Below are positions 1 through 64,000 of a stretch of DNA of 64,000 bases, piece by piece. Origin of the DNA: Polynucleobacter sp. 15G-AUS-farblos (lineage in GTDB: Bacteria > Pseudomonadota > Gammaproteobacteria > Burkholderiales > Burkholderiaceae); NCBI RefSeq assembly GCF_018882445.1, contig NZ_JACVOM010000001.1, forward strand, positions 372,001-436,000, in the 5' to 3' direction. Position numbers and translations under genes: made by a program. Every line of letters starts with the position of its first letter. Within the stretch, counting starts at the first letter, position 1. Under the pieces are notes generated by a model, which saw only the letters and a program-made list of their open reading frames with translations, did not search any database and was not told the origin of the DNA.

Positions 1-822
1 ATCGTCTTTATTAACGATGGCAGCAAAGATCGCTCTGCCGGCATTCTGGCAAAACAAGTAGAACTCCGTCCAGATGTCACTCGAGCAGTTTTATTTCATA
101 GCAACTTTGGCCAGCATATGGCCATCATGGCAGGATTTGAATACGCTAGGGGTGAGTACATCATCACGCTCGATGCAGACTTACAAAATCCCCCTGAAGA
201 AATCGACGCACTCACCGAGCAGTTACTCAAAGGTCATGATTACGTTGGCACTATCAGAGCGGATCGTCGCGATAGCTTTTTCAGAAAAGTTGCATCACGC
301 GTCATGAATCGTTTGCGTGAAAGAATTACCCGCATCACGATGACTGATCAAGGCTGTATGTTGCGTGGCTATAGCCGTCACATCATTGATTTAGTTCGCC
401 AATGCAATGAAACCAATACTTTTATTCCAGCCTTGGCTTACACCTTTGCTTCAAATCCAACAGAAATTACCGTGAAGCATGAAGAGCGCTTTGCTGGTGA
501 ATCCAAATACACACTCTATCAACTCATTCGCTTGAACTTTGATTTAGTTACCGGCTTCTCAGTGATGCCTTTGCAGATTTTCTCCATCCTGGGAATGCTC
601 CTCTCACTGGCTGCAGGCAGCTTATTTGCTTACCTCCTATTCCGCCGCTTTCTGCTTGGTGCTGAGGTTGAGGGTGTCTTCACCCTATTTGCTCTGACCT
701 TCTTCTTAATTGGTGTGATGCTCTTTGGTTTAGGTCTACTAGGCGAATATATTGGCCGTATTTATCAGCAAGTCAGAGAACGTCCAAGATATGTTGTGCA
801 AACAGTTTTAGAGAAAAAATAA
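1..822 (+). CDS. arnC: ArnC, undecaprenyl-phosphate Ara4FN transferase (5' end cut by window edge)
   Basis: This family-2 glycosyltransferase moves 4-deoxy-4-formamido-L-arabinose from UDP to undecaprenyl phosphate at the inner membrane, a step of lipid A modification that gives polymyxin resistance. The reading frame is open from base 1, giving 273 residues; the family has about 320, so roughly 50 N-terminal residues lie outside. Visible motifs are INDGSKDRS at the start, the metal-binding DAD in TLDADLQNPPEE, and two C-terminal hydrophobic segments (MPLQIFSILGMLLSLAAG and LFALTFFLIGVMLFGLGLLG). The next gene starts directly after the TAA stop, so the two are co-transcribed. Generic GT2 members (DPMS or GtrB type) look similar; the arn neighbours decide the name. 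Confidence 0.9.
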   Translation: MVFINDGSKDRSAGILAKQVELRPDVTRAVLFHSNFGQHMAIMAGFEYARGEYIITLDADLQNPPEEIDALTEQLLKGHDYVGTIRADRRDSFFRKVASRVMNRLRERITRITMTDQGCMLRGYSRHIIDLVRQCNETNTFIPALAYTFASNPTEITVKHEERFAGESKYTLYQLIRLNFDLVTGFSVMPLQIFSILGMLLSLAAGSLFAYLLFRRFLLGAEVEGVFTLFALTFFLIGVMLFGLGLLGEYIGRIYQQVRERPRYVVQTVLEKK

Positions 823-1695
823 TTGCGCGCCGTCGTCTTTGCTTATCACGATGTAGGCGTTCATTGCGTGAAGGCGCTTTTAGCAGCAGGCATTCAGATT
901 GATTTAGTTGTCACTCATCAAGATGATCCCAACGAAAATGTTTGGTTTGGAAGTGTTATTCAGCTTTGCTCTGAACAGCATATCCCTTACGTCACCCCAA
1001 GCGCGGGTGAACTCAATCATTTAATTCCTCAGCTGCAAGCCATTGCACCGGACTATATTTTCTCGTTTTATTACCGCAATATGATCCCTGCGGAAATCCT
1101 CGCTTGCGCCAAGATTGCAGCTTTGAATATGCATGGTTCTTTATTACCTAAGTACCGTGGTCGTGCGCCCGTGAACTGGGCCATTCTTCATGGTGAAACC
1201 AAAACAGGTGCTAGCTTGCATGTCATGGAAGTGAAACCCGATGCGGGCGACATTGTGGGTCAATCTGAAGTGAGTATTGGACCAAACGAGACTGCAACCG
1301 AGGTATTTGCCAAAGTTAGCCAAGCAGCAGTCAAGGTAATGCAAGCGGTATTGCCTGAGCTGATTCAGGGACATGTCCCTCGAAAACCCAACAACTTAGC
1401 TCAGGGAAGCTATTTTGGGGGTCGAAAGCCTGCCAATGGCCAAATTCACTGGAATCAAACTGCCTCCCAGGTCCATAACCTCATCAGGGCGGTGGCGCCC
1501 CCTTATCCAGGCGCCTTTACGGACTGGGAGGGGCAGACCAGAATTGTGGCCCGCTCTAGCCTGCAGGGCCCATTTCCAGAGAAGCTCGATCTTGAAGCCC
1601 AGGGTATCCAAGTGGTTGATAATCGAGTATTCGGCATTTGTGGTGACCACCAAGCAATTGAAATCTTGGAATGGTTTCCAGCAAAAACACAATAG
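823..1695 (+). CDS. arnA: ArnA formyltransferase half (UDP-Ara4N formyltransferase), stand-alone
   Basis: This protein would N-formylate UDP-4-amino-4-deoxy-L-arabinose using 10-formyl-tetrahydrofolate, in the cytoplasm. It is 290 residues and matches only the N-terminal domain of the 660-residue E. coli ArnA. The catalytic residues fall at the same numbers as in E. coli: N102 and H104 in NMHGSLLPKYRG, and D140 in VKPDAGD. The start is TTG, immediately after the arnC stop; the first residues MRAVVFAYHD align with the family start and no ATG is closer. The decarboxylase half is a separate gene 20 nt downstream in a different frame, so this is a true split and not an in-frame fusion. Confidence in the function is high; confidence in the TTG is moderate. 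Confidence 0.88.
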   Translation: MRAVVFAYHDVGVHCVKALLAAGIQIDLVVTHQDDPNENVWFGSVIQLCSEQHIPYVTPSAGELNHLIPQLQAIAPDYIFSFYYRNMIPAEILACAKIAALNMHGSLLPKYRGRAPVNWAILHGETKTGASLHVMEVKPDAGDIVGQSEVSIGPNETATEVFAKVSQAAVKVMQAVLPELIQGHVPRKPNNLAQGSYFGGRKPANGQIHWNQTASQVHNLIRAVAPPYPGAFTDWEGQTRIVARSSLQGPFPEKLDLEAQGIQVVDNRVFGICGDHQAIEILEWFPAKTQ

Positions 1696-1715
1696 ATTGA
1701 AGCGAGGCAGTAAAG

Positions 1716-2762
1716 ATGAAAAAAGTACTCATTCTTGGGGTAAATGGCTTCATTGGCCATCACCTTTCTAAGCGCATTCTGGAGACAACCGACTGGGATG
1801 TCTATGGCATGGATATGCAACACGATCGTTTAGGTGATTTGGTCCAGCATCCTCGTATGCATTTCTTCGAGGGTGATATCACTATCAATAAAGAGTGGGT
1901 TGAATATCACATTCGTAAATGCGACGTTATCTTGCCTTTAGTTGCCATTGCCACACCGGCAACCTATGTTCAACAGCCGCTCAAAGTATTTGAACTGGAT
2001 TTTGAAGCTAACCTGCCAATCGTTCGCTCTGCGGTTAAATACAAAAAACATTTGGTCTTCCCATCTACCTCTGAGGTATATGGCATGTGTGAAGATGCTG
2101 AGTTTGATCCCTCCACCTCAAACATGGTGTACGGTCCGATCAATAAACCGCGTTGGATTTATGCCTGCTCCAAGCAATTAATGGATCGCGTCATTTGGGG
2201 TTACGGCATGGAGGGCCTGCGCTTTACCCTCTTCCGTCCGTTTAACTGGATTGGCCCTGGTCTTGATAGCATCTACACACCAAAAGAAGGATCTTCCCGA
2301 GTTGTTACACAGTTCTTGGGTCACATTGTTCGTGGTGAACCGATTAACTTAGTCGATGGTGGCGCTCAAAAGCGCGCATTTACTTATGTCGATGATGGCA
2401 TCGATGCTTTGATGCGCATTATTGATAACAAGGATGGTGTTGCGAATGGCAAGATCTATAACATCGGTAACCCAAAGAACAATCACTCTGTTCGTGAGTT
2501 AGCAAATCAAATGCTCGATATTGCCCGCAGCATACCTGAGTACGCTAAGACTGCAAACGAAGTTAAAATTGTTGAAACGACTTCAGGCGCTTATTACGGC
2601 GAAGGTTACCAAGACGTTCAAAACCGCGTGCCTGCTATTGATAACACCATGAGTGAATTGGGTTGGAAGCCCAGCACCACGATGACCGATGCGCTAAAAA
2701 ATATTTTTGAAGCCTATCGTCAAGATGTGGAAAAAGCACGTCACTTAGTTGATACCGAATAA
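1716..2762 (+). CDS. ArnA dehydrogenase/decarboxylase half (UDP-glucuronate oxidative decarboxylase), stand-alone
   Basis: An extended short-chain dehydrogenase of 348 residues corresponding to the C-terminal domain of ArnA, which oxidises UDP-glucuronate and decarboxylates it to the 4-keto pentose that ArnB aminates. The nucleotide-binding motif GVNGFIG lies at residues 8-14. S119 and E120 in PSTSEVYG match S433/E434 of E. coli ArnA, Y149 and K153 form the YxxxK pair, and R304 near YQDVQNR matches R619. A GAGG ribosome binding site precedes the ATG. The sequence sits between the formyltransferase half and arnD, as expected for the pathway. Related UDP-xylose synthases share the fold, but the operon supports ArnA. 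Confidence 0.88.
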   Translation: MKKVLILGVNGFIGHHLSKRILETTDWDVYGMDMQHDRLGDLVQHPRMHFFEGDITINKEWVEYHIRKCDVILPLVAIATPATYVQQPLKVFELDFEANLPIVRSAVKYKKHLVFPSTSEVYGMCEDAEFDPSTSNMVYGPINKPRWIYACSKQLMDRVIWGYGMEGLRFTLFRPFNWIGPGLDSIYTPKEGSSRVVTQFLGHIVRGEPINLVDGGAQKRAFTYVDDGIDALMRIIDNKDGVANGKIYNIGNPKNNHSVRELANQMLDIARSIPEYAKTANEVKIVETTSGAYYGEGYQDVQNRVPAIDNTMSELGWKPSTTMTDALKNIFEAYRQDVEKARHLVDTE

Positions 2763-2773
2763 CACAGTAGTTC

Positions 2774-3691
2774 ATGGCAAAAATTGCACTCAAGGTTGAT
2801 GTCGATACTTTACGCGGCACCAAAGAAGGCGTACCTAACTTAGCCCGCACCCTTGAGCGCTTTGGGCTGAAAGCCACCTTCTTATTTAGTCTGGGTCCGG
2901 ATCATACAGGCTGGGCATTAAAGCGCGTATTTCGACCAGGCTTTCTACAAAAGGTCAGTCGCACTTCCGTAGTCGAGCACTACGGTATTAAAACTTTGTT
3001 ATACGGCGTTCTACTTCCTGGTCCTGACATTGGCAAACAAGCGGCCGCAGAAATGCGCGCCATTGACAAAGCTGGTCATGAAGCAGGTATTCATGCATGG
3101 GATCACGTTGCTTGGCATGATCAAGTCCGCTTTCAGAATCCGCAGTGGACTAAAGCGATGATGAAAAAAAGCTGGGATCGCTTTATCGAAATCTTTGGTC
3201 ATCAACCAACTACCTATGGTGCCGCAGGTTGGCAAATGAATGAAACCGCTCTCGAACAATTGGATGAATGGGGTATTCAATATTCATCCGATGGCAGAGC
3301 AGAAGCCAACCTCATGCCCTATCGTTTAGCCTTGCCAAAGGGTAAAGCCAAGCACGTTCAATATCCAAGCACGCTACCCACCTTGGATGAATTAATTGGC
3401 GTGGATGATGCTGATGAGTTTGGGGCGGTTGATAAGCTTTTAGCCATTACTCAGAGCAACCCGAATGACCAAGTTTTCACCCTACATGCAGAGCTTGAGG
3501 GGCAAAAGCTATTGCCCGCCTTTGAAAAGCTCATTATGGGCTGGCTAAATCAAGGCCACGAGCTTGTAACCATGGGCGAACTTCACCAATCTTGGGAAGC
3601 GACCAAACAACTCGATAAAATAGCCATATTGCCGCTGACTTGGGGTCAAATCCCGAATCGCAGTGGCGACCTGATTATTCAGAATAACTAA
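2774..3691 (+). CDS. arnD: ArnD, polysaccharide deacetylase (Ara4FN-lipid deformylase)
   Basis: A 305-residue NodB-type deacetylase that removes the formyl group from undecaprenyl-phosphate-Ara4FN before the sugar is flipped and attached to lipid A. Visible motifs are the metal and catalytic aspartates in KVDVDTLRGT near the N-terminus and the histidines in GIHAWDHVAWHD around residue 110. It starts 11 nt after the preceding gene and is followed 12 nt later by bcp, so it probably ends the arn part of the transcript. The final transferase ArnT is not in the window downstream; it and ArnB would have to be upstream or elsewhere. Confidence 0.9.
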   Translation: MAKIALKVDVDTLRGTKEGVPNLARTLERFGLKATFLFSLGPDHTGWALKRVFRPGFLQKVSRTSVVEHYGIKTLLYGVLLPGPDIGKQAAAEMRAIDKAGHEAGIHAWDHVAWHDQVRFQNPQWTKAMMKKSWDRFIEIFGHQPTTYGAAGWQMNETALEQLDEWGIQYSSDGRAEANLMPYRLALPKGKAKHVQYPSTLPTLDELIGVDDADEFGAVDKLLAITQSNPNDQVFTLHAELEGQKLLPAFEKLIMGWLNQGHELVTMGELHQSWEATKQLDKIAILPLTWGQIPNRSGDLIIQNN

Positions 3692-3703
3692 CGAAGGATC
3701 ATC

Positions 3704-4171
3704 ATGCCAGTAGCCATCGGTCAACCCATTCCCTCTTGTGCTGTTCCAGCAACATCTGGACTCACTTTTACTCCAGCTTCTGCTCAAGGTAAAAAACTTG
3801 TTATCTATTTTTACCCTAAGGACATGACCCCAGGCTGTACTGCTGAATCTGGTGAATTTAGAGACAACATTGATGCCTTTACCAAAGCGAACACGTTGAT
3901 TGTTGGCGTATCCCGCGATAGCCTCAAGTCTCACGATAACTTTCGCAGCAAACTACAGCTCCCTTTTGAGCTCGTTGCGGATACTGAAGAAAAACTCTGC
4001 CAACTCTTTGGCGTCATGAAGATGAAAAATATGTACGGTAAGCAAGTCCGTGGGGTTGAGCGCAGCACCTTCCTCTTTGACTCCTCTGGCAAGCTGGTGA
4101 AAGAGTGGCGCGGCTTGAAGGTTCCAGGCCATGTGACAGAGGTATTACAAGCTGCCAAAGATACCAAATAA
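3704..4171 (+). CDS. bcp: Peroxiredoxin, Bcp/PrxQ family
   Basis: A thiol peroxidase of 155 residues that reduces hydroperoxides using thioredoxin. The peroxidatic cysteine is C45 in YPKDMTPGCTAESGEF. The residue five positions on is G50 rather than the resolving cysteine of E. coli-type Bcp, so this is either a 1-Cys enzyme or uses another thiol; C99 in EKLCQLFG is the obvious candidate. It has a GAAGGA-type ribosome binding site (gaaggatcatc before ATG) and lies 12 nt after arnD. In many Burkholderiales this gene directly precedes the PhoH gene, as here. Confidence 0.9.
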   Translation: MPVAIGQPIPSCAVPATSGLTFTPASAQGKKLVIYFYPKDMTPGCTAESGEFRDNIDAFTKANTLIVGVSRDSLKSHDNFRSKLQLPFELVADTEEKLCQLFGVMKMKNMYGKQVRGVERSTFLFDSSGKLVKEWRGLKVPGHVTEVLQAAKDTK

Positions 4172-4198
4172 TTTTTACAAAAATTTAGCAGTAGGTGC

Positions 4199-4226
4199 TT
4201 GCAAACCCCAAAAAATGGGGTAAAGT
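4199..4226 (+). promoter_or_regulatory. Candidate sigma-70 promoter for the phoH transcript, with palindromic spacer
   Basis: TTGCAA and TAAAGT are separated by 16 nt. The spacer and its flanks form an inverted repeat, ACCCC-aaaaaat-GGGGT (4205-4221), that would place an operator between -35 and -10. The repeat could instead be a weak 3' hairpin for bcp, but no T-run follows it. Transcription would start near 4233. Confidence 0.5.
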
Positions 4227-4232
4227 AAATCC

Positions 4233-4394
4233 ATATGCACCGTAAGCGACGGGAAAGTCTGACAATTCGTTTGAATCAGGAACCTGAATACTTCAGAACA
4301 GGCTTGGAGACTGACCCCCGCCATTCTTTAAATACCGCTACAACCCGTTTCGTAATAAACCGTCAATGCAGTCCGCTTGGCGGTTTTTTCTTTT
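4233..4394 (+). ncRNA. Candidate structured leader RNA (or small RNA) upstream of phoH
   Basis: About 160 nt between a plausible promoter and an intrinsic terminator that ends 13 nt before the phoH start. By eye it folds as a closing stem (CGGG 4250-4253 with CCCG 4317-4320, then AGTCT 4256-4260 with AGACT 4308-4312) enclosing two small hairpins (ATTC/GAAT near 4264-4275; CTGA/TCAG near 4284-4296). A further stretch leads into the terminator at 4359-4389. This layout fits either an attenuator or riboswitch controlling phoH, or an independent small RNA. I do not recognise it with certainty; 6S, RNase P, SRP and tmRNA signatures are absent. Rfam lists a Polynucleobacter-1 motif, which should be tested. 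Confidence 0.5.
4359..4394 (+). terminator. Intrinsic terminator in the phoH leader
   Basis: ACCGTCAA (4359-4366) pairs with TTGGCGGT (4377-4384) through eight pairs including one G-U, with a 10-nt loop, followed by TTTTTTCTTTT. It lies directly before the phoH ribosome binding site AGGAGA (4395-4400). Confidence 0.75.
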
Positions 4395-4406
4395 AGGAGA
4401 GTCTGC

Positions 4407-6056
4407 ATGCCACTGCCCCCCATCCCCACTCAAATTGCTGATCAAGTAAAACTGAGTCGTAAAGACACTCCCGATTTAAAGAAACGTCCCGCACCAGCAA
4501 AACCAGTAGTGATGGAAGCCTCTGATTGGGCTCATGAAGCAGAAGAAGACTTATCTGAGGCCGAAGTCGCACTAGAAAAAATCAAGAGCGATCACCGGCC
4601 AATGCGTAACGATAAAAATGAACAGGCTCCAGCTAAACCAAAACGCGTGATCCGCACTGGACCACCAAGCTTATTTGTCTTGGATACCAATGTTCTAATG
4701 CATGATCCAAGCTCACTCTTCCGCTTTTCTGAGCATGACTTGTATTTGCCAATGACTACCCTTGAAGAGCTAGATAATCATAAAAAAGGGATGACTGAGG
4801 TTGCGCGCAATGCCCGAACCGTCAGCAGATCTTTAGATCAACTGATTGCTGGCACCAGCGGCACCTTGGATGAGGGCATCCCCCTCAATAAGCTGGGCAA
4901 TCAAGATGTTTCTGGTCGCCTCTTTTTCCAAACCAAACTCTCCACCCAAGCGCTTCCAGAAGGATTACCAGAGGGCAAAAATGACAATCTGATTCTGGCA
5001 GTTGTTAGCGAGTTACAAAAGACACGCAATGGACAAGAGGTGGTCTTGGTATCGAAAGATATCAATATGCGGATCAAGGCGCGTGCTTTAGGTTTACCTG
5101 CTGAAGACTACTTTAACGACCAAGTACTTGAAGATCGCGATTTGATGTACTCCGGAGTTATGAGTTTGTCTGCAGACTTCTGGCCTAAGCATGGCAAAGA
5201 TATGGAAAGTTGGGCTGACTCTAAATCGGGTACGATGTTTTACCGGGTAACTGGCCCATCAGTACCAAGCATGCTAGTAAACCAATTTGTCTTTCAAGAA
5301 AATCCAGATGGCTCTACACCTTTTTATGCACAGGTTCGTGAGATCAACGGCAAGACCGCGCTTTTGCAGACCCTCCGAGATTTTTCTCATCAGAAAAACA
5401 ATGTTTGGAGCGTGACTGCACGTAACCGCGAGCAAAATTTCGCTATGAACTTGCTCATGAATCCCGATGTCGATTTTGTGACGCTGCTCGGTCAAGCTGG
5501 TACTGGTAAAACTCTGCTTGCTTTAGCAGCTGGGCTTGAGCAGGTACTTGACAGTAAGCGTTATAACGAAATCATCATTACTAGAGCTACCGTACCAGTC
5601 GGAGAGGACATTGGTTTCTTGCCTGGTACTGAGGAAGAAAAGATGCAGCCTTGGATGGGTGCATTTGATGACAACCTTGAAGTCCTCCAGCGCAATGATG
5701 ATGGTGCAGGAGAATGGGGCCGTGCAGCCACACAAGAACTGATTCGCTCCAGAATCAAAGTGAAAAGTATGAACTTTATGCGTGGTAGGACCTTTGTTAG
5801 CAAGTTTGTGATTATTGATGAGGCGCAGAACTTAACGCCTAAGCAAATGAAAACCTTAGTTACCCGTGCTGGTCCTGGAACCAAGATTATCTGCTTAGGA
5901 AACATTGCTCAGATCGATACCCCCTATCTAACTGAGGGCTCTTCAGGTTTGACATATGTGGTTGATCGCTTCAAAGGTTGGCGTCACGGCGGTCATGTGA
6001 CATTGGCCCGCGGTGAGCGTTCACGTCTTGCGGATCATGCAGCAGACGCCCTTTAA
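4407..6056 (+). CDS. PIN-domain/PhoH-family ATPase
   Basis: A cytoplasmic 549-residue protein joining an N-terminal PIN nuclease-type domain to a C-terminal PhoH ATPase, a PhoH2-like architecture linked to RNA unwinding and cleavage in other bacteria. The PIN domain begins near residue 90 (LFVLDTNVLMHDPSSL). Walker A is GQAGTGKT near residue 362 and Walker B is FVIIDEAQ near 466. The first 80 residues are charged and probably disordered. The ATG at 4407 was chosen because AGGAGA sits 6 nt upstream; the frame is open to a TTG at 4377, but that codon lies inside the terminator hairpin. Expression is probably controlled by the leader and terminator before it. Confidence 0.9.
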   Translation: MPLPPIPTQIADQVKLSRKDTPDLKKRPAPAKPVVMEASDWAHEAEEDLSEAEVALEKIKSDHRPMRNDKNEQAPAKPKRVIRTGPPSLFVLDTNVLMHDPSSLFRFSEHDLYLPMTTLEELDNHKKGMTEVARNARTVSRSLDQLIAGTSGTLDEGIPLNKLGNQDVSGRLFFQTKLSTQALPEGLPEGKNDNLILAVVSELQKTRNGQEVVLVSKDINMRIKARALGLPAEDYFNDQVLEDRDLMYSGVMSLSADFWPKHGKDMESWADSKSGTMFYRVTGPSVPSMLVNQFVFQENPDGSTPFYAQVREINGKTALLQTLRDFSHQKNNVWSVTARNREQNFAMNLLMNPDVDFVTLLGQAGTGKTLLALAAGLEQVLDSKRYNEIIITRATVPVGEDIGFLPGTEEEKMQPWMGAFDDNLEVLQRNDDGAGEWGRAATQELIRSRIKVKSMNFMRGRTFVSKFVIIDEAQNLTPKQMKTLVTRAGPGTKIICLGNIAQIDTPYLTEGSSGLTYVVDRFKGWRHGGHVTLARGERSRLADHAADAL

Positions 6057-6576
6057 TCAAGACCTCTCATGCCGCACTCTCATTGGGTGCGGCATTTTTA
6101 TTTGTGCCTTGTTAAGCCTCAATGGTTGTAGCACTTTTAGCAGCAAAACACCAAGCTCTAAAGTAGCTCAATTTAAACAAGATGCGAGTGTAGGTAGTGA
6201 AGATATTTCGATTGCAGCGGTCGGCCTAGTCGGCGTTCCCTATCGATATGGCGGCAATAATCCCAAAGCGGGATTTGATTGCAGCGGTTTGATTGGCTAC
6301 GTCTACCTAAAGTCTGCCAATATCAAGTTGCCACGTACTATTCAAGAAATGAGCAGTAAAGGTAAAAATGTTGGTGATCAAGCACCAGCTCCAGGAGATC
6401 TGGTGTTCTTCAACACCACTGGTGACAAATACTCTCATGCCGGAATTTATGTTGGTAAAGGACGGTTTGTACATGCACCAAGCTCGGGTGGCACAGTAAG
6501 ATTGGAACAAATTGAGAGTCCTTATTGGGCTAATCGATTTACCGAAGTTCGCAGATTAGTATCCAATCCCCAATAA
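6037..6576 (+). CDS. NlpC/P60-family cell-wall peptidase lipoprotein
   Basis: A secreted peptidoglycan peptidase of the Spr/NlpC type. From ATG 6037 it has 179 residues: a signal peptide with hydrophobic core (GCGIFICALLSL) and lipobox LNGC, then an NlpC/P60 domain with catalytic cysteine near residue 82 in FDCSGLIGY and histidine in YSHAGIYVG. The start overlaps the 3' end of phoH by 20 nt; a GTG at 6013 in the same frame is an alternative, and neither has a convincing ribosome binding site, so translation may be coupled to phoH. A terminator-like hairpin lies inside the signal-peptide codons. Confidence 0.85.
   Translation: MQQTPFNQDLSCRTLIGCGIFICALLSLNGCSTFSSKTPSSKVAQFKQDASVGSEDISIAAVGLVGVPYRYGGNNPKAGFDCSGLIGYVYLKSANIKLPRTIQEMSSKGKNVGDQAPAPGDLVFFNTTGDKYSHAGIYVGKGRFVHAPSSGGTVRLEQIESPYWANRFTEVRRLVSNPQ
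6071..6100 (+). terminator. Terminator-like hairpin inside the start of the NlpC/P60 gene
   Basis: GCCGCAC (6071-6077) pairs perfectly with GTGCGGC (6087-6093) and is followed by ATTTTTATTTG. It lies 15 nt after the phoH stop, where a phoH terminator would be expected, but is within the codons for the next protein's signal peptide. Confidence 0.6.
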
Positions 6577-6582
6577 AACAAA

Positions 6583-6606
6583 AGCCTCGCATGACGAGGC
6601 TTTTTA
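6583..6606. terminator. Bidirectional intrinsic terminator
   Basis: AGCCTCG and CGAGGCT form a seven-pair stem with loop CATGA. T-runs follow on the plus strand (TTTTTATT) and on the minus strand (TTTTGTTTTATT). It serves the convergent NlpC/P60 gene and the rpsF-dnaB operon. Confidence 0.9.
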
Positions 6607-6625
6607 TTGACTGAGTTGATTTGGC

Positions 6626-8065
6626 TTAGAAAGGTTCGTAGCCGCCAGATGAGTAACCGATTGAGCCGACTGCTAAATTATCAAACTTGGTATATGGACC
6701 TTGCCAGCTTAACCGTATAGTCCCAATGGGGCCATTACGCTGCTTGCTGATAATAATTTCAGCGACACCCTTGTCAGTAGTGGTGTCTGGATGGTAAACC
6801 TCATCACGATAAATAAACATAATCACATCAGCATCCTGCTCAATCGCTCCTGACTCACGAAGATCTGACATAATCGGGCGCTTGTTTGGACGCTGCTCTA
6901 AGCCACGATTTAACTGTGATAATGCGACGACTGGGCACTGTAATTCTTTTGCAAGCGATTTTAAGGAGCGAGAAATTTCAGAAATCTCGGTGGCGCGATT
7001 TTCAGATCCTGATCCACTCATCAACTGCAAATAATCAATTACCACCAGACCCAGAGTGCCGCCAAAGTTTCTGGCAATCCGTCGTGCTCGTGCACGTAAT
7101 TCCAAGCTTGATAAAGCGCCTGTTTCATCAATCAAAATTTGGGTATTACTTAAACGGGCAATCGCATCAGTAACACGTGGCCACTCATCGTCTTGTAGCT
7201 TACCCGTTCGCATACGACTTTGATCAACGCGACCAACTGAACCAAGCAAACGCGCAGCCAATTGCTCACCAGACATTTCCATTGAAAATATAACAACAGG
7301 CAAACCTTCAGCTAAAGCTACATTTTCAGCAATATTCAAAGCCATCGCGGTTTTCCCCATTGAGGGCCTTCCAGCGATGATGACTAAGTCACCCTTTTGC
7401 AGACCACTAGTTTGTTTATCCAAATCAATAAAGCCGGTTGCAATACCAGTGATGTCGCTTCCACCCTGACGGTTATAGAGCTCATCAATACGAGCGACAA
7501 CTGAACGTAAGAGCGGTTCAATCTCTAGGTAGTCTGCCTTGCGACTACCTTCTTCACCAATTTGCAAAATACGAGACTCTGCCTCATCTAACAGCGTTCT
7601 TACTGTGCGTCCCTCGGGCACAAATGCAGAGTTCACAATGCTGTCAGAAACCTCAATCAAGCGACGCAGAATGCTGCGATCACGAACAATATCGGCATAA
7701 CCTTTGATATTGGCGGCACTAGGCGTGTTTTGCGCTAAGGAGTTGAGATAATCAATGCTAACTAAATCACCACCCTGCTCAGATTTGATTGCGTCATAAA
7801 CAGTGATAACGTCAGCAGGATGATTGTCACCAACCAAACGAGCAATGACCTTGTAGATCAGAGCATGTTCAGGGCGATAGAAATCTTTGTCGTTTAATAC
7901 TCCGCCAAGGTTATCCCATGAGGAGTTATCGATCAGTAGACCGCCGAGCAGTGATTGCTCGGCTTCTACAGAATGCGGCGGAACTTTTAAAGCCTGCACG
8001 ACTGCATCCCCAGAACCCATCATGCCGGGATTCAGCGTAACGGAACGTGAACGGGATTCAGCCAT
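6626..8065 (-). CDS. dnaB: Replicative DNA helicase DnaB
   Basis: The hexameric 5'-3' helicase of the replication fork, 479 residues, close to the 471 of E. coli. The N-terminal primase-interaction domain begins near residue 28 (PHSVEAEQSLLGGLL). The RecA-like domain carries Walker A GRPSMGKT, a Walker B-type aspartate in LVVIDYLQLM, and the family segment LSQLNRGLEQR. There is no intein. It is last in rpsF-priB-rpsR-rplI-dnaB, 24 nt after rplI, and ends at a strong bidirectional terminator. Confidence 0.97.
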   Translation of the reverse strand: MAESRSRSVTLNPGMMGSGDAVVQALKVPPHSVEAEQSLLGGLLIDNSSWDNLGGVLNDKDFYRPEHALIYKVIARLVGDNHPADVITVYDAIKSEQGGDLVSIDYLNSLAQNTPSAANIKGYADIVRDRSILRRLIEVSDSIVNSAFVPEGRTVRTLLDEAESRILQIGEEGSRKADYLEIEPLLRSVVARIDELYNRQGGSDITGIATGFIDLDKQTSGLQKGDLVIIAGRPSMGKTAMALNIAENVALAEGLPVVIFSMEMSGEQLAARLLGSVGRVDQSRMRTGKLQDDEWPRVTDAIARLSNTQILIDETGALSSLELRARARRIARNFGGTLGLVVIDYLQLMSGSGSENRATEISEISRSLKSLAKELQCPVVALSQLNRGLEQRPNKRPIMSDLRESGAIEQDADVIMFIYRDEVYHPDTTTDKGVAEIIISKQRNGPIGTIRLSWQGPYTKFDNLAVGSIGYSSGGYEPF

Positions 8066-8089
8066 GAGGCTAGTTTACTGAATTAAAAC

Positions 8090-8542
8090 TTAAGCTTGCT
8101 CACCAACTACACGAATAGTGATGTCTGCAACTACGTCGGTATGAACAGCAACCGCTACAGGATGATCACCAACCATTTTCAATGGGCCAGTAGGCATGCG
8201 AACTGAAGACTTCTCAATTGTGAAGCCTTTAGCTTTCAGAGCATCAGCGATGTCATGATTGGTTACAGAACCAAACAAACGACCGTCCACACCTGCTTTT
8301 TGACCGATTTCGAGAACCAAGTCTTTAAGTTTGACGCCAACCGCTTCAGCAGCAGCCAATTTCTCAGCAGCCAATTTCTCCAACTCAGCACGACGAACTG
8401 CAAAGTCAGCAATAGCTGCTTCAGTCGCACGACGCGCTTTGCGTTGTGGGATTAAGAAGTTACGAGCGAAACCGTCTTTAACGCGCACGATGTCGCCGAG
8501 GTTGCCCAGGTTTGTTACTTTTTCTAAAAGAATGATTTGCAT
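8090..8542 (-). CDS. rplI: 50S ribosomal protein bL9
   Basis: 150 residues, the usual length. The conserved N-terminal domain is [17 protein letters not shown] followed by [12 protein letters not shown], then a long helix rich in A, E and K linking to the C-terminal domain. It follows rpsR by 13 nt in the rpsF operon. Confidence 0.98.
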
Positions 8543-8555
8543 TGAGGGCTCCTAA

Positions 8556-8828
8556 TTATTTCTTGTGTTGATCGGAGAATGGCAACAAAGCCAAGAAACG
8601 AGCACGCTTAATAGCAGTGTCTAACTGACGCTGATACTTAGCTTTTGTGCCGGTCAAACGAGCAGGAGTAATCTTGGCGTTTTCGCCAATAAAGTCCTTC
8701 AATGTATCTACATCTTTGTAATCAATCTGTTCTACGCCAGCAACAGTAAAACGGCAATAACGCTTACGCTTGAACAATGGGTTCTGAGCTGGTTTCTTTT
8801 TGAAATCGGGTTTCTTTCCAAACGCCAT
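8556..8828 (-). CDS. rpsR: 30S ribosomal protein bS18
   Basis: 90 residues. The core [18 protein letters not shown] and the RNA-binding segment [17 protein letters not shown] are characteristic, and the basic N-terminal extension ([12 protein letters not shown]) is typical of betaproteobacteria. It lies between priB (13 nt) and rplI (13 nt). Confidence 0.98.
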
Positions 8829-8841
8829 GATGATTTCCTCT

Positions 8842-9135
8842 TTAATTTTTCAATTGAATATGGGTGATATGGAAAACCAGTCTTTGATTACGTAGAGTCT
8901 TTGCTGCTAAGAATCCTTCAAACACTGCCTCAGTTCCTAAATCCATTTGCTCTAGATCCTTTTGTATTGGACCGATTGCAAGGGCTTCAACGCTCATCTG
9001 AATTTTCCTAGCTACGCCTACCTCGTTTGCTTGGCCGCTATGTTCTAGCTGGCAATGCATCACCGGTATTCCCGCTGGTGTAAATCGAATTGCGTCTTTA
9101 GATACCAAGATTGCAGTGAGGGTGAAATGATTCAA
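8842..9135 (-). CDS. priB: Primosomal replication protein PriB
   Basis: A small OB-fold single-stranded DNA-binding protein (97 residues) of the PriA-dependent replication restart primosome. Its place between rpsF and rpsR is the same as in E. coli. Recognisable segments are [19 protein letters not shown] and [15 protein letters not shown]. The start is TTG at 9135, supported by GGAG five nt upstream; no ATG or GTG occurs upstream before the in-frame stop. The weak start codon may keep PriB level below that of the ribosomal proteins on the same message. Confidence 0.92.
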
Positions 9136-9194
9136 CGCCGCTCCGCCACTCTGATACGTTTTCTAGTCTGTGTATTCCTCTTCAAATTTTTAAC

Positions 9195-9569
9195 TTAGGC
9201 TACCGCTACAGGAGCATCGGCTTGAGCTGATTTGCGCGCTTCTTCGCGTTGCACTTCTTTCATCATGATGGAAGGCTCAGTTTCAGCTTTCTTAGTCTTG
9301 ATGATGAGGTGACGCAAAACAGCATCGTTAAATTTGAACGCATGCTCGAGCTCTTCCAGAGTTTTCTGGTCGCACTCAATGTTCATGCAAACGTAATGGG
9401 CTTTAGCAAGCTTGTCGATCATGTAAGCCATCTGACGACGACCCCAGTCTTCCATACGATGAATTTTGCCGCCCGCAGCTGCTAATGTAGCTTTGTAGCG
9501 ATCGATCATCGCAGGCACTTGCTCGCTTTGGTCCGGATGGACGATAAAGACGATTTCATAATGACGCAT
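9195..9569 (-). CDS. rpsF: 30S ribosomal protein bS6
   Basis: 124 residues beginning [19 protein letters not shown]. The RNA- and bS18-binding core includes [16 protein letters not shown]. The ATG at 9569 is preceded by AAGGAG with a 6-nt gap; a TTG one codon upstream is less likely. It is first in the rpsF-priB-rpsR-rplI-dnaB operon, so the promoter must lie in 9570-9703, where I see no convincing -35/-10 pair. Confidence 0.97.
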
Positions 9570-9703
9570 CAAACACTCCTTAAGGATTAAGTCACCTGGG
9601 CGTCTTGCTAAGTTCTGATGGTTGTGAACTCAGCGCCAGTGTGACAAGGTAGTAACAAATTGTAGGTATTGCTTACAACACTTTTACAGCCACTTTTTAG
9701 TGC

Positions 9704-10777
9704 TTACCTAATGACAGGCAAGACCGCTATTCTAGCAAAAAAATCCTGCCAAGTCAGGGATTTACCTGCTTTTTTGGCCTGCTGTTCAGCATTTAAAGCC
9801 AATTGGAGTGCGATTCTGGCTCTTGGCGCTGACAGACCCCCGGATGCTAGACAGCCAGATGGGTCTTTTTCTGGAATATTAGGCAAAGTAGAGCCAGAGC
9901 CTGTTCTACTCGTTCTGACCAGGGCAATACCATTTGCGGCAGCCTGCTTTAATGGCTCTAGCCAGTCATTATGAAGGCTGCCCATACCGCTTCCAGCCAA
10001 TACCAAGCCTTTGACTGGGCTCTCTAACCATAGACTAATTGTCTCGGGTCGAGCGCCTGCATGACTTGTCAAAATTTCTACCCAAGGCCATTCACCCTCA
10101 TTCGGAATGGGTAAATCTTCAGACCAAGCAGCCTGAACAGCTTTCACGCCAGATAGCCATGATGGGTTTATCAAACCCGCAGAACTGCTTGGGGATGATT
10201 GCAAAGGGGCATTCAGGGCAGTAGTGTGACGTTTGGCCAAATCCATTGCCATACAAGCTCTGCCATCCATCACCGCATAAATACCGCCAGGACAGTTATC
10301 TAAAGGAGTAGCGGCCCATTTGATCGCATCCAAGAGGTTTGATGGACCATCTGCATTAGAGGCATTACTGGGCAGCATTGCACCAGTCAAAATGACTCTC
10401 TTACCCAGCTGATTAGCAAGCTGGCCACAGCTCAACTGCAAGAAAACTCCAGTCTCCTCAATGGTGTCAGTGCCATGGGTCACCACAATTCCCAATACCG
10501 CAGGATCATCCAGGGACGACCTTACAGTCTGTCCAAGAAGACTCAGGAGGGACTCACTGAGGTTAGAGCTATTGATATTGGCCAACTGATGGGAAACTAA
10601 ATTTACCCCTGCCGGGATTGCTGAATCAATATATGCCAGCAAGGATTCCGCCCTCACTTTGCCAGCGTCATACTCCAGCGGCTTATCTGGAGCAGATGCC
10701 AATCCAGCAATGGTTCCACCCATTCCTAAAACCAAAATATGGGGTGTTTTTTCAGGACGACTTAAGTTTGAGCTCAT
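9704..10777 (-). CDS. L-asparaginase family amidohydrolase
   Basis: A 357-residue enzyme that should hydrolyse asparagine to aspartate and ammonia. The first catalytic threonine is in [11 protein letters not shown] (about residue 22) and the second in [13 protein letters not shown]. No signal peptide is visible, so the enzyme is probably cytoplasmic. The start lies 63 bp from the divergent lexA start, and a GATAAT hexamer ends 6 nt before the ATG. Whether it is a type I or type II enzyme cannot be settled by eye. Confidence 0.87.
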
Positions 10778-10783
10778 CTTTCC

Positions 10784-10789
10784 ATTATC
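10784..10789 (-). promoter_or_regulatory. Candidate -10 element of the asparaginase gene (leaderless type)
   Basis: GATAAT on the minus strand ends 6 nt before the ATG at 10777, so transcription would begin at or next to the start codon. No good -35 is seen; its position would overlap the -35 of lexA on the other strand. Confidence 0.4.
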
Positions 10790-10805
10790 ACCCCGCTAAA
10801 AGCGC

Positions 10806-10834
10806 TTGAATTATCAAAAAGGGCTGTATACAAT
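10806..10834 (+). promoter_or_regulatory. lexA promoter
   Basis: TTGAAT and TACAAT are separated by exactly 17 nt. Six nt separate the -10 from the ATG, so the predicted first nucleotide is the A of the start codon. Confidence 0.65.
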
Positions 10835-10839
10835 CCCAG
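10824..10839 (+). promoter_or_regulatory. Probable LexA (SOS) box
   Basis: CTGT-N8-CCAG, one mismatch from the CTGT-N8-ACAG consensus known for LexA in most gamma- and betaproteobacteria. It covers the -10 of lexA, which fits autorepression. Confidence 0.65.
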
Positions 10840-10840
10840 T

Positions 10841-11560
10841 ATGGACATAAATACAGTCGATTATTCCGAGGAGCTGACTGCCCTCCCCAAGCTCACTCCA
10901 CGTCAGAGTGAGATCCTGGAATTAATTTCTAAAGCAATCGAGGAAAGTGGTCTGCCACCTACTCGCGCAGAAATCGCCAATCAATTGGGATTTGCTTCTG
11001 CTAATGCTGCCGAAGAGCATCTTCGTGCATTAGCAAAAAAAGGCTATATCGAACTGACGCCAGGAACCTCTCGCGGCATTCGTATTCCACAACGATTTAA
11101 TCAAGCGCATCATGCGAATCAATATCGTCAGATGTCTTTACCATCTGGCGCACTACAACAACTGACTTTACCGTTAATTGGTCGTGTGGCTGCGGGCTCT
11201 CCCATCATGGCGGTTGAGCACATTGAGAAACAAGTTCCAATTGATCCAAGTTTGTTTAGCAAAGGTGCTGATTACTTACTCAAAGTAAAAGGCATGAGCA
11301 TGCGTGACGCCGGCATCCTTGATGGCGATTATTTGGCTGTCAGAAAAACTACTGAAGTGCGTAATGGCGATATCGTAGTGGCGCGCTTAGATGATGAAGT
11401 CACCGTAAAACGTTGGCAACAAAAGAAAACAGCTAACGGCATGGTGATTGAACTGCAAGCAGAAAATCCTGACTTCAAAAATATTGTGGTCGATAGCCGT
11501 CAACCAAACTTCGCTATTGAAGGGCAGGCTGTAGGGCTTATCAGGGCCGAAGGCCTGTAA
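10841..11560 (+). CDS. lexA: SOS repressor LexA
   Basis: 239 residues: N-terminal winged-helix DNA-binding domain ([12 protein letters not shown] at 18-29; [14 protein letters not shown] at 38-51) and C-terminal S24 autoprotease. The cleavage site is A118-G119, with S153 and K190 as the catalytic pair; each is exactly 34 residues later than in E. coli (84/85, 119, 156). The N-terminus is 16-18 residues longer than usual, but no other ATG, GTG or TTG lies between M1 and the conserved domain, so ATG 10841 stands. Its promoter leaves no room for a leader. It ends at a strong terminator. Confidence 0.97.
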
Positions 11561-11580
11561 ACGCTTAACAGCCAAAGAAA

Positions 11581-11607
11581 AAGACCTCTTCAAGAGGTCT
11601 TTTTTTA
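11581..11607. terminator. Intrinsic terminator after lexA, usable in both directions
   Basis: GACCTC and GAGGTC with a short TTCAA loop, flanked by A-run and T-run (TTTTTTTATT on the plus strand). It separates lexA from the convergent lipoprotein gene. Confidence 0.9.
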
Positions 11608-11643
11608 TTGCTCAGAATATACATCGCATGAATATCATGTGGC

Positions 11644-12096
11644 CTATTTTTTAGGGGCCACCACATTCGCATTCTTAGGTGAAGCGGTAATCGTAATGAT
11701 TGTTTTAGGTCCTGTAAAAGACCCATCATTTAATTCCACAGTAGAGGTGCGATCACCTTTGGTAAAAACCAAGATACTTGTTTTTGCTTTGATGGCGCTC
11801 ACAGTGGTCCAGCCTGATTTAGGATACTCAGCTTGAAAAAATGCATAGATATCAGTTGAATTTTGGACACCGGATAAAACAGCGCGCCCAACCCAGTTAT
11901 CGCCACGTCCAATAATCAAAGAGTCAGCGCTCAATATTTTAGAACCTGCTGGCAAAGGCATATCACCCAAGAGTTGAGATTGAATTTCTTGTGCTTCGCC
12001 TGATGCACCTGAATCACTGGAAGAGGCACAGCCCAACAACATCAATGAAAGCAATGTTGCAGCAATAGCAGCTTTAGAGAATGTCGGGAAATTCAT
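11644..12096 (-). CDS. Putative lipoprotein, function unknown
   Basis: 150 residues. A signal peptide (FSKAAIAATLLSLML) ends in the lipobox LLGC, so the mature protein is probably lipid-anchored. After a serine/glycine-rich linker comes a domain with LLGDMPLPAGSKILS and YAFFQAEYPKSGWTTVS, resembling small betaproteobacterial lipoproteins that have no assigned role. The neighbours (lexA convergent, two tRNA genes upstream on the same strand) give no functional clue. I do not recognise the family by name. Confidence 0.75.
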   Translation of the reverse strand: MNFPTFSKAAIAATLLSLMLLGCASSSDSGASGEAQEIQSQLLGDMPLPAGSKILSADSLIIGRGDNWVGRAVLSGVQNSTDIYAFFQAEYPKSGWTTVSAIKAKTSILVFTKGDRTSTVELNDGSFTGPKTIITITASPKNANVVAPKK

Positions 12097-12164
12097 GATC
12101 TGTTTACCTAGTAACTGAATAAAACCATTTTAGGGTAAGCCCCCAAATCGTCAAGGCAAATTAC

Positions 12165-12238
12165 TGGAGGCGCGTGAGGGAATCGAACCCCCGTACGAAG
12201 CTTTGCAGGCTCCTGCCTAACCACTCGGCCAACGCGCC
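12165..12238 (-). tRNA. tRNA-Cys (GCA)
   Basis: 74 nt with encoded CCA. The acceptor stem is GGCGCGT/ACGCGCC, the anticodon loop contains CTGCAAA (anticodon GCA) and the T-loop is GTTCGATTC. In E. coli the order uvrC-pgsA-glyW-cysT is the same. Confidence 0.97.
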
Positions 12239-12251
12239 AAACACCTGAATC

Positions 12252-12280
12252 AAAAATGGGAAGCTTTTGAGGGCTTCCCA
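12252..12280 (-). terminator. Intrinsic terminator between tRNA-Gly and tRNA-Cys
   Basis: TGGGAAGC and GCTTCCCA form eight pairs with an 8-nt loop, followed on the minus strand by TTTTT. It lies downstream of tRNA-Gly and 14 nt before tRNA-Cys. Confidence 0.75.
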
Positions 12281-12287
12281 TCGAACT

Positions 12288-12363
12288 TGGAGCGGGAAAG
12301 GAGGTTCGAACTCCCGACCTATACCTTGGCAAGGTATCGCTCTACCAGCTGAGCTATTCCCGC
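12288..12363 (-). tRNA. tRNA-Gly (GCC)
   Basis: 76 nt with encoded CCA. The acceptor stem is GCGGGAA/TTCCCGC, the D-arm includes AGCTCAGCTGGTAGAGC, the anticodon loop TTGCCAA carries GCC, and the T-loop is GTTCGAACC. It lies 116 nt after pgsA. Confidence 0.97.
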
Positions 12364-12479
12364 ATAACAGGGCAATAGTTTAACAAACAATCCAAAAGAA
12401 AGCATTTTTCCGTATTAAACAAAAGAATGTCTCAATCTATGTCAGGACCAAAAGGCTTGCTGGCTGGGCTTTGTGGGAA

Positions 12480-13055
12480 TTAATCGATTTTTCCAACAAG
12501 CTGTGGCAAAGCCTTTTTCAAGTAATAAAACATTGACCAAAGCGTTAAAAAAGAAGCAATCCAAATTAACCAAGTACCCACTTTGGCGCAATTGAGCCAA
12601 CCAAATAGAGTGTCATTGAGCAGCAAAAAGGGAATGGCAACTAGTTGGGCGGTTGTTTTCAACTTGCCAACCATATGTACCGCCACACTTTTACCAGCAC
12701 CTAGTAGTGCCATCCATTCCCTGAGAGCGGATATCGTAATTTCACGACCAATGATGATGAGCGCTACCCAGACTTGAACACGATCCATATTCAAGAGCAC
12801 CAAGAGAGCGGCAGCCACAATTAATTTATCAGCAACTGGATCTAAGAATTGCCCAAAGGCAGATTCTTGCTTCATCCGTCTTGCCAAAAATCCATCTAAC
12901 CAATCCGTTACTGCAGCCAGCACAAACAAAATAGTTGCAAACAAATTTTTCTCGAAAGGAGAGAGCCAACTATTTGGAAGATAAAAGATTGCCACCAGCA
13001 ATGGAATTGCTGCTACACGCAACCAAGTTAAAGCGATTGGAAGATTGAATGGCAT
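12480..13055 (-). CDS. pgsA: CDP-diacylglycerol--glycerol-3-phosphate 3-phosphatidyltransferase
   Basis: The inner-membrane enzyme making phosphatidylglycerophosphate, precursor of phosphatidylglycerol and cardiolipin; 191 residues. The CDP-alcohol phosphatidyltransferase signature is complete: DWLDGFLARR, then GQFLDPVADK. Several hydrophobic segments span the protein. ATG 13055 was chosen because MPFNLPIALTWLRV aligns with the family start; an open frame continues 30 codons upstream into uvrC, but that part lacks family similarity. No good ribosome binding site is seen. It lies 34 nt after uvrC and before the tRNA genes. Confidence 0.93.
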   Translation of the reverse strand: MPFNLPIALTWLRVAAIPLLVAIFYLPNSWLSPFEKNLFATILFVLAAVTDWLDGFLARRMKQESAFGQFLDPVADKLIVAAALLVLLNMDRVQVWVALIIIGREITISALREWMALLGAGKSVAVHMVGKLKTTAQLVAIPFLLLNDTLFGWLNCAKVGTWLIWIASFLTLWSMFYYLKKALPQLVGKID

Positions 13056-13089
13056 AGGAGAAGAATAAACTAAATAAGAAAATTGACGC

Positions 13090-15006
13090 TCAATGGAGCT
13101 GATGATATATCTGCTCTGCCAGCGTGAGAGATACTCCTTCCACACTGGCTATCTCTTCAATGCTGGCATTGGCTACCCCTTTTAAACCCCCAAAGCGGGC
13201 CAGTAACTTCTGACGACGTTTTGCACCAATGCCTTCGATTTCTTCAAGACGAGAGACGGTTCTTGCTTTAGCACGCTTGGCACGCATACCAGTAATGGCA
13301 AATCGATGTGCCTCATCGCGAATTTGTGCAACTAGCAATAGCGCTGCACTGTCTATTCCCAACTCCAAAGGTGAGCGGCCATCAGCAAAAATCAGTGTTT
13401 CTAAGCCAACCTTACGACCCTCTCCTTTTGCCACCCCAACGATCAAACTAATGTCGATCCCAAATTCTGAAAAGACTTGCCTAGCCATTTCTACTTGACC
13501 TTTGCCACCATCAATCAAGATGACCTGTGGAATTTTTTCTAGCGGCAACTCTTGAAAATTGGCGTAGCGTCTTTGCAAAACTTGCCGCATGGCGGCGTAA
13601 TCATCTCCAGGCGTAATGTCCTTGATGTTGAAGCGTCGATACTCACCGGACTGCATCGCATTTTTTGTATAGACAACACACGATGCCTGAGTTGCTTCAC
13701 CCGATGTATGGCTAATATCAAAACACTCAATACGCAATTGATCGAGACTCTCCAACTCCAAACCTAGAATATCAGCCAAGGAGCGTGCTCTAGCTAACTG
13801 GCCACCGGTCTCCACCAATCGCTTAGTTAATGCCAGCTTGGCATTCCCCTCAGCCATTGCCAACCAATGACGCCTTTGCCCTTGCGGTTGATGCAAGAAA
13901 GTAATTTTTCGACCAGCCTGTGCATTTAATAAATCATGTAGGTCTGCTGGAGGGGTCTCACTCAATATTGATCCGTCATCACTTGCAGAGTTCAAGGCAT
14001 GGTTTAAAACGAATACCGGCGGTATTAAATGGGTACTTGTCTGAGCATCACTCCCCACATCATCCAAATAATGTTGGGCAATAAAAGCTTCTAATATTTC
14101 TGCTGGCGATGGAAGTTCACCTGAGGTCGAGCGCAAACCTTTTGGGAAGTAAGCACGATCGCCAAGATGTCGACCGCCTCGGACCATCGCTAGGTTCACA
14201 CAAACCATTCCTTCCATTTGCGCTACAGCAATCACATCGACGTCACCCTCACCTTCAGCAACGGTATCCATCGATTGCTGTTGGAGAACGCTTGAAAGGT
14301 CAGCAATACGATCACGCAATACTGCAGCCATTTCAAATTCCATGGCCTCACTATGTGCATGCATCTCTTTTTCCAATTCAGATAAGACGCGACTGTGATC
14401 ACCCTCTAAAAAACGGGTGGCTTGGGCAACATCCTGCCCATATTGATCCTTACTTAGGCGCCCAACACATGGAGCACTACAGCGATGGATCTGATGCAAT
14501 AAACAAGGGCGGCTACGATTCTTAAAAACAGAGTCTTCACAGGTTCTGAGTCGAAATACTTTTTGCAAAATCTGAACGCTATTACGCACTGCCCAAGAAT
14601 TAGGGAATGGTCCAAAATAGTGATTGCGCTTATCTACCTTGCCACGGTAGGAAGCCAATCTTGGGAACTCATGTCCGGTCAGCATCACATAGGGATAGGA
14701 CTTATCATCCCTGAATAAGATATTAAAGGGAGGAGCCAACTCCTTAATAAGATTGTTCTCTAAAATGAGGGCTTCGGTTTCTGTCCGTGTTACCGTTGTT
14801 TCATAGCGGGTAATTTTGCCCACCATCAATTCAATGCGTGGCGAAAGCTGTGTGCGTTGAAAATAACTTGAGACGCGTTTTTTAAGGTTACGTGCTTTGC
14901 CTACATATAAAATTTGCCCCGCCTCATCAAAGAAGCGATATACCCCCGGCAATCCGGGTAGCCGTTTAACGTCCTGCTGAAGGGTTTCAAAAAGCGAATT
15001 GCTCAT
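13090..15006 (-). CDS. uvrC: Excinuclease ABC subunit UvrC
   Basis: The dual-incision nuclease of nucleotide excision repair, 638 residues. The N-terminal GIY-YIG domain starts [25 protein letters not shown], written here only to mark that it lies at residues 21-45. A cysteine group ([17 protein letters not shown]) follows around 156-181, then the UVR segment ([16 protein letters not shown]), an RNase H-like domain ([18 protein letters not shown]) and C-terminal helix-hairpin-helix repeats ([20 protein letters not shown]). The ATG shares two bases with the divergent earP ATG. pgsA and two tRNA genes follow, as in E. coli. Confidence 0.96.
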
Positions 15007-16075
15007 GCGTTGGGATATTTTCTGCCAAATCGTAGATAACTATGGTGATGCTGGTGTTTGCTGGCGCCTAGCCCGAAGCTTATCAAGCCTTCATGGCCAA
15101 GATGTCCGCATTTTTTGCGACGACTTGCCAACCCTTAATTTACTCGCTTCTGGCGTAGACCCGAAAGTTAAGGACAGAATTGAACTATTGCCTTGGGAAG
15201 CAAGCTATAACAATGCTCGACATCCTGTCAAAGCACCCAATGTCGTGATCGAGGCATTCGGCTGTGAACTACCTGAACGCTATCTTGCCGGTCTTTTTAT
15301 TGCCGCAGAAAAGCCCATCATCATCAATCTTGAATATCTCAGTGCTGAACCGTGGATTACTGAATTTCATGGCAAAGCATCCCCGCAATCTCATGGCATA
15401 CCCAAGTATTTTTTCTTTCCAGGATTTCAGGATGAAGTAGGTGGTTTGCTACTAGACCCTATTGCGCTCACAGGCGATTTATCGGCCAAGGATATTCCGC
15501 CAAGCCTTCAAAAGGATTGGGCTAACTTGAGGCCAGGCGCAAAACGTATCAGCATCTTTTGCTATCCCGGAGCACCACTAGCAAAATGGCTAGAAGATCT
15601 GGGCTCGCTTAATGAGAACTTCGATATTGTGCTCACGCATGGTATTGCCCAATTACTGAATCTTGCCACTGGAAAATCGATATCACTTCCAAACAATATT
15701 CAGTTGATATCCATTCCATTTGTTTCTCAAGATGAATATGACTGGGTTCTTGCACAATGTGACTTTAATATTGTGCGTGGTGAGGATTCGTTTATTCGGG
15801 CGCAATTAGCTGGAAAGCCATTTATCTGGCACATCTACCCTCAGGATGATCGTGCCCATGAAATCAAATTAGCGGCCTTTTTAGACCTTTATCTAGATGC
15901 GGCTAGTCAAAGCCTTAGACTGGACACCATTGCCGCCATGACTTGGGCAATGCCCAGTGAATGGATTGGCTCCTTAGAGGCGTGGAACACCCATTCCCAA
16001 GCCTGGCGCGCCCAATTACTAGAAAAACAGGCTGATGGCGGCCTACCCGCACGTCTACTGCGCTTTGTCGCTTAA
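15005..16075 (+). CDS. earP: EarP, EF-P arginine rhamnosyltransferase
   Basis: Transfers rhamnose from dTDP-rhamnose to an arginine of elongation factor P, activating it for translation of polyproline stretches. It has 356 residues. Family landmarks are [23 protein letters not shown] at residues 1-23, FGCELP, and the C-terminal [22 protein letters not shown] with YPQDDRAHE. The ATG at 15005 aligns with family starts; a TTG at 14999 is not needed. efp follows 87 nt later, the usual pairing. dTDP-rhamnose genes are not in the window. Confidence 0.94.
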
Positions 16076-16162
16076 TCCCAAGCAATAAAGGTCTACGGGC
16101 GGTTACAATCTTGTTTTTGATAAAAACCGCAGAACAAACACTCTGCACCCAGGAATAGTAAG

Positions 16163-16723
16163 ATGAAAACAGCACAAGAACTCCGCGTCGGTAACGTCGT
16201 CATGATTGGCACAGATGCCATGGTCGTTTTGAAGGCCGAATACAGCCGCTCAGGCCGCAACTCTTCAGTTGTCAAAATGAAATTTAAAAATTTGTTAACT
16301 GGTGCACCTAATGAAGGTGTTTACAAGGCAGATGACAAATTTGATGTTGTTATCTTGGATAAGAAAGATTGCACTTACTCTTACTTCGCAGATCCGATGT
16401 ATGTATTTATGGATACTGAGTACAACCAATATGAAGTTGAAGCTGAATTCATGGGTGATGCTTTGAATTACCTCGAAGAAAGCATGCCATGTGAAGTCGT
16501 TTTCTACGAAGGTAAGGCACTCTCAGTAGCAATGCCAAACTCTTTGGTTCGTGAAATCATTTATACAGAGCCAGCTGTTAAAGGCGATACCAGCTCAGGT
16601 AAGGTATTGAAGAACGCAAAACTAGCTACTGGCTATGAATTGCAAGTGCCCCTGTTCTGTAACACTGGTGACAAGATCGAGATCGATACTCGTACCGGTG
16701 AATATCGTAGCCGTGCGAACTAA
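16163..16723 (+). CDS. efp: Elongation factor P (arginine-32 type)
   Basis: 186 residues, three OB-like domains. It promotes peptide bond formation at stalled polyproline stretches. The modification loop is YSRSGRNSS with arginine at position 32, the residue rhamnosylated by EarP in Pseudomonas, in place of the lysine used by E. coli EF-P. The signature [18 protein letters not shown] lies near the C-terminus. AGGAATAGTAAG precedes the ATG, and a terminator follows 20 nt after the stop. Confidence 0.97.
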
Positions 16724-16742
16724 GCACTAGCCACCATATGAG

Positions 16743-16768
16743 AAGCCCGGTTCTGCCGGGCTTTTTTA
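16743..16768 (+). terminator. Intrinsic terminator after efp
   Basis: AAGCCCGG and CCGGGCTT with loop TTCTG, followed by TTTTTATT. Confidence 0.92.
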
Positions 16769-16799
16769 TTCCTAAATCCAAGGTCATAATAGCCAAACC

Positions 16800-17801
16800 A
16801 TGACAAATGACATCACACCAGAAATCAGACCTCTGAAGATTGAGGATATTCCTCAACTTATCGAGTGCATCAAACGCTGCTATGGAGAGAGCTACCCTTT
16901 TCATGAAATGTATGATCCAGCTGCTTTACAAAAAATCGTTGAAGACAAGCTGATGTACTCCGTGGTTGCACAGCACCAAGATGGGCATCTGATTGGTCAT
17001 TGCGCCCTCACTTTTGATAGCGCTCATAACACCTCCCCCGAGGCAGGCAAGATGGTTGTAGATCCAGACTTCCGTGGTCACCACATAGCTGAAGCCATGG
17101 CCAAAATGCGGATTGATATTGCCAAAAAATTGGATTTAGTGGGCTTTTGGACCGACTGCGTCACAAACCACCCCTACAGCCAGGATGAAATGATTGCCTT
17201 TGGCGCTCAAGAGACTGGGATCTTATTAGGCGCTGCACCTTCTCGCGAAATGGCGGGCTTACAAAACTTTACCGACACCAGAATGTCCTTTCTTTCCTGC
17301 TATCTACCCCTGAAAGAACAGGTCAATACGATTTATCTACCGAAGAATCATATTGATTTTGTGAGTGATTTAGCCAAGAGAGTGAATGTCAAAAGAATCA
17401 TTTCAGAATCTAACTCCCCAGGATCTAGTAAGTCAGAATACAAGGTCACCGTGAATCCTGCCACGCAAATGGCGAATATTAAGGTGCAGCATATTGGTGA
17501 AGATTTTTCTTCTGCCATTAGTGCTGAGCTAGTCAAGCTAGATTCACAGAATTTGGCCTTTACGATGCTAAGTCTCCCGATCTCTCAAGAGGCGGCTGCC
17601 CTCGCCTTTACTCAACTGGAAGAGATGGGATTCTTCTGGGGCGCTTGGCTCCCGAATTACTCAGCGCAGGGCGATGTACTTCGCCTGCAAAAACTACATG
17701 AAACAGTGAATGTAGATGAAATTATCTGTGCGCGAGATCAAGGAGAGAACATAAAAAAATATGTCATCTCCGAATGGGAGCGAGTATCACCAAAAAGCTG
17801 A
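16800..17801 (+). CDS. GNAT-family acetyltransferase with a second C-terminal domain
   Basis: 333 residues. Residues 8-155 form a GNAT domain (IRPLKIEDIPQLIECIKRC; acetyl-CoA loop KMVVDPDFRGHHIAEAM). The remaining 170 residues look like a second, degenerate acetyltransferase-like lobe (MLSLPISQEAAALAFTQLEEMGFFWGAWLP) without an obvious acetyl-CoA loop. The substrate is unknown. A CATAAT hexamer ends 9 nt before the ATG, so the leader would be at most a few nt. It is convergent with nagZ, with only 4 bp between the stops and no terminator. Confidence 0.75.
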   Translation: MTNDITPEIRPLKIEDIPQLIECIKRCYGESYPFHEMYDPAALQKIVEDKLMYSVVAQHQDGHLIGHCALTFDSAHNTSPEAGKMVVDPDFRGHHIAEAMAKMRIDIAKKLDLVGFWTDCVTNHPYSQDEMIAFGAQETGILLGAAPSREMAGLQNFTDTRMSFLSCYLPLKEQVNTIYLPKNHIDFVSDLAKRVNVKRIISESNSPGSSKSEYKVTVNPATQMANIKVQHIGEDFSSAISAELVKLDSQNLAFTMLSLPISQEAAALAFTQLEEMGFFWGAWLPNYSAQGDVLRLQKLHETVNVDEIICARDQGENIKKYVISEWERVSPKS

Positions 17802-17805
17802 TCGC

Positions 17806-18879
17806 TTAAATCAACTGGAATTGCTTTAGTAAACCTTTGGCATGTTGGTACTCCGCCTGATCCTGCAACTCTTCCCAAGTAGGCGCTGGGGAACTTGGCA
17901 TTAAACGATTCAAACGTAGCATGGATTCAGCCTGCTTTGCTGACGAAACCTTTAACTTCGTCAATAATTGATCTGCTAAATCTGGACGATTACAAATCAA
18001 CACAGCATCACAACCTGCCTCAAGCGCCAACTCTGCGCCCTTCACAACCGAGCCAGCGACGCTAGCACCTTCCATTGATAGGTCATCACTAAAGATAACT
18101 CCCTCAAATCCAAGCTCCTGTCGGAGAATCGAGTGCAGCCAAACTTTAGAGAATCCTGCGGGATTTTTATCTACTTTGGGGTAGATAACGTGGGCCGGCA
18201 TGACTGCAGCCAGACTCAAATCCAACCACTCATAAGGTTTAGCATCGTCATTCAAGATTTCTTTTAGCGATCTCTCATCTACCGGTATGGCCACATGGGA
18301 ATCCGCTTCTGCCCAACCATGTCCAGGAAAGTGCTTGCCACAGTTAGCCATATCACCCAAACGCAAACCTTCATTCAGACTTTTTGCCAAAGCAAACACA
18401 ATCTGCGGATCACGACTAAAGGAACGATCACCAATCACTCCGCTGCGACCAAAATCCAAATCGAGCACTGGCGTAAAACTAAAATCTACACCACAAGCAC
18501 GCAGTTCAGATGCCAAAACATATCCACACGCAGTAGCAGCCGCCATTGCTAAAGCTGCTGACTCAGCAGCATAAGTCGATTTATTTTTAGCTAGCCAGAG
18601 CTCGCCCAACTTACGCATTGCCGGAAGATGTGTAAAACCATCTGTCTTACAGCGTTGCACCCGCCCTCCCTCATGATCAATCGAGATCAGTACATCAGGG
18701 CGTAGTTTTTTAATTTCTGCTGTTAATTGAGTAAGCTGTTTGCGATTAGCAAAGTTTCTCGCAAACAAAATAACGCCACCAGTCAGGGGATCCAAAATTC
18801 TGCGGCGATCTTCTGAATCTAGCTGTAAGCCAACGACATCCAGGGTTACGGGGCCAGGGCCTAATGGAGTTTTACTCAT
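17806..18879 (-). CDS. nagZ: Beta-N-acetylhexosaminidase NagZ
   Basis: Cytoplasmic GH3 enzyme that removes GlcNAc from anhydromuropeptides during cell-wall recycling; 357 residues. The family motif KHFPGHGWAEADSH is present, the nucleophile is the aspartate in FSDDLSMEG, and SIDHEGGRVQR marks the N-terminal barrel. ATG 18879 was preferred because AGGA lies 5 nt upstream; an ATG four codons earlier is possible. It ends the long lipid, RNA and cell-wall gene run and follows acpS by 17 nt. Confidence 0.95.
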   Translation of the reverse strand: MSKTPLGPGPVTLDVVGLQLDSEDRRRILDPLTGGVILFARNFANRKQLTQLTAEIKKLRPDVLISIDHEGGRVQRCKTDGFTHLPAMRKLGELWLAKNKSTYAAESAALAMAAATACGYVLASELRACGVDFSFTPVLDLDFGRSGVIGDRSFSRDPQIVFALAKSLNEGLRLGDMANCGKHFPGHGWAEADSHVAIPVDERSLKEILNDDAKPYEWLDLSLAAVMPAHVIYPKVDKNPAGFSKVWLHSILRQELGFEGVIFSDDLSMEGASVAGSVVKGAELALEAGCDAVLICNRPDLADQLLTKLKVSSAKQAESMLRLNRLMPSSPAPTWEELQDQAEYQHAKGLLKQFQLI

Positions 18880-18896
18880 CAATATCCTCATGATTA

Positions 18897-19289
18897 CTAT
18901 TTTTGAACTACGATGACGTGGGCGATCGCCATATCTTGCTCATCACTCACTGTCACTTGGGCTTCCCAATTTTTTTCCTGCATAAATTGCGCTAAAGCAC
19001 CTAAGTAACTTGTTACCGGTTTACCGCTAGGCTCATTTAGAGTCTGTAAGGAACGCCAAGTCATTGGCATTCTCATTCCTAAACCAATGGCCTTTGAAAA
19101 GGCTTCTTTTGCAGCAAAACGGGTTGCTAAAAAGGCGATGCCACGCTTGTGATTTCTGGAAAGTCGATGCTTGAAGACCAACATCTCATCTGGCCCTAGA
19201 ATTTTTTCAGCTAAGCGCCCATGGGTTCGATCGTATGCCGCCTGTAAGCGCTCAATCTGCAAGATGTCTGTACCAATACCAACGATCAT
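18897..19289 (-). CDS. acpS: Holo-[acyl-carrier-protein] synthase
   Basis: Transfers 4'-phosphopantetheine from CoA to a serine of AcpP. 130 residues with both family motifs: [12 protein letters not shown] at the N-terminus and [13 protein letters not shown] near residue 60. It lies between pdxJ (15 nt) and nagZ. Its substrate gene acpP is about 9 kb upstream on the same strand. Confidence 0.96.
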
Positions 19290-19304
19290 ATTTTTACCGT
19301 GCGC

Positions 19305-20048
19305 TTAAGAGCTCAGTCGCCCTTGATTCATGAGTGCCTTCATGTCTGTAATCGCTTTATGCCATCCTTTAAATACGGCCTCAGCCACAATGGCATGCCC
19401 AATATTGAGCTCAGATAGTTCTGTGATGGCAGCAATCGGAAGGACGTTGTCCTCATTTAAGCCATGGCCTGCATTGACTCTGAGACCAATGCTGACACCA
19501 TACTGTGCCGCTTTTTTAATTCGCTCTAGTTCTGCCAATTGCGCTGCGCCAGTTTCATCTGCATAGCGGCCAGTATGCAATTCAATCACGCTGGCTCCGC
19601 AATCTTTGGCTGCCTTAATTTGCTTCTCATCAGGATCAATGAATAGAGACACCCGAATACCCGCATTCTTTAGCTGCGTTGTTGCGGCCTTTACGGCTTC
19701 AAAGTGAGATAGAACATCTAGGCCGCCCTCAGTAGTCACTTCTTCACGCTTCTCAGGCACCAGGCAAACATCGTGCGGCTGAATCTTGCAAGCAATATCT
19801 AACATCTCCTGAGTAACGGCGCACTCTAAATTCATGCGTGTTTTGATGAGGGGACGTAACGCAATCAAATCTGCATCTTTGATATGACGACGATCTTCTC
19901 GAAGGTGCAGCGTAATCAAATCAGCACCAGCTTCTTCAGCTAAACGGGCAGCTTTTATAGGATCGGGATAGATCGTGCCCCTGGCATTACGCAAAGTAGC
20001 AATGTGATCAATATTGATTCCCAGTTCAAGGGCTTTAGGTGCGGTCAT
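19305..20048 (-). CDS. pdxJ: Pyridoxine 5'-phosphate synthase
   Basis: Last step of DXP-dependent vitamin B6 synthesis: condenses 3-amino-2-oxopropyl phosphate with deoxyxylulose 5-phosphate. 247 residues, a TIM barrel. Typical segments are [27 protein letters not shown], and ELHTGRYAD. It lies 12 nt after recO, the usual recO-pdxJ-acpS order. Confidence 0.97.
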
Positions 20049-20060
20049 GACAGTAGAGTA

Positions 20061-20795
20061 CTAGATTTTTTTCAAATCAATCAAAATTTGTCGCGTCGTT
20101 AAGACTTGATCTTGAAGATGTAGGCCCAATAAAAACCGCATGAGTTGCTTACTCTCAGACAAAGTCTCAGTATCTGAAAAATCCCTGGCAGCAATGGCCA
20201 AGAGTGATTTACCTGAGAGGACGGGCCAATGCCCAGGATCATCACCCTGTACTGGTCTCACACCGCGCTCAGGCTGATAAACATACTGATCAGAGGAGAT
20301 GGGGGCTGCATTCGTTTCAACACATCGATCAAGTGCAGCGGCGTAGCCAGTCTCTTGCAAAAGCGAAAGCTCAAATGGCCGCAGAATTTCCTCTAAACCC
20401 TTGGACTCAAACTCAAGGTTAGAGAGTGCATTAATGGTCTGAGAATAACTATCGTAGAGCTTTTCGTATTCATCCTCGCGGGCTAAGAATTTCACCAATA
20501 GTTCATTGAGATAAAAGCCGCATAGGAGCGCATCACCGACAAGCGATGGCATTCCGCCAACCCACTCTGATTTAGTTAAAGTACGCAACTCTGATTTACC
20601 GCTCCAAGAAACCAATAGCGGCTGAAAGCGCTGTAGTACTGGTCGTAATGTGGAATGAGGACGCTTTGCTCCCTTAGCAATCAGGGCCATGCGACCGTGC
20701 TGCCTGGTAAATACATCCAAGATCAGACTAGTCTCTTTATACGGAATGCTGTGCAACACAAAAGCAGGTTCGTCAGCAACTCGAATCGAGGCCAT
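20061..20795 (-). CDS. recO: DNA repair protein RecO
   Basis: Helps load RecA on gapped, SSB-coated DNA (RecFOR pathway). 244 residues: N-terminal OB fold (AFVLHSIPYKETSLILDVFT; GRMALIAKGAK), then a helical domain. The zinc-type cysteine cluster of some family members is not evident. It lies 5 nt after era. Confidence 0.95.
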   Translation of the reverse strand: MASIRVADEPAFVLHSIPYKETSLILDVFTRQHGRMALIAKGAKRPHSTLRPVLQRFQPLLVSWSGKSELRTLTKSEWVGGMPSLVGDALLCGFYLNELLVKFLAREDEYEKLYDSYSQTINALSNLEFESKGLEEILRPFELSLLQETGYAAALDRCVETNAAPISSDQYVYQPERGVRPVQGDDPGHWPVLSGKSLLAIAARDFSDTETLSESKQLMRFLLGLHLQDQVLTTRQILIDLKKI

Positions 20796-20800
20796 ACGTT

Positions 20801-21739
20801 TTATTCCAGACCTTGTGCCCGCAACTCAGCACGATCATCAGCCCAGCCGCGCTTCACTTTGACCCAAGTCTCTAAAAACACTTTGCCGTCAAAGAGTTTT
20901 TCCATATCAATTCGGGCATCGGTTGAAATCTTCTTCAGGCGCTCACCCTTTTGACCAATGATCATCGCTTTATGGCTATCGCGGTCCACCAAAATAGTAG
21001 CGGCGATGCGGCGCATCTTGCCGTCCATCTTAAATTGATCAATCACAACAGTGCTGGTGTACGGTAACTCTTCGCCTGTAAAACGAAATACCTTCTCACG
21101 CAAAATCTCAGCCGCCAAGAAACGCTCACTGCGATCGGTTAGGGTGTCGCCATCATATACAGGTGGCGCTTCAGGCAAATAGCCTTCCAATACATCTAAT
21201 AATCTTTGAACATCACCCGGGCTCTTAGCACTCATTGGGACGATTTCAGCAAACTCGCATTTGCCTTGATCTTCATGTCCACCTAATTCAGTCCAAGGCT
21301 GACTCATCTCTTTCATAAAATTGAGCAAAGCCTGGTCACGCTCAGAAGGAGTCTGAAAGCGACTATTAAAGAGGTCTAATTTATTCAGAACCAATACCAC
21401 TGGTAGATCATTCGGGAGAAGACGAAGTACCTTCTTATCATCCTCACCGTAGTACCCCGCCTCAACTACAAAGCAAGCCACATTGACATCTTGTAAGGCA
21501 GTCGTCACCGTGCGATTGAGCGCCTTATTCAAGGTATTCATCAAGCGTGTCTGAAAACCAGGCGTATCAATGAAAATAAACTGCGCTTCTTCGCGGTTCT
21601 GTATTCCCAAAATACGATGGCGAGTCGTTTGCGCTTTACGGGAAGTGATGCTGATCTTTTGACCAACTAATGCGTTCAAAAGAGTAGATTTGCCCATATT
21701 GGGACGCCCCACAATGGCGATAGTGCCGCATCTAAACAC
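20801..21739 (-). CDS. era: GTPase Era
   Basis: Binds 16S rRNA during 30S maturation. 312 residues: G1 [10 protein letters not shown]2 region TTRHRILG, G3 DTPGF, G4 NKLD, then a C-terminal KH domain containing [10 protein letters not shown]. It follows rnc by 2 nt, so the two are translationally linked, as in E. coli rnc-era. Confidence 0.97.
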
Positions 21740-21741
21740 GA

Positions 21742-22533
21742 TTAGCCCTTCAGCTTAAGATTGAACTGCTCTTCGGTCACTTCTTTTTTAGCCGCTTTCT
21801 TTTTGGCTGACCGAGTCTTTTTGGGTTTACGAGATTCTTGTGGCAAAGCTTTGAGCATAGCTATCAAAGCCAACTTTGCTGCCGCCTGCTCAGCAGCTCG
21901 ACGCGACGCCCCCTCACCTTTTACTGCTACCTTATGGCTCGGAATTAAACACTCCACTTCAAACTGCTGATTGTGTGCAGCCCCAGTAGTACCAGTCACG
22001 TTATAGGCTGGTAATGGCAACTGATAGCTTTGCAAACACTCTTGCAATAGCGTCTTGTCATCTTTGCCTAAGGTCTTGGGATCAACGTGTGCCAAGATAA
22101 TGGAATACAGCTTGCGCAAACAAGTCTTAGCAGCATCAAAGCCACCATCCATAAAGATAGCGCCAGTAACCGCCTCTAAAGTATCAGCCAATATTGAAGG
22201 ACGACGAAAGCCTCCACTTTTTAACTCACCCTCACCTAAACGAAGATAGTCAGATAAAGAAAGGGTTTGCGCAATCTCATAAAGGGCTTGTTGCTTAACC
22301 AAGTTCGCACGCACTCGGGAAAGGTCACCCTCATCTAAATCGGAGTAACGCTCATAGAGCATTTCTGCAACAACACAATTCAAAATTGAATCGCCTAAAA
22401 ACTCAAGGCGCTCATTATTCTTTTTACTGTGACTGCGATGGGTTAGAGCTTGATTCAGTAACTCCGGCTTTTTAAACGTGTAGCCTAGGCGCTCTTGAAG
22501 CGGTGTAGTTTCAATGACGGCGCGCGCGTTCAT
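21742..22533 (-). CDS. rnc: Ribonuclease III
   Basis: Double-strand-specific endonuclease for rRNA processing and mRNA decay; 263 residues against 226 in E. coli. The catalytic motif [12 protein letters not shown] is near residue 39 and a dsRNA-binding domain follows (LLQECLQSY to [10 protein letters not shown]). The extra length is a lysine-rich tail ([16 protein letters not shown]) that could add RNA affinity. It lies between lepB (5 nt) and era. Confidence 0.97.
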
Positions 22534-22538
22534 GATGA

Positions 22539-23345
22539 TTACTCAAAGCCACCGATGCGGCCAAGATTTCCGAGGTTTAACCAAACAAAGAAGGCTTTAC
22601 CCACAATATTTTTATCTGGCACAAATCCCCAATAACGAGAATCTGCACTGTTATCGCGGTTGTCACCCATGGCAAAGTAATGGCCGGGAGGGACTTTGCA
22701 GGTCAAACCCGTTTGTTGGTATTGGCAAAACTCAATGCCAGGAAAACGCTCTGTTGGGAAAAATCCTGATGGGCGATCAGGATCATTGAGGATATCGTGA
22801 CGATTACCACCTAAATCTGCTGGAAAGCTTTCTGTATAACGTTTGGCATAGCGCATGCTCTCAGGGTCTAAATATGCTTCGCCACCACTGTATTGCAAGG
22901 GCTGACCATTCACGGTCAAGCGCTTATCTTGATATTGAACGACATCGCCTGGAATAGCCACTACACGCTTAATGTAATCAACCGACTCATCGCGTGGGTA
23001 ACGAAATACGACAACATCCCCACGCTGTGGTGACCCTAAGTCCACCACCTTTTGATTGATAACTGGCAAACGAATCCCGTAGGTAAATTTATTTACCAAA
23101 ATGAAATCGCCAATTTGTAAAGTGGGAATCATAGATCCAGATGGAATCTTGAAGGGCTCAACTAGAAATGAGCGCAATACAAATACTGCGCAAATGACCG
23201 GGAAAAAGCCTGCGGTGTATTCCAGCCACAGAGGCATACGTGCAATGCCTGCTCGCAGACGCTGTGGGGCAAAGTAGACCTTATCTGCAACCCAGGCAAT
23301 GCCTGAAACAATCACCAAAATAAAGAGAATGAGAGCGAAGTTCAT
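22539..23345 (-). CDS. lepB: Signal peptidase I
   Basis: Cleaves signal peptides at the outer face of the inner membrane. 268 residues with two N-terminal membrane segments. The catalytic serine is S71 in IPSGSM and the lysine is K126 in [28 protein letters not shown] completes the S26 signature. Its ATG overlaps the lepA stop by one base (TAATG). Confidence 0.97.
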
Positions 23346-25150
23346 TAATCTTCCACCTGCAAAATAGCCAAGAAGGCTTCTTGTGGAATCTCCACATTAC
23401 CTACTTGCTTCATGCGTTTCTTACCTTCTTTTTGCTTCTCTAATAGCTTGCGCTTACGGGAGATATCACCACCGTAGCACTTTGCCAAGACGTTTTTACG
23501 CAATGCTTTCACGTTTTCACGCGCCACGATATTGCTACCGATGGCCGCCTGAATCGCCACATCAAACATCTGGCGAGGAATAATGCCGCGCATCTTGGCA
23601 ACCACTTCGCGCCCACGATGCTGACTATTACTGCGATGAACAATCACCGAGAGAGCATCTACCCGCTCACTATTAATCAGAATATCAACCTTGACCACAT
23701 CGGCAGGACGATATTCCTTGAATTCATAATCCATTGAGGCATAACCGCGTGAGATGGACTTCATTTTGTCAAAGAAGTCCAAAACAATCTCTGCCATTGG
23801 TAATTCATAAGTGAGCTTAACCTGGCGGCCCAAGTAATTCATATCCATCTGAATACCCCGCTTACCAACGCACAGCGTAATGATTGCGCCGACGTACTCC
23901 TGGGGCATATACAAATTGACTGTCACGATAGGCTCAAGAATCGTATTGATCTTGCTAGCCTCTGGCATCTTCGAAGGATTGTCTACGGACACAATCGTTC
24001 CATCGGATTGCTCAACCTGATACACCACCGTTGGAGCGGTAGTAATGAGATTCATGCCGTACTGACGCTCCAAGCGCTCTTGCACTATTTCCATGTGCAG
24101 CAAACCTAAGAAGCCGCAACGGAATCCAAAACCAAGCGCTTGAGACACCTCAGGCTCATACAAGAGTGAAGCATCATTTAACTGCAGCTTCTCAAGAGAT
24201 TCACGCAACTGATCGTATTCACTCGCCTCCACTGGATATAAACCAGCAAAGACTTGGGGTTTGACTTCTTTAAAACCAGGTAGTGGTTCGGTAGCAGGAG
24301 CACGACCTTGTTGACCAGGAGAGTGTGTGACTGTGTCACCCACCTTGGCAGCTTTTAATTCTTTAATACCGGCAATCACAAAGCCCACTTGACCCGCAGA
24401 TAATTCTGGACGATCAACAGACTTAGGACTAAATACACCAACGTGCTCAACTAAATGGCTTGAACCATTGGCCATTAAGGTAATTTTTTCTTTTGGTTTG
24501 AGAGTGCCGTTCACAACGCGCACCAACATCACTACACCCACGTAGTTATCAAACCATGAATCAATGATCAAGGCTTGCAATGGGTCTTTTACATTACCCG
24601 TTGGCGGAGGAACCCGAGCAATCATTTCTTCGATTACATCTTGAACACCCATACCTGTTTTTGCTGAACAGGTGATTGCTTCAGAAGCATCAATACCGAT
24701 GACATCTTCAATCTCTTTCTTAGCACGCTCAGGATCTGCTTGTGGCAAATCAATCTTGTTTAAGACTGGCACCACCTCGACACCTAACTCAAGCGCCATG
24801 TAGCAGTTAGCGACTGTTTGAGCCTCGACACCCTGACTCGCGTCAACCACTAGCAGAGCGCCCTCACAAGCAGACAGGGAACGACTTACCTCATAAGAAA
24901 AGTCGACATGCCCCGGGGTATCAATCAAGTTGAGGTTATAGATCTTGCCGTCTTTTGCTTTGTAATTTAAGGCAGCTGTTTGGGCCTTAATCGTAATGCC
25001 ACGTTCACGCTCAATATCCATTGAGTCCAGAACCTGGGCTTCCATCTCACGATCAGAAAGTCCACCGCACAGTTGAATAATGCGATCAGCAAGCGTTGAT
25101 TTGCCGTGATCGATATGGGCGATGATAGAAAAATTGCGGATTAAATCCAT
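23345..25150 (-). CDS. lepA: Elongation factor 4 (LepA)
   Basis: Translational GTPase acting in initiation and ribosome biogenesis or back-translocation. 601 residues, the usual length. G1 is [10 protein letters not shown]3 DTPGHVD, G4 NKIDLP. The LepA-specific C-terminal domain is present ([37 protein letters not shown]). It lies between mucD (136 nt upstream) and lepB. Confidence 0.98.
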
Positions 25151-25286
25151 AGCGTCTTATTAGGTCATTCAAAAAACGCCTTGTCAGAACGCACCACAAT
25201 GATGCGCTGCAAAAAGCCGTCTTAGGAGGATTGTAATGGGTGGCGCTGGTTTGGCGCCCAACCCCATTTTTAGGCCTAAATTGGCC

Positions 25287-26732
25287 TTATTTTGGCCTTA
25301 CCGGGATAACTAAAGTGCTATCTGCGCGGCGAACAAAGACTGGAACAGCCTTATTGGCATCAAGGCCTTTTACGATAGCCTCAAACTGCTTGACCCCAGT
25401 GATATCGACATCCCCAATTCGAATAATGACATCCCCAGGCTGAATTCCAGCCCTAGCTAGAGCACCCTCCCCTAAACCAGTGACTTCAACGCCACCTTTG
25501 ACATTGAGCTCTTTCTTTTTGGCGTCCGATAAATCAGTAACGGCTATACCTAAAGTGCTGGCATTAGCGCTATTTGACGAAGGTGCCTCTGGCTTTTTGC
25601 TAGCCTTTTGATTTGACTCACTATCACCCACTGTGACCGTGATGTCCCGGGTAGCACCCTTGCGCCAAACCTGAACAGTAGCAGCAGTGCCAGGCTTCGT
25701 TTCTCCAACTAAGCGGGGTAAATCAGTGGACTTCGCAATTTCGCGCCCATTAAAACTCAAGATCACATCGCCAGATTCAATTCCGCCTACAGCTGCAGGA
25801 CCACCTGGATCAACATTGCGAACATATGCACCGCGCGGTTTACCCAAACCTAAACTCTCTGCAACATCTTTAGTCATCTCGCCTAAGGCAACACCAATAC
25901 GACCCCGAGTCATTTTTCCAGTTGTACGCAATTGATCCGCTACGCGCATTGCCTCATCGATCGGAATGGCAAAAGAAATACCCATGTAGCCGCCAGAGCG
26001 ACTAAAAATTTGGGAGTTGATACCAATCACTTGCCCAGCAGTATTGAGCAAAGGGCCGCCAGAGTTACCTGGATTGACCGCAACGTCAGTTTGAATAAAG
26101 GGCAGGTAATCACCAGTATCACGGCTTTTAGCAGAGACAATACCAGCGGTCACGGTGTTCTCCAGACCAAATGGGGAGCCAATTGCCAACACCCACTCAC
26201 CCACTCTCACACGTGAAGAATCCCCCAAGGGCAACCTCGGCAAATCACGCGCCTCAATTTTGACGACTGCCACATCAGTGCGCTTATCCATTCCCAATAA
26301 CTTGGCTTTGAATTCTCGTTTATCAGTCAAGGTGACATAGATGGTTGTTGCACCTTCAACCACGTGAGCATTTGTCAAAATCAAACCATTAGATTCAATA
26401 ATGAAACCGGATCCTACTCCGCGATCGGCTTCCTCTGGTTTGCCTTGCTTTGGTGGAGTCTGTTTAGGAGTATTAGGAAGCCCAGGAATAGGAACGCCAA
26501 AAAAACGGCGGAAGAATTCTGCCTGCTCTTCCGGCATTCCTGGAATGCCGCCCGTCTGCTGTACCTGTACTTTTTCGGTTGTGCGAATGTTGACAACAGC
26601 AGGACTAGCCCTTTCGACCAGATCCGCAAAGTCAGGAATCATCACCCGAGGACTCTGAGCAGAGGCGACCGGAATAAACGAGAGTTGGCCAAGGCTCATA
26701 ACGGCCAATAGCGCAATAAAGTACTTTTTCAT
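25287..26732 (-). CDS. mucD: Do/DegQ-family periplasmic serine protease (MucD type)
   Basis: Envelope quality-control protease of 481 residues. A Sec signal peptide (FIALLAVMSLGQLSFIPVASA) precedes a trypsin-like domain with His in NAHVVEGA, Asp in RTDVAVVKI and Ser in NPGNSGGPL, then two PDZ domains (around 275-370 and 395-475). Related Burkholderiales usually have rpoE-rseA-rseB in front of it; here fabF is directly upstream with 50 bp between. No terminator or clear promoter is visible in that gap. Confidence 0.95.
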   Translation of the reverse strand: MKKYFIALLAVMSLGQLSFIPVASAQSPRVMIPDFADLVERASPAVVNIRTTEKVQVQQTGGIPGMPEEQAEFFRRFFGVPIPGLPNTPKQTPPKQGKPEEADRGVGSGFIIESNGLILTNAHVVEGATTIYVTLTDKREFKAKLLGMDKRTDVAVVKIEARDLPRLPLGDSSRVRVGEWVLAIGSPFGLENTVTAGIVSAKSRDTGDYLPFIQTDVAVNPGNSGGPLLNTAGQVIGINSQIFSRSGGYMGISFAIPIDEAMRVADQLRTTGKMTRGRIGVALGEMTKDVAESLGLGKPRGAYVRNVDPGGPAAVGGIESGDVILSFNGREIAKSTDLPRLVGETKPGTAATVQVWRKGATRDITVTVGDSESNQKASKKPEAPSSNSANASTLGIAVTDLSDAKKKELNVKGGVEVTGLGEGALARAGIQPGDVIIRIGDVDITGVKQFEAIVKGLDANKAVPVFVRRADSTLVIPVRPK

Positions 26733-26782
26733 GATGCTAAGCCTACTTGGTAAAAACCAAAAAAGTGGAGATAAGGAGAATA

Positions 26783-28030
26783 TTAGGTCAATTTGCCAAA
26801 AATCAAGGTGCCGTTAGTACCACCAAAGCCAAAGTTGTTTTTAACCGCATGGTCAATCTTCACGTCCCGAGCTGTATTGGCGCAGTAGTCCAGGTCACAT
26901 TCAGGGTCTTGATTGAAGATATTGATGGTTGGTGGGGATTTCTGATTATGCAGCGCCAGAATAGTGAAAACCGACTCCAAGCCCCCAGCGCCACCCAAAA
27001 GGTGCCCGGTCATCGACTTGGTTGAGTTGATCAACGCCTTCTTGGCATGATCGCCTAGGGCCGCTTTAATGGCCTCAGTTTCATTCTTGTCGCCCAATGG
27101 AGTAGATGTTCCATGAGCATTGAGGTATTGAATTTGGTCTGGATTCAAACCAGCGTCACGCATCGCATTCACCATGCAACGACGTGGGCCATCCATATTG
27201 GGTGCAGTCATATGATAGGCATCGCCACTCATACCAAAGCCCATTAATTCACAATAAATTTTTGCGCCACGGGCTTTTGCATGCTCATACTCTTCCAGTA
27301 CGATCACGCCAGCGCCCTCTCCGAGCACAAATCCATCGCGATCTTTATCCCAAGGACGAGATGCTGTAGCTGGATCATCATTTCGGGTTGAGAGTGCTCT
27401 TGCAGAAGCAAAACCACCAACACCTAACGCAGAGATTGTGGACTCAGCACCACCAGCAACCATCACATCAGCATCGCCATACTGAATTAAGCGTGCCGCT
27501 AAACCGATGCTGTGCAAACCAGTTGTACATGCAGTCACTGCAGCAACGTTTGGACCTTTAAGGCCAAACAGGATGCTTAAGTGGCCTGAAATCATATTAA
27601 TAATCGAGCCAGGAACAAAGAAGGGTGAGATACGGCGAGGGCCACGAGCCAAGAGCTCAGCACCAGTCTCTTCAATCATTGGCAAGCCGCCAATGCCTGA
27701 TCCAACCATCACGCCAATACGTTCAGCGTTTTGCTCGGTAATCTCTAGACCGCTATCGCGGATAGCTTGAGTCCCCGCAGCGATGCCGTAATGGATAAAG
27801 GTGTCCATATGGCGCGCTTCTTTAGCAGAAACATATTCTTCAACGTTGAAATCTTTCACCTCGCCAGCGAAGTGAACACTGAGCGGAGTATGGTCGAACT
27901 TAGTGATAGTGGCTATGCCTGATTTGCCCGCAAGCAAATTAGACCAAGCCACATCAACTGAATTGCCAACTGGTGAAATTAGGCCAAGACCGGTAACTAC
28001 AACCCGGCGTCGGCCATTTGATACTGACAC
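26783..28030 (-). CDS. fabF: Beta-ketoacyl-ACP synthase II
   Basis: Elongating condensing enzyme of fatty acid synthesis, 415 residues. The catalytic cysteine is C168 in VTACTTG; the histidines lie in [11 protein letters not shown] and [14 protein letters not shown]. It follows acpP by 21 nt and is the last fab gene of the run. Confidence 0.97.
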
Positions 28031-28051
28031 AGTAGTACCTAGGCTCGGGAA

Positions 28052-28291
28052 TTAACCCTGAGCTTTTGATTTAGCGAAGTCGATCGCGAGCTGAACGGTG
28101 GTAATTTTTTCGGCTTCCTCATCAGGAATTTCGATACCGAATTCATCTTCCAAAGCCATTACCAGCTCAACAGTGTCAAGAGAGTCAGCGCCCAGGTCAT
28201 TCACGAAAGAAGATTCATTCTTGATATCTCCTTCTGCGACGCCCAATTGCTCAGCGACGATTTTCTTAACGCGTTGTTCGATGTTGTCCAT
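28052..28291 (-). CDS. acpP: Acyl carrier protein
   Basis: 79 residues, acidic. The phosphopantetheine attachment site is S37 in [12 protein letters not shown]. It lies between fabG and fabF; the 101-bp gap after fabG may hold a separate promoter, as AcpP is usually made in excess, but none is certain by eye. Confidence 0.98.
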
Positions 28292-28392
28292 TAATTTCCC
28301 CAGGGGTTGTAAAAAACGATGGAAGGATTTTATCAGTTTGGCGGATCAAATTAGCAAATTCGCCTAAAAATGACCAAATCCTTGATTTGTCC

Positions 28393-29136
28393 TTAGGCTA
28401 GATAGAGTCCGCCATTGACGTGTAGGGTATTTCCCGTAACGTAACCCGCGGCTGGAGAGGCTAAAAATGCCACCGCCTGGGCCACATCCTCAGGGCTCCC
28501 TAAACGGGCTAAAGGAATGTTCACTTTTAGGGCATTTTGCTGCTCTTCGCTCAAAGCACGGGTCATATCGGTATCAATAAAGCCCGGTGCCACGCAATTT
28601 ACCGTGATATTTCGGCTGCCAATCTCGCGCGCCAAAGCCCTTGTCATGCCAGAAACACCTGCTTTTGCAGCGGCATAGTTGGCCTGACCAGCGTTACCCA
28701 TATGACCAACAATGGAGGTGATATTGATAATGCGGCCACCACGTGCCTTCATCATGGGGCGCAAAACAGCTTGTGATAAACGAAATACCGAACTGAGGTT
28801 GGTATCAATCACATCGGTCCACTCATCGCCCTTCATACGCATTGCCAAGTTATCGCGCGTAATGCCAGCGTTATTTACCAAAATATTGATAGCACCAAAA
28901 TCTTTCACAATGACATCAATAATATTTTCACAAGCATTTGGCTCAGTGACATTTAAGACCATTCCACGACCACCAGTAGATTTCAGACGCTCATCAATTG
29001 CTTTTGCGCCATCCGCTGAAGTTGCCGTTCCAATTACTTTGGCACCACATTTCACCAACTCATCCGCAATGGCTTGACCAATACCGCGTGATGCACCGGT
29101 TACTAAGGCAATTTGTCCGCTTAAATCGAGATTCAT
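28393..29136 (-). CDS. fabG: 3-oxoacyl-ACP reductase
   Basis: NADPH-dependent short-chain dehydrogenase of 247 residues. The cofactor motif is TGASRGIGQAIA (13-24), with the NNAG motif and the catalytic YxxxK in NYAAAKAGVSG. It sits between fabD (40 nt) and acpP. Confidence 0.97.
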   Translation of the reverse strand: MNLDLSGQIALVTGASRGIGQAIADELVKCGAKVIGTATSADGAKAIDERLKSTGGRGMVLNVTEPNACENIIDVIVKDFGAINILVNNAGITRDNLAMRMKGDEWTDVIDTNLSSVFRLSQAVLRPMMKARGGRIINITSIVGHMGNAGQANYAAAKAGVSGMTRALAREIGSRNITVNCVAPGFIDTDMTRALSEEQQNALKVNIPLARLGSPEDVAQAVAFLASPAAGYVTGNTLHVNGGLYLA

Positions 29137-29176
29137 GTTTGTCTTCCGCTGTGAACTTTGTTAGCTAAGTTTATTT

Positions 29177-30112
29177 TTATTTAAGACCTGCAAGCGCTTC
29201 ATTCAAGCTGGTTTCATCAAATACTGGCACGCCAGTCACTTGATCATTAATCCGCTTGGTGAGGCCTGCTAAAACCTTACCGGGACCACATTCCACCACT
29301 TGGGTAACACCTTGTTGTGCCATTGCTTGAATGGTTTCTTGCCAGCGTACTGGCTTGGCCGCTTGACGAACTAAAGCATCTTTAATGGCCGCGGGATCAT
29401 TCAAAATTTGCACGTCTACGTTGTTAATAACAGCAATAGTCGGTGCTTTAAATTCAATATTCGCTAGATAGCCTTTTAACTTTTCTGATGCTGGCTGCAA
29501 TAAAGAGGAATGAAATGGTGCTGATACAGGTAATGGCAGTGCGCGTTTTGCGCCAGCTGCTTTCAGCAACTCACATGCTTTAGTTACGGCATCACTTGCA
29601 CCAGCAATCACTACTTGACCGGGTGCATTAAAGTTCACTGCCTCAACTACACCACCAGATGCGGCACTTGCCGCTGCGCAAACTTGAATCACCATGGCGT
29701 CATCTAAACCCAAAATCGCAGCCATGCCACCAGTCCCTACTGGCACCGCACTTTGCATTGCCTCAGCACGAAAACGTACCAATGGCACTGCATCTTTAAA
29801 AGAGATAACACCTGCAGCAACTAATGCTGAGTACTCCCCAAGGCTATGACCAGCCATCACTTTAGGAGCCTCACCACCTGCTGCAAGCCAAGCACGGTAG
29901 AACGCAACACCCGCAGTCAACATCACAGGTTGCGTGTTGGTAGTTAATGCCAAGGCCTCTGCCGGGCCCTCAGAAATCAACTTAGCAACATCTTCACCCA
30001 AGGCATCAGAAGCCTCTTGTAAAGTTGCACGTACTTCGGTGCGCTCTGCCACCGAGTTCAACATCCCAACGGATTGGGAGCCTTGACCTGGGAAAACAAA
30101 TGCAAATGTCAT
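29177..30112 (-). CDS. fabD: Malonyl-CoA:ACP transacylase
   Basis: Loads malonate onto AcpP; 311 residues. The nucleophile is S90 in GHSLGEYSAL; FPGQGSQ is near the N-terminus, and VPVGTGGMAAILG and VSAPFHSSL are also typical. It follows fabH by 24 nt. Confidence 0.97.
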   Translation of the reverse strand: MTFAFVFPGQGSQSVGMLNSVAERTEVRATLQEASDALGEDVAKLISEGPAEALALTTNTQPVMLTAGVAFYRAWLAAGGEAPKVMAGHSLGEYSALVAAGVISFKDAVPLVRFRAEAMQSAVPVGTGGMAAILGLDDAMVIQVCAAASAASGGVVEAVNFNAPGQVVIAGASDAVTKACELLKAAGAKRALPLPVSAPFHSSLLQPASEKLKGYLANIEFKAPTIAVINNVDVQILNDPAAIKDALVRQAAKPVRWQETIQAMAQQGVTQVVECGPGKVLAGLTKRINDQVTGVPVFDETSLNEALAGLK

Positions 30113-30136
30113 GAGAATATTTTGAATAGTTAAGAA

Positions 30137-31123
30137 TTAGTACTTGAGTGCGACTGCACCCCACGCAAATCCACCACCAACACCTTCTAATAAAAGATGT
30201 TGGCCTCGCTGAATTTGACCTGAACGCACACCGCAATCCAATGCAAGCGGAATAGATGCTGCTGATGTATTGCCGTGCTCATGCACGGTCACAATAACTT
30301 TATCCATAGACATGCCCATCTTCTTGGCAGTGCCTTCCATGATCCGGATATTGGCCTGGTGTGGCACTAACCAATCAATTTGTTCTGGCTTGAGATTGGC
30401 TTTCTCCAAAGCTTCATGAGCTACTTGCTCCAAAACTTTAACGGCCAATTTAAACACTGCTTGACCATCCATAGTCATAAAGGGAGAGCCATGAACCTGA
30501 CCATTACCAGCGCGTCCGGGCACGCATAAAATATTGCGCTGGCTACCATCCGCATGTAAGGCAGTTGACAAAATACCAGGCTCTTTTGAGGCCTCTAAGA
30601 CGACCGCTCCTGCACCATCACCAAAGAGTACGCAAGTTCCACGATCCTGAAAATCTAAGATGCGGGAGAAGGTTTCGGCACCAATCACTAAAACTTTTTT
30701 ATAAGTCCCACATCGAATGAAGGCATCAGCAGTCGCTAATGCATAGGTAAATCCAGCACAAACCGCCTGAATATCAAAGGCCGCACAGGCAGTATGCGCA
30801 CCCAATTTATCTTGTACTACACAAGCAGTGCTTGGAAATCCACCCAAGTGATCTGGTGTAGAAGTGGCCAAAATAATCAGATCCAAATCTTCAGAGCCAA
30901 TACCGGCGCTGGTTAATGCAGCTTGTGCTGCCTTGAGCGCTAAATCGCTAGTCAGCTCATTTTCTGCAGCAAAGTGTCTCGCAGAAATCCCGCTACGAGT
31001 AGTAATCCACTCGTCACTGGTCTCTAAACCATTCTTGGCTAAACGCTCTACCAAATCCTGGTTGCTCAAGCGCAGCTCTGGAAGATAACTTCCTGTGCCA
31101 GCAACTCTTGCGTAAATACTCAT
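30137..31123 (-). CDS. fabH: Beta-ketoacyl-ACP synthase III
   Basis: Initiates fatty acid synthesis by condensing acetyl-CoA with malonyl-ACP; 328 residues. The catalytic cysteine is C122 in AVCAGF, with histidine in VPHQANIRI and asparagine in [11 protein letters not shown]. Its ATG overlaps the plsX stop by 4 nt (ATGA). Confidence 0.97.
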
Positions 31124-32133
31124 TCTTTTGTCTCCGCCATAAAGGCCCCAGCAATACGCTCCACCATCCGATTCTTAGCGGCTTCATAAGCACGATCTAA
31201 GGCAAAACCAAATGCAAAACGATCGGCAGAGCCATGACTCTTAATGACACATCCGCGTAGACCTAACAATACCGCACCGTTGTAGCGACGATGATCAACG
31301 CGTTTGCGCACCCGCAATAAGGGAACCATTGCACAAATAGCCATGAGCTTTGTTAGTAAAGAGCGATTAAATTCTTCGCGAATCATACCGCTCATCATTT
31401 TCGCTAAGCCTTCACTGGCCTTCAAAACCACATTACCCACAAAACCATCGCACACCACAATATCGGTAGTGCCTTTAAAAATATCATTGCCTTCTACATT
31501 GCCATAGAAGTTCAGTTTAGTTTGACGCAGTAGCTCGCTCGTTTGCTTGACTACTTCGTTACCCTTAATGACTTCTTCGCCAATATTGAGCAAACCAATT
31601 GAGGGATTTGGCTTGCCATCAACAACCTGCACCATCACATTAGCCATTTGGGCAAACTGAACTAAGTGCACAGGCTCACAATCTGCATTAGCACCCAAAT
31701 CCAGCATGGTTGTTCCACGACCTAACTCATTCGGTATAGCAGTAGCAATCGCTGGGCGATCAACACCCTCAAGTGTTTTAAGGATGTAACGAGAAATCGC
31801 CATCAAGGCACCAGTATTGCCAGAGGAGATGACGGCATCTGCAGCGCCCTCTTTCACTTGCTCGATTGCAACTCGCATTGAAGAATCTTTTTTGCGACGC
31901 AAAGCCACTTCAATGGGGTCATCCATTAAAACAACTTCGCTCGCGGGAATGATTTGAAGGCGCTCAAGAGGCGCTTTAGAAAATTTATTGAGGGCTTGCT
32001 GAATTGCGGCAGGGTCACCTACCAATGCAATCTTCACATCAGCATGCTTTGCCAAAAAATCGCAGGCGGCTGGAACCGTCACAACGACTCCATGATCTCC
32101 GCCCATGGCATCAATAGCTAGAGTAACGCTCAT
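31120..32133 (-). CDS. plsX: Phosphate acyltransferase PlsX
   Basis: Converts acyl-ACP to acyl phosphate for phospholipid synthesis; 337 residues. The N-terminal motif is [11 protein letters not shown], followed later by [12 protein letters not shown] and [15 protein letters not shown] 32133 was chosen because it aligns with the family start; a TTG 11 codons upstream lies against the T-run of a terminator and is unlikely. The ribosome binding site is weak. An intrinsic terminator separates it from rpmF upstream. Confidence 0.95.
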
Positions 32134-32167
32134 AAACTCATTGATTGCTGCAAGTGATTTATCCAAG

Positions 32168-32195
32168 AAAAAAGCGGCTTTTCGTGGAGCCGCTT
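32168..32195 (-). terminator. Intrinsic terminator between rpmF and plsX
   Basis: On the minus strand AAGCGGCT and AGCCGCTT form eight pairs with an 8-nt loop, followed by TTTTTTC. It starts 22 nt after the rpmF stop and ends 34 nt before the plsX ATG, so it should lower expression of plsX and the fab genes relative to rpmF unless another promoter exists. Confidence 0.82.
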
Positions 32196-32216
32196 CGATC
32201 TATTTAGACTAAAAAA

Positions 32217-32396
32217 TTAGTCGTTTTTTGTTTTAACCACTTTACGACCACGATAGTAGCCGTTTGGTGAAATGTGGTGGCGCAAATGAGCCTCACCAGT
32301 TGTGGCTTCAACAGCCGTAGCAGGTGCGGTCAAAAAGTCGTGCGCACGATGCATGCCACGTTTGGAAGGTGATTTTTTGTTTTGTTGAACGGCCAT
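32217..32396 (-). CDS. rpmF: 50S ribosomal protein bL32
   Basis: A 59-residue protein starting [20 protein letters not shown], then [15 protein letters not shown], typical of bL32. AGGAG lies 7 nt before the ATG. The zinc cysteines of some bL32 versions are absent. yceD is upstream and plsX downstream, the classical yceD-rpmF-plsX order. Confidence 0.97.
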
Positions 32397-32501
32397 ATTG
32401 AACTCCTAAGCAAGGCAATATTCTAGCATGGAAAAGCGTCTAAATGCTTGATTTATCAATAAAGCATATTCAATACAACTTTCCTAATACAGGCCAGAAT
32501 T

Positions 32502-33077
32502 TTAGTTTTTCTTCATATTTTTCAATATGTTAAAGGGGTTTTCAGGCTTTTCAAGGGTATCTTCCTCCCCCTCATCCCCAAAACTAGAGGCATGGGGCTC
32601 ACAAAACCCCTCTGGATGCTTTGGGATCAAGGGCAAAGATAGCAAAATCTCATCCTCAATCGTTTCTAGAAGATTGAAATGCTGGCTAGCAACCAAGGCT
32701 TCATGCTCCTCATCCTCTATCGGGTAATCATCAGCCAGATCTTCGCTAGCCAAGAGCACAAAACGGCGTTTTTCAGACAAATCCACAGCGCAATCTTGCA
32801 AACAACGCTGACAAATGAGGTGAATTCGGCCTTTTAAGCCTAAATCCAGGGTTTGTAGAGGATCGCTTCCAGGGGAATCCTCAAAATGGGACTGAACACT
32901 CCACTCAAATCCGTCCCCTTTTAAAACCACCGAAGCCTCCTTGGCAAGCCTGGGAAGCTGATCAATACTTAAAAAACCTGTGCCACGATAGGTCTGTGGG
33001 GCGCAAAAGTCGACCTTTTTTAAGGCACTAGGCTCTGCAGACAACTCAATTTGAGGTAAAACTTGATTACGATTCAT
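32502..33077 (-). CDS. yceD: YceD/DUF177-family protein, 23S rRNA accumulation factor
   Basis: 191 residues. Members of this family precede rpmF and are needed for normal 23S rRNA levels in E. coli. A pair of cysteines in GRIHLICQRCLQDC lies around residue 93, and an acidic segment follows (LLASEDLADDYPIEDEEHE). A TAGACT hexamer ends 6 nt before the ATG, a leaderless arrangement. It is divergent from maf, with 43 bp between starts. Confidence 0.9.
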   Translation of the reverse strand: MNRNQVLPQIELSAEPSALKKVDFCAPQTYRGTGFLSIDQLPRLAKEASVVLKGDGFEWSVQSHFEDSPGSDPLQTLDLGLKGRIHLICQRCLQDCAVDLSEKRRFVLLASEDLADDYPIEDEEHEALVASQHFNLLETIEDEILLSLPLIPKHPEGFCEPHASSFGDEGEEDTLEKPENPFNILKNMKKN

Positions 33078-33120
33078 GGCATCAGTCTAAATCAAGCCTA
33101 CTTTGAAAGCACCTGCAGTA

Positions 33121-33723
33121 ATGAGTATTTCTACAAATCCCCCGCTCATCCTGGCATCCACTTCGGTTTACCGACGCGAACTCTTAGAGCGCCTGCGCAT
33201 TCCTTTTGAAGTGATTTCACCCAAAGTGGATGAAACCCCTCTTGCCGGCGAAAACTCACTCGATCTTTCACTCAGACTTGCGCATGCAAAAGCTGCAGCC
33301 GTTTCTAAAGCGCGCCCTGAAGCTTGGGTCATCGGCTCAGATCAAGTAGCCGATCTTTGTGGTGCCGCCATTGGCAAACCAGGAAATTTTGAAAGGGCGA
33401 TGGCGCAATTGCAATTGATGCGTGGACAGACCGTCACTTTTTACACTGCACTTTGCTTGATGAAGGGTGATACACAGACCACCTTATGCGTCCCCACTGA
33501 AGTGCGGTTTCGCAAATTATCCGATGATGTACTAGAGGCATACCTGCTTGCGGAGGAACCCTATGATTGCGCAGGTAGCGCCAAGTCTGAAGGTTTGGGC
33601 ATTAGTCTTCTAGAAGCCATTCAGAGCGACGATCCAACTGCTCTCATTGGTCTACCACTGATTGCATTGACGACCCTCTTACGTGATGCGGGTTTTGCAA
33701 TCCCATCTTCAAATACAAAGTAA
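33121..33723 (+). CDS. Maf-family nucleoside triphosphate pyrophosphatase
   Basis: 200 residues. House-cleaning pyrophosphatase of the Maf fold: ILASTSVYRRELLERL at the N-terminus and the acidic catalytic site in VIGSDQVADL, then GKPGNFERAMAQL. It most resembles the YceF subgroup (7-methyl-GTP preference), fitting its place beside yceD-rpmF. ATG 33121 was chosen; a TTG six codons upstream is open, and neither has a good ribosome binding site. Confidence 0.88.
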   Translation: MSISTNPPLILASTSVYRRELLERLRIPFEVISPKVDETPLAGENSLDLSLRLAHAKAAAVSKARPEAWVIGSDQVADLCGAAIGKPGNFERAMAQLQLMRGQTVTFYTALCLMKGDTQTTLCVPTEVRFRKLSDDVLEAYLLAEEPYDCAGSAKSEGLGISLLEAIQSDDPTALIGLPLIALTTLLRDAGFAIPSSNTK

Positions 33724-33726
33724 TTT

Positions 33727-34497
33727 ATGGCAAAGCTTGGCACTCTTTTTTTAGTACCCAATACTCTTGGGGATGATGCTCGTACCGAGCAGCTGCCTTG
33801 GGTTCTGCCAAACCAAACCATTATTCAAGCCGCCAAACTCAAGCATTGGATTGTGGAAGATGCCAAAACAGCCCGGGCATTTTTAAAAGCAATTGATACC
33901 GTCGCGCCATTGGTCTGCACGATTCAAGAAATGCAAATGGGTGAATGGCGTGGCCTTGCTCGCAATGCCAAGTATGGCGATTCTGTAAAACCAGCAGATC
34001 TTCTGCAGCCTTTAATTGCCGGCAGTGATATGGGTCTCATGTCCGAAGCTGGAGTACCAGGTGTGGCTGATCCTGGTGCTGAACTAGTGTTGGCTGCCCA
34101 CAAATTAGGAGCCAAAGTAAAGCCCTTGATTGGTCCAAGTTCAATCCTATTGGGTTTGATGGCCAGTGGCTTAAACGGCCAACGTTTTGCTTTTCAAGGC
34201 TATTTACCGCATGACACACATGAGCGTAGTACCAAGTTAAAACAACTCGAGCTCGAATCCAGAAAATTACAGCAAACACAAATATGGATTGAGACGCCCT
34301 ATCGCAATACAGCGATGCTGATGGCTTGTATGAATTCTTTAACTCCGCAGACGATGCTTTGTCTTGGTGTAGATCTGAGCTTACCAACTGAAATGGTTGT
34401 GACTACATCCATTACTGAGTGGCGTAAGCGTTATCCTAATGAAGCTGCCTGCGCATCATTACAAAATAGGCCAACCGTATTTCTACTGTTGGCCTAA
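33727..34497 (+). CDS. SAM-dependent tetrapyrrole-type methyltransferase (RsmI-like)
   Basis: 256 residues. A TP-methylase fold with LFLVPNTLGD at the N-terminus and the SAM-binding segments SDMGLMSEAGVPGVADPG around residues 98-115 and GPSSILLGLMASG near 137. These match a betaproteobacterial paralogue of RsmI (16S rRNA 2'-O-methylation at C1402), but the C-terminal part differs from RsmI and the substrate is uncertain. It begins 3 nt after maf. Confidence 0.8.
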   Translation: MAKLGTLFLVPNTLGDDARTEQLPWVLPNQTIIQAAKLKHWIVEDAKTARAFLKAIDTVAPLVCTIQEMQMGEWRGLARNAKYGDSVKPADLLQPLIAGSDMGLMSEAGVPGVADPGAELVLAAHKLGAKVKPLIGPSSILLGLMASGLNGQRFAFQGYLPHDTHERSTKLKQLELESRKLQQTQIWIETPYRNTAMLMACMNSLTPQTMLCLGVDLSLPTEMVVTTSITEWRKRYPNEAACASLQNRPTVFLLLA

Positions 34498-34533
34498 ATA
34501 TGATTTTTAAATCTTCTTTTTGATTTGTATTTT

Positions 34534-35481
34534 TTACTTCAAATCTGGAGTCTTAATTAAAGCCTTGCCTGCTGCCGCTCCAGCTTCAGCACCAAAGCGC
34601 TTAGCAACCCGTTCAGCAAAGTTTTCTTTCATGGTGTAGTCCAAGATGTCAGGGGCTTTAAACACATCGCGTGCGACTGTCTCTACCGTACCAAATCCAT
34701 CAGCCAAACCTAGCTTGACTGCCTGTTCACCATTCCAAACGCGACCTGAAAATAAATCAGCCGTATCCTTCAAGCGGGCCCCACGGCCTTCTTTCACAAC
34801 CGCAATAAATTGCTGATGGATTTCATCAATCATGGTTTTGATCATCTCTACTTGCTGAGGATTTTCCTTGCTAAAAGGATCCATCATTCCTTTATTGGAT
34901 CCTGCAGTAATCATGCGACGAGTGACGCCCAACTTATCCATCAAACCAGTAAAACCAAAGCCTTCCATGATGACGCCAATTGATCCAACCAAGCTTGCTT
35001 TATCTACAAGGATTTGATCAGCAGCTACAGCAACGTAGTAACCACCAGATGCGCAGATATCTTCAACGACAACGTAAAAAGGTTTCTTTGGATAGAGCTT
35101 ACGCAAACGATGTATCTCATCATTGATCATGCCTGCCTGAACAGGTGAACCCCCAGGGCTATTGATACGCAAGACTACGCCAGCACTGTTTTCATTTTCA
35201 AAGGCAGACACTAGGGAAGAATTGATATCCATCGCATTGGCCATTGAGCTAGAGGAAATCTCGCCATCCAAAGTCACCATCGCCGTATGTTTCTCTACCC
35301 CCATACCGCGGCCTGGAAGATGAAAATCAAAAACGGTAAAGACTACTGCCACCATTACCAACAAAGTTAATACTCGTAATACGGCTTTCCAGCGGCGCGC
35401 TTTACGAGTTTCTTTTAAGTTCTCTAGCAATAAATGCTCAAGCGCTTGACGTTCCCAATTTGGGTTTGGATTGTTTTCCAT
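34534..35481 (-). CDS. sppA: Signal peptide peptidase SppA-type S49 protease
   Basis: 315 residues with one N-terminal membrane segment (LRVLTLLVMVAVVFTVF, about 40-56). The protease domain has RINSPGGSPVQAG, catalytic serine in ICASGGYYVA and lysine shortly after in LVDKASLVGSIGV. This is the short, single-domain form. It degrades leftover signal peptides at the periplasmic face. It follows the HAD phosphatase gene by 89 nt, where a short direct repeat (CACTAAG) precedes the start. It is convergent with the methyltransferase. Confidence 0.9.
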   Translation of the reverse strand: MENNPNPNWERQALEHLLLENLKETRKARRWKAVLRVLTLLVMVAVVFTVFDFHLPGRGMGVEKHTAMVTLDGEISSSSMANAMDINSSLVSAFENENSAGVVLRINSPGGSPVQAGMINDEIHRLRKLYPKKPFYVVVEDICASGGYYVAVAADQILVDKASLVGSIGVIMEGFGFTGLMDKLGVTRRMITAGSNKGMMDPFSKENPQQVEMIKTMIDEIHQQFIAVVKEGRGARLKDTADLFSGRVWNGEQAVKLGLADGFGTVETVARDVFKAPDILDYTMKENFAERVAKRFGAEAGAAAGKALIKTPDLK

Positions 35482-35570
35482 TATTTCAATTCCTTAGTGT
35501 TTCTCTTAGTGCTTCTCTGGGTATTTGTCTTACTACTTCTTCATGTTTCTTGTTGAATTCTCAATGCTGA

Positions 35571-36257
35571 TCAAATCGATGCTTGCAGATTATCTTTAAG
35601 CCATTGGGTTAACTGCGGAACATCATCAACGTGGGCCAAGGACTTTGAGGTCTTCAGGGTATCTGGCGGGTGGGCACCATAGGTTACTGCAATTGCATCT
35701 ACCCCCGCATTCGCAGCCATATCAAGGTCATGCGTTGTATCTCCCACCATCAGGATGCGACGCGTTGGGACTTGAGTGACATCGGATAACTCCAGCAACA
35801 TGCCGGGATGGGGCTTAGAAAAGGACTCATCCGCTGTGCGCGTTTCATGAAAGAGGTTCGTCATTTTGTGATGTTTGAGTGAGCGATCTAAACCCACCCT
35901 CGACTTACCAGTTGCCACCCCTAAAAGATAATTATCCGATCGCAGATCTTCTAGCAATTCTCTAATGCCGACAAACAAGTCGAGCTCGTGATCTTTTGCT
36001 AAATAATGAAAACGAAAACGATCGGTCAATTTTTGGAAGTGCATCGGATCTACCCAAGGCACAGCCCGGCGCAGGGAGTCATGAATGCCTAAGCCGATTA
36101 CTGAGCTTGCCAATGAATCATCTGGGACCTTAAAACCTAAGTCGCGACAAGATTGCTGAATGCAGTGCACGATCGTAGGCGTGGAATCCATAATAGTTCC
36201 ATCCCAATCCCACACAATCAGGTCATAACGACGATCCGCTTTGTTTTTTTCTGGCAT
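35571..36257 (-). CDS. HAD-superfamily hydrolase, phosphoglycolate-phosphatase-like
   Basis: 228 residues. HAD motif I is WDWDGTIMDST with both aspartates, motif II is the T in GVATGKSR, the lysine lies in FSKPHPG and motif IV is MVGDTTHDLDMA. The substrate cannot be decided; Gph-like enzymes next to rluC and sppA are usual in Burkholderiales. It follows rluC by 16 nt. Confidence 0.85.
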   Translation of the reverse strand: MPEKNKADRRYDLIVWDWDGTIMDSTPTIVHCIQQSCRDLGFKVPDDSLASSVIGLGIHDSLRRAVPWVDPMHFQKLTDRFRFHYLAKDHELDLFVGIRELLEDLRSDNYLLGVATGKSRVGLDRSLKHHKMTNLFHETRTADESFSKPHPGMLLELSDVTQVPTRRILMVGDTTHDLDMAANAGVDAIAVTYGAHPPDTLKTSKSLAHVDDVPQLTQWLKDNLQASI

Positions 36258-36273
36258 CTTTTAAGAAAATCTT

Positions 36274-37293
36274 TTATTCATTCACTGGCTGAGCGAAGGT
36301 TTTCATCATCAACTCGAACTCTTGAGGTAAAGGCGATTCAATGCGCATTTTTTCCCCAGTACGAGGATGAGTAAATCCTGCGAGATGGGCATGCAAATAA
36401 AGACGCTTCGATTTAATGAGTTTATCTTGATCCTCAAAACCATATTTATCGTCACCCAGAATGGCATGCCCCAACTTTTGTAAGTGCACCCGGATTTGAT
36501 GCGTGCGGCCCGTTTTCAACTGGGCCTCAGCTAGGGTAATAGCTACTTCATCTTTCTTGAGGGTTTTGCTCACCCGTAAAGCAGTATGGCTAGGAAGTCC
36601 GTCTGGATCAACCCGCACCCTGCGTTCACCATTAGCCAATAGATATTTATGTAGCGGGAATTTGAGTTGCATCACTTGAGCACCCTGAGCAATTTCACCA
36701 TGGGCTAGTAAGTAATAGCGCTTATCAGTTTGCCCTTCCCGAATTTGACGGTGTAACTCAACCAGGGCACTCCGTTTTTTTGCCAAGAGCAAAACGCCTG
36801 AGGTATCACGGTCTAAACGGTGAACTAGTTCTAAGAATTTGAGTTCCGGACGTGTAATGCGCAGCGTTTCAATCACGCCTAAGGCAATACCTGAGCCACC
36901 ATGAACCGCCAAACCAGCTGGCTTATCGACTATTAATAGTGCTTCATCTTCAAACAGAATCAGCATTTTGTCGGAATAACCCCGAGCACGGGATTTTGTC
37001 TGTGCTGTATTCACTGCCGCCATTTGGGCGGGTTCTGCAATTCGGACCGGAGGCACTCGAACAACATCGCCCTCAATAAGGCGGGTAGTTGGCTCGGCCC
37101 GCTTTTTATTCACCCTAACCTCGCCCGAGCGAATAATTCGATAAACGTGGCTTTTGGGAACCCCTTTAGCCCAGCGGAGTAAATAGTTGTCTAAGCGTTG
37201 GCCAGCCTCTTCAGGACCAATCGTTTGCAAATGGACTGCGGGTGGAGCGGATGTTTTTGCCTTTGGGGGCTTGGATACAGGGTCAGATTTCAT
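36274..37293 (-). CDS. rluC: 23S rRNA pseudouridine synthase RluC
   Basis: 339 residues. An N-terminal S4 domain (AGQRLDNYLLRWAKG, about 30-90) precedes the RluA-type catalytic domain with the active aspartate in VHRLDRDTSGVLLLAK. KTGRTHQIRVHL is also conserved. It is divergent from rne, which is its usual neighbour in betaproteobacteria. Confidence 0.93.
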   Translation of the reverse strand: MKSDPVSKPPKAKTSAPPAVHLQTIGPEEAGQRLDNYLLRWAKGVPKSHVYRIIRSGEVRVNKKRAEPTTRLIEGDVVRVPPVRIAEPAQMAAVNTAQTKSRARGYSDKMLILFEDEALLIVDKPAGLAVHGGSGIALGVIETLRITRPELKFLELVHRLDRDTSGVLLLAKKRSALVELHRQIREGQTDKRYYLLAHGEIAQGAQVMQLKFPLHKYLLANGERRVRVDPDGLPSHTALRVSKTLKKDEVAITLAEAQLKTGRTHQIRVHLQKLGHAILGDDKYGFEDQDKLIKSKRLYLHAHLAGFTHPRTGEKMRIESPLPQEFELMMKTFAQPVNE

Positions 37294-37369
37294 GATTTAT
37301 CTCTCTTGCCGCCTCGTTCTAGGACGACAAGGGACTCAACAATACCCCATTGTCATTCAACTTGTGCCG

Positions 37370-37375
37370 TATAAT
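37370..37375 (+). promoter_or_regulatory. Candidate rne -10 element
   Basis: A perfect TATAAT. The -35 is poor: TTGTCA lies 14 nt upstream and CATTGT 16 nt upstream. If used, transcription starts near 37382 and the leader is about 377 nt. Confidence 0.5.
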
Positions 37376-37381
37376 CAACGC

Positions 37382-37758
37382 TCTAGCCAATTTATTGGCC
37401 CGAGACCAACCTGAAGTCAGGCTTGTATCGTGGAGCTTGGAGTCGCCCTTTAAAAGACTCCCGGGGTTGCCCCTCCCCCGTTGTAATGAGGCGCAGGGTT
37501 GGTGTGCCGTATGCCGCGACCCGCGATAGAAGACAGTTTTTTAGGCGCGCGCCTGCATTGATGACCTAAAGGAGGTCTCTGCGGCGATCGTCAAGTGTGG
37601 CACCGATTTAACCGAACGTTATTTTGGTGGACTGGGCAAAAGAAGCCTAGATTTGCAAGATCCACACTCATAAACCGCCATGGGCTTGGTCCCAAGCGGC
37701 ATTTAACCTGTCCCCTAACGCAGCGCGCTTACTTCGCCCTCCCCCATAGGAGAGTGTT
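37382..37758 (+). promoter_or_regulatory. Long structured 5' leader of rne
   Basis: No gene is seen between the divergent rluC and rne starts (about 465 bp). The part after the TATAAT is much richer in G and C than its surroundings and full of inverted repeats: CCTGA/TCAGG, GGAGTC/GACTCC, the palindrome GGCGCGCGCC, and GACCT-aaagg-AGGTC, which buries an AGGAGG. In E. coli a 361-nt rne leader lets RNase E control its own mRNA; similar length suggests the same here, without obvious sequence similarity. The ribosome binding site is AGGAGA, 8 nt before the ATG. Confidence 0.6.
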
Positions 37759-40353
37759 ATGAAACGCATGTTGTTTAATGCAACTCAACAAGAAGAGTTG
37801 CGAGTTGCCATCGTTGATGGTCAAAAACTCATTGATATTGATATCGAAGCTGCCGGTCGTGAACAACGTAAAGGCAATATCTATAAAGGTGTAATTACCC
37901 GCATTGAACCCTCCCTTGAGGCCTGCTTTGTCAATTACGGCGAAGAACGTCATGGCTTTTTGCCATTCAAGGAAGTTGCCCGTAGCTATTTCAAAGAGGG
38001 CATAGATGTCCGCAATGCCTCTATTAAAGATGCACTGCGCGAAGGCCAAGAAATTATTGTTCAGGTAGAAAAAGAAGAGCGCGGCCAAAAAGGTGCTGCG
38101 CTAACCTCCTTTATCTCTCTGGCTGGTCGTTATTTGGTATTAATGCCTAATAACCCACGTGGAGGCGGCGTTTCTCGTCGCATTGAAGGCGAAGACCGCC
38201 AAGAACTCCGTGAAGCCATGTCGCAATTAGAAGTACCAGATGGCATGAGCATCATTGCTCGCACTGCCGGCATTGGACGTGATGCTACTGAATTACAGTG
38301 GGACCTAAGCTATTTGATGCAGTTGTGGAAAGCCATTGACGAAGCTGCCAAAGGTAACTCCGCGCCATTATTGATTTACCTTGAGTCTAGCTTGGTAATC
38401 CGCGCGATTCGCGATTACTTCCAGCCTGATATTGGCGAGATTCTCATCGACACTGATGACATCTACGAACAAGCTGCTGCATTTATGTCAGTAGTGATGC
38501 CAGATAACTTGCCAAGAGTGAAGCGCTATCAAGATGATGTGCCTTTGTTCTCACGCTTCCAAATTGAACATCAGATTGAAACCGCGTATTCACGTACTGT
38601 GCCATTGCCATCCGGCGGCGCCATTGTGATTGACCACACTGAAGCGCTAGTCTCTGTGGACGTGAACTCTGCACGTGCAACACGCGGCTCTGATATTGAA
38701 GAGACTGCTACCCGCACGAACCTAGAAGCTGCCGATGAAATCGCTCGTCAAGCACGTTTACGTGACTTGGGCGGCCTGATCGTTATCGATTTCATTGATA
38801 TGGAGTCCAGCAAAGCACAGAAGGATGTTGAGAATCGCTTACGCGATGCCTTGCGTCACGATCGTGCACGCGTCCAAATGGGCAAGATCTCCAAGTTTGG
38901 CTTGATGGAGATGTCACGCCAACGTTTGCGCCCTGCATTATCTGAAGGTAGCCACGTAACCTGCCCTCGCTGTAATGGCACAGGTCATATCCGTGATACC
39001 GAGTCTTCTGCCTTACAAGTACTGCGCATTATCCAAGAAGAGGCAATGAAAGAAAATACTGCCGCCATTCATACTCAAGTACCAGTTGAAGTGGCTGCTT
39101 TCCTCTTGAATGAAAAACGTGCTGAAGTCATCAAGATTGAGACACGCTTCAAAGTCAACGTCTTGATGGTGCCGAATAAGCATCTCGAAACTCCACATTA
39201 CAAACTAGAGCGTTTACGCCATGACGATCCACGTCTTGACGATCAAAAAGCAAGTTATGTCATGGCTGAAGAAGCTGCACGTGAACTTGAGACAGACACA
39301 ACGGTTAGCAAAAAAGATGCTGACGTTAAAGTGCGTCCTGAAGCTGCAGTTAAAGGCATCACACCGACTCAACCTGCACCTATTAGCCAACCACGCCCTG
39401 CGCGCACTGAAACAGTGGTTGTAGAGAGTTCTGGTGGTTTATTTGGATTTATTAAGCGCCTCTTCTCCTCTACTCCTGCAGTAGAAGAGAAACCAGTGCC
39501 AAGCAATGGTCGCGGACGCAATCAAACTCGCAATGGTGATCGCAATAACCGTAACCGTGGTCGTCGCGGTGATAGAGGTGACCGTGCTGAACGTCCAGCA
39601 GCGACTGCCGCTGAAGTCGCTCCAATTGAAGGCACCAATCGTAATCGCAATAACCGCAATCGCAATAACCAAAATGGTCCAAAACCAGAACGTCAAGAAG
39701 GTACTCGTAATCAAGCTGCTCCAGCAGCTGTCACACCTGCAACGGAAGCTGCCCCAGGTGCTGATGTAGCAACGGGTGCTGATGGTGAAGAGCGTCGTGG
39801 TCGTGGTCGCAATCGTCGTGGTCGCGGTCGTGGACAACGTGAACGTGGTGAGCGTACTGAAGGCGCTACTGATGCAGTTGCGACTCCAGCAGTCAATGCA
39901 AGCCCATTCTCAGGACCTCCATCTGGCATGGCAGGCGCATCAGCAACGATGCCAATGCAAAATCTTTCCAATAGTTTTGGCAACGTAAAACCGGTAGCTG
40001 AAAAACAAGAAAGAGCGCCGCGTGCACCACGTGCACCGCGCCCTACTCCAGCAGCTGCTCCAGCACCAATGGCAGCAGTAGCAGCATCTACAGTTGAAGT
40101 GATTGTGAAGCCTATGCCAGAGCTTCCTAAGGTCGCCTTCCAGGCACTTGAAGAAACGCCACTTCATAGCGTTGTGCAATCTGCAGGCATGATTTGGGTA
40201 GCGACCGACTCAGGCAAGCATGCCGAAGTCCAAGTCCAAATTAAGGCTGAGCCCGTTATTGAAAATATCGGCAGAACGCCAAAACCTGCTGCAACCCTAC
40301 CTGAAGGCCCAATGGTTTTAGTTGAAACCGGCGGCCAAGAAAAAACGGTCTAA
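37759..40353 (+). CDS. rne: Ribonuclease E
   Basis: Main endonuclease of mRNA decay and rRNA/tRNA processing; 864 residues. An S1 domain lies at about 35-120. The catalytic aspartates are in VSVDVNSARATRG and VIDFIDMES, and the zinc-link CPRCNGTGH is at C402/C405 (404/407 in E. coli). After about residue 520 the protein is low in complexity: an FGFIKRLFS patch like a membrane-binding helix (about 565), then Arg/Asn-rich tracts (NRNRGRRGDRGDR; NRNNRNRNNQN; RGRGRNRRGRGRG) and an Ala/Pro stretch, ending in a short conserved block (PLHSVVQSAGMIWVATDS). This is the degradosome scaffold region. Confidence 0.96.
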   Translation: MKRMLFNATQQEELRVAIVDGQKLIDIDIEAAGREQRKGNIYKGVITRIEPSLEACFVNYGEERHGFLPFKEVARSYFKEGIDVRNASIKDALREGQEIIVQVEKEERGQKGAALTSFISLAGRYLVLMPNNPRGGGVSRRIEGEDRQELREAMSQLEVPDGMSIIARTAGIGRDATELQWDLSYLMQLWKAIDEAAKGNSAPLLIYLESSLVIRAIRDYFQPDIGEILIDTDDIYEQAAAFMSVVMPDNLPRVKRYQDDVPLFSRFQIEHQIETAYSRTVPLPSGGAIVIDHTEALVSVDVNSARATRGSDIEETATRTNLEAADEIARQARLRDLGGLIVIDFIDMESSKAQKDVENRLRDALRHDRARVQMGKISKFGLMEMSRQRLRPALSEGSHVTCPRCNGTGHIRDTESSALQVLRIIQEEAMKENTAAIHTQVPVEVAAFLLNEKRAEVIKIETRFKVNVLMVPNKHLETPHYKLERLRHDDPRLDDQKASYVMAEEAARELETDTTVSKKDADVKVRPEAAVKGITPTQPAPISQPRPARTETVVVESSGGLFGFIKRLFSSTPAVEEKPVPSNGRGRNQTRNGDRNNRNRGRRGDRGDRAERPAATAAEVAPIEGTNRNRNNRNRNNQNGPKPERQEGTRNQAAPAAVTPATEAAPGADVATGADGEERRGRGRNRRGRGRGQRERGERTEGATDAVATPAVNASPFSGPPSGMAGASATMPMQNLSNSFGNVKPVAEKQERAPRAPRAPRPTPAAAPAPMAAVAASTVEVIVKPMPELPKVAFQALEETPLHSVVQSAGMIWVATDSGKHAEVQVQIKAEPVIENIGRTPKPAATLPEGPMVLVETGGQEKTV

Positions 40354-40400
40354 GGCTTTTTCTCCAGACCGCCATTTATCCCACAAAGATACTTGGCGGT

Positions 40401-40430
40401 TTGGCAGAAACCCCGTTTCACGGCCATAAT
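40401..40430 (+). promoter_or_regulatory. moaA promoter
   Basis: TTGGCA and CATAAT are separated by 18 nt. The -10 ends 7 nt before the moaA ATG, predicting a leaderless or nearly leaderless message. Confidence 0.55.
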
Positions 40431-40437
40431 TGAGAAC

Positions 40438-41553
40438 ATGGTTGAAAAAGTAATCCCCATTCGTATTGATGAAGGCAGCGGCCTTACGCCGTCCATTCCT
40501 GGACAACTGATTGCACCCCATGGTCATACCAAGGATGCTCGAGGTCGGACATTACGGGACCTGCGGATCTCGGTTACCGACCGTTGCAACTTTCGCTGCA
40601 CTTATTGCATGCCGAAAGAGGTATTCGATAAAAACTATCCTTATCTCTCACATCAAGAATTACTGAGCTTTGAGGAAATCACTCGACTCACTTCGATCTT
40701 CTCTACTTTAGGCGTTGAAAAGATTCGCCTCACCGGTGGAGAACCATTGCTGCGTAAAAATTTAGAGTTGCTGATTGGCATGTTGGCCGACATTCGAACA
40801 CCCGCAGGCAAACCACTAGATCTAACCTTAACAACCAACGGCAGCATCTTGCGTAAAAAAGCAGCCGAATTAAAAGCTGCAGGATTACAAAGACTCACCA
40901 TCAGCTTAGATGGCTTAAATGATGAGATCTTTAAAAAGATGAATGATGTTGATTTTCCAGTTGCAGATGTATTGGATGGTATTGCTGCAGCTCAAGAAGC
41001 TGGCTTTAAAAATATTAAAGTCAATATGGTGGTTAAAAAAGGAACTAATGATCACGAGATCATTCCGATGGCAACCCATTTCAAAAACAGCGGCGTTATC
41101 CTGCGCTTTATTGAATTCATGGATGTCGGCAGCTCCAATGGCTGGAATATGGCTGAGGTGCTGCCTTCTAAAGAAGTTATTGCACAAATTAATGAAGTAT
41201 TTCCACTAGAGCCTATTGAAGCCAATTACTCAGGTGAGGTTGCTCAACGCTGGCGATATGTCGATGGCTCCGGCGAAATTGGCGTGATCTCTAGCGTGAC
41301 TCAAACCTTTTGTCACGAATGCACTCGCGCACGCATCTCTACTGATGGCCAAATGTACCAATGCTTGTTTGCCAATCAAGGTTACGATTTCAAAACTATG
41401 TTGCGCTCTGGACGTAGCGATTTAGAAATTGCGAATGCCATTATGAATACCTGGTCCCATCGCGACGATCACTATTCTGAAATTCGCGGGTCTCATACTG
41501 CCAACCCATCGACCGGCAATCGCAAAGTCGAAATGTCCTATATTGGCGGCTAA
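40438..41553 (+). CDS. moaA: GTP 3',8-cyclase MoaA
   Basis: Radical SAM enzyme of the first step of molybdenum cofactor synthesis; 371 residues. The N-terminal cluster motif is CNFRCTYC (C50, C54, C57) and the C-terminal cluster cysteines lie in [10 protein letters not shown] and CLFA. The protein ends in the required GG. ATG 40438 follows a strong promoter; the frame is open 15 codons further upstream, into the promoter itself. The stop overlaps the mobA ATG by one base. Confidence 0.95.
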
Positions 41554-42158
41554 TGATTGCTCCAGAAAATATGACTGGCTTAATCCTCGCTGGCGGTCGT
41601 GCTCAGCGTATGGGTGGAATTGATAAAGGCTTAATTCCCTTTCTTGATCAACCCTTAATTGCTTCCGCTATCAAGCGCCTCCAGAATCAAGTGGGGTCCA
41701 TTCTGATTAATGCCAATCGCAACATCACTAAATATGCTGCCTATGGCTATCCCGTCATCCTCGATGAAACCCCAGACTTTTCGGGGCCCCTAGCGGGATT
41801 TTCTGTTGGACTGCAGGCCTGTAAAACACCTTATCTTTTAACCTCCCCTTGCGACTCCCCGCTCCTTCCCCTAGACCTCGGAGTAAAACTAGCGGAAGAA
41901 ATGGAGCGCGGGGATTTTCAATTGGTTTATGCCTCAAGCAAAGAGCTTGACGATAAGGTATGGGCCCAACCTGTTTTCTGTTTAATGCGTGCTGACTTAC
42001 TAAAATCACTCCAGGGGTTTTTAGCAAAAGGCGATCTCAAAATCGATCGCTGGTTTAAAGAGTTACATTCAAGTACGGTGGTATTTGATAATGCCACTGC
42101 CTTTGCAAACGTGAATACTCCCGAGGAACTCCAGTCTTTAGAAGAGGTATCGCGATGA
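41553..42158 (+). CDS. mobA: Molybdenum cofactor guanylyltransferase MobA
   Basis: Attaches GMP to molybdopterin to form the guanine dinucleotide cofactor; 201 residues. The nucleotide-binding start GLILAGGRAQRMGGIDKGLI is at residues 9-28 and the metal site is in TSPCDSPLLP. It overlaps moaA by 1 nt and moeA by 4 nt, so the three are coupled. Confidence 0.93.
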   Translation: MIAPENMTGLILAGGRAQRMGGIDKGLIPFLDQPLIASAIKRLQNQVGSILINANRNITKYAAYGYPVILDETPDFSGPLAGFSVGLQACKTPYLLTSPCDSPLLPLDLGVKLAEEMERGDFQLVYASSKELDDKVWAQPVFCLMRADLLKSLQGFLAKGDLKIDRWFKELHSSTVVFDNATAFANVNTPEELQSLEEVSR

Positions 42159-43471
42159 ATCTTTCACCCAATAACCCGATTCTGCTCAGCTCCTCTTTAC
42201 ATGTAGACGAGGCTCGCAAAGCGATTGCGCAATTAGTTGCTGAGCTGATTTCAGAATCTCGTTTAACTCAGAGCCCTACTGATATTGAAACTGTTTCTCT
42301 AGATCAGGCGATTAATCGCGTACTGGCACTAGATGTTTTATCCCCTATTGATGTGCCCTCTGCTGACAACTCAGCAATGGATGGATTTGCATTTAACGGT
42401 CAATGCCTAGATAGTCAATCTCCTGAGATTAGCTTACGTGTGATTGGTACAGCCTTTGCTGGAAAGCCATACACAGGAGTAATTGGCCAAGGGGAATGCC
42501 TGAAAATTATGACCGGCGCTTTAATGCCAAGTCATTGCGATACCGTTATTCCGCAAGAGTTCACGGAGTCTGAAGACCAAGTCGTGATTCGATTCAAGCA
42601 AAACCAAGTCAAGCCTGGTGAAAACCGCCGCTTACGTGGTGAAGATTTGGAAAAAGGAAAGCCAGCTATTGTTGCAGGACGTTTATTGCGTCCATCCGAT
42701 TTAGGTTTAGCCGCCTCTCTTGGTATTGCACAACTTCAAGTTCATCGCAAATTAAAAGTAGCCATATTGTCTTCTGGTGATGAGCTTCGTTCATTAGGTC
42801 AGCCATTAGATAGTGGTAGTATTTATGACAGCAATCGCTATAGCCTCACTGGACTATTAAACCGCCTCAATATGGACATCATCGATTGCGGTATTGTGCG
42901 CGACGATCCTGCCTCACTGAAGGAGGCCTTTTGCAAGGCAGCTCAAAAAGCGGATGTATTGATTTCATCTGGGGGTGTCTCAGTTGGTGAGGCGGATTTC
43001 ACCAAGCAAATCATGCAAGAGCTAGGTGATGTCGGCTTTTGGAAAATTGCGATGAGGCCAGGTCGTCCGATGGCCTTTGGCACACTCAAGCCTGTTCCAG
43101 GAAAATCCCCTGCTCGTAAAACCCTGTTCTTTGGATTACCTGGTAATCCCGTAGCAGTCATGGTGACCTTCTATCAGTTTGTTCGTGCCGCACTTTTGCA
43201 ACTCAATGGCGCAAGTCAAACTGAAGCCCCTTTAACCCAAGCAATATCTGAAACCTCCATTCGAAAGAAACCAGGTCGCACCGAGTTCCAGCGCGCTATC
43301 TTGGGGCCCGGTCCCGACGGCCGACCCACCGTAAGACTCACCGGGAGCCAGGGCGCAGGTATTTTGCGTTCGATGAGTGAGGCAAACTGTTTTGTCATCC
43401 TTCATCATGATCAAGGAAATATTGCTGCTGGTGATTGGGTAGATGTAGCACTTTTTGATGGACTGCTTTAA
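42155..43471 (+). CDS. moeA: Molybdopterin molybdenumtransferase MoeA
   Basis: Inserts molybdate into adenylated molybdopterin; 438 residues. Family segments are PSADNSAMDGFAF near residue 69, GGVSVGEADFTKQ near 275, and FGLPGNPVAVMVTF near 328. Its partner Mog is encoded about 7 kb downstream. It overlaps mobA by an ATGA. Confidence 0.95.
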   Translation: MNLSPNNPILLSSSLHVDEARKAIAQLVAELISESRLTQSPTDIETVSLDQAINRVLALDVLSPIDVPSADNSAMDGFAFNGQCLDSQSPEISLRVIGTAFAGKPYTGVIGQGECLKIMTGALMPSHCDTVIPQEFTESEDQVVIRFKQNQVKPGENRRLRGEDLEKGKPAIVAGRLLRPSDLGLAASLGIAQLQVHRKLKVAILSSGDELRSLGQPLDSGSIYDSNRYSLTGLLNRLNMDIIDCGIVRDDPASLKEAFCKAAQKADVLISSGGVSVGEADFTKQIMQELGDVGFWKIAMRPGRPMAFGTLKPVPGKSPARKTLFFGLPGNPVAVMVTFYQFVRAALLQLNGASQTEAPLTQAISETSIRKKPGRTEFQRAILGPGPDGRPTVRLTGSQGAGILRSMSEANCFVILHHDQGNIAAGDWVDVALFDGLL

Positions 43472-43483
43472 GATTGCGTCATC

Positions 43484-43777
43484 ATGAAACTTAGCAAAAA
43501 AGAACTCGTCTTCCTCGACCCCATGCATACGGCCAAAACCTTAGTCTTGGTTTATCTATGTTTCTCAGTTCCCATCGTTTTATTGGCCCTCTTTGTTGCC
43601 TTTGTTCGCGATGGTGCCATTCCAGGATTTACCGTTCTTTCAGCATTAATTCTCAATGCGCTACTTGGCTTTGGTTTACTGTGGATTGCCTGCAAGGTCT
43701 ACAACTGGGTAGCAGGCAAGTTCGGTGGAATTGAATTAGCTTTGCGCGAGCTCCCAGAAGAAATCGACGCGGAGTAA
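43484..43777 (+). CDS. Small two-span membrane protein, function unknown
   Basis: 97 residues. Two hydrophobic segments (LVLVYLCFSVPIVLLALFVAF, shortened here to its place at residues 20-40, and VLSALILNALLGFGLLWIAC, about 52-71), then an acidic tail ending ELPEEIDAE. It starts 12 nt after moeA and is probably co-transcribed. The family is not recognised; no motif suggests a role in molybdenum metabolism. Confidence 0.7.
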   Translation: MKLSKKELVFLDPMHTAKTLVLVYLCFSVPIVLLALFVAFVRDGAIPGFTVLSALILNALLGFGLLWIACKVYNWVAGKFGGIELALRELPEEIDAE

Positions 43778-43805
43778 TTTGCGTAGTTTGCGAATTTGGC
43801 TTTTA

Positions 43806-44819
43806 CTAAGCCTTCAATAATTCTGTATTAATTAAACTCGGTGGCTTCTTACCCGCTAATGCAGCGCGTAAGTTTTCAATGGCTAAATCCACCATTGCTC
43901 TACGCGTCTTTTCGGTGGCACTCGCAATATGCGGCGCCAATACTACGTTGCTGAGTTTGAGCAACTCTGGATTGACTTGCGGCTCACCCTCAAATACATC
44001 CAATCCTGCAGCAAATATCTTCTTCTCTTTTAGCGCTTGCGCTAAAGCCAAATCATCCACAATGCCACCACGGGCGATATTGACTAGAGTTGCAGTAGGC
44101 TTCATGAGAGCAATTTCTTTTGCACCAATAGTATGGTGGCTCTCAGCGGTATAAGGCAAGACGAGGACTACGTGGTCCGCAGTGCGAAGCAGTTCTTCTT
44201 TAGAGACATAAGTTGCCCCACAGGCTTTTTCATCAGCCTCAGAGAGACGACTGCGATTGTTGTAAATCACCTTCATACCAAAAGCGAGTGCGCGCTTAGC
44301 AATGCCTTGACCAATCCGACCCATACCAATAATGCCGATGGTGCTGTGATGTAAATCCATTCCCAGAGGGTTATGAACAATTGACCACTTATCCCAGTGG
44401 CCATTTCTGACCCAATGCTCAGACTCCGTAATACGTCTTGCAGTTGCCATCAATAATGCAAAACCAAAATCTGCAGTGGTATCCGTGAGAACATCAGGGG
44501 TATTAGTTGCCATGACACCAGCAGCAGTCATTGCTGGCACATCAAAATTGTTGTATCCCACCGAAATATTGGCAACCACTTTGAGATTCTTTGCATGGGC
44601 AAGCGCTGCAGCATCAATGCGCTCACTTCCAGCAACTAATGCCCCCACCACATTTGCGAGTTCTTTTTGCAACTCTTCAGGACTGAAGATCCGATCCGCC
44701 TGATTTGAAATAAGCTCAAAAGATTCCTCCAGCTTGGCCAAGGCTTCTGGGAAGATAGCCCTAGCAACGAGGATTTTGGGTTTGGAGCCGCCAGATTCGG
44801 AATTTGACTGTGTATTCAT
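43806..44819 (-). CDS. 2-hydroxyacid dehydrogenase (D-isomer family, GhrB/GyaR-like)
   Basis: 337 residues. NAD(P) motif GIIGMGRIGQGIA (about 165-177), catalytic arginine region NIARGGIVDD, and histidine in VLAPHIASAT. Likely substrates are glyoxylate or hydroxypyruvate, by family; specificity is not readable here. A TAAAGT hexamer ends 7 nt before the ATG. It is divergent from fdxA and convergent with the small membrane protein gene. Confidence 0.88.
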   Translation of the reverse strand: MNTQSNSESGGSKPKILVARAIFPEALAKLEESFELISNQADRIFSPEELQKELANVVGALVAGSERIDAAALAHAKNLKVVANISVGYNNFDVPAMTAAGVMATNTPDVLTDTTADFGFALLMATARRITESEHWVRNGHWDKWSIVHNPLGMDLHHSTIGIIGMGRIGQGIAKRALAFGMKVIYNNRSRLSEADEKACGATYVSKEELLRTADHVVLVLPYTAESHHTIGAKEIALMKPTATLVNIARGGIVDDLALAQALKEKKIFAAGLDVFEGEPQVNPELLKLSNVVLAPHIASATEKTRRAMVDLAIENLRAALAGKKPPSLINTELLKA

Positions 44820-44902
44820 AGGAAAGACTTTACCTCAAGTAAATTGAGTCTTTTGCCTGAAAAATGGGCTAATTCGGCTAAAATCAGGTTTTCACCACCC
44901 AC

Positions 44903-44918
44903 ACCCCAAGCTTGGGGT
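44903..44918. promoter_or_regulatory. Perfect 16-bp palindrome upstream of fdxA
   Basis: ACCCCAAGCTTGGGGT, 17 bp before the fdxA ATG, in the region shared with the divergent dehydrogenase gene. Either a 5'-leader hairpin or a protein-binding site. Its arms resemble those of the repeat in the phoH promoter (ACCCC/GGGGT at 4205-4221). Confidence 0.5.
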
Positions 44919-44935
44919 TCTTGAAATAAAACATC

Positions 44936-45259
44936 ATGACTTACGTTGTTACCGAATCTTGTATCCGCTGCAAATACACCGACTGTGTTGATGTTTGTCC
45001 AGTTGATTGTTTTCGCGAAGGCCCAAACTTCTTAGTAATCGATCCAGATGAGTGCATTGACTGCGCCGTCTGCGTTCCAGAATGTCCAGTAAATGCCATT
45101 TATGCAGAAGATGATGTTCCTGGAGACCAGCAAGTATTTATTAAGCTTAATGCCGAGCTCTCACCAGGCTGGACGTCGATCACTAAATCTAAAGCAGCAC
45201 TCCCAGATGCTGACGAATGGAAAGAAGTCAAAAACAAGCTTGATCAGTTGGTGAAGTAA
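44936..45259 (+). CDS. fdxA: 7Fe ferredoxin FdxA
   Basis: 107 residues carrying one [3Fe-4S] and one [4Fe-4S] cluster. Cysteine sets are [17 protein letters not shown] and [13 protein letters not shown]. The C-terminal extension is typical of the Azotobacter-type ferredoxin I family. The next gene encodes a ferredoxin reductase, likely its partner, 26 nt downstream. Confidence 0.96.
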
Positions 45260-45285
45260 ACCTTCACCCATCCCTTCGAGAATTT

Positions 45286-46332
45286 GTGTTGCACTCCCCC
45301 ATTCAAATCGATGCACTCATTATTGGTGCCGGCCCCGTGGGTCTGTTTCAAGTTTTTGAGTTAGGCCTGCTAGAGATCAAGGCGCATGTCATTGATTCCT
45401 TGCCTGAAATAGGCGGCCAATGTATCGAGCTTTATCCAGACAAACCAATCTATGACATCCCTGCGATCCCAGTTTGTACAGGACGTGAGCTTACCCAAAA
45501 TCTCCTAAAGCAGATTGAGCCATTTGGCGCTCAATTTCATCTTGGCCAAGAAGTCACGGAATTAAAGCCGCAAGCTGATGGACGCTTTTTAGTAAGCACC
45601 TCCAAGGATGAACATTTTCTAAGCAAAACTATCTTCATAGCCGCAGGCGTTGGCGCGTTTCAGCCTCGCGTCCTCAACCTCGAGGGCTTAGACGTCTTTA
45701 ATGATTCGCAAGTGTTCTATCGAGTAAAACATCCCGAGCAATTTGCCAATAAGAATCTAGTGATTTGTGGCGGTGGTGATGCCGCCTTAGACTGGGCCTT
45801 ACATTTTGCCGATATTGCATCCAGTGTCACCTTAATTCATCGACGTGATGACTTTAAAGCAGCGCCAAAATCAATTACTAAGATGCGTGAACTTTGCGCT
45901 GCTAACAAGATGCGCTTACTCATTGGTCAAATTACGGGCTATGAGACCCGCGATGATCGCCTCACTGAAGTCGTGTTCAAAGATGTTGACGGTAAACCTC
46001 AACTCATCACACTAGATGATCTCCTGATTTTTTTTGGTCTCTCACCTAAGTTAGGCCCTATTACTGATTGGGGACTTGAGATTGATCGCAAGCAAATTAC
46101 GGTTGATACCCAAAAGTTTCAAACCAGTATTCCAGGAATTTATGCCGTGGGCGATATTAACGTCTATCCCGGCAAGAAAAAATTGATTCTTTCAGGCTTT
46201 CATGAGGCAGCCTTAGCCGCCTTTGCTGCAGCTGAGTACCTCAACCCTGAAAAACAGATCCAACTGCAATACACCACCACCTCTCCTAAGCTTCACAAGG
46301 TCCTCGGGGTGAAGTCACCCACATTCGAGTAA
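45286..46332 (+). CDS. Ferredoxin--NADP reductase (thioredoxin-reductase-like)
   Basis: 348 residues. FAD motif [17 protein letters not shown] at the N-terminus, NADPH motif [14 protein letters not shown] around 160, and the final flavin segment [15 protein letters not shown]. No CxxC redox pair, so it is the ferredoxin/flavodoxin reductase branch and not thioredoxin reductase. The start is GTG 45286 (or TTG one codon on), with a weak GAG upstream. Co-transcription with fdxA is likely. Confidence 0.9.
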
Positions 46333-46369
46333 GCTATCGGATAACCTTTAATTTTTAGCCAATTTTCTT

Positions 46370-47164
46370 ATGCGCCAATATCACGATCTCATGAAAGAAG
46401 TCCTTGCCAAAGGCGTCCAAAAGTCGGACAGAACTGGCACTGGAACGATCTCGGTATTTGGCCACCAGATGCGTTTTAATCTGGCTGAAGGCTTCCCAAT
46501 GGTGACCACTAAGAAGTTGCATCTGAAATCCATCATTTATGAATTACTCTGGTTCCTCAAAGGTAGCACCAATAATAATTGGCTCAAGGAACGCGGCGTA
46601 TCGATCTGGAATGAATGGGCAGCACCCGATGGCGAGTTAGGCCCCATCTACGGATATCAATGGCGTTCTTGGCCTGCGCCCAATGGACAGCACATTGATC
46701 AGATTGCCGAAGTCATCGACACAATCAAGAAAAATCCTGATTCCCGACGCATTATTGTTTCTGCTTGGAACGTAGCAGATATTCCGCGCATGGCTTTAGC
46801 GCCATGTCATGCCTTCTTTCAGTTTTATGTAGCTGACGGCAAATTGTCATGTCAGTTATATCAACGTAGCGCCGATATCTTTTTAGGTGTTCCTTTTAAT
46901 ATTGCCAGCTATGCCCTGCTGACGCACATGGTTGCCCAGCAATGCAATCTCGAAGTAGGTGACTTTATCTGGACGGGCGGCGATTGTCATCTTTATAGCA
47001 ATCACCTTGAGCAAGTAGACCTGCAGCTCTCTCGTGATTTCTTCCCATTACCTAAGCTGAATATTTTGCGCAAACCGGATTCTATTTTTGATTACGAGTT
47101 TGAAGATTTTGAAATTACCGGCTACGAATCTCATCCACACATTAAGGCGCCGGTCGCTATTTAA
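46370..47164 (+). CDS. thyA: Thymidylate synthase
   Basis: 264 residues, the same as E. coli. The catalytic cysteine is C146 in [19 protein letters not shown] binds phosphate and [17 protein letters not shown] is conserved. It is followed 12 nt later by folA, which regenerates the folate it consumes. Confidence 0.98.
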
Positions 47165-47176
47165 GAAAACCTTTAC

Positions 47177-47665
47177 ATGACTCAACCAGCTATTTCTATG
47201 ATTGTGGCGCGCTCGCGTAACCATGTTATTGGTCGCGACAATCAAATGCCTTGGAAGATTTCTGCAGACCTGCAATTCTTTAAACGGGTGACGATGGGTT
47301 TTCCTGTCATCATGGGACGTAAAACTTGGGAATCCATTGGCCGTCCACTGCCAGGGCGTCGCAATATTGTGGTTAGTCGCAATGCCAATCTCACTCTAAC
47401 AGGCGCTGAATTGGCCGGGTCTTTAGATGAGGCACTTAACCGTCTTAGCGATACCCCGCGCGTCTTTGTTATTGGTGGTGAGCAATTATTTACACAGGCT
47501 TTTCCAAAAGCAGATCAACTTTATATTACTGAAATCGATATGGATGTTGATGGTGGCGACACCTTCTTTCAGGTTCCTAAACCTGAGGAATGGGATGAGA
47601 TTGAACGTACCCCCGGCTCTGAAGGTGATATCACCTTTCACTTTCTGACGCTACAGCGTAAATAA
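47177..47665 (+). CDS. folA: Dihydrofolate reductase
   Basis: 162 residues. The folate-binding acidic residue is D31 (D27 in E. coli) after MPWKIS; GRKTWESIGRPLPGR binds NADPH and FVIGGEQLF follows. It ends at a bidirectional terminator. Confidence 0.97.
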   Translation: MTQPAISMIVARSRNHVIGRDNQMPWKISADLQFFKRVTMGFPVIMGRKTWESIGRPLPGRRNIVVSRNANLTLTGAELAGSLDEALNRLSDTPRVFVIGGEQLFTQAFPKADQLYITEIDMDVDGGDTFFQVPKPEEWDEIERTPGSEGDITFHFLTLQRK

Positions 47666-47690
47666 AAAAGGCTCCTCAGGAGCCTTTTTA
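47664..47690. terminator. Bidirectional intrinsic terminator
   Basis: AAAAAGGCTCC and GGAGCCTTTTT around a TCA loop; A-run and T-run on both sides. Serves folA and the convergent TRAP gene. Confidence 0.92.
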
Positions 47691-47709
47691 CATTGAGGAT
47701 TTTTCTGCC

Positions 47710-48792
47710 TTATAGTTTTTTACTAAAACTATATTGGGCAAAGGCCTCTTCAGCCAAACCAAACCATTGCGCTTCCATATTTCTAAAGACGCGATAGTCC
47801 TCAAAAATCTTCTTGAACTGAGGGTTCTTCGCAGACTCTTCTGCATAAGTCTCTTCCGCCGCCTTAAAACAAGCATCGAGTACTGAAGAATTGAATTTAC
47901 GTAAGACTGCGCCGTTTTGCACAAGACGCTGGAGTGCTGGGGGATTTAGGGCATCGTATTTAGCACACATATCGTGGTGCGCCATAATGGCGGCGGCTTC
48001 CCAGGCGGCCTGATAAGAAGGGGGTAAAGAATCCCATTGCTTTTTATTGACCAAGAAAGAGAGTGCTGCTGCGCCTTCCCAAAATGCGGGGTAGTAGTAA
48101 TTTTTTGCTACCTTTGCTAGACCTAATTTTTCATCATCATAGGGGCCAACAAATTCTGCGGCATCAATCGTACCCTTCTCTAATGCTGAGTAAATTTCAC
48201 CTGCAGGAAGTTGTTGAGGGACGACGCCCAATTTAGCTAATACTTGCCCAGCAAAGCCAGCAATCCGAAATTTCAGGCCCTTTAAATCTGCAGGGGATTT
48301 AATTTCCTTACGAAACCAGCCGCCCATTTGAGTACCAGTTTGTCCACCCAGAAAATTGACGATGTTATAGCTGGCATACAGCTCGCGCATTAACTTCATG
48401 CCATTACCATGCAGCATCCAAGCAGACTGTTGACGGGCAGTCATACCAAAAGGTGCAGCAGTATCAAAAATAAAGGCGCTATTTTTTCCTAGGTAGTAAT
48501 AACCAGCAGTATGACCACACTCTACAGTGCCATTTTGAACCGCATCTAATACCTGCAGCGCTGGCACTACTTCACCAGCAGCAAATACTTTGATATTAAA
48601 TTTGCCATCTGTCGCTTTGCGTAGCGCATTAGCAAAGATTTCAGGGGTGCCGTATAAGGTGTCTAGCGATTTGGGGAAGCTCGACACTAAACGCCAATTA
48701 AGGGTTGGCAAATTTTGCCCAATGGCTGGTGCAGCTAGGGCTACAGCTCCTGCGCCTATAGTCGCTTTCTTTAAAAAGGAACGTCTTTGCAT
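47710..48792 (-). CDS. TRAP transporter solute-binding protein (DctP/TakP-like), orphan
   Basis: 360 residues. The N-terminus has a twin-arginine motif RRSFLKKA followed by a hydrophobic stretch (GAGAVALAAPAIG), so export by Tat is likely. The mature domain has DLKGLKFRIAGFAGQVLAKLGVVPQQLP, of the kind that binds carboxylates in this family; the conserved arginine is in KFRIAG. No membrane subunits (DctQ, DctM) are nearby, so they must be elsewhere. The ligand is unknown, with alpha-keto acids as a family-based guess. GGGGAG precedes the ATG. Confidence 0.88.
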   Translation of the reverse strand: MQRRSFLKKATIGAGAVALAAPAIGQNLPTLNWRLVSSFPKSLDTLYGTPEIFANALRKATDGKFNIKVFAAGEVVPALQVLDAVQNGTVECGHTAGYYYLGKNSAFIFDTAAPFGMTARQQSAWMLHGNGMKLMRELYASYNIVNFLGGQTGTQMGGWFRKEIKSPADLKGLKFRIAGFAGQVLAKLGVVPQQLPAGEIYSALEKGTIDAAEFVGPYDDEKLGLAKVAKNYYYPAFWEGAAALSFLVNKKQWDSLPPSYQAAWEAAAIMAHHDMCAKYDALNPPALQRLVQNGAVLRKFNSSVLDACFKAAEETYAEESAKNPQFKKIFEDYRVFRNMEAQWFGLAEEAFAQYSFSKKL

Positions 48793-48823
48793 TTCAATCT
48801 CCCCAATCTCTTAGATGCCTATC

Positions 48824-50170
48824 TTATTTACCGCCGATGGTCATTGAACCAATCAAAATGGAACCCGTTTCTTTAGTTCCTCGAATCAGTGTGTCACTTC
48901 CAATCATCTGGATATCCATCAGCATATCGCGCAAGTTTCCAGCAATCGTAAATTCTTCTACTGGATATTGAATCTCACCATTTTCAACCCAGTAGCCAAA
49001 CGCGCCCCGAGAATAATCCCCAGTCACATAGTTCACGCCCTGCCCCATAAGCTCTGTTACCAATAGGCCAGTACCCATCTCTTTCAGTAAGGCAGGCAAA
49101 CCACCCTTAGGCGTTTTTTTGCTATGGATTGTTAAATGGTGTGAACCACCTGCGTTGCCCGTGGTCTTCATTCCCAATTTACGCGCTGAATAGGTGGATA
49201 AAAAATATCCCTCTAAGATTCCCTTATCTACAACTGTACGAGCAGAGGTCTTAACACCTTCCTCATCAAAAGGCGCGCTTCCAGTCATGGATTTCAGATG
49301 TGGATTTTCAAATAGGCTGATGTGTTTTGGTAGCACCTGCTTACCCAGGCTATCGAGCAAGAAGCTAGAGCGGCGATACAGCGCACCTCCAGAAACTGCC
49401 TGCACCAAACCACCCAATAAACCCGCTGCTAGAGGAGCTTCAAAGATGACGGGGCAGCGACGGGTTGTAAGCGATCTTGCATTGAGGCGAGACAAGGCGC
49501 GTTGCGCAGCATATCTACCAATGGCTGCAGGATCAGCCAACTCCTCAGCAATGCGAGAACTGGAATACCAATCATCCCGCTGCATCTTGGCCTGTTTTCC
49601 AGTCTCCGTTGCGATAGGCGCACAAGAAATGTAATGCCTTGAAAATGGATAACCGCCCATAAAGCCGTGGGATGTCCCCATCATGAAATGGGCATGATGA
49701 GCTGATACAGATGCGCCATCACTATTTTGAATTTGCTTACTCACTGCAAAAGCACTGCCCTCTGCCGCTCGAGCAATTTCCACTGCTTCTGCAGAATCGA
49801 GATTCCATGGGTGAAATAAATCTAGATCTAAAGGTTTCTTTTCTAATAACTCACGCTCAGCTGGCCCGGCACAATTATCTTCAGCCGTATGTTGGGCAAT
49901 ATGGTACGCAGCCTCAACCGTAGCCCTAAGAGAAGCTTTTGAAAAATCACTCGTACTAGCATTCCCGCGACGATGTCCCAAAAAGACAGTCACGCCAACC
50001 TGTTTATCGAGACTTTGCTCGATCGTCTCAACCTCACCCTTGCGAACGGTCACAGAAAGGCCTTGGCCCTCTGAAATCTCGGCAACAGCGTCCGAAGCCC
50101 CTCTTTTTTTGGCTTCTTTAAGCATGAAATCGACGATTTCTTGGAACTGGTTAGATGTATATGTAAACAT
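48824..50170 (-). CDS. pmbA: Metalloprotease PmbA (TldE)
   Basis: The TldE partner of TldD, which together proteolyse antitoxins and peptide precursors; 448 residues. Recognisable parts are VRKGEVETIEQSLDKQVGVTVF near 37-58, and the C-terminal GLLVTELMGQGVNYVTGDYSRGAFGYWVENG region (about 365-395). tldD is not in the window. Starts 26 bp from the divergent mog, with a TATTAT hexamer ending 6 nt before its ATG. Confidence 0.93.
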   Translation of the reverse strand: MFTYTSNQFQEIVDFMLKEAKKRGASDAVAEISEGQGLSVTVRKGEVETIEQSLDKQVGVTVFLGHRRGNASTSDFSKASLRATVEAAYHIAQHTAEDNCAGPAERELLEKKPLDLDLFHPWNLDSAEAVEIARAAEGSAFAVSKQIQNSDGASVSAHHAHFMMGTSHGFMGGYPFSRHYISCAPIATETGKQAKMQRDDWYSSSRIAEELADPAAIGRYAAQRALSRLNARSLTTRRCPVIFEAPLAAGLLGGLVQAVSGGALYRRSSFLLDSLGKQVLPKHISLFENPHLKSMTGSAPFDEEGVKTSARTVVDKGILEGYFLSTYSARKLGMKTTGNAGGSHHLTIHSKKTPKGGLPALLKEMGTGLLVTELMGQGVNYVTGDYSRGAFGYWVENGEIQYPVEEFTIAGNLRDMLMDIQMIGSDTLIRGTKETGSILIGSMTIGGK

Positions 50171-50176
50171 GCCCTA

Positions 50177-50190
50177 ATAATAGCTAGAAT
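50177..50190. promoter_or_regulatory. Back-to-back -10 elements of pmbA (minus) and mog (plus)
   Basis: TATTAT on the minus strand (50182-50177) ends 6 nt before the pmbA ATG. TAGAAT on the plus strand (50185-50190) ends 6 nt before the mog ATG. Only 26 bp separate the two start codons. No good -35 is seen for either; each -35 would lie in the other gene's coding sequence. Confidence 0.5.
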
Positions 50191-50196
50191 AGAAAC

Positions 50197-50820
50197 ATGA
50201 AGCATACCGAAGCCTGGAAGCGAAGCGCTCCAAACGAAATCAAAATTGGCTTGATCTCAGTCTCCGACCGAGCCAGTAAGGGTGTTTATCAGGATGAGGG
50301 CATACCTGCCCTGCAGACTTGGCTCAAAAAGGCCTTGACCAACCCCTGCGTCTTTCATGAACGATTAATAGCCGATGAGGCAGAAATCATTACGGAAACG
50401 ATTGTTGAGCTCGTGGACGACTTGGGTTGCGACCTAGTCCTCACCACAGGCGGCACAGGGCCCTCACGTAGAGATGTCACCCCAGAGGCTACCCTAGAGG
50501 CAGGAACCCGCAGAATGCCGGGATTTGGGGAGCAAATGCGTCAAATCAGCCTGCACTTTGTTCCTACTGCGATTTTGTCTCGTCAAACCGCTGTTCTCCG
50601 AGAAATTGAGGGCCATGCTGCTTTAATCATTAATCTACCCGGCCAACCCAAGGCAATTGCTGAAACCTTGGAAGGCCTTAAAGATGCTGAAGGTAAATCG
50701 ATTGTCCCTGGCATTTTTGCCGCCGTACCTTACTGCATTGATCTGATTGGTGGGCCCTATATGGAAACTGATGAAACCGTGATAAAAGTATTCAGACCTA
50801 AGAGCGCCATTAAAAAGTAA
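50197..50820 (+). CDS. mog: Molybdopterin adenylyltransferase Mog
   Basis: Activates molybdopterin with AMP before MoeA inserts the metal; 207 residues. Motifs are IGLISVSDRASKGVYQDEG and LTTGGTGPSRRDVTPEAT. Separate from the moaA-mobA-moeA group. It ends 4 bp from the convergent orn stop, without a terminator. Confidence 0.93.
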   Translation: MKHTEAWKRSAPNEIKIGLISVSDRASKGVYQDEGIPALQTWLKKALTNPCVFHERLIADEAEIITETIVELVDDLGCDLVLTTGGTGPSRRDVTPEATLEAGTRRMPGFGEQMRQISLHFVPTAILSRQTAVLREIEGHAALIINLPGQPKAIAETLEGLKDAEGKSIVPGIFAAVPYCIDLIGGPYMETDETVIKVFRPKSAIKK

Positions 50821-50824
50821 AAAC

Positions 50825-51433
50825 TTACTGCGGTAAGGGAACAATAAATTTTTCACGGTAATACTTCAGCTCTTCAATCGACTCTTCGATATCGGCCAAG
50901 GCAGTATGTGCCTGATTTTTAGTAAATCCTTTGACTAACTCTGGATGCCAGCGCTTGCACAACTCTTTCAGAGTGGAGACGTCAATATTTCGATAATGAA
51001 AATAGGCCTCTAGTTTTGGCATGTACTTAGCCATGAAGCGTCTATCTTGACCGATCGTATTGCCACACATGGGAGCTATACCTGCTTTGATATATTGCTT
51101 TAAAAAAGCAATACACTCGGCCTCGACAGTCGCCTCATCTTGAGTTGATGCTTTTACCTTATCAATCAAACCCGAACGTCCATGGGTACCTTTATTCCAA
51201 GCATCCATGGCATCCAGAACTAAATCCTCCTGATGAACCACCCAAACCGGTGCAGTTGCGATGGTATTGAGATGGGCATCAGTGACAATGATGGCAATCT
51301 CTAAAATACGCTCAGTTTCTGGGTTTAAGCCTGACATCTCCATATCCACCCAGATCAAATGTTCGCTTGCTGGGGCAGTCTTTGGAGCAATAGGGCTACT
51401 AGTATTTGGTTGTTCGCTCATACCTGTTTTCAT
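50825..51433 (-). CDS. orn: Oligoribonuclease
   Basis: DEDDh 3'-5' exonuclease that degrades two- to five-nt RNA fragments and pGpG; 202 residues. The first acidic pair is in [13 protein letters not shown] near residue 28. [12 protein letters not shown] and [14 protein letters not shown] supply the others. The N-terminus is about 20 residues longer than in E. coli; an ATG at codon 5 is an alternative. Its start overlaps the upstream gene by 4 nt (ATGA). Confidence 0.94.
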
Positions 51434-53469
51434 TTAATGATTGATAAGAGACTACTGTAATCATCGCGCCACACGGTAAAACCCTTAGGATCTTCGATCT
51501 CTTGCGCGTTAATGAATTGAATATCCCGAAAAGCCTTCTTATCTTTACTGATTAGCGCCCATTCAGAACGATAGCCTACCTTCGTTTTTGAGGCAGCAAA
51601 GCTTACTAATTTGACATCTTGATTAAATGTATTTGCGGCAGTTTTAATAACTGGGCTCAAGTTTAGAAAGCGATTTGTAATGTGCAATGCCAAAATGCCA
51701 TCGCTCTTTAAATGCCTAAAGTAATGAGTAAATGCTTCTTGGGTAAGTAAATGAATCGGAACAGAATCGCCCGAGAAAGCATCGATTACAAGAACATCAA
51801 ACTGTTGATTTGGCTCCTGCTCTAATTGTAAGCGCGCATCACCCAAAACATACTCGATGTCGGCAGGACTCTTAGATAAAAAAGTAAAGTGCTTTTTAGC
51901 AGCATCAATCACTTGGGGATTAATTTCATAAAAGCGGTATTGATCCCCTTTGCGTGCATAACCAGCCAAGGTACCAACACCCAAACCTACTACACCTACT
52001 TTTATAGGCTGACTAGATTGAGATTTAACCAAGATGGCCTGGCCAACACCACTTTCACGAACATAGTAGGTGGTCGGCTCTTGCGCTTTTGCAGGATCAA
52101 TAAATTGATTGCCATGGCTAATTTGGCCATGTTGCATTGTTTTATAGCCATTAGCCTGATCTATATAAACTTTTAAGGTGCCATAAAAATTTCGATGACT
52201 CAACTCAATGCCAGCAATATCGTGTGAATGATCGCCAATGCGAATCACGCTAATGAGCACTAGAAAAGAGGCGATTCCTGTAACCGCAGCGATCTTTAAT
52301 TGGATATTTTTAAATTGCGCATTGGATAAAAAGACCAAGGCAACGACGATTCCTGTTAATACAATACCGATTGATAACTCGTAGTTTTCAGTAAACCAAT
52401 ATGGCGCAATGATGCCTACAAAAAAGCCGCCCATCACACCACCTACCGCCAACATCAAGTAATAAGTTGTTAAATAGCGAGAGTTAGGCTGTTGGGATGC
52501 TAGCTCGCCGTGACAGACCATACAAACAACAAAGAATGAAAACAAATTGATGCCCGTAGAAACAATCACTGGCAATTCGTTTAAGCCCAAGGTTGGCAAG
52601 TAAGCCAGAATAAAGAGCGCCGCTACCAGTAAGGGTAGAAATAACTTCCGCTGATACCAACCGCTACCCTCAAAACAAATAATGAAAGAGAGTAAATAAA
52701 GAGCTAATGGTGCAACCCAAATCATCGGGACAGGGGCAATATTTTCAGTTAAGAAGCTAGTGTCTGCCACCATTAATATGGATGGACATGCCGCCAACAA
52801 TATCCATATCATTAAACGAGAAGCAGAGGGTGCAGGAGCTGACTCTTTTTCTGCTTCTATGAGGGCAATACTATGACGATTGCGCCATGCCAAGATTGCG
52901 CAGGTCAATACAAACACCACATACAACCCAGACCAGCAATACGATTGCCACTGAGTTGGCAGCATTGGCTCAAATGCAATCGGGTAAGCCAGCAAAGCCA
53001 GCATGGATCCAAAATTAGACAAGGCAAATAAGCGGTATGGAATGCCGCCTGTACGCTCACGTGCAAACCAGGCCTGAATCAATGGACCAGTTGTAGAAAG
53101 CACGAAATAAGGTAAACCAATCGAAGCAAATAAAAGGCCCAGAATTTGAAGGGTAGGATTTTCGCTGCCGGTAGGCTTCCATATCTCACTAGCAGTTAGA
53201 GGGAGCAAAGATAAGCTAATCAATAGCAGCGCAATGTGCAAGATACTTTGCCGATAAGGGCTTAGCATTTTCACAATCCAATGCGAATAGACATAACCAA
53301 ACAGCAAGGTAGCTTGGAAAAACAGCATGCAGGTTGTCCAAACCGATGCCGAACCACCAAACCATGGCAGGATCATTTTTCCAATTAGTGGCTGCACCTG
53401 GAACAATAAAAAGGCGCTTAAAAAAATAGTAAGGCCGTATTGAAAAGTCAGTTGTAAGTTGTATTTCAT
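51430..53469 (-). CDS. Membrane-fused spermidine-synthase-like protein
   Basis: 679 residues. The first 430 contain about a dozen hydrophobic segments (for example [20 protein letters not shown]). The C-terminal 220 are a spermidine-synthase-type methyltransferase fold: [12 protein letters not shown], an acidic residue in [10 protein letters not shown], and [18 protein letters not shown]. Such fusions are common in proteobacteria, and their substrate is not established; aminopropyl transfer is not proven for them. It is coupled to orn by an ATGA overlap. Confidence 0.85.
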
Positions 53470-53792
53470 ATTGCTCTAGGGTGATGGTACTTTTTAATGG
53501 ACTTCATTTGGATTCATTTTTGGCCTCAGTAAGCTAGAGCAGAATAACCCTAAACAATAACTTTCCAAGCACAGGCATTTATTAGCAACAATTTTTATAG
53601 GGTTAGATTCTAATATGGGCTGAACTTATTGTATTTATAGGCTCTCAATGGCCTTTTTATTGCCATCGTTTGACCTTCTATGGATCAACCCAAGAGGATC
53701 CCAGCCAAGTCTTGAGAAACCATCCTATTTGACATGGCGACTAAAGCTACCGCTTAAGTCAGGATTGATAGATTTACAAATATAATGACCTC
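53470..53792. other. 323-bp gene-free region with inverted repeats
   Basis: No reading frame of note. It holds three inverted repeats: TGCTCTAG (53472-53479) with CTAGAGCA (53534-53541); TAACCCTA (53545-53552) with TAGGGTTA (53598-53605); ATGGC (53648-53652) with GCCAT (53662-53666). A perfect TATAAT (53781-53786) lies 6 nt before the downstream ATG. It must contain promoters for the divergent genes on both sides; a small RNA is possible but unsupported. Confidence 0.6.
53781..53786 (+). promoter_or_regulatory. -10 element of the M48 protease gene (leaderless type)
   Basis: Perfect TATAAT followed by exactly 6 nt and ATG. No good -35 at 16-18 nt. Confidence 0.5.
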
Positions 53793-55043
53793 ATGACCTT
53801 CACTATTATTTTTCTCATTGCTTTTATTGCTAGTTTTGGCCTACGCCACTGGCTTTCTCAACGTCAAATTCGTTATGTGGCACAACATCGCGATAGCGTG
53901 CCAGCCGAATTCGCTGAAAAAGTCACTTTAGCGGAACATCAAAAAGCAGCTGACTACACCATTGCCAAATTACGTTTGGGCATTTTAGAAAATGGCGTAA
54001 GCGCCATTATTCTCATTACCTTCACCTTATTGGGTGGTTTAGAGATTCTCAATCTAGCTTTACTTCAACTATTGGGTGCTGGTATTCCTCAGCAAATGGC
54101 CCTCTTGATATCGGTTGTGCTGATCTCCGGAATTCTTGACCTCCCCTTTTCTTGGTACAAGCAGTTTTATCTAGAAGAACGTTTTGGCTTTAACCGCATG
54201 AACAAAAAATTATTCTTTAGCGATATGGTGAAGGGCATTGGGGTTGGCGGTGCGATTGGCGTTCCCTTGCTATGGGTCATCCTTACTCTCATGGCTAAGG
54301 CTGGTGACTTTTGGTGGCTCTGGGCTTGGGGTGTTCTGACCGCTTTTAGTTTATTAATGCAGTGGATTTTCCCAAGCTTTATTGCGCCTTTGTTTAATAA
54401 ATTTGTCGCACTCGATGATGGTCCACTCAAAACTCAAATTGAAGCTTTACTAAAGCGCTGTGACTTTGCAAGCCAAGGCTTGTTTGTGATGGATGGTAGC
54501 AAAAGAAGTGCTCATGGCAATGCATTTTTTGCTGGCATGGGTAAAGCGAAGCGCATTGTATTTTTTGATACATTGATTGAAAAACTCAATCCAGGCGAAG
54601 TGGAAGCTGTGCTTGCCCATGAACTAGGGCATTTCAAATGCAATCATATTCGTAAGCGTCTCCTGGTCTCTTTTGCTCTGAGCTTCGGTATGTTTGCATT
54701 ACTAGGTTGGATTAGCACCAAGGTGTGGTTCTATACCAACCTAGGCGTCCTGCCTAACTTAAATGGATATAACGGCGGTCTGGCACTGACACTCTTTATG
54801 TTGGTATCACCCGTATTTAGCTTTTTCTTTACCCCTTTATCCAGCTTAGCCTCGCGTAAACATGAATATGAGGCCGATGGATTTGCTGCAGAAAAATCAT
54901 CAGCGAAAGATTTGATCTCAGCCTTGGTCAAACTCTACCAAGACAACGCATCGACCTTGACCCCAGATCCTCTGTATACCGCATTTTATAGTTCACATCC
55001 CCCTGCTCCCTTGCGTATTGCCAATTTGCAGCGCTTTCACTAG
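53793..55043 (+). CDS. M48-family membrane metalloprotease (Ste24/CAAX-protease-like)
   Basis: 416 residues with about six hydrophobic segments. The zinc motif HExxH is in VLAHELGHFKCNH, and the third ligand is the glutamate in KHEYEADGFAAEKSS. This matches Ste24-type CAAX prenyl protease homologues; bacteria lack prenylated CAAX proteins, so a membrane protein quality-control role is likely. rsgA follows 5 nt later, so the two share a message. Confidence 0.9.
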   Translation: MTFTIIFLIAFIASFGLRHWLSQRQIRYVAQHRDSVPAEFAEKVTLAEHQKAADYTIAKLRLGILENGVSAIILITFTLLGGLEILNLALLQLLGAGIPQQMALLISVVLISGILDLPFSWYKQFYLEERFGFNRMNKKLFFSDMVKGIGVGGAIGVPLLWVILTLMAKAGDFWWLWAWGVLTAFSLLMQWIFPSFIAPLFNKFVALDDGPLKTQIEALLKRCDFASQGLFVMDGSKRSAHGNAFFAGMGKAKRIVFFDTLIEKLNPGEVEAVLAHELGHFKCNHIRKRLLVSFALSFGMFALLGWISTKVWFYTNLGVLPNLNGYNGGLALTLFMLVSPVFSFFFTPLSSLASRKHEYEADGFAAEKSSAKDLISALVKLYQDNASTLTPDPLYTAFYSSHPPAPLRIANLQRFH

Positions 55044-55048
55044 AGAAT

Positions 55049-56062
55049 ATGGATTCATTTCTTGCGCTACTGACAGCTTCTTATGGAAGACACTATTTAG
55101 CGCAACGGATTACTAAGGATGCTCTTGGTAATCAGATTCTTGGTGATGAACTGATTCAGGTGAGCACACCAGCCAAGCAGCATGTTGGTGCAGTAGGTGA
55201 TCGATTATTGCTTGAGAGCACCTCCGCTGATCAGGCGCGCATTGTAGAAATTCAACCGAGAGAAAATTTGCTCTATCGCTCCGACGCATTTAAAAGCAAG
55301 TTGATTGCATCTAACGTTGATCAGATTTTGGTAGTGCTGGCAACCCAGCCTGCATTTTCACCCGACCTATTGGGAAGGGCGGTGGTTGCTGCTGAGACAA
55401 ACCAAATTGGCTTGCACATTTTGCTGAACAAAAGTGATCTAAAAGATAACATAGTGCATGCGCGCAAAATCATTGAACCCTACGTCCGCATGGGCTACCC
55501 GGTAAGTGAAGTCTCAGCAAAATTTGATGCTGAATCGATTGATGCATTGCGACCCGCCCTACAAGGCAAAGTATCTGTTTTTGTTGGCCAATCAGGTATG
55601 GGTAAGTCCAGCTTATTAAATGCCTGGGTACCTAATGCTGCAGCTCTCACTCAAGAATATTCTGTGCGATTAGATACTGGTAAACACACCACGACTGCCT
55701 GTCGTTACTTTGAGTTACCAGAATCGTGGGGGCGTGATGCAAGCGGGAGATTAGGCGCTCTGATTGACTCTCCTGGATTTCAGGAATTTGGTTTAGCTCA
55801 CATGTCTGTGAGTGAACTACAGCATGCCTTTAGAGAATTTAAAGATCTCTTAGGTAAATGCCGTTTTCATAATTGCGCCCATCAAGCTGAGCCTGACTGT
55901 GCAGTTCGAGAAGCGGTAGAAAGAAATGAAATAGCGCCAGAGAGATTGGCGCTATTCAGGCAGCTGCGTTCAGATTCAAAAACAGCGGATACGCAATTAC
56001 AGGGTATTAGCCAAGCCAAACAGCGATGGTCAGCATTAGCAACAAAGCCATCCAAGCGATAA
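55049..56062 (+). CDS. rsgA: Small ribosomal subunit biogenesis GTPase RsgA
   Basis: 337 residues, a late 30S-maturation GTPase. The G motifs are circularly permuted: NKSD first, then GQSGMGKSS, then DSPGF. An N-terminal OB domain and a C-terminal zinc knuckle (CRFHNCAHQAEPDC) complete the family. Its last 56 bp overlap the convergent CobD/CbiB-like gene. Confidence 0.96.
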   Translation: MDSFLALLTASYGRHYLAQRITKDALGNQILGDELIQVSTPAKQHVGAVGDRLLLESTSADQARIVEIQPRENLLYRSDAFKSKLIASNVDQILVVLATQPAFSPDLLGRAVVAAETNQIGLHILLNKSDLKDNIVHARKIIEPYVRMGYPVSEVSAKFDAESIDALRPALQGKVSVFVGQSGMGKSSLLNAWVPNAAALTQEYSVRLDTGKHTTTACRYFELPESWGRDASGRLGALIDSPGFQEFGLAHMSVSELQHAFREFKDLLGKCRFHNCAHQAEPDCAVREAVERNEIAPERLALFRQLRSDSKTADTQLQGISQAKQRWSALATKPSKR

Positions 56063-56966
56063 CCAAACGCCATACCAAACCGACAGCAGAACGCATGGTG
56101 CGCTCAGTAGGCTCCATACCTACTTCATAGACCAAAGGCTCACCAGCCTCAGCCATACGCAAAGCTTCATCGCTATCGGGTTCGCTTAAGGGCTCACCCA
56201 GGCGAACACCAAGTGCACCACTACCAGAAGCCAGGATTACACATGACAATGAATCGCCCCATTTCTGAGTAAGGTAACGCCAGCCATAGACGGCGCCCTC
56301 AAAATTACCCACAATGGCAAAGCCCATGGCAGTAATACGTGCAGGAATCCAATCCAATACGTAGAAGAAATGGCGCGCAGATTCACTGAGGTTAAAGTCA
56401 CCACGCTCAGACCAGCGCTGTGCCGCCGTATCAGCTAAACGGTATAAGACAACTCCAGCTGGGCCCATTGGCATCAAGAACCAAAAGAGCACACCAAAGA
56501 CATGACGATGCGAACCAATAATCGCACGCTCTAACGCTAAAGAAATCACTTCAGTTTCTGTCAGGTTAGAGGTATCTAACTCTGGTCCATACCATTCACC
56601 GAGTGCGGCGCGTGCTGCAGGCAGATCATGACTCTCGATTGCCTCATGTACCAAAGTAAATGAATGACTGAACTGACGAAATCCAAAAAAGAGATAAGCA
56701 ATGATGATGTTCCAGATGAAACCTAAAACGGGATAGGTCACCATGCAAACTACATAAATCACAAACACTAAAAAGGTCGGCAGAATAAATGCCACCATAC
56801 AAGCCATGCGTGCGCCAACTGGACTTGCACCTGCCTCTGTCTTGCCGCCGAATTCACCAGCGACCCAATCCAACCAACGAGCACTCATGCGAGCGATCCA
56901 ATGGCTAGAGGTTACCGGGCGATATTGCTCGGCAATGAGGGCGAAGAGAATGGAAAAGAAAGTCAT
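56007..56966 (-). CDS. CobD/CbiB-family membrane protein
   Basis: 319 residues, four to five membrane segments (for example MACMVAFILPTFLVFVIYVVC). Family segments are EQYRPVTSSHWIARM at the N-terminus and ALGEWYGPELDTSNLTETEVISLALERAIIGSHRHVFGVLFWFL in the middle (about residues 121-164, named here by position). CobD/CbiB attaches aminopropanol to adenosylcobyrate, but no cobalamin gene is nearby and the divergent betaproteobacterial branch may do something else. It overlaps the Nudix gene by 4 nt and rsgA by 56 bp. Confidence 0.8.
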   Translation of the reverse strand: MTFFSILFALIAEQYRPVTSSHWIARMSARWLDWVAGEFGGKTEAGASPVGARMACMVAFILPTFLVFVIYVVCMVTYPVLGFIWNIIIAYLFFGFRQFSHSFTLVHEAIESHDLPAARAALGEWYGPELDTSNLTETEVISLALERAIIGSHRHVFGVLFWFLMPMGPAGVVLYRLADTAAQRWSERGDFNLSESARHFFYVLDWIPARITAMGFAIVGNFEGAVYGWRYLTQKWGDSLSCVILASGSGALGVRLGEPLSEPDSDEALRMAEAGEPLVYEVGMEPTERTMRSAVGLVWRLVIAWMALLLMLTIAVWLG

Positions 56967-57700
56967 ACTTTTAATAGATGATAAAGGTTACGCAACATTC
57001 CGGCAGTGGCGCCCCAAATAAACCGATTTTCGTAGGGCATCGCATAAAAACGGCGGCTACCCTGCTCACTTTGCCACATCCTTACTTGATGATTGGCTGG
57101 ATCCATCAAAAACTGTAGGGGAACCTCAAAAACATCAGCCACTTCAAACTCATCTAATACGTATTCTGCCTGAGCTTGAACCAAGCCAACCACAGGGGTC
57201 ACACTGTATCCAGAAACTGTGAGGTATTGAGGCATATGCCCAATTATCTCAACACGACTACGTTCCAAACCAATTTCCTCTTCGCTTTCACGCAAGGCCG
57301 TGTCATTAGGACCCGCATCTCCAGGATCCATCCTGCCACCCGGAAAACTAATTTGCCCGGCATGGTCACGCAGATGATTCGTTCTCTGGGTTAATAAAAC
57401 TGATAAGCCATCTTCTTTTAGCAACAAAGGAATCAAAACAGCCGCCTCAGTTATCTTGCCTGCAGCCTGACGTTTAGCAATAATGTCAGCCACCATCACT
57501 TGCCGACTTTCATCGGTAATTTCAGGCTCCCAAATTGGAGGCGCCTGAAAACGTTGTCGCAATACTTCGGGCGCCAAAATCCCTGGAGAGACCTTCACTT
57601 GATCAGAGCAAACAGCATGAACCGGAACTGCTCGTGCATCAAACCCAGGAGGTGCAGCTACATTGATTGCATCTTCTTCGGGGGTTGGGATCTTGGACAT
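56963..57700 (-). CDS. CoA pyrophosphatase-like Nudix hydrolase
   Basis: 245 residues. The Nudix box is GGRMDPGDAGPNDTALRESEEEIGL, at about residues 117-141. The preceding LLTQRTNHLRDHAGQISFPGG is the NuCoA motif of CoA-specific members, marked here by its position at 98-118. It probably hydrolyses CoA or its derivatives to phosphopantetheine and adenosine bisphosphate. It is last but one in the rpsP-rplS transcript direction, separated from rplS by a terminator. Confidence 0.9.
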   Translation of the reverse strand: MSKIPTPEEDAINVAAPPGFDARAVPVHAVCSDQVKVSPGILAPEVLRQRFQAPPIWEPEITDESRQVMVADIIAKRQAAGKITEAAVLIPLLLKEDGLSVLLTQRTNHLRDHAGQISFPGGRMDPGDAGPNDTALRESEEEIGLERSRVEIIGHMPQYLTVSGYSVTPVVGLVQAQAEYVLDEFEVADVFEVPLQFLMDPANHQVRMWQSEQGSRRFYAMPYENRFIWGATAGMLRNLYHLLKV

Positions 57701-57720
57701 AGTTATATTCTAAGGCAACA

Positions 57721-57747
57721 AAAAAGGCGACCGAGGCCGCCTTTTCT
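57721..57747 (-). terminator. Intrinsic terminator after rplS
   Basis: On the minus strand AAGGCG and CGCCTT enclose GCCTCGGT, followed by TTTT. It closes the rpsP-rimM-trmD-rplS operon. Confidence 0.85.
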
Positions 57748-57763
57748 TGTGCAGCAAGGCAAT

Positions 57764-58159
57764 TTACTCAGCAGCTGGAGCAGCTACTGGTTTAGTGCGA
57801 GCTTGCAACTTTTCTTTAATACGTGCTGACTTACCAGAACGATCACGCAAGTAGTACAACTTAGCGCGACGTACATCACCGCGACGCTTCACTTCAACGC
57901 TAGCGATCAATGGTGAATAAGTTTGGAAAGTACGCTCAACGCCTTCACCAGAAGAAATCTTACGCACGATAAAGCTGGAATTGAGTCCGCGATTACGTTT
58001 AGCAATCACAACGCCTTCAAAGGCCTGAGCACGCTTACGTGTACCCTCAACTACGTTTACGCTAACTACAACTGTGTCGCCAGGCGCAAAGCTTGGCAAA
58101 GTTTTGTTAGCACTTAAGCGAGCAATTTCTTCTTGCTCAATTTTTTCGATCAAATTCAT
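57764..58159 (-). CDS. rplS: 50S ribosomal protein bL19
   Basis: 131 residues. Typical segments are [22 protein letters not shown] near residue 22-43, and [15 protein letters not shown]. The C-terminal alanine/proline-rich tail is an extension. It is the last gene of the operon, 136 nt after trmD; the gap is longer than the others. Confidence 0.98.
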
Positions 58160-58295
58160 TTTTAATCCTTAAACATCTTGTTAGCGTTTAATCCCGAGAT
58201 ATAAATCAACGGACCTAACAGAGGATGCAGTTAAAACAATTTCACTAAACCAAAAACCAAACCACCCATTCACTACTGCGCTTTACTTAAAGTAT

Positions 58296-59042
58296 TTACA
58301 GCGAGCGAAGAAATTGTTCATCTTCTCGGGTTAGCAACCCATTTGCTCTGGCAGATTCAATTAAATCTGGCCTTAGCTTGAACGTCAGCTCCAAAGACTT
58401 TTGCCGACGCCAATCCGCTATTTTAGCGTGATGTCCGCCCAAAAGCACGTCTGGGACGGATAAATTTTCATATATTTCGGGTCGCGTGTAGTGTGGATAG
58501 TCTAAAAGGCCATTCATAAAGCTATCTTGGGCTGCAGATTCGCCATCCCCTAAAGCCCCTGGAATCAGCCTAATAACCGCGTCCATGATGGCCATAGCGG
58601 GTATTTCACCCCCTGAAAGCACAAAATCGCCGACCGAAAGCTGCAAATCGACATTACGATCAATAAAACGTTGGTCAACTGCCTCATAACGACCGCAAAT
58701 AAAGCTGATATTGCCGTAATCCAGGATATTTCCAGCTATTTTTTGTGAAAAACGCTCCCCTTGGGGCGCCAGAAGACAAACAGGGCCACTTTTAAGCCCT
58801 GCAGCCTGATGTGCTGCTTTGATACCCCCAAGCGTATCTTCGAGTGGCTTTGCCATCATCACCATGCCTGGACCCCCGCCATAAGCGCGATCATCCACTG
58901 TCTTACGGGTATCGGAAGAAAAGTCGCGTGGATTCCACAAGTGAACACTAGCTAGAGATTGCTCACACGCGCGACCAGTAATGCCCCACTGCGTGAGTGC
59001 AGAGAACATCTCCGGAAATAAGGTCACGACATCAAAGCGCAT
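58296..59042 (-). CDS. trmD: tRNA (guanine-N1)-methyltransferase TrmD
   Basis: Methylates G37 of tRNAs reading CNN and some other codons, preventing frameshifts; 248 residues. The SPOUT knot is seen in [34 protein letters not shown] and GALGDGESA. It follows rimM by 15 nt. Confidence 0.98.
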
Positions 59043-59057
59043 TTTTTATTTTCTGGT

Positions 59058-59624
59058 TTATTGCCAGTCCAATTGCCAATCAAGAGTCATTAATTTATTT
59101 GGCAAGTCTACGTTTTGTACAACTTCTTTTACAAAGGGCACTAGGTATTTCATTTCTTTAGTAGCAGCATCGCCAATCGCAATCACACCATGCGCACCAT
59201 TTTCAGTGACATCCAATACTTCACCTAAAGACTCATTTTGTAAATTGACGGCTTGGCATCCAATTAAGTCTACCCAGTAATAGCTATCACTTTCTACTTT
59301 TGGAAAAGCATCGCGTGCTACCAAGATACGCGCGCCCTTTAAGGCTAACGCTTGATCTCGATCTGCAATACCCTCCAATGCCATCACCACATTACCGCTA
59401 TGCATCTTCGCATTCTTGACTTTGTATTGCGTCAGGGAGGCCTGCTCTACAGACGTAGAAACACCAGCATCCCTACGAGGGATCAAAGAAAGCCAAACTT
59501 GTTTAGAAGAGAGCAGTGCTACAGGGTCTGATGAGTGAGGTCTAATCTTCACTTGTCCCTGCAAACCTTGCGCTTCAGAAATGGCGCCAAGCTCAATCAA
59601 GTCATTTAGGGAAGGTGTACTCAT
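59058..59624 (-). CDS. rimM: Ribosome maturation factor RimM
   Basis: Binds uS19 and helps 30S head maturation; 188 residues. The N-terminal domain has IELGAISEAQGLQGQVKI and the PRC-barrel has YYWVDLIGCQAVNL and VPFVKEVVQNVDLPNK. It lies between rpsP (93 nt) and trmD. Confidence 0.96.
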   Translation of the reverse strand: MSTPSLNDLIELGAISEAQGLQGQVKIRPHSSDPVALLSSKQVWLSLIPRRDAGVSTSVEQASLTQYKVKNAKMHSGNVVMALEGIADRDQALALKGARILVARDAFPKVESDSYYWVDLIGCQAVNLQNESLGEVLDVTENGAHGVIAIGDAATKEMKYLVPFVKEVVQNVDLPNKLMTLDWQLDWQ

Positions 59625-59717
59625 GTGAAAGACACCTTATTTTCCCAAAATAAAACTGCGTAAAATCCTGCTTCTAAAAAACCCATCGCGAAGATGAAGT
59701 TTTTAGATAAATGATAT

Positions 59718-59963
59718 TTAAACAGCAGGATTGTTTTTGATCAAACGAACAACTGTTGGAGATATTTGTGCACCAACACCAGTCCAGTAAGTCAAACGAT
59801 CTTGAGCAATGCGCATGGCTTGCTCAGATTCAGCTGCTTGTGGATTGAAATAACCAATACGCTCGATAAAGTTCGAGTCGCGACGGTTGCGCTTATCAGT
59901 AGCAACAATGCTGTAAAAAGGGCGCTTCTTAGAACCGCCGCGTGCCAGTCGAATGACGACCAT
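59718..59963 (-). CDS. rpsP: 30S ribosomal protein bS16
   Basis: 81 residues beginning [20 protein letters not shown]. First gene of rpsP-rimM-trmD-rplS, with AAGGA before the ATG. The promoter should lie in 59964-60186, which is shared with the divergent META gene; no convincing element was found. Confidence 0.98.
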
Positions 59964-60186
59964 ACTTATTCCTTAAAATCTAAAATGAAAACAGGTTGAT
60001 TACAACCCAATGAAATTTCTACAAAAAAACTTGGGCTCCAACTCGTCATGCAAATGCACGATAGAGCGGAAAGCCTCATATTCTAGACGAAAACCCCTAC
60101 TTCTTCCACCTATCTAAGCGCTTAAGCCAGTAGAATAGAAATCCATTCAAAGTAAAAAATACATATAAATCAATAGCTTATAAAAA

Positions 60187-60723
60187 ATGACTGTCAAAAT
60201 AGCCATTCCCAAGCCCCTTAAAAGCAGCCAAAATAGTCTATTGATGACGTTTTCCTGCCTTGGTTTATCCCTTTTGACAGCCTGCGCCAATGTCATACCT
60301 CCTTGCGGCGCCAAAACCAGCCCACCGAGCAGCGAGTTGCGCAACACTAAATGGGAGCTAACACGCTGGAATTTACCTCCCAACGCCAATGGCGAGGTCC
60401 GCACCCGCCAGATACCCCAAGGTGAAAATAGCAATCCCATCCAAATCATTTTTGATGCTAAGGGAGATAGGGTCAGCGGTTCAACTGGCTGCAATCGCTT
60501 TACAGCAAGCCTTGATGAAGATGCGAAAGGCTTTACCTTCAAACAAATTACTAGCACCAAAATGTCCTGCTCACCAGCTCGCAACGAACTTGAGAATGAC
60601 TTTTTATACGAGCTCAATGACTATCGCAGTATCGTGCGCAATGGCGATCAATTACTCATGATCGGTGCCGACCGTGAAGTTTTAAGCTTTACTCAACGCA
60701 GCAACACAGTAACCAGTAAATAA
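60187..60723 (+). CDS. META-domain lipoprotein (HslJ-like)
   Basis: 178 residues. Signal peptide ending in lipobox LTAC, a proline-rich linker, then a META domain: NTKWELTRWNL, FDAKGDRVSGSTGCNRFTAS and KQITSTKMSCSPARNELENDF. HslJ in E. coli is heat-inducible and linked to novobiocin tolerance; the role of this one is unknown. It starts 12 nt before the end of an AT-rich region with several TATAAA-like elements. Confidence 0.83.
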   Translation: MTVKIAIPKPLKSSQNSLLMTFSCLGLSLLTACANVIPPCGAKTSPPSSELRNTKWELTRWNLPPNANGEVRTRQIPQGENSNPIQIIFDAKGDRVSGSTGCNRFTASLDEDAKGFTFKQITSTKMSCSPARNELENDFLYELNDYRSIVRNGDQLLMIGADREVLSFTQRSNTVTSK

Positions 60724-60735
60724 GTTGAAAGATTC

Positions 60736-61182
60736 ATGAAAAATTCGAAACTGATTTTTTGCGCACTGGGATTCTTTTTCCCAGGTACTGGTTTTAACTG
60801 CTTTTACTTACAAGGCTTCAAATCATTCTGGGCTTGGGTTCAATTCATCGCTTTCCTTGGTGGAATTGCAGGCTGGGGTCTTCTAAAAGCAGCCCACTTT
60901 CATTCAGCGCCAGGCTGGGTCTTAGTGACCTTCGGTTTTATTGCAATGGAAGCGAGTTGGTTAACCACCATTACTTTCGGTTTACGTGCAGATGAAAAAT
61001 GGGATGCTCAATTTAATCCCGGTATCGAAGAGGTTAAGCGCACCCGCTCAGGCTGGCCAGTAATACTGACAGTGATATTTTCTTTGGTCTTCGGCGCTGG
61101 CGTCATGATGACTTTTTTAGCTGTCTCTTTTGAGCAATTCTTTATTTCTCAAATCTATGAAGCAAAAAAGCTATCCCAGTAA
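60736..61182 (+). CDS. Four-span membrane protein, function unknown
   Basis: 148 residues with hydrophobic segments near 5-25, 32-50, 58-80 and 103-128. The phrase LGFFFPGTGFNCFYLQG resembles the TM2-type turn (G..G.HRFYLG), but the rest is not recognised. It follows the META gene by 12 nt, so the two probably share a message. The last codons lie inside a strong hairpin. Confidence 0.72.
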   Translation: MKNSKLIFCALGFFFPGTGFNCFYLQGFKSFWAWVQFIAFLGGIAGWGLLKAAHFHSAPGWVLVTFGFIAMEASWLTTITFGLRADEKWDAQFNPGIEEVKRTRSGWPVILTVIFSLVFGAGVMMTFLAVSFEQFFISQIYEAKKLSQ

Positions 61183-61199
61183 TTGCGGATAGCTTTGCT
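61164..61199. terminator. Intrinsic terminator with stem overlapping a stop codon
   Basis: AAAGCTATCC (61167-61176) pairs with GGATAGCTTT (61187-61196). The loop contains the TAA of the membrane protein gene. The T-run is good on the minus strand (TTTTTT) and weak on the plus strand, so it mainly ends the etfB-etfA-acyl-CoA dehydrogenase transcript. Confidence 0.8.
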
Positions 61200-61218
61200 G
61201 ATTTAGAAAGAACGTATT

Positions 61219-63006
61219 CTAGAACTGCTCTACTGCTAACGCATTCGTAGATTGGCCACTCTCCACAATGGATGTTGCCAGTGCTTGTGCTTGTGGCAAT
61301 AAATTTTCTGCAAAGAAACGGGCTGTAGCAATCTTGGCATCATAAAAACTAGGGTCGGCATCACGTAGACGCTGCGCTGCTAGTAGGCCACGAGCCATCT
61401 GCCATCCACCCAATACCAAACCACATAAGCGTAAGTAAGCAACGCTGCCTGCATATACTGCCTTGGTATCGCTCTTTGCATTCGTCAAGATGTAAGCAAG
61501 CGCCTCTTCAAAAGCATTACGCCCGGCACTAAGCTGCTTCAAAACTGCTTTTGCATCCTCAGTAGCACTAGCAGCTAGATCTTTTTCAGTTTGTTCAATC
61601 TTTTGAATAAGCACCTTCGCAGTAGCGCCACCATCTCGAACAGTTTTTCTACCAACTAAATCATTAGCCTGAATCGCAGTAGTACCTTCATATATTGTCA
61701 AAATGCGCGCATCACGATAATGCTGAGCTGCACCAGTCTCTTCAATGAAGCCCATGCCGCCATGCACTTGCACTCCAAGACTCGCAACCTCAATCGACAT
61801 CTCTGTAGAGAAGCCTTTGACGATAGGAACTAAAAATTCATAGATAGCTTGGTTTGCTTTTTGTGCTGCCTCATCTGGTGCAGCATGTTGAGCATCATAA
61901 GCGGCTGCCGCATAGTAGGCCAGAGCTCGGCAAGCTTCTGTATAGGCACGCATTGTCATTAGCATGCGTTTCACATCCGGCTGATGAATGATGGCAACCG
62001 GACCAGGCGATCCTTCTAAGTCACGACTTTGAACACGATCCTTAGCGTACTGAACTGCTTTTTGATAAGCCCGTTCTGCGACTGCGATACCTTGCATGCC
62101 GACTGCAAATCGCGCGGCATTCATCATCACAAACATATACTCTAGACCACGGTTTTCTTCGCCAACTAAATAGGCAACAGCACCACCATGATCGCCAAAT
62201 TGCAAAACTGCAGTAGGGCTCGCTTTAATGCCTAGCTTATGTTCAATGGATACACAATGAACATCATTGCGTTCACCTAAAGATCCATCCGAATTCACTA
62301 AGAACTTAGGTACCACAAACAAAGATATCCCCTTCACCCCCTCAGGTGCATCGGGCGTTCTTGCCAGAACTAGGTGCACGATATTTTTAGCCATATCGTG
62401 CTCACCATAGGTGATATAAATCTTGGTGCCAAAAATTCGATAAGTGCCATCACCTTCTGGGACAGCGCGTGAACGAACCATAGATAAATCCGATCCAGCT
62501 TGAGGCTCGGTCAAGCACATTGAGCCAGTCCACTCACCAGCAATCATCTGCGGTACAAATTTTTCTTGCAGCTCTGGGCTAGCCGCCGTAAGCAAGGCCT
62601 CAATTGCACCATCAGTCAGCATCGGACACAAGGCAAAAGAAAGGCTTGCGGAGTGAACCATCTCAAAACATGCAGAGGCAATTAGCTTTGGCAATCCTTG
62701 CCCACCAAATTCTGCAGGATGAATTACGCCTTGCCAGCCAGCAGCAGCGAACTGTGCAAAAGCATCTTTAAAACCGGGGGTAGTGGTAACAACACCATCC
62801 TTTAATGAACTCGGAGTTTGATCACTAGGCCAGTTCAGTGGCGCCACTACATCTTGATTAAATTTAGCTGACTCTTCCAATATAGCTGGCGCCAAATCAA
62901 CGTCAGCACCCGCCTCTGCATAGGAGGGGTATGCCACAACCTCAGCGAGCCCCGCTAACTCATTCATTACAAACAACATATCCTTGACCGGTGCTACATA
63001 TGGCAT
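61219..63006 (-). CDS. Acyl-CoA dehydrogenase (long form)
   Basis: 595 residues. FAD-dependent oxidation of acyl-CoA, passing electrons to ETF. Motifs are MCLTEPQAGSDLS, FGTKIYITYGEHD, and the C-terminal GVQVHGGMGFIEETGAAQHYRDARI, which includes the catalytic glutamate of the long-chain branch (about residues 410-434). The extra C-terminal domain marks the 600-residue subfamily with FadE-like activity. It lies 22 nt after etfA, its electron acceptor. Chain length specificity is unknown. Confidence 0.93.
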   Translation of the reverse strand: MPYVAPVKDMLFVMNELAGLAEVVAYPSYAEAGADVDLAPAILEESAKFNQDVVAPLNWPSDQTPSSLKDGVVTTTPGFKDAFAQFAAAGWQGVIHPAEFGGQGLPKLIASACFEMVHSASLSFALCPMLTDGAIEALLTAASPELQEKFVPQMIAGEWTGSMCLTEPQAGSDLSMVRSRAVPEGDGTYRIFGTKIYITYGEHDMAKNIVHLVLARTPDAPEGVKGISLFVVPKFLVNSDGSLGERNDVHCVSIEHKLGIKASPTAVLQFGDHGGAVAYLVGEENRGLEYMFVMMNAARFAVGMQGIAVAERAYQKAVQYAKDRVQSRDLEGSPGPVAIIHQPDVKRMLMTMRAYTEACRALAYYAAAAYDAQHAAPDEAAQKANQAIYEFLVPIVKGFSTEMSIEVASLGVQVHGGMGFIEETGAAQHYRDARILTIYEGTTAIQANDLVGRKTVRDGGATAKVLIQKIEQTEKDLAASATEDAKAVLKQLSAGRNAFEEALAYILTNAKSDTKAVYAGSVAYLRLCGLVLGGWQMARGLLAAQRLRDADPSFYDAKIATARFFAENLLPQAQALATSIVESGQSTNALAVEQF

Positions 63007-63028
63007 GACTACTCCTCTTTATTCGGTT

Positions 63029-63964
63029 CTAGCCAAGTGCTTTTGTTAACTCGGGCACTGCAGTATTTAAGTCAGCCACCAAACCGTAATCAGCCACACC
63101 AAAAATCGGTGCCTCTGGATCTTTATTGATTGCCACAATGACTTTGGAATCTTTCATTCCAGCCAAGTGCTGAATTGCTCCAGAGATGCCGACTGCAACG
63201 TAAAGTTGTGGGGCAACAATTTTGCCTGTTTGACCCACTTGATAATCATTAGGAACATATCCTGCATCTACTGCAGCACGTGATGCACCTAAAGCAGCGC
63301 CCAACTTATCGGCCAATGGAGTGATGATCTCTTGGTACTTTTCACCTGATCCCAAACCACGTCCACCAGAAACAATAATCTTGGCAGCAGTCAGCTCTGG
63401 ACGATCTGATTTAGTCAGTTCACGACCGACAAAAGCAGATTTACCTGCGCTGTCAGCAGCTGCTTGTTTCTCAACTGCAGCAGAACCTCCACTTGCAGCT
63501 ACTGGATCAAAGCCAGTTGTACGCACTGTAATCACTTTCACAGGATCGCCAGACTGAACAGTTGCAATAGCGTTACCCGCATAGATAGGACGCTCAAATG
63601 TATCAGCGCTCACCACCTTAGTAATATCCGACAGTTGCGCAACATCCAACTTAGCAGCAACCCGCGGCATTACATTTTTACCGTTAGCAGTTGCTGGCGC
63701 CAATAAATGACTATAGCTGCTCGCAATAGCAAGAATTTGAGCAGCCAAAGGCTCGGCTAATTGATCAGCTAAACCGGGCGCATCCACTTGAATGACTTTG
63801 CGCACACCAGCAATTTGGGCCGCTGCAGCTGCAGCGGCATCAGCACCGCTACCAGCTACTAAAACATCCACATCTGGGGAGCACTGCAAAGCAGCAGCTA
63901 CCGTATTGAATGTCGCCGCCTTTAGGGACAGATTGTCGTGTTCAGCAATAACAAGAGCAGCCAT
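63029..63964 (-). CDS. etfA: Electron transfer flavoprotein alpha subunit
   Basis: 311 residues. N-terminal domain MAALVIAEHDNLSLKAATF; FAD-binding C-terminal domain with IIVSGGRGLGSGEK, DAGYVPNDYQVGQTGKIVAPQLY (about 230-252) and KDPEAPIFGVADYGLVADL. It accepts electrons from acyl-CoA dehydrogenases and passes them to ETF-ubiquinone oxidoreductase. The start codon follows the etfB stop by one nt or less. Confidence 0.97.
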   Translation of the reverse strand: MAALVIAEHDNLSLKAATFNTVAAALQCSPDVDVLVAGSGADAAAAAAAQIAGVRKVIQVDAPGLADQLAEPLAAQILAIASSYSHLLAPATANGKNVMPRVAAKLDVAQLSDITKVVSADTFERPIYAGNAIATVQSGDPVKVITVRTTGFDPVAASGGSAAVEKQAAADSAGKSAFVGRELTKSDRPELTAAKIIVSGGRGLGSGEKYQEIITPLADKLGAALGASRAAVDAGYVPNDYQVGQTGKIVAPQLYVAVGISGAIQHLAGMKDSKVIVAINKDPEAPIFGVADYGLVADLNTAVPELTKALG

Positions 63965-64000
63965 TTAAATCACCTTCGCTTCATTTTTTAATTTATCAAC
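63965..64000 (-). CDS. etfB: Electron transfer flavoprotein beta subunit, last 11 codons only
   Basis: The frame upstream of etfA reads VDKLKNEAKVI then TAA, the usual C-terminus of EtfB. The rest lies outside the window. The stop codon abuts the etfA ATG. Confidence 0.88.
   Translation of the reverse strand, partial: VDKLKNEAKVI

Follow-up and report, generated by a model that had tools for sequence, protein, structure and literature searches.

In Escherichia coli pyrBI, the leader ORF crosses the terminator and stops close to the structural gene, and translation of the leader favours read-through; this leader has a Shine-Dalgarno (SD) sequence and senses UTP, to which polymerase pausing responds in attenuators of this type. 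The trpL ORF of Sinorhizobium meliloti ends ahead of its terminator. It is described as a leaderless ORF of 14 codons, including Trp codons, that opens the attenuator sRNA rnTrpL (PMC7298713). For arfA and brfA, nonstop mRNA is described as arising from a stem-loop or terminator that precedes the stop codon (PMC8012679), and in mycobacterial phoAT-phoH2 a short ORF is described directly 5' of a PIN-PhoH gene (PMC7390352). The sRNA family RF02883, known from Burkholderia, occupies the same genomic place as the leader analysed here.

The phoH leader of Polynucleobacter contains an ORF that, like that of pyrBI, traverses an intrinsic terminator and stops close to the gene that it precedes; unlike the pyrBI leader ORF, it is putatively leaderless, and that gene is phoH. 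With S. meliloti trpL, as that system is described, it would share a leaderless ORF with which an attenuator RNA begins, but the phoH leader ORF spans the terminator and has no evident amino-acid run. Its terminator precedes the stop codon as in arfA and brfA, and because the terminator lies inside the leader frame, an RNA ended in the T-run would carry an ORF without a stop codon; arfA and brfA are described as encoding rescue proteins, whereas the phoH leader peptide is for the most part free of constraint and has another gene behind it. The mycobacterial locus was compared by description and not by sequence: its PhoAT is a binding protein, and the available description of the pair contains no terminator (PMC7390352). 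The RF02883 RNA extends from the leader ATG to the T-run of the terminator; it is catalogued as a non-coding sRNA, and its model does not match the Polynucleobacter versions. A leader ORF running through the terminator points to ribosome-dependent attenuation, and the overlap of a translatable leader ORF with an intrinsic terminator, as expected of such attenuators, was found here by comparison. We consider it probable that transcription is attenuated in this stretch in a ribosome-dependent manner, in which translation of the leaderless ORF through the terminator permits read-through into phoH.

Organization of the phoH upstream region

The features ahead of phoH are collected in Table 1, with positions counted in the window, that is the whole stretch of 64,000 nt that was analysed. 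A sequence-only reading of this DNA had called a promoter, an intrinsic terminator with a T-run and a ribosome binding site in this order before phoH. All three calls were borne out, the terminator stem in 66 aligned sequences; the reading had overlooked the ORF that covers nearly the entire stretch. A generic scan of the window (loop limit 8, promoter threshold 9 of 12) listed neither the promoter nor the terminator. The phoH product matched the NCBIfam model PhoH2 with E 1.6e-72, yet under that model's cut-off.

Transcription typically starts ~7 nt past the -10 box. The leader ATG at 4235 lies 8 nt past the -10 box and has no SD sequence at the usual distance; a start at ~7 nt would place the RNA 5' end at or beside this ATG, and this spacing predicts a leaderless message in Polynucleobacter. 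In the alignment of class-A leaders, U-rich stretches are visible in the middle of the leader.

Table 1. Features of the phoH upstream region and the basis on which each was assigned
Feature	Position	Strand	Basis
Upstream gene, peroxiredoxin (AhpC-TSA family, bcp-like)	3704-4171	+	ORF; Pfam PF00578, E 2.7e-30
Promoter: -35 TTGCAA (4199-4204), 16-nt spacer, -10 TAAAGT (4221-4226)	4199-4226	+	sequence reading
Leader ORF, putatively leaderless, 53 codons + TAG, MHRKRRESLTIRLNQEPEYFRTGLETDPRHSLNTATTRFVINRQCSPLGGFFF	4235-4396	+	open frame in relatives, no nonsense, third-position bias in codons 1-16
P1 closing pairs 4240-4242/4305-4307	4240-4307	+	weak: 87.2% of cells paired, 0 both-side changes
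Hairpin P2, 4248-4252/4267-4271	4248-4271	+	weak: 90.0% of cells paired, 0 both-side changes
Hairpin P3, 4282-4286/4299-4303	4282-4303	+	98.5% paired, 10 both-side-changed cells, 26 sequences
C-tract ACCCCC in the drifting middle of the ORF	4314-4319	+	conserved by eye
Intrinsic terminator within the leader frame: hairpin 4358-4385, T-run (T6) 4384-4389	4358-4389	+	-12.8 kcal/mol; 95.0% paired
phoH SD AGGAG, overlapped by leader stop TAG (4394-4396)	4395-4399	+	sequence reading
phoH, PIN + PhoH domains, PhoH2 type, 549 aa, ATG 4407	4407-6056	+	Pfam PIN_4 E 9e-36, PhoH E 3.5e-47

Conservation and evolution of the leader ORF within the genus

phoH was present in 78 of the 81 genomes searched in the genus group. 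Among 128 upstream sequences for which the phoH start was matched, 100 regions were distinct; L103 and L104, in which the PhoH N-terminus was unmatched, were read separately, and G043, where the match began at residue 63, also stood outside this set. The leader ATG was anchored by a rule that required a TTG-type -35 hexamer and a -10/ATG gap of 5-9 nt (four anchors were set by hand); with these requirements, a promoter-like pair followed by an ATG 6-9 nt past the -10 box was found in 100 of 100 regions. Counted from the promoter-proximal ATG to just 5' of phoH, frame 0 was open in 99 of the 100 distinct regions, frame +1 in 4, frame +2 in 2, and the reverse frames in 13, 2 and 5. The sole failure of frame 0 was L062, with a broken 12-codon ORF. 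This locus (genome G017, 1.55-Mb contig) combines the broken leader ORF with an unusual phoH frame, a 733-aa open frame; the phoH copies of G023 (L107) and G188 contain stop codons, as though the gene were decaying there, and G017 is likewise odd.

The leader stop lies in or adjoins the phoH SD or start in most genus regions, and the frame overruns the phoH start in L102, L122, L103 and L104. A hairpin beside at least four T residues was found in 99 of the 100 regions, in 98 of them at -8.7 kcal/mol or better; L099 reached -5.7 kcal/mol and L100 had none. The deep-branching L099 and L100 keep the -10-like box, the ATG and a long frame, with the terminator weak or not found. The same three elements are kept in the deep-branching L103 and L104, where a -10-like hexamer lies 7 nt 5' of the ATG, frames of 115 and 122 codons overrun the phoH start, and the terminator inspection covered T-runs only. 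Peptides of different clades look dissimilar (53 aa beginning MHRKRRE, 53 aa beginning MQRWRRD, 47 aa beginning MHRKRWYG, and the 21-aa MLKNTFTSITATPPGRRFFLY), and the ORF ranges from 21 to >100 codons.

Changes were counted by parsimony, and pN/pS by NG-type counting, in a codon alignment of 69 main-clade ORFs; a second clade group contributed 17 ORFs, including the broken L062. Codons 1-16 of the main clade had 15/18/54 changes by codon position (column-shuffle P 0.0006), the middle segment 139/159/155 and the end segment 32/30/22; over the whole ORF the counts were 186/207/231, and the third-position bias was not significant (P 0.19). The corresponding pN/pS values were 0.36 for codons 1-16, 0.79 for the middle and 1.27 for the end. 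Frame +2 of the middle segment gave 0.57, lower than the true frame, so that pN/pS cannot discriminate the true frame in this segment. In the second clade group, the first 12 codons had 15/14/26 changes, a weaker bias (P 0.034). Not one of the 625 inferred main-clade changes (L122 excluded) was a nonsense change, vs. 18.6 expected from the observed spectrum (P ~6e-9, assuming independent changes); the zero follows from all frames in that set being open. Together with the drifting peptide, this deficit indicates that selection preserves readability through the terminator. The substitution pattern indicates that the peptide sequence itself is clearly kept at its start alone (codons 1-16), and since the middle and end are without clear amino-acid constraint, readability through the terminator is the conserved property. 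The leader N-terminus is rich in Arg and Lys (R-X-R), a candidate stalling motif of the macrolide type.

The constrained start fits a different explanation as well, in which the small protein encoded by the leader has a function of its own, either as a PhoAT-like antitoxin for the PIN-PhoH enzyme or as a rescue factor of the ArfA/BrfA kind. PhoAT is described as being encoded directly 5' of PhoH2 and as binding it (PMC7390352), and arfA and brfA as having the stem-loop or terminator ahead of the stop codon (PMC8012679). This explanation sits poorly with the weak constraint on the middle and C-terminus, with the unrelated look and the range of lengths of the peptides of separate clades, and with the family searches (two peptides gave no match in Pfam at E<=1, and three gave none in NCBIfam). 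A PhoAT-like antitoxin would be expected to be a conserved small protein that binds PhoH; in the leader peptide, clear constraint was found at codons 1-16 alone. We regard a working small protein as unlikely.

RNA structure of the leader and the proposed attenuation

The sequence-only reading had placed ~100 nt of nested stems between the promoter and the terminator. This was borne out in part. Folded alone, 4233-4395 did no better than shuffled sequences (z -0.66, with 44 of 200 shuffles equally good); dinucleotide z-scores across 18 representatives ran from +0.41 to -3.47. The hairpin P3 withstood comparison (Table 1). The alignments held 66 of 77 terminator regions (nine short-form rows, L083 and L122 excluded), 57 of 70 class-A leaders, and 26 of 37 5' domains (11 were excluded, judged unalignable without gaps). 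Both-side changes among relatives were found in both P3 and the terminator. In the terminator stem (66 sequences), both sides had changed at 4 of 11 pairs, in 10 cells, and 0 of 500 shuffles, which ignore kinship, reached the observed value on cells and 2 of 500 on pairs. For the 5' domain (26 sequences), P3 held all 10 both-side-changed cells and P1 and P2 none; the observed value was reached by 0 of 500 shuffles on cells and 131 of 500 on pairs, again with kinship ignored.

The outermost pair of P3 links the third position of codon 16 to that of codon 23, and A-U is swapped there for G-C (23 and 23 of 57 sequences, with G-U in 8 and no pair in 3). As the swap is synonymous on both sides in the usual codons, it suggests RNA-level selection atop coding. 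P3 is possibly an RNA polymerase pause hairpin. The C-tract is kept at the nucleotide level where the amino acids drift and is a candidate binding or pairing site. An antiterminator in which the leader helix GACGG pairs with a terminator arm was dropped; compensatory changes were not seen by eye.

A covarying hairpin and a C-tract would also suit a riboswitch or other ligand-binding leader, which the sequence-only reading had entertained. That suggestion found no support, nor did a structure common to the genera emerge: no Rfam family reached its gathering score on the stretch (permissive matches in 4150-4450 were at chance level, and in the entire window Rfam found two tRNAs only), and the 5' third of the leader varies chiefly at third codon positions, which argues for a coding sequence rather than an aptamer. 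We consider a ligand-binding leader very improbable, and the same holds for a constitutively leaky, unregulated terminator that merely lowers phoH expression, which would not account for a frame that stays open across the terminator in peptides unrelated to one another.

The ribosome-dependent attenuator that we prefer builds on features established by comparison (the ORF and its conservation, the promoter spacing, the terminator and P3), and from these we infer its coupling, its read-through and its signal. Judging from promoter spacing, transcription would start at or within ~2 nt of the leader AUG, a position supported in Burkholderia by published mapping (PMC4603805). With such a start, a ribosome could load on the nascent 5' end without an SD sequence. 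It would trail the polymerase closely, hairpins like P3 perhaps holding the polymerase back; a ribosome close to the polymerase is reported to be able to block intrinsic terminator hairpins (PMC5021804). By covering the terminator arm inside its own frame, the trailing ribosome would keep the terminator from forming and the polymerase would enter phoH, so leader translation would raise read-through. In Polynucleobacter, the leader stop in the phoH ribosome-binding site may hand ribosomes over to phoH. If the leader were untranslated or slowly translated, the terminator would free a short RNA, ~155 nt here and 126 nt in Burkholderia, which with its ORF lacking a stop would be a nonstop mRNA and, in Burkholderia, probably also the known sRNA. 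The output of PhoH, a PIN-RNase/helicase, would scale with the capacity for leaderless translation. Candidate signals acting on leader translation are stress, leaderless initiation, ribosome rescue, codon supply and nucleotide supply.

Counterparts in other Burkholderiales and the sRNA RF02883

We compared 64 further loci with a recognisable phoH start, 53 from the same family and 11 from the same order (L141 and L199 are one genome). A promoter with an ATG 7-8 nt past the -10 box was found in 45 loci, 42 of which also had a terminator before phoH. The leader ORF passed the terminator in 40 of these 42 (one genome doubled), and the other frames did so in 0 and 8; the zero of frame 1 is in part a trivial outcome, since ATGA gives TGA in that frame. 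The terminator was not passed in L144 (stop 14 nt ahead of the T-run) or L163 (5 codons), and L299 is a further exception to the architecture. Named carriers are Cupriavidus necator, C. basilensis, Burkholderia pseudomultivorans, Paraburkholderia species and Mycetohabitans endofungorum. When a looser rule was applied to 80 named loci, the terminator and -10/ATG combination was found in 47, at least seven of them chance anchors in the peroxiredoxin gene (L240, L247, L248, L254, L257, L258 and L261); 38 of the 47 were open through the terminator (other frames 10 and 19), and L231 was misanchored. In 19 largely Comamonadaceae-like rows (e.g. Polaromonas, Hylemonella, Roseateles, Caldimonas), for which an ATG 5-9 nt past the -10 box was accepted, the ORF ran through the terminator in 18 and the control frames in 8 and 15; as the controls are nearly as often open, frame openness proves little there. 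Under these rules, chance anchors aside, no such architecture was found in loci of Massilia, Undibacterium, Herbaspirillum, Achromobacter and Advenella, in the family genus groups g18, g19, g21 and g22 (L184, L185, L190-L195), or in the 11 loci from other families of the order. Genomes within one genus are non-independent samples in these counts.

The Rfam model RF02883 (BcKCsr2) matched Burkholderia and Paraburkholderia leaders from the leader ATG to the T-run (L230, 1191-1322; L232, 1157-1315). It scored above cut-off in 13 of 60 genomes spread over the family and in all 65 from the Burkholderia genus group (second, sub-threshold matches in 8); its gathering score of 40 was reached neither in the window nor in any of the 4 Polynucleobacter genomes. 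In 31 of 31 Burkholderia loci the match started at the A of the leader ATG, with the T-run setting in at +126 in 29 loci and +123 in the other 2, and the ATG lay 306-315 nt 5' of phoH. All 26 distinct leaders had frame 0 open, and none had either of the other two frames open (first codon skipped). The changes in 24 leaders (12/14/15) had no codon-position bias, which leaves the open frame and the start position as the support for coding in Burkholderia. Here the leader ORF mostly stops >100 nt ahead of phoH, so translational hand-over is not a general feature.

In B. cenocepacia J2315, Bc_KC_sr2 (also nc5U15 and RIT25) is reported at 2,136,329-2,136,454 (126 nt), and in strain KC-01 iron depletion is reported to raise it (PMC10987360). 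For BCAL1937, a transcription start at 2136329 and an alternative gene start at 2136644, 315 nt apart, are given (PMC4603805). BCAL1937 is probably phoH, by its size and distance, and the J2315 lengths agree with an RNA that begins at the leader ATG. The sequence-only reading had proposed conditional read-through or a free small RNA, and the class was correct: in Burkholderia the counterpart has been catalogued as an sRNA, and the published start site and sRNA end, as given in these accounts, fit the two ends of the leader. The RNA at this site has been published as an sRNA or a 5' UTR, and the accessible text of these reports makes no mention of the leader ORF (PMC10987360, PMC4603805). The word phoH is absent from the main text of two sRNA reviews, and no description of the leader ORF was recognised among the open-licence papers listed, as judged by title, counts and abstract start.

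The terminated RNA might instead be a trans-acting sRNA and the product that counts, with phoH downstream by history and the ORF incidental. Its cataloguing as an sRNA and its reported iron response in Burkholderia, the covarying P3 and the conserved C-tract all agree with this. An incidental ORF, however, would hardly avoid the expected stops or stay open in nearly every genus region, and RF02883 is unmatched in the 4 Polynucleobacter genomes. In loci collected by way of phoH, its position after the leader is due to the search design, but a phoH-like start also lies 3' of the leader in the 31 Burkholderia loci found via RF02883. We give a trans-acting sRNA a low probability and favour attenuation through leader translation.

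More tentatively, and less likely than not, the attenuator may recur in several Burkholderiales genera as a sensor of leaderless translation: phoH would be on only when ribosomes start at the 5'-AUG and traverse the terminator, which would couple an RNA enzyme to ribosome state or rescue, and the "non-coding" sRNA of Burkholderia would be its terminated nonstop message. For PIN-PhoH enzymes, with their poorly characterised function, the proposed attenuator would offer a control mechanism that can be tested; it would also recast an Rfam sRNA family as a terminated phoH leader bearing a leaderless ORF and provide a natural read-out, in several Burkholderiales genera, of leaderless translation coupled to transcription.

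Two further observations concern Burkholderia-type loci. In L342, one of the 31 Burkholderia loci, the leader frame has no stop and is fused in frame into phoH as one long ORF. In L141, L149, L159, L160 and L166-L170, a second conserved element, approximately AAGGAG-N-GATCGAAATCTAGGCGAACCGGCG, lies between the terminator and phoH, ~100-130 nt 5' of the gene and with no obvious ATG.
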